A stretch of 8,368 nt of DNA from contig JAJXYU010000285.1 of the NCBI GenBank assembly GCA_021780395.1, positions 1-8,368 of the forward strand. The letters are read 5' to 3'. Both the position numbers and the translations under genes were made by a program. Below are positions 1-8,368 of this stretch, piece by piece. Position 1 is the stretch's first letter. Each line of letters starts with the position of its first letter. The notes beneath the pieces were generated by a model that was not told the DNA's origin, did not search any database, and saw only the letters and a program-made list of their open reading frames with translations. This DNA comes from Pseudomonadota bacterium. GTDB lineage: Bacteria; Pseudomonadota; Gammaproteobacteria; Steroidobacterales; Steroidobacteraceae.

Positions 1-440
1 TCGGCGACTTCCTCCAGCCCGAGCGTGTGCAGCAACTCCTCGCTGCGCGCCTTCGCCGCGCGGAACGAGAGCCGGTAGAACAAGCCCATCAGGACCAGGT
101 TGTCGCGGACCGAGAGCTTCCCCTCGAGCGCGGGCTCCTGGAACACGATGCCGATGCGCTCGCGCACCCTCGCCCGCTCGCGCACCGTGTCGTGACCGAG
201 CACCCGCGCCTCGCCCTCGCTCGGCCGCAGCAGCGTCGCGAGGATCGAGAACAGCGTGGTCTTGCCCGCCCCGTTCGGGCCGAGCAACGCGAACATCTCG
301 CCCCGCTGCACGACGAGGTCGACGCCCCGCAGCGCGTGCACGGCCCCGTACCGCTTGTGCAGAGCGCGCGCCTCGATCGCAGGTGCGGTCGACGCGGCGG
401 GCCCGCGCCCCCCGTGCGTCGGCTCAGTGCAGCCAGGCAT
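1..440 (-). CDS. ABC transporter ATP-binding protein, ABC-2/CcmA type (C-terminus outside window)
   Basis: This is the first 146 residues of an ABC ATPase that hydrolyses ATP on the cytoplasmic side to drive a membrane exporter. The conserved core begins near residue 21 (AIEARALHKRYG). Walker A is GPNGAGKTT at residues 54-62, and the Q-loop glutamine is in VFQEP near residue 101, followed by LSVRDNL. The form resembles the DrrA/NodI/CcmA group of ABC-2-type drug, lipid or polysaccharide exporters. The signature, Walker B and switch histidine would lie beyond base 1 and cannot be checked. The start is the only ATG in frame ahead of the core. It lies inside the end of the sulfotransferase-like gene and overlaps it by 17 bp, with no clear Shine-Dalgarno, so translation is probably coupled. 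The 20-residue lead is low-complexity and unlike the family core. The substrate is unknown, and an ABC-2 permease would be expected next. Confidence 0.93.
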   Translation of the reverse strand, partial: MPGCTEPTHGGRGPAASTAPAIEARALHKRYGAVHALRGVDLVVQRGEMFALLGPNGAGKTTLFSILATLLRPSEGEARVLGHDTVRERARVRERIGIVFQEPALEGKLSVRDNLVLMGLFYRLSFRAAKARSEELLHTLGLEEVA

Positions 441-1164
441 AGAGCGCGAACGCGAGTGCACCGATCCCCGCAGCGCTCGCCGCGAGCATCACGTAGCCAC
501 CACGCATCACGCCGCGAATCGTCTTCTGTACGGCCGCTCGATCATTGACGTTCGGAAAGGGTTCGTCCGGCACCGGCACCCCGAGGAACGTACACAGCGG
601 CTCCCAGCCCTCGCTGACCCGGAAGATCAGCAGTCGATCCGGCGGGACCGCGGCCTGCACCTCGGCGACGTGCGCCTGGTAGCGCTCGATCGCGCGCGCG
701 CGATCCACCATCGTGCCCTTCAGGCTGCGCTGCCAGATCAAGCGGCGCGACATCGCACCGAATTTCCGACCGAACGGCGTCAGCCACTCGAGCACCTTCC
801 ACTGCCACAGCCGCTCGGTGAAATAGATCGTCTCGATCGTGCTCTCGTACCATGCCTCGGCGCCCTTCGGGTGCAAGGTCAGCAACACCTTCGCGTCGGG
901 ATATGCGGCGAGCAGTTCGCGCCACACGCAACAGCCGGGATTGTCCACCGTCGCGGTGTACTTCGAGAACACCTGCTCCCAGTCCTGCGCCGTCCCCGGA
1001 GGCGCCTCCGCCACGCGGCGCCAGAAACCCAGATGAGACGCGTTCTCCTTGTTGAGGAGCACCTCTTTCATGTGATAGCAGGGAAAGCCGAGCCGGTTCA
1101 GCGCGACGTAGGTCGACCAGGTCCCTGTCCGCCCGAAGCCGGCGCCAATGATTTTCAATCCCAT
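424..1164 (-). CDS. Sulfotransferase family protein (Sulfotransfer_4-like) with C-terminal membrane anchor
   Basis: This 246-residue protein resembles PAPS-dependent sulfotransferases of the Sulfotransfer_4 type, which transfer sulfate from 3'-phosphoadenylyl sulfate to an acceptor. The 5'-phosphosulfate loop is clear: GAGFGRTGTWST at residues 7-18, followed by LGFPCYHM (25-32). Also family-like are WRELLAAYPDAKVLLT (81-96), VSEGWEPLCTFLG (183-195) and PFPNVND (202-208). Where the family usually has an RDP-E-WYES segment that contacts the 3'-phosphate, this protein reads LHPKGAEAWYES, so the usual Arg is absent and there are about two extra residues. Residues 222-245 form a hydrophobic helix followed directly by the stop, probably a tail anchor. 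The start is the ATG before GLKIIGAGFG; the longer upstream frame has no homologous residues. The gene precedes and overlaps an ABC ATPase. The acceptor is unknown, and the family name is more secure than enzymatic activity. Confidence 0.85.
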   Translation of the reverse strand: MGLKIIGAGFGRTGTWSTYVALNRLGFPCYHMKEVLLNKENASHLGFWRRVAEAPPGTAQDWEQVFSKYTATVDNPGCCVWRELLAAYPDAKVLLTLHPKGAEAWYESTIETIYFTERLWQWKVLEWLTPFGRKFGAMSRRLIWQRSLKGTMVDRARAIERYQAHVAEVQAAVPPDRLLIFRVSEGWEPLCTFLGVPVPDEPFPNVNDRAAVQKTIRGVMRGGYVMLAASAAGIGALAFALYAWLH

Positions 1165-1285
1165 TTGCCGTTGGCTTGTAGCAGATCCTCGGGTTCCGCG
1201 CCATCCCCCGGCGTGTCCCCTCGTCGTCGATCGCTCGGCGACTGCGCGTGTCGAGCTGATCGAATCGCGGTAAATTGGCACGCGT
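1165..1285. promoter_or_regulatory. Divergent intergenic region, probable promoters for both directions
   Basis: This 121-bp gap separates the start of the sulfotransferase-like gene (leftward) from the start of the CDF gene (rightward), so promoters for both should lie here or just inside the genes. On the plus strand TAAATT at 1271-1276 could serve as a -10, but no convincing -35 lies 16-18 bp upstream, and it would place the RNA start only a few bases before the ATG at 1286. On the minus strand TACAAG (1180-1175), preceded by TGC, is a weak extended -10 candidate. Neither gene has a good Shine-Dalgarno. I see no clear operator palindrome. That this is a regulatory region follows from gene orientation; the individual elements are weak. 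Confidence 0.45.
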
Positions 1286-2248
1286 ATGTTTCGCGCTCCG
1301 TTCATCGAAGACACCGAAGACACGCCCGAGCTCAACTCGATTCGCGCGCGCGCCGGCCGACGCAGCACCTGGGTCAGCGTCGCCGTGAACGCCGGACTCG
1401 CGACGGCGCAGGTCGCGATCGGGCTGTTCGCGCGCTCGCAGGGCCTCGTCGCCGACGGGGTCCATTCGCTGTCGGACCTGCTCTCCGACTTCATCGTGCT
1501 GTTCGCGAGCCACCACAGCCAACGGGGCGCCGACGAGGACCACCCGTACGGCCACCTGCGGTTCGAGACCGCGGCCTCGCTCGCGCTCGGTGCGCTGCTG
1601 CTCGCGGTCGGTGCCGGGATGCTCTGGGGCGCCGTGCACAAGATCGAGCTCCCGAACCAGATCCCGCGCGTCGGCGCGATCGCGCTCTGGATCGCCTGCG
1701 CCGCGCTCGTCGCGAAGGAAGTGCTGTTCCGCTACCTGCTCACGGTCGCGAAGTGGGCGAAGTCGGGGCTGCTGGCCGCGAACGCCTGGCACGCCCGCTC
1801 CGATGCCGCCTCCTCGCTGGTCGTCGCGATCGGCATCGTCGGCAACCTGCGCGGCTACCGCTTGCTCGATCCGATCGCCGCCCTGGTCGTCGGCCTCGTG
1901 GTCGCGCGGATGGGCTGGCGATTTGCGTGGCGTTCGCTGCACGATCTGATGGACGGCGCCGCGGACGTCGCCGAGGTCGCCGCGATCCGCGATACCCTGA
2001 TCGCAACGCCGGGCGTGCGCGCGGTACACGACCTGCGCACCCGCAAGATGGGCGACCTGATCTTCGTCGACGCCCACGTCGAGGTCGAAGCGACGCTCAG
2101 CGTCGAAGCGGGCCACGACATCGCGGTCGAGGCACGCCGCCGCGTGATGCAGCGGCATCGAGTCCTCGACGTGATGACTCACGTCGATCCTCACCATCGC
2201 CCCGACCTCGATCACGTCACGAACCCACCGCTCGCCGCGCCGCGCTGA
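1286..2248 (+). CDS. Cation diffusion facilitator (CDF) family metal efflux protein, FieF/YiiP-like
   Basis: This 320-residue inner-membrane protein belongs to the CDF family, which exports divalent metals (Zn, Fe, Mn, Co or Cd) in exchange for protons. The first 25 residues are soluble and acidic. Six membrane spans follow, at roughly 28-48, 54-76, 95-117, 128-148, 162-187 and 190-208, then a cytoplasmic domain at about 215-305. The TM2 metal site reads ADGVHSLSDLLSD (56-68) and the TM5 site AWHARSD (167-173), with H169 and D173 matching the HxxxD of FieF. DEDHPYGHLRFE (83-94) and HDLRTRKMGD (248-257) are family signatures, and THVDP (298-302) matches the C-terminal metal-binding end. The TM2 site differs from the DxxxD of E. 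coli FieF, so the metal cannot be assigned. ATG 1286 gives a full-length protein. The NRDE gene follows after 7 bp and is probably co-transcribed. Confidence 0.95.
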   Translation: MFRAPFIEDTEDTPELNSIRARAGRRSTWVSVAVNAGLATAQVAIGLFARSQGLVADGVHSLSDLLSDFIVLFASHHSQRGADEDHPYGHLRFETAASLALGALLLAVGAGMLWGAVHKIELPNQIPRVGAIALWIACAALVAKEVLFRYLLTVAKWAKSGLLAANAWHARSDAASSLVVAIGIVGNLRGYRLLDPIAALVVGLVVARMGWRFAWRSLHDLMDGAADVAEVAAIRDTLIATPGVRAVHDLRTRKMGDLIFVDAHVEVEATLSVEAGHDIAVEARRRVMQRHRVLDVMTHVDPHHRPDLDHVTNPPLAAPR

Positions 2249-2255
2249 GCGCACG

Positions 2256-3020
2256 ATGTGCCTGATCCTCGTGGTCTGGCGGGTTCATCCGCAGTATCCG
2301 TGGATCCTCGCCGCGAACCGGGACGAGTACCACCACCGCCCGGCCGCCACCGCACGCTGGTGGGCCGACGACCCGCAGGTTCTCGCCGGCCGGGATCTGC
2401 TCGCCGGCGGGACCTGGCTCGGCGTGAACCGGTCGGGCGGGTTCGCCGCGCTGACGAACTACCGCGGGGCGCCGCTGCGGCCGCCGCCGACCCCGAGCCG
2501 CGGCGAGCTCGTCGCCGGCCTGCTCGGTCGCCGGGCGCCCATCGCCGAGGAACTGCACGCGCTCGAGCGCATCGGCCCGCACTACAACGCGTTCAACCTC
2601 CTGTTCTCGGACGGCGAGCAGCTCGGCGTGCACGAAAGCGAGCGTCGCGCGGGCCGCGTGCTCGAGCCGGGGATCTACGGGCTGTCGAATCACCTGCTCG
2701 ACACGCCCTGGCCGAAGCTGCGCAAGGCGAAGTCACGCCTCGCGGCCGCGCTCGAGGACCTGCCGCGCACGCAACGCATCCTCGACCTGCTGCGCGACGA
2801 GGAACCCGCCGCGGACGAGGAGCTGCCGCGGACCGGCGTGAGCCTCGAGTGGGAACGGCTCCTGTCGAGCGCGTTCATCCGCTCCGCCGAGTACGGCACC
2901 CGCTGCTCGACCGTGATCACGATGAACCGATCGGGAACGATCGATTTCGACGAGTGGACCTGGAACCGCGAGGGGGCGCCGGCGGGCCACGTCGCGTGGC
3001 ACTTCACCGTCGACCGATGA
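2256..3020 (+). CDS. NRDE family protein (bacterial TANGO2 homologue)
   Basis: This 254-residue protein is a full-length member of the NRDE/TANGO2 family. The signature AANRDEYHHRP is at residues 19-29. Other family blocks are GGTWLGVNRSGGFAALTNYR (51-70), SRGELV (81-86), YNAFNLL (110-116), YGLSNHLLDTPWPKL (141-155) and SSAFIRSAEYGTRCSTV (204-220). The Met-Cys start is typical; Cys2 could become N-terminal, as in Ntn hydrolases, which is an idea from the family fold and not shown here. Eukaryotic TANGO2/HRG-9 proteins have been linked to intracellular heme movement; the bacterial role is not settled. No signal peptide or membrane helix is visible, so it is probably cytoplasmic. It starts 7 bp after the CDF stop, which makes a two-gene operon likely and hints at metal or heme homeostasis. 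Its last 17 bp overlap the end of the opposing 4Fe-4S gene. Confidence 0.93.
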   Translation: MCLILVVWRVHPQYPWILAANRDEYHHRPAATARWWADDPQVLAGRDLLAGGTWLGVNRSGGFAALTNYRGAPLRPPPTPSRGELVAGLLGRRAPIAEELHALERIGPHYNAFNLLFSDGEQLGVHESERRAGRVLEPGIYGLSNHLLDTPWPKLRKAKSRLAAALEDLPRTQRILDLLRDEEPAADEELPRTGVSLEWERLLSSAFIRSAEYGTRCSTVITMNRSGTIDFDEWTWNREGAPAGHVAWHFTVDR

Positions 3021-3708
3021 AGGCTCGCATGTGGAACGCCGCGTGGTCGGGCCGGTACGCGTACGCCGTACCGACCGGGCAGCGCCGGCGGGCCTCGCAG
3101 CCTCGCTCGAGGCAGGCCGTTCCCGCGGCCGAACGCACGTGGCTCGCGCAGGCGCCGACCGCGTAAGCGCTGCCGGTGAACGCACCGACCGGGCACGCCC
3201 GCAGGCACGGCTTGTCCGCGCACGCCTCGCACGGACTCGGACGGGGCTCGAGCGTCGGCAACTCGAGGACGTCGCGAAACGCGAGCGCACCGCGATAGGC
3301 GTGCCACAAGCCATAGTCCGGGTGGATCAGCACGCCGAGCGGCGATGCCTGGAGGCGTTCGGCGTGCATCGCCCACTGCTGGAACGGCCACCACGGCGGT
3401 CCTTCGTTCGGGTACACACCGACGGCGCCGTGGCGCTCCCCGAGCGCGTCGATCACCCGGCGCGACCAGCGATCGAGCGGATCGGGACGCCCATCCTCCG
3501 CCTCGGGGGCGCCGAGGAACACGTCCCACTGTCGATCCCCGACGAAGCCGAACAGCACCAGCGTCGCCGGCCGTGCGCCGTCCGGCAACGCGGGCACGAC
3601 ATCCTCGGCCGACGGATGGAATCCGCCTCGACACGCGAGACCGTCGCGTTCCGCGTCGCGCACGAGTGCGGCGTACCGCGTGACCGCGCGTCCCGCGTGC
3701 ATGCTCAT
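3004..3708 (-). CDS. 4Fe-4S protein with CblC/QueG-like N-terminal region
   Basis: This 234-residue protein is probably cytoplasmic. Its C-terminal third carries eight cysteines suited to two [4Fe-4S] clusters: C160, C163, C168 and C172 (CEACADKPCLRACPVGAF), then C187, C199, C204 and C210 (RRRCPVGTA). The layout recalls the tail of epoxyqueuosine reductase QueG, although the first motif is CxxCx4CxxxCP, not CxxCxxCxxxCP. Residues 126-142 contain IHPDYGLWHAYRG, which resembles the HP-x-[FY]-G-x-W-x-x-x-RG segment I recall from the cobalamin-processing protein MMACHC/CblC. The N-terminal two thirds may therefore be a related flavin/corrinoid fold; this is from memory and untested. The start ATG overlaps the stop of the ALDH-like gene (ATGA) and lacks a Shine-Dalgarno, so coupled re-initiation is likely; a second ATG lies two codons later. 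It is the last gene of the operon. It could simply be an electron-transfer protein; substrate and partner are unknown. Confidence 0.8.
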   Translation of the reverse strand: MSMHAGRAVTRYAALVRDAERDGLACRGGFHPSAEDVVPALPDGARPATLVLFGFVGDRQWDVFLGAPEAEDGRPDPLDRWSRRVIDALGERHGAVGVYPNEGPPWWPFQQWAMHAERLQASPLGVLIHPDYGLWHAYRGALAFRDVLELPTLEPRPSPCEACADKPCLRACPVGAFTGSAYAVGACASHVRSAAGTACLERGCEARRRCPVGTAYAYRPDHAAFHMRAFIGRR

Positions 3709-4961
3709 CGACGCGCGGGCGGCGCCGGATCGACCGCGCCGAGCCGCCGCACCGTCGCCGGCCGCCGTGCGAGTTCCGCGGCCAGATCCTGCGCATCCTC
3801 GAACGGCACCAGCGACAGCACCGGCGCACGGAACTCGGCGAGCGCGGCGGGATCGCCGCGCGGGACCTCGGTGAGGATCGTCGGCTGGAAGAAATGACCC
3901 GCCAGTCCCCAGGGCCGGAATCCGCGGCCGCCGAGCTTGAGCTGCGCGCCGGCCTGCAGCGCGCGCGCGACCTGCCCCTCGGCGAGGCGCATTGCGGCGT
4001 GCGAGACCAGGGGGCCGAGATCGGTGTCGGGCTTGCGCGGATCGCCGACCTCGAGGAACGCGACCCGCAGGTGCAACTGGTCGGCGAACTCGGCCGCGAC
4101 GCCGCGGTGCACGTACAGTCGCATGCGCGGCGTCACGCACTGGCCCGAGGCCCGCAACCCCGCCTCCGCCGCCTCCGCCGCCGCGCGCTCGAGATCGGCC
4201 CCTGGGTCGACGACGCCCGCAAGGGTCTCGAGCGCGGCCAGACGGCTCACCTCACCGGTCGCGATCCGCCGCAGCGTCTCGCATTCCTCGGCCGTGCCGT
4301 CGCAGAACAGCCGGTCGACGCCGGTACTCGCGGCCAGGGCCGCGGCGGTCGCCGCGGCGCCGGTGATCACGTTGACCAGGCCCGCGGGCACCGAGGCGAA
4401 CGCGTCCGCGAGCCGCAGGCTCGACAGCGGCGCTTCGACCGGCGGCTTGCAGATCACCGCGCCACCCGCCGCGAGCGCGGTGCCCGCTGCCTCGATGAAC
4501 GCGCCGATCGGGCGATCGAACCCGGCGGCGACCGCGACGACACCCTCGGCGCCCGTGCGGTCGGTTCGGGCGTCCGCCGCCGCCGCGTCCTGCACCGCAC
4601 GCTCTAGCCACTCGAGCGCCGCGGCGATTTCGGCGCGCGTCTCGCGAATCGGTCGTCCCGACTCCTCGGTCAAGGTGCTCGCGAGCGCCTCGCCCGCCGA
4701 GCGCAGCGACGCCGCGACGGCGCCGAGCGCCGCCGCGCGATCGCGCGCGGGGGCCCGCTGCCAGATCGCACGCGCCTCGCGGGCCGCCGCGCAGGCGAGC
4801 GCGACGTCCTCGGCATCGCTCTCGGCGATCTCGGCGAGCACCGTGCACGTGGTGGGATCCTCGACGCGACGCACGGCGCTCGAACGGGACGCGGTCCAGC
4901 GACCGGCGATGAACACCGGATGCGGCGCGCTCGCCGCGGACGAAGCCCCGTCCGCGCTCAC
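3705..4961 (-). CDS. Aldehyde dehydrogenase-like protein lacking catalytic Cys; probable pseudoenzyme
   Basis: This 418-residue protein clearly descends from NAD(P)-dependent aldehyde dehydrogenases. The N-terminus has FIAGRWTASRS (17-27), DPTT (35-38) and ESDAEDVALACAAAREA (47-63); CKPPVEAP (171-178) keeps the cofactor-binding Lys172; VGDPRKPDTDLGPLVS (305-320) and FFQPTIL (357-363) are typical. The active site is not intact. The GQxC loop reads ASGQCVTPRMRLYV (271-284), so Val276 sits where the catalytic Cys belongs and the only nearby Cys is one position early. PWNFP is replaced by AGFDRP (146-151), FTGS by FCDGT (219-223), and the ELGGKSP block by a shortened LETLAG (244-249) that keeps Glu245. 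EIFGPV has become EFRAPV (376-381), and the chain stops about 20 residues later, 60-80 short of usual. The start is GTG, overlapping the metY stop (GTGA); its own stop overlaps the next start (ATGA). The intact frame and normal codon use argue against simple decay. Confidence 0.85.
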   Translation of the reverse strand: MSADGASSAASAPHPVFIAGRWTASRSSAVRRVEDPTTCTVLAEIAESDAEDVALACAAAREARAIWQRAPARDRAAALGAVAASLRSAGEALASTLTEESGRPIRETRAEIAAALEWLERAVQDAAAADARTDRTGAEGVVAVAAGFDRPIGAFIEAAGTALAAGGAVICKPPVEAPLSSLRLADAFASVPAGLVNVITGAAATAAALAASTGVDRLFCDGTAEECETLRRIATGEVSRLAALETLAGVVDPGADLERAAAEAAEAGLRASGQCVTPRMRLYVHRGVAAEFADQLHLRVAFLEVGDPRKPDTDLGPLVSHAAMRLAEGQVARALQAGAQLKLGGRGFRPWGLAGHFFQPTILTEVPRGDPAALAEFRAPVLSLVPFEDAQDLAAELARRPATVRRLGAVDPAPPARR

Positions 4962-6268
4962 AGCGCAGTCAGCGCGCGATCGAGGTCCGCGATCAGGTCC
5001 TCGACGTTCTCGATCCCGATCGACAGTCGAACCGTGTCCTCGGTCACGCCGGCTTGTGCGAGTTCCGCCGGCGACAGTTGCCGGTGGGTCGTCGATGCCG
5101 GATGGGTCGCGAGCGAACGCACGTCACCGATGTTCACGAGGCGCGTGAACAGCCGCAATCCGTCGAGAAAGCGCGCACCCCGTTCCCGGCCGCTGCCCGC
5201 CGGGCCCTTCACGCCGAAAGTGAACAGCCCGGACGCCTTGCCGCCGAAGTACTTCTTCACCAGCGCGTGATCCGGGTGGTCCTCGAGACCGGCGTAGTTC
5301 ACCCACGCCACCTTGTCGTGGGCGCGCAGGTGACGCGCGATCGCGACCGTGTTCGCGCTGATCCGGTCCATGCGCAGCGACAGCGTCTCGATGCCCTGCA
5401 GGATCAGGAACGCATTGAACGGTGAGATCGCCGCACCGGTATTGCGCAACGGCACGACGCGGGCCCGCCCGATGTACGCGGCGGCGCCGAGCGCCTGCGT
5501 GTACACCATGCCGTGATAGCTCGGATCCGGCTCGTTCAAGCGCCGGAACCGCTGCGGATACTGGTGCCAGGGGAACTCACCGGAGTCGACGATCGCACCG
5601 CCGAGGCTCGTGCCGTGACCGCCGAGATACTTGGTCAGCGAGTGCACGACGATGTCCGCGCCGTGCTCGAACGGACGGCACAGGTACGGGGTCGGCACGG
5701 TGTTGTCGACGATCAGCGGCACGCCGTGCTGGTGCGCGACGTCCGCGACCCGCGCGAAATCGGTCACGTTGCCTTGCGGATTCCCGAGCGACTCGACGAA
5801 GACCGCCTTGGTCCGCTCGTCGATCAGCGCCGCGAAGGTCTCCGGCCGCCGATAGTCGGCGAATCGCGTCTGGATCCCGTATTGCGGCAGCGTGTGCGCG
5901 AGCAGATTGTAGGTCCCGCCGTAGAGCGCACTGGAGGCGACGAGGTTGTCGCCCGCCTCGGCGATCGTGAGGATCGCGTAGGTCACCGCCGCCTGCCCCG
6001 ACGCGAGCGCGAGCGCGGCGATCCCCCCCTCGAGCGCGGCGACGCGCTGCTCGAGCACGTCCTGGGTCGGATTCATGATCCGCGTATAGATGTTGCCCGG
6101 CACCTTCAGGTCGAACAGGTCCGCGCCGTGCTGAGCGCTGTCGAACGCGTACGCGACCGTCTGGTAGATCGGAACCGCGACCGCCTTGGTCGAGGGGTCC
6201 GGCGAGTAGCCGCCGTGCACCGCGATCGTATCGAACCGCCAATTTTCCTTGCCGCTGTCGTCAGCCAC
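4958..6268 (-). CDS. metY: O-acetylhomoserine sulfhydrylase (aminocarboxypropyltransferase), PLP-dependent
   Basis: This 436-residue cytoplasmic enzyme of the Cys/Met-metabolism PLP family should condense O-acetylhomoserine with sulfide to give homocysteine and acetate, the direct sulfhydrylation route to methionine. The N-terminus [20 protein letters not shown] (12-31) and VPIYQT (32-37) are typical of MetY. The PLP phosphate contacts are in YTRIMNPT (61-68) and SGQ (90-92). Asp188 in VDNT faces the pyridine nitrogen. Lys213 in [11 protein letters not shown] is the Schiff-base lysine. [15 protein letters not shown] (384-398) holds the substrate carboxylate Arg. Length is normal for MetY and longer than most cystathionine synthases or lyases. 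I chose the GTG at 6268, not an ATG 11 codons upstream, because an AGGGGGAAG ribosome site sits about 7 nt before it and homology begins just after. The start overlaps the upstream small gene by 8 bp. The main alternative is O-succinylhomoserine sulfhydrylase (MetZ), which is usually shorter. Confidence 0.93.
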
Positions 6269-6554
6269 GTTCGCTTCCCCCTGGAGTTTGCGTTGATCCA
6301 TCCGGCGCGCGCGTCAGCGCGACCGCCTCGGCCTGCAGCGCCTTGAACGACTGTTCCCAGTTCCCCGGGCGCGGCTTCGACCAGACCAGCCGTCGGACGA
6401 CCGACTCGAGGCGGCGATTGCGCTCGGCGAGCTCCTCGTAGTCCTCGGCGAGCACGACGCGCACCGGGCGGTCCTGACAGATCCCGAGACACGGCCGATC
6501 GACGTCGATCTTGCCGCACCCGATGCACTGCCAGCCCTTGTAGATCTCGACCAT
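6261..6554 (-). CDS. Small four-cysteine protein of unknown function (97 aa)
   Basis: I do not recognise a named family. The 97-residue product is soluble, with no signal peptide. Its N-terminal third carries two cysteine pairs, CIGC (C10, C13) and CLGIC (C22, C26), within YKGWQCIGCGKIDVDRPC (5-22). The spacing would suit one zinc or iron-sulfur site. Residues 35-82 are rich in Glu, Arg and Leu and look helical (EDYEELAERNRRLESVVRRL, 38-57), perhaps a short coiled coil. The tail (from about 83) is Gly/Pro/Ser-rich and probably disordered. A strong ribosome site, GGAGG, lies 8 nt before the ATG, which supports the start. The gene begins 23 bp after maeB and its stop overlaps the metY start by 8 bp, so it is almost certainly expressed with both. 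The role could be metal binding, redox or a regulatory subunit; nothing in the sequence decides. Confidence 0.82.
   Translation of the reverse strand: MVEIYKGWQCIGCGKIDVDRPCLGICQDRPVRVVLAEDYEELAERNRRLESVVRRLVWSKPRPGNWEQSFKALQAEAVALTRAPDGSTQTPGGSERG
6275..6282 (-). promoter_or_regulatory. Ribosome binding site deciding the GTG start of metY
   Basis: On the minus strand the sequence is AGGGGGAAG, with the G run (6281-6277) ending about 8 nt before the GTG at 6268. The upstream ATG at 6301 has no comparable site. The position favours the GTG start, which gives a MetY N-terminus of normal length. The site lies inside the last codons of the small four-cysteine gene. Confidence 0.75.
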
Positions 6555-6562
6555 CGACAGAT

Positions 6563-6567
6563 CCTCC
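6563..6567 (-). promoter_or_regulatory. Shine-Dalgarno of the small four-cysteine gene
   Basis: GGAGG is read on the minus strand 8 nt before the ATG at 6554, inside the 23-bp gap after the maeB stop. It is the best canonical ribosome site in the window and the main support for the 97-residue gene being translated from this start. Confidence 0.8.
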
Positions 6568-6577
6568 GCACGGCCGG

Positions 6578-8368
6578 TCAGGCGGTCGTGGCCACGCTGT
6601 CGCGACCACGATTCGCCTCGACCGCGACGATCGCGGTCGAATTCACGATCCGGCGCACGGTCGCCGCCGCCGTGAGGATGTGCACCGCGCGCGCGCAGCC
6701 GAGCAACATCGGTCCGATCGCGACGTTGTGCCCGGCCGCGGACTTCAGCAGATTGTACGCGATGTTCGCGCTGTCGAGGTTCGGGCAGACGAGCAGGTTC
6801 GCGCTGCCGTGCAAGGTGCTGTCCGGGAGGATCGCGCGGCGCACCGCGTCGTCGAGCGCACAGTCGCCGTGCATCTCGCCATCGACCTCGAGTGCAGGGC
6901 TCCGCGAGCGGATCCGCTCGAGCGCATCGCGCATCTTGACCGCGGAGGTCGCATCGCTGCTGCCGAAGTTCGAGTGCGACAGCAGGGCCACCTTCGGCTC
7001 GAGCCCGAAGGTGCGCAGTTGCGCGACCGCGAGCTCGACGATTTCCGCGAGCTGCTCCGCGCTCGGGTCCACGTTCACGTGGGTGTCGACGAGGAACACC
7101 TGCCGCCCGGGCAGGATCAGGCCGCACATCGCCCCGTACCCGCCGACGCCCGGGCGCAATCCGATCACCTGATCGATGTAGTGCAGGTGACGCGCGGTCG
7201 TGCTGATCGTCCCGCAGATCATCGCATCGGCTTCGCCCATGCGCAGCAGCATCGCCGCGATCAGCGTGGTCCGCCGTCGCATCTCGAGCTTCGCGTACTG
7301 CGCGGTCACGCCCCGCCGGCTCGTCAGGCGATGATATGCCTGCCAGTAGTCCCGATAGCGGGCGTCGTTCTCCGGGTTCACTACGGCCACGTCCTCGCCG
7401 ATCCGGATGCGCAGGCCGTAGCGCTTGATGCTGCGCTCGATCACCGCGGGTCGGCCGATCAGTGTCGGCACCGCCAGGCGCTCGTCCACGACGATCTGCA
7501 CCGCCCGCAGCACGCGCTCGTCCTCGCCTTCGGCGTAGACGACGCGCTTGCGCGGCGGGTCGAGCTTGCGGGCCGCGGAGAACAGCGGCTGCATCAAGGT
7601 GCCGCTGTGGTACACGAATTGCTGCAGCCGCTGCGCGTACGCGTCGAGGTCCTCGATCCGCCGGGTCGCGACCCCCGAGCTCATCGCCGCACGGGCGACC
7701 GCTGGCGCGATCTTCACGATCAGGCGCGGGTCGAAGGGCTTGGGGATCAGGTACTCCGGACCGAACCCGAGTTCGCCCCCTTCCGAGTACGCGCTGGTCA
7801 CCACGTCGCTCTGCTCCCGCCGCGCCAGATCGGCGATCGCGTGCACGGCCGCGATCTCCATCGGTCGCGTGATCGCCGTCGCACCGACGTCGAGCGCCCC
7901 CCGGAAGATGAACGGAAAGCACAGCACGTTGTTGACCTGGTTCGGGTAATCGCTCCGTCCGGTCGCGATGATCGCATCGTCGCGCACCGCGCGAACCTCC
8001 TCCGGCAGGATCTCCGGTGTCGGATTCGCGAGCGCGAAGATCAGCGGCTTCGCCGCCATCCGGGCGACCATCGCGGGCTTCAGCACACCGCCCGCGGAGA
8101 GACCGAGGAACGCATCCGCGCCGCCGATCAGGTCATCGAGCGTGCGTGCGTCCGTCGGTTGCGCGAAACGCTCCTTCTGCGGATCCATGAGCTCCCGGCG
8201 CCCCGCATACACGACCCCGGCGAGGTCGCTCAGCCAGACGTTCTCCCGCCGCAGCCCGAGATCGAGCAGCAGCTCGACGCAGGAGAGCGCGGCGGCACCC
8301 GCCCCGCTCACGACGAGCTTGATCGCGTCGATCGACTTGCCGACGATCTGCAGACCGTTCAGCAGTGC
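6578..8368 (-). CDS. maeB: NADP-dependent malic enzyme fused to phosphotransacetylase domain (N-terminus outside window)
   Basis: This is the C-terminal 596 residues of a MaeB-type malic enzyme, which oxidatively decarboxylates malate to pyruvate and CO2 with NADP+. Numbered from the window edge, residues 1-255 are the cofactor half of the malic enzyme domain: GAGAAAL (22-28) is the dinucleotide loop, FALANPTPE (111-119) and GRSDYPNQVNN (137-147) are family signatures, and FPFIFRGALDVGA (151-163) is typical. From about residue 273 (RKRVVYAEGEDERVLRA) to the end lies a phosphotransacetylase-like domain, with VGGYGAMCGL, HSNFGSS and GPMLLGC. In E. coli MaeB this domain is thought to bind acetyl-CoA as an allosteric signal rather than catalyse. 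E. coli MaeB has about 759 residues, so about 160 are missing upstream, including the first substrate-binding part. It heads the visible leftward operon; the next gene begins 23 bp on. Confidence 0.96.
   Translation of the reverse strand, partial: ALLNGLQIVGKSIDAIKLVVSGAGAAALSCVELLLDLGLRRENVWLSDLAGVVYAGRRELMDPQKERFAQPTDARTLDDLIGGADAFLGLSAGGVLKPAMVARMAAKPLIFALANPTPEILPEEVRAVRDDAIIATGRSDYPNQVNNVLCFPFIFRGALDVGATAITRPMEIAAVHAIADLARREQSDVVTSAYSEGGELGFGPEYLIPKPFDPRLIVKIAPAVARAAMSSGVATRRIEDLDAYAQRLQQFVYHSGTLMQPLFSAARKLDPPRKRVVYAEGEDERVLRAVQIVVDERLAVPTLIGRPAVIERSIKRYGLRIRIGEDVAVVNPENDARYRDYWQAYHRLTSRRGVTAQYAKLEMRRRTTLIAAMLLRMGEADAMICGTISTTARHLHYIDQVIGLRPGVGGYGAMCGLILPGRQVFLVDTHVNVDPSAEQLAEIVELAVAQLRTFGLEPKVALLSHSNFGSSDATSAVKMRDALERIRSRSPALEVDGEMHGDCALDDAVRRAILPDSTLHGSANLLVCPNLDSANIAYNLLKSAAGHNVAIGPMLLGCARAVHILTAAATVRRIVNSTAIVAVEANRGRDSVATTA

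Follow-up and report, generated by a model that had tools for sequence, protein, structure and literature searches.

An aldehyde dehydrogenase-like protein family, probably non-enzymatic, encoded beside an Fe-S protein gene in the Steroidobacteraceae

The 8,368-nt stretch of Steroidobacteraceae DNA analyzed here, referred to as the window, encodes an aldehyde dehydrogenase (ALDH)-like protein which, to judge from its residues, is very probably catalytically dead, and which has probably been kept for a function other than catalysis. Because catalytic parts have been lost in several ways in different species while the gene has been kept under selection and tied to a gene for a vitamin-B12-type Fe-S protein, the product is probably a non-enzymatic partner protein. 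The fuller proposal, advanced with modest confidence, is that selection has kept the dead ALDH as a binding partner or scaffold of its coupled neighbor, an Fe-S protein of the MMACHC/QueG fold belonging to corrinoid methyl transfer. The losses, a conserved segment at residues 286–370, the gene overlap and the co-occurrence with other genes were all computed directly. The initial annotation had singled out an apparent codon swap at the catalytic site; the swapped codon itself is incidental, and the loss throughout a clade is the more interesting finding.

The ALDH-like gene of the window

The features considered are as follows.

3004..3708, minus strand: partner gene, a 234-aa protein of the MMACHC/QueG fold with a C-terminal Cys-rich 4Fe-4S-type region
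3705..3708, minus strand: ATGA overlap in the sequence, the start of the Fe-S gene on the stop of the ALDH-like gene (candidate start 4 nt inside the ALDH end in 9/11 genomes)
3705..4961, minus strand: ORF of the putative ALDH-fold pseudoenzyme, 418 aa, GTG start, TGA stop
3852..4106, minus strand: constrained segment, residues 286–370, from invariant sites, pN and entropy; holds W351 (codon 3911–3909)
4131..4145, minus strand: G273-Q274-C275-V276-T277, Val at the catalytic Cys302 position, from the sequence and alignment to solved ALDHs
4236..4238, minus strand: A242 at the general-base Glu268 position, from the alignment column, less sure because of a gap close by
4515..4517, minus strand: D149 (GFDRP for PWNFP) at the position of the oxyanion-hole Asn169, from the alignment column; this Asn is gone in 29/29 clade rows
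4958..4961, minus strand: GTGA overlap, the start of the ALDH-like gene on the stop of the upstream O-acetylhomoserine (OAH) sulfhydrylase gene, from ORF coordinates
4958..6301, minus strand: O-acetylhomoserine sulfhydrylase, upstream (TIGR01326, 642.7 bits, cut-off 495.1)
6261..6554, minus strand: small conserved Cys-containing protein, 97 aa, with GWQCIGCGKIDVDRPC; upstream in G000, G016, G022, G013, G009 and G002
6578..8368, minus strand: malic enzyme-phosphotransacetylase fusion, cut by the window end (NF009501, 970.9 bits, missing the cut-off of 1178 with an incomplete gene; PF01515, 301.5 bits)

The minus strand from 4145 to 4131 reads GGC CAG TGC GTG ACG, giving GQCVT at residues 273–277. 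In phmmer alignments the stretch gqcvtprmrlyvh pairs gaplessly with GQVCTCNERMYVH (6j75), GQTCVCANRLYVQ (3jz4) and GQVCTNGTRVFIH (2xdr), so Val276 sits at the nucleophile position and Cys275 one residue earlier. Over the 50 nt around the site the window is matched exactly by a second assembly of this species (G000; 4 mismatches across 4767 nt in total), which makes a read error there unlikely. The codons and the placement of Val at the Cys302 position thus stand as the initial annotation gave them, and together with the invariance of C275 in related proteins the second assembly leads to the rejection of a private mutation or read error. That assembly is broken inside the ALDH-like gene (end of contig C15, start of C140, at about window position 4767), and the window spans the break.

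The protein matches the ALDH superfamily profile (PF00171) and has the ALDH fold. Its NAD-binding turn aligns as CDGTA, not FTGS; just 14 of about 53 residues are left of the C-terminal catalytic and oligomerization region, with the profile match stopping at 385 of 461; and residues of the Lys192 and Glu399 types are kept in their alignment columns. The Glu268 column has Ala242 in the window and E in some clade rows, with a gap close by in the alignment. A shift of the loop that would rescue Cys275 appears unlikely, given D149 for Asn169, A242 for Glu268 (where the alignment is less sure) and the loss of the FTGST turn. The earlier suggestion that the enzyme is dead is thus very probably right, with the Cys, Asn169, the NAD turn and the C-terminal part gone. 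The protein falls under the cut-off for all 25 NCBIfam models shown, so a substrate cannot be assigned. In a scan of genome contigs for this protein, 80 loci among the matches listed are all ALDHs, at no more than 36% identity.

A clade of degraded ALDHs

At E ≤ 1e-3 a protein search, with candidates capped at 7994, yielded at least 92 homologues, and at E ≤ 1e-60 a profile search yielded 78. From both searches and the genome loci, 102 sequences were picked for alignment, and 98 rows entered the tree, leaving out the fragments P0009 and P0028–P0030. The tree is long-branched, with a root for drawing only. It places the window protein inside a clade of 29 rows (SH-aLRT 99), or about 24 distinct sequences, five being present as both a P and an L row.

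Across these 29 rows the oxyanion Asn169 is gone in all, the FTGS turn is found in none, and Cys302 is gone in 25. The residues at the Cys302 position are V in seven rows, A in five, G and C in four each, Y in three, S and E in two each, and F and T in one each. The four rows that keep the Cys (P0011, P0012 with its twin L111, and P0021) have also lost Asn169 and FTGS. At most 31 of the approximately 53 C-terminal residues are left in 27 rows, L153 and L187 being the exceptions. Glu268 varies across the clade, the alignment at that column being unsure. A tail of the WFPY..R type, as in intact enzymes, is kept in many members (P0011–P0030) despite a deletion just before it, and is absent from the window's subclade.

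Within that subclade, complete members are 414–418 aa long; G273, Q274 and C275 are invariant in all seven non-redundant rows, and residue 276 is V throughout, other than the E of P0008 and of L113 (G022), which is nearly identical to it. Outside the subclade, relatives carry GQAT, GQAC, GQNC, GQSS, GQIG or GQTY. In seven genomes of the genus in which the Fe-S gene adjoins, the catalytic position is V (G000, G016), E (G022), C (G013), S (G002), G (G009) or Y (G005). Val is therefore not fixed among genomes with the same locus, a point that the initial annotation had proposed to check by alignment of homologues, and what looks like a swap with Cys275 is confined to a single subclade. A transposition of the Val and Cys codons, its suggested cause, is not supported by the nine different residues at this position in the clade or the range of motifs outside the subclade.

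Intact relatives of the aminoaldehyde/betaine-aldehyde type (L141–L148 and L116) fall in the same tree, at about 40% identity to the window protein and with the same conserved segment. Unlike the clade, they have GQVC, Asn169, Glu268 and FTGS with an untruncated C-terminus, whose FPYR tail recurs in several clade members. An activity on aminoaldehydes is guessed from their profile scores and a neighboring DAO-type oxidoreductase. With intact relatives in existence, the clade-wide loss of the oxyanion Asn, the FTGS turn, mostly the Cys and usually most of the C-terminal part indicates a family of pseudoenzymes.

The intact enzymes on the other side of the tree, which retain GQVC, Asn and Glu and a complete C-terminus, include those of eight genomes of genus g38 and two (G010, G017) of the window's genus, g1. 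On this side there are also partly degraded forms (P0214–P0219), with the Cys retained in 6/6 and the C-terminal part short in 5/6, and one more Cys-less row (P0024). Genus g38 has a second degraded ALDH group (L149–L152 and L154, in G076, G155, G105, G091 and G160), in which a GR.C motif is retained, Asn169 is replaced by S or T in 5/5 and Glu268 is altered in 3/5. In the first four of these genomes another ALDH-like ORF lies within about 3 kb of the gene, and no Fe-S gene was found in the genomic stretches of this group that were examined.

The Fe-S protein gene and its neighborhood

A fold search places the Fe-S protein in the MMACHC/QueG fold. Its score with PF16690 (MMACHC), 18.8 bits, misses the cut-off of 27, and when the Fe-S profile was run against PDB sequences the matches were two weak ones, to ferredoxin-like regions. 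The family is large, 5696 of 6783 candidates being homologues at E ≤ 1e-3; none of the 120 homologues listed has a precomputed Pfam domain, and they are named as ferredoxin, 4Fe-4S dicluster protein or hypothetical protein.

Neighborhoods were compared for clade members located in genomes, as distinct from those known as database proteins alone. In all nine clade genomes found independently of the Fe-S gene (G000, G016, G022, G013, G009, G002, G005, G102 and G183), the ALDH-like gene is directly upstream of it on the same strand, and likewise in two more that were found through it (G073, G084). The candidate 4-nt start-stop overlap of the pair occurs in 9 of these 11 genomes, in three genera. 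The window's 418-aa ORF has 4-nt overlaps at both ends, bearing out the earlier description of an intact frame in a coupled operon.

A longer order is shared by five genomes: malic enzyme, small protein, ALDH-like gene and Fe-S gene, then TANGO2 and a CDF transporter in convergent orientation. The OAH sulfhydrylase gene precedes the ALDH-like gene only in G000, G016 and G022; the order in G013 and G002 is without it, and tblastn found none in the loci of G013, G009 and G002. G005 has the downstream half of the order up to a contig end, and in G009 the small protein, ALDH-like and Fe-S genes alone were found. No functional link to the pair was found for TANGO2, the CDF transporter or malic enzyme, and the small protein has no Pfam match in its C-terminal 74 aa.

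Within genus g1, 8 of 23 genomes have the Fe-S gene, seven with a clade gene and one (G017) with an adjoining intact sister. This sister, L119, is intact but divergent; L116 and L141–L148 (9/9) have no Fe-S gene within the 8–12 kb around them. In the family sample, 15 of 27 Fe-S loci have no ALDH-like ORF within a flank of about 1.5 kb.

Co-occurrence with corrinoid methyl-transfer genes

The family sample consisted of 200 genomes, 27 of them with the Fe-S gene. A clade member, intact sister or member of the second degraded group (the ALDH set) was found in at least 26, including G073 and G084, detected by way of the Fe-S gene alone; since the best eight candidates per genome were scored, ALDH counts are lower bounds. 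On that basis 23 genomes have both the Fe-S gene and the ALDH set, four the Fe-S gene alone, three the ALDH set alone and 170 neither, or 21, 6, 3 and 170 without G073 and G084.

MttB is present in 27/27 genomes with the Fe-S gene, against 108/200 overall (p = 1e-8 if genomes were independent). Genome counts are not independent of phylogeny; at genus level, all six genera with the Fe-S gene are among the 11 of 25 with MttB (p = 0.003). The RamA-type domain PF14574 is found in 26/27 against 99/200, missing in G175, and DUF1638 in 24/27 against 89/200, missing in G009, G063 and G179, which are 81–87% complete. Up to seven MttB-type genes were scored per genome in the 200 family genomes, and within 8 kb on contig C42 of G000 there are an MttB gene, DUF1638 and a RamA-type gene. 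Sampling of 396 genomes across the order found the Fe-S gene outside the family in one alone (G280), with no ALDH adjoining.

In G073, MttB, the dead ALDH and the Fe-S gene are consecutive on one strand; in G044, the Fe-S gene is preceded by genes for a hydantoinase-type protein and a BCCT (betaine/carnitine/choline) transporter, with MttB 3.4 kb off on the other strand; and in G102 an OYE-type flavin oxidoreductase precedes the ALDH/Fe-S pair. No MttB was found among the window genes scanned. RamA-like and DUF1638 proteins have been proposed, in the portions of PMC12478193 and PMC5764234 drawn on here, to reactivate B12 in such systems.

Evolutionary constraint

By Nei-Gojobori counting, the ALDH-like gene has a dN/dS of 0.41 against G016 and 0.43 against G022, and the five other genes compared have values of 0.09–0.28. 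It is thus the fastest-evolving of the six, which would also fit relaxed selection on the way to loss. Constraint is uneven along the protein: pN is 0.05–0.09 in residues 286–370 and 0.14–0.24 elsewhere, and in seven rows of the subclade 58/85 sites of this segment are invariant against 142/333 elsewhere (Fisher p = 3e-5). The corresponding values in 11 of the 61 intact rows are 29/85 and 118/310 (p = 0.53). As the row sets were hand-chosen and of unequal depth, these p-values are guides.

Entropy was compared between 23 clade rows (the distinct ones minus L118, which is close to P0022) and 23 drawn from the 61 intact ones. In every 20-residue interval the clade is the more variable, except in 301–320 (0.52 against 0.85) and 341–360 (0.49 against 0.57). 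Trp351 is present in 29/29 clade rows and 0/23 intact ones, 13 of which have Ser; E304 is found in 23/23 clade rows against 4/23, and A301 in 23/23 against 10/23.

In 11 clade genomes there is no stop inside the sequenced part of the gene, which is cut by a contig end in G005 and G084. Single stops flagged by whole-genome searches in five clade matches (G013, G016, G022, G000 and G009) sit at the match edge, either before the gene start or at its own end. With dN/dS of 0.41–0.43, residues 301–320 more conserved than in intact enzymes and Trp351 fixed in the clade, the gene is not simply rotting. Low dN/dS, uneven constraint and clade-fixed residues form the pattern of a protein that has lost one task and kept or gained another; the clade shows the loss of catalytic motifs under continued purifying selection that marks a pseudoenzyme. 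The selection data also fit the retained non-dehydrogenase role suggested by the initial annotation.

Possible roles of the ALDH-like protein

Slow decay is an unlikely explanation. On this account the gene is becoming a pseudogene, surviving solely because translation passes through its open frame into the coupled Fe-S gene; the 4-nt overlap would keep both the frame and the 3' end, and the highest dN/dS of six genes, a catalytic position that holds nine different residues across the 29 rows and missing C-terminal parts are all as expected. However, dN/dS is well under 1, complete members of the subclade hold to 414–418 aa, the pair is open in three genera, and the constrained segment is internal, away from the overlap, with 301–320 more conserved than in the intact enzymes. 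The same segment contains GDP-x4-TDLGPL, a stretch that presumably lies near the cofactor in ALDHs, and with the fold retained the protein could be a non-catalytic sensor that binds an aldehyde, acid or nucleotide and reports to the Fe-S protein. The absence of the FTGS turn from all 29 rows makes this quite improbable.

Least probable of all is that Cys275 has replaced Cys302 as nucleophile in the window's subclade, for some other chemistry such as the handling of thioesters or persulphides. Catalytic residues are known to have migrated in other pseudoenzymes (the sections of PMC10211241 used here), the Lys192- and Glu399-type residues remain in the window protein, and C275 is invariant in 7/7 non-redundant rows while residue 276 varies; yet 48% of sites are invariant in this small set, so one invariant Cys is weak evidence. 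Asn169 and FTGST are gone, moreover, and sister lineages with the same Fe-S neighbor have no Cys at either place (GQSS, GQIG, GQTY).

A partner protein is the reading preferred here. The ALDH fold would no longer oxidize aldehydes, its nucleophile, oxyanion Asn, NAD-binding turn and part of the oligomerization domain being gone; it would bind, or serve as a scaffold for, the Fe-S protein encoded downstream and coupled to it in translation; the latter would be a cobalamin-type (MMACHC/QueG-fold) member of a corrinoid methyl-transfer system; and selection would retain the ALDH-like gene through that role. Death of the enzyme, as far as sequences can tell, appears strongly supported and retention is well supported, while the partner role is a fair inference. 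That the non-catalytic function acts through the neighboring Fe-S protein, by physical contact, is about an even call, and the corrinoid role of that protein is a lead. The four clade rows that keep the Cys, the top dN/dS and an Fe-S family far wider than the pair count against the proposal. A more detailed version, rather doubtful as it stands, is that a bacterial ALDH, once its gene had come to adjoin the Fe-S gene, was converted into a dedicated non-enzymatic subunit of a B12 complex serving MttB-type demethylation, with residues 286–370 and Trp351 as the contact surface, a bacterial analogue of MMACHC-MMADHC with a different fold.

Comparison with known systems

In the human MMACHC-MMADHC B12 pair the helper differs; here an ALDH fold stands beside a candidate cobalamin-type protein. 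Some PutA proteins keep a non-catalytic ALDH-superfamily C-terminal domain for assembly. There the ALDH-like domain is part of a bifunctional enzyme, whereas here it is a separate gene, and the likeness is one of description. Human ALDH16A1 is larger than the window protein. It is described in the relevant part of PMC10650815 as a pseudoenzyme of the ALDH fold that lacks the catalytic triad and is believed to work via protein contacts; it too is likened by description, and no B12-type Fe-S partner is mentioned in that part of the source.

The MttB, RamA-type and DUF1638 genes that accompany the Fe-S gene recall the MtgBCD/RamA/DUF1638 corrinoid methyltransferase system, as outlined in sections of PMC12478193 and PMC5764234. 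The main text of PMC12478193 has no mention of ferredoxin, iron-sulfur, aldehyde dehydrogenase or MMACHC, and the ferredoxin-domain protein tied to B12 reactivation in the pertinent section of PMC5764234 is the RamA-like one, other than the Fe-S protein here.

A search of the open-access full-text literature found no bacterial stand-alone ALDH pseudoenzyme of this type in the titles and abstract openings of the papers listed. The ALDH pseudoenzyme named in the portions of reviews consulted is human ALDH16A1; the present clade is bacterial. For annotation, its proteins should not carry the name aldehyde dehydrogenase. The findings also draw attention to a family of Fe-S proteins, of B12-type fold, whose genes occur together with those for corrinoid demethylation. 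Intact, half-degraded and dead relatives in related genera, the dead ones with an adjoining partner gene, allow the change from enzyme to partner protein to be traced and tested.
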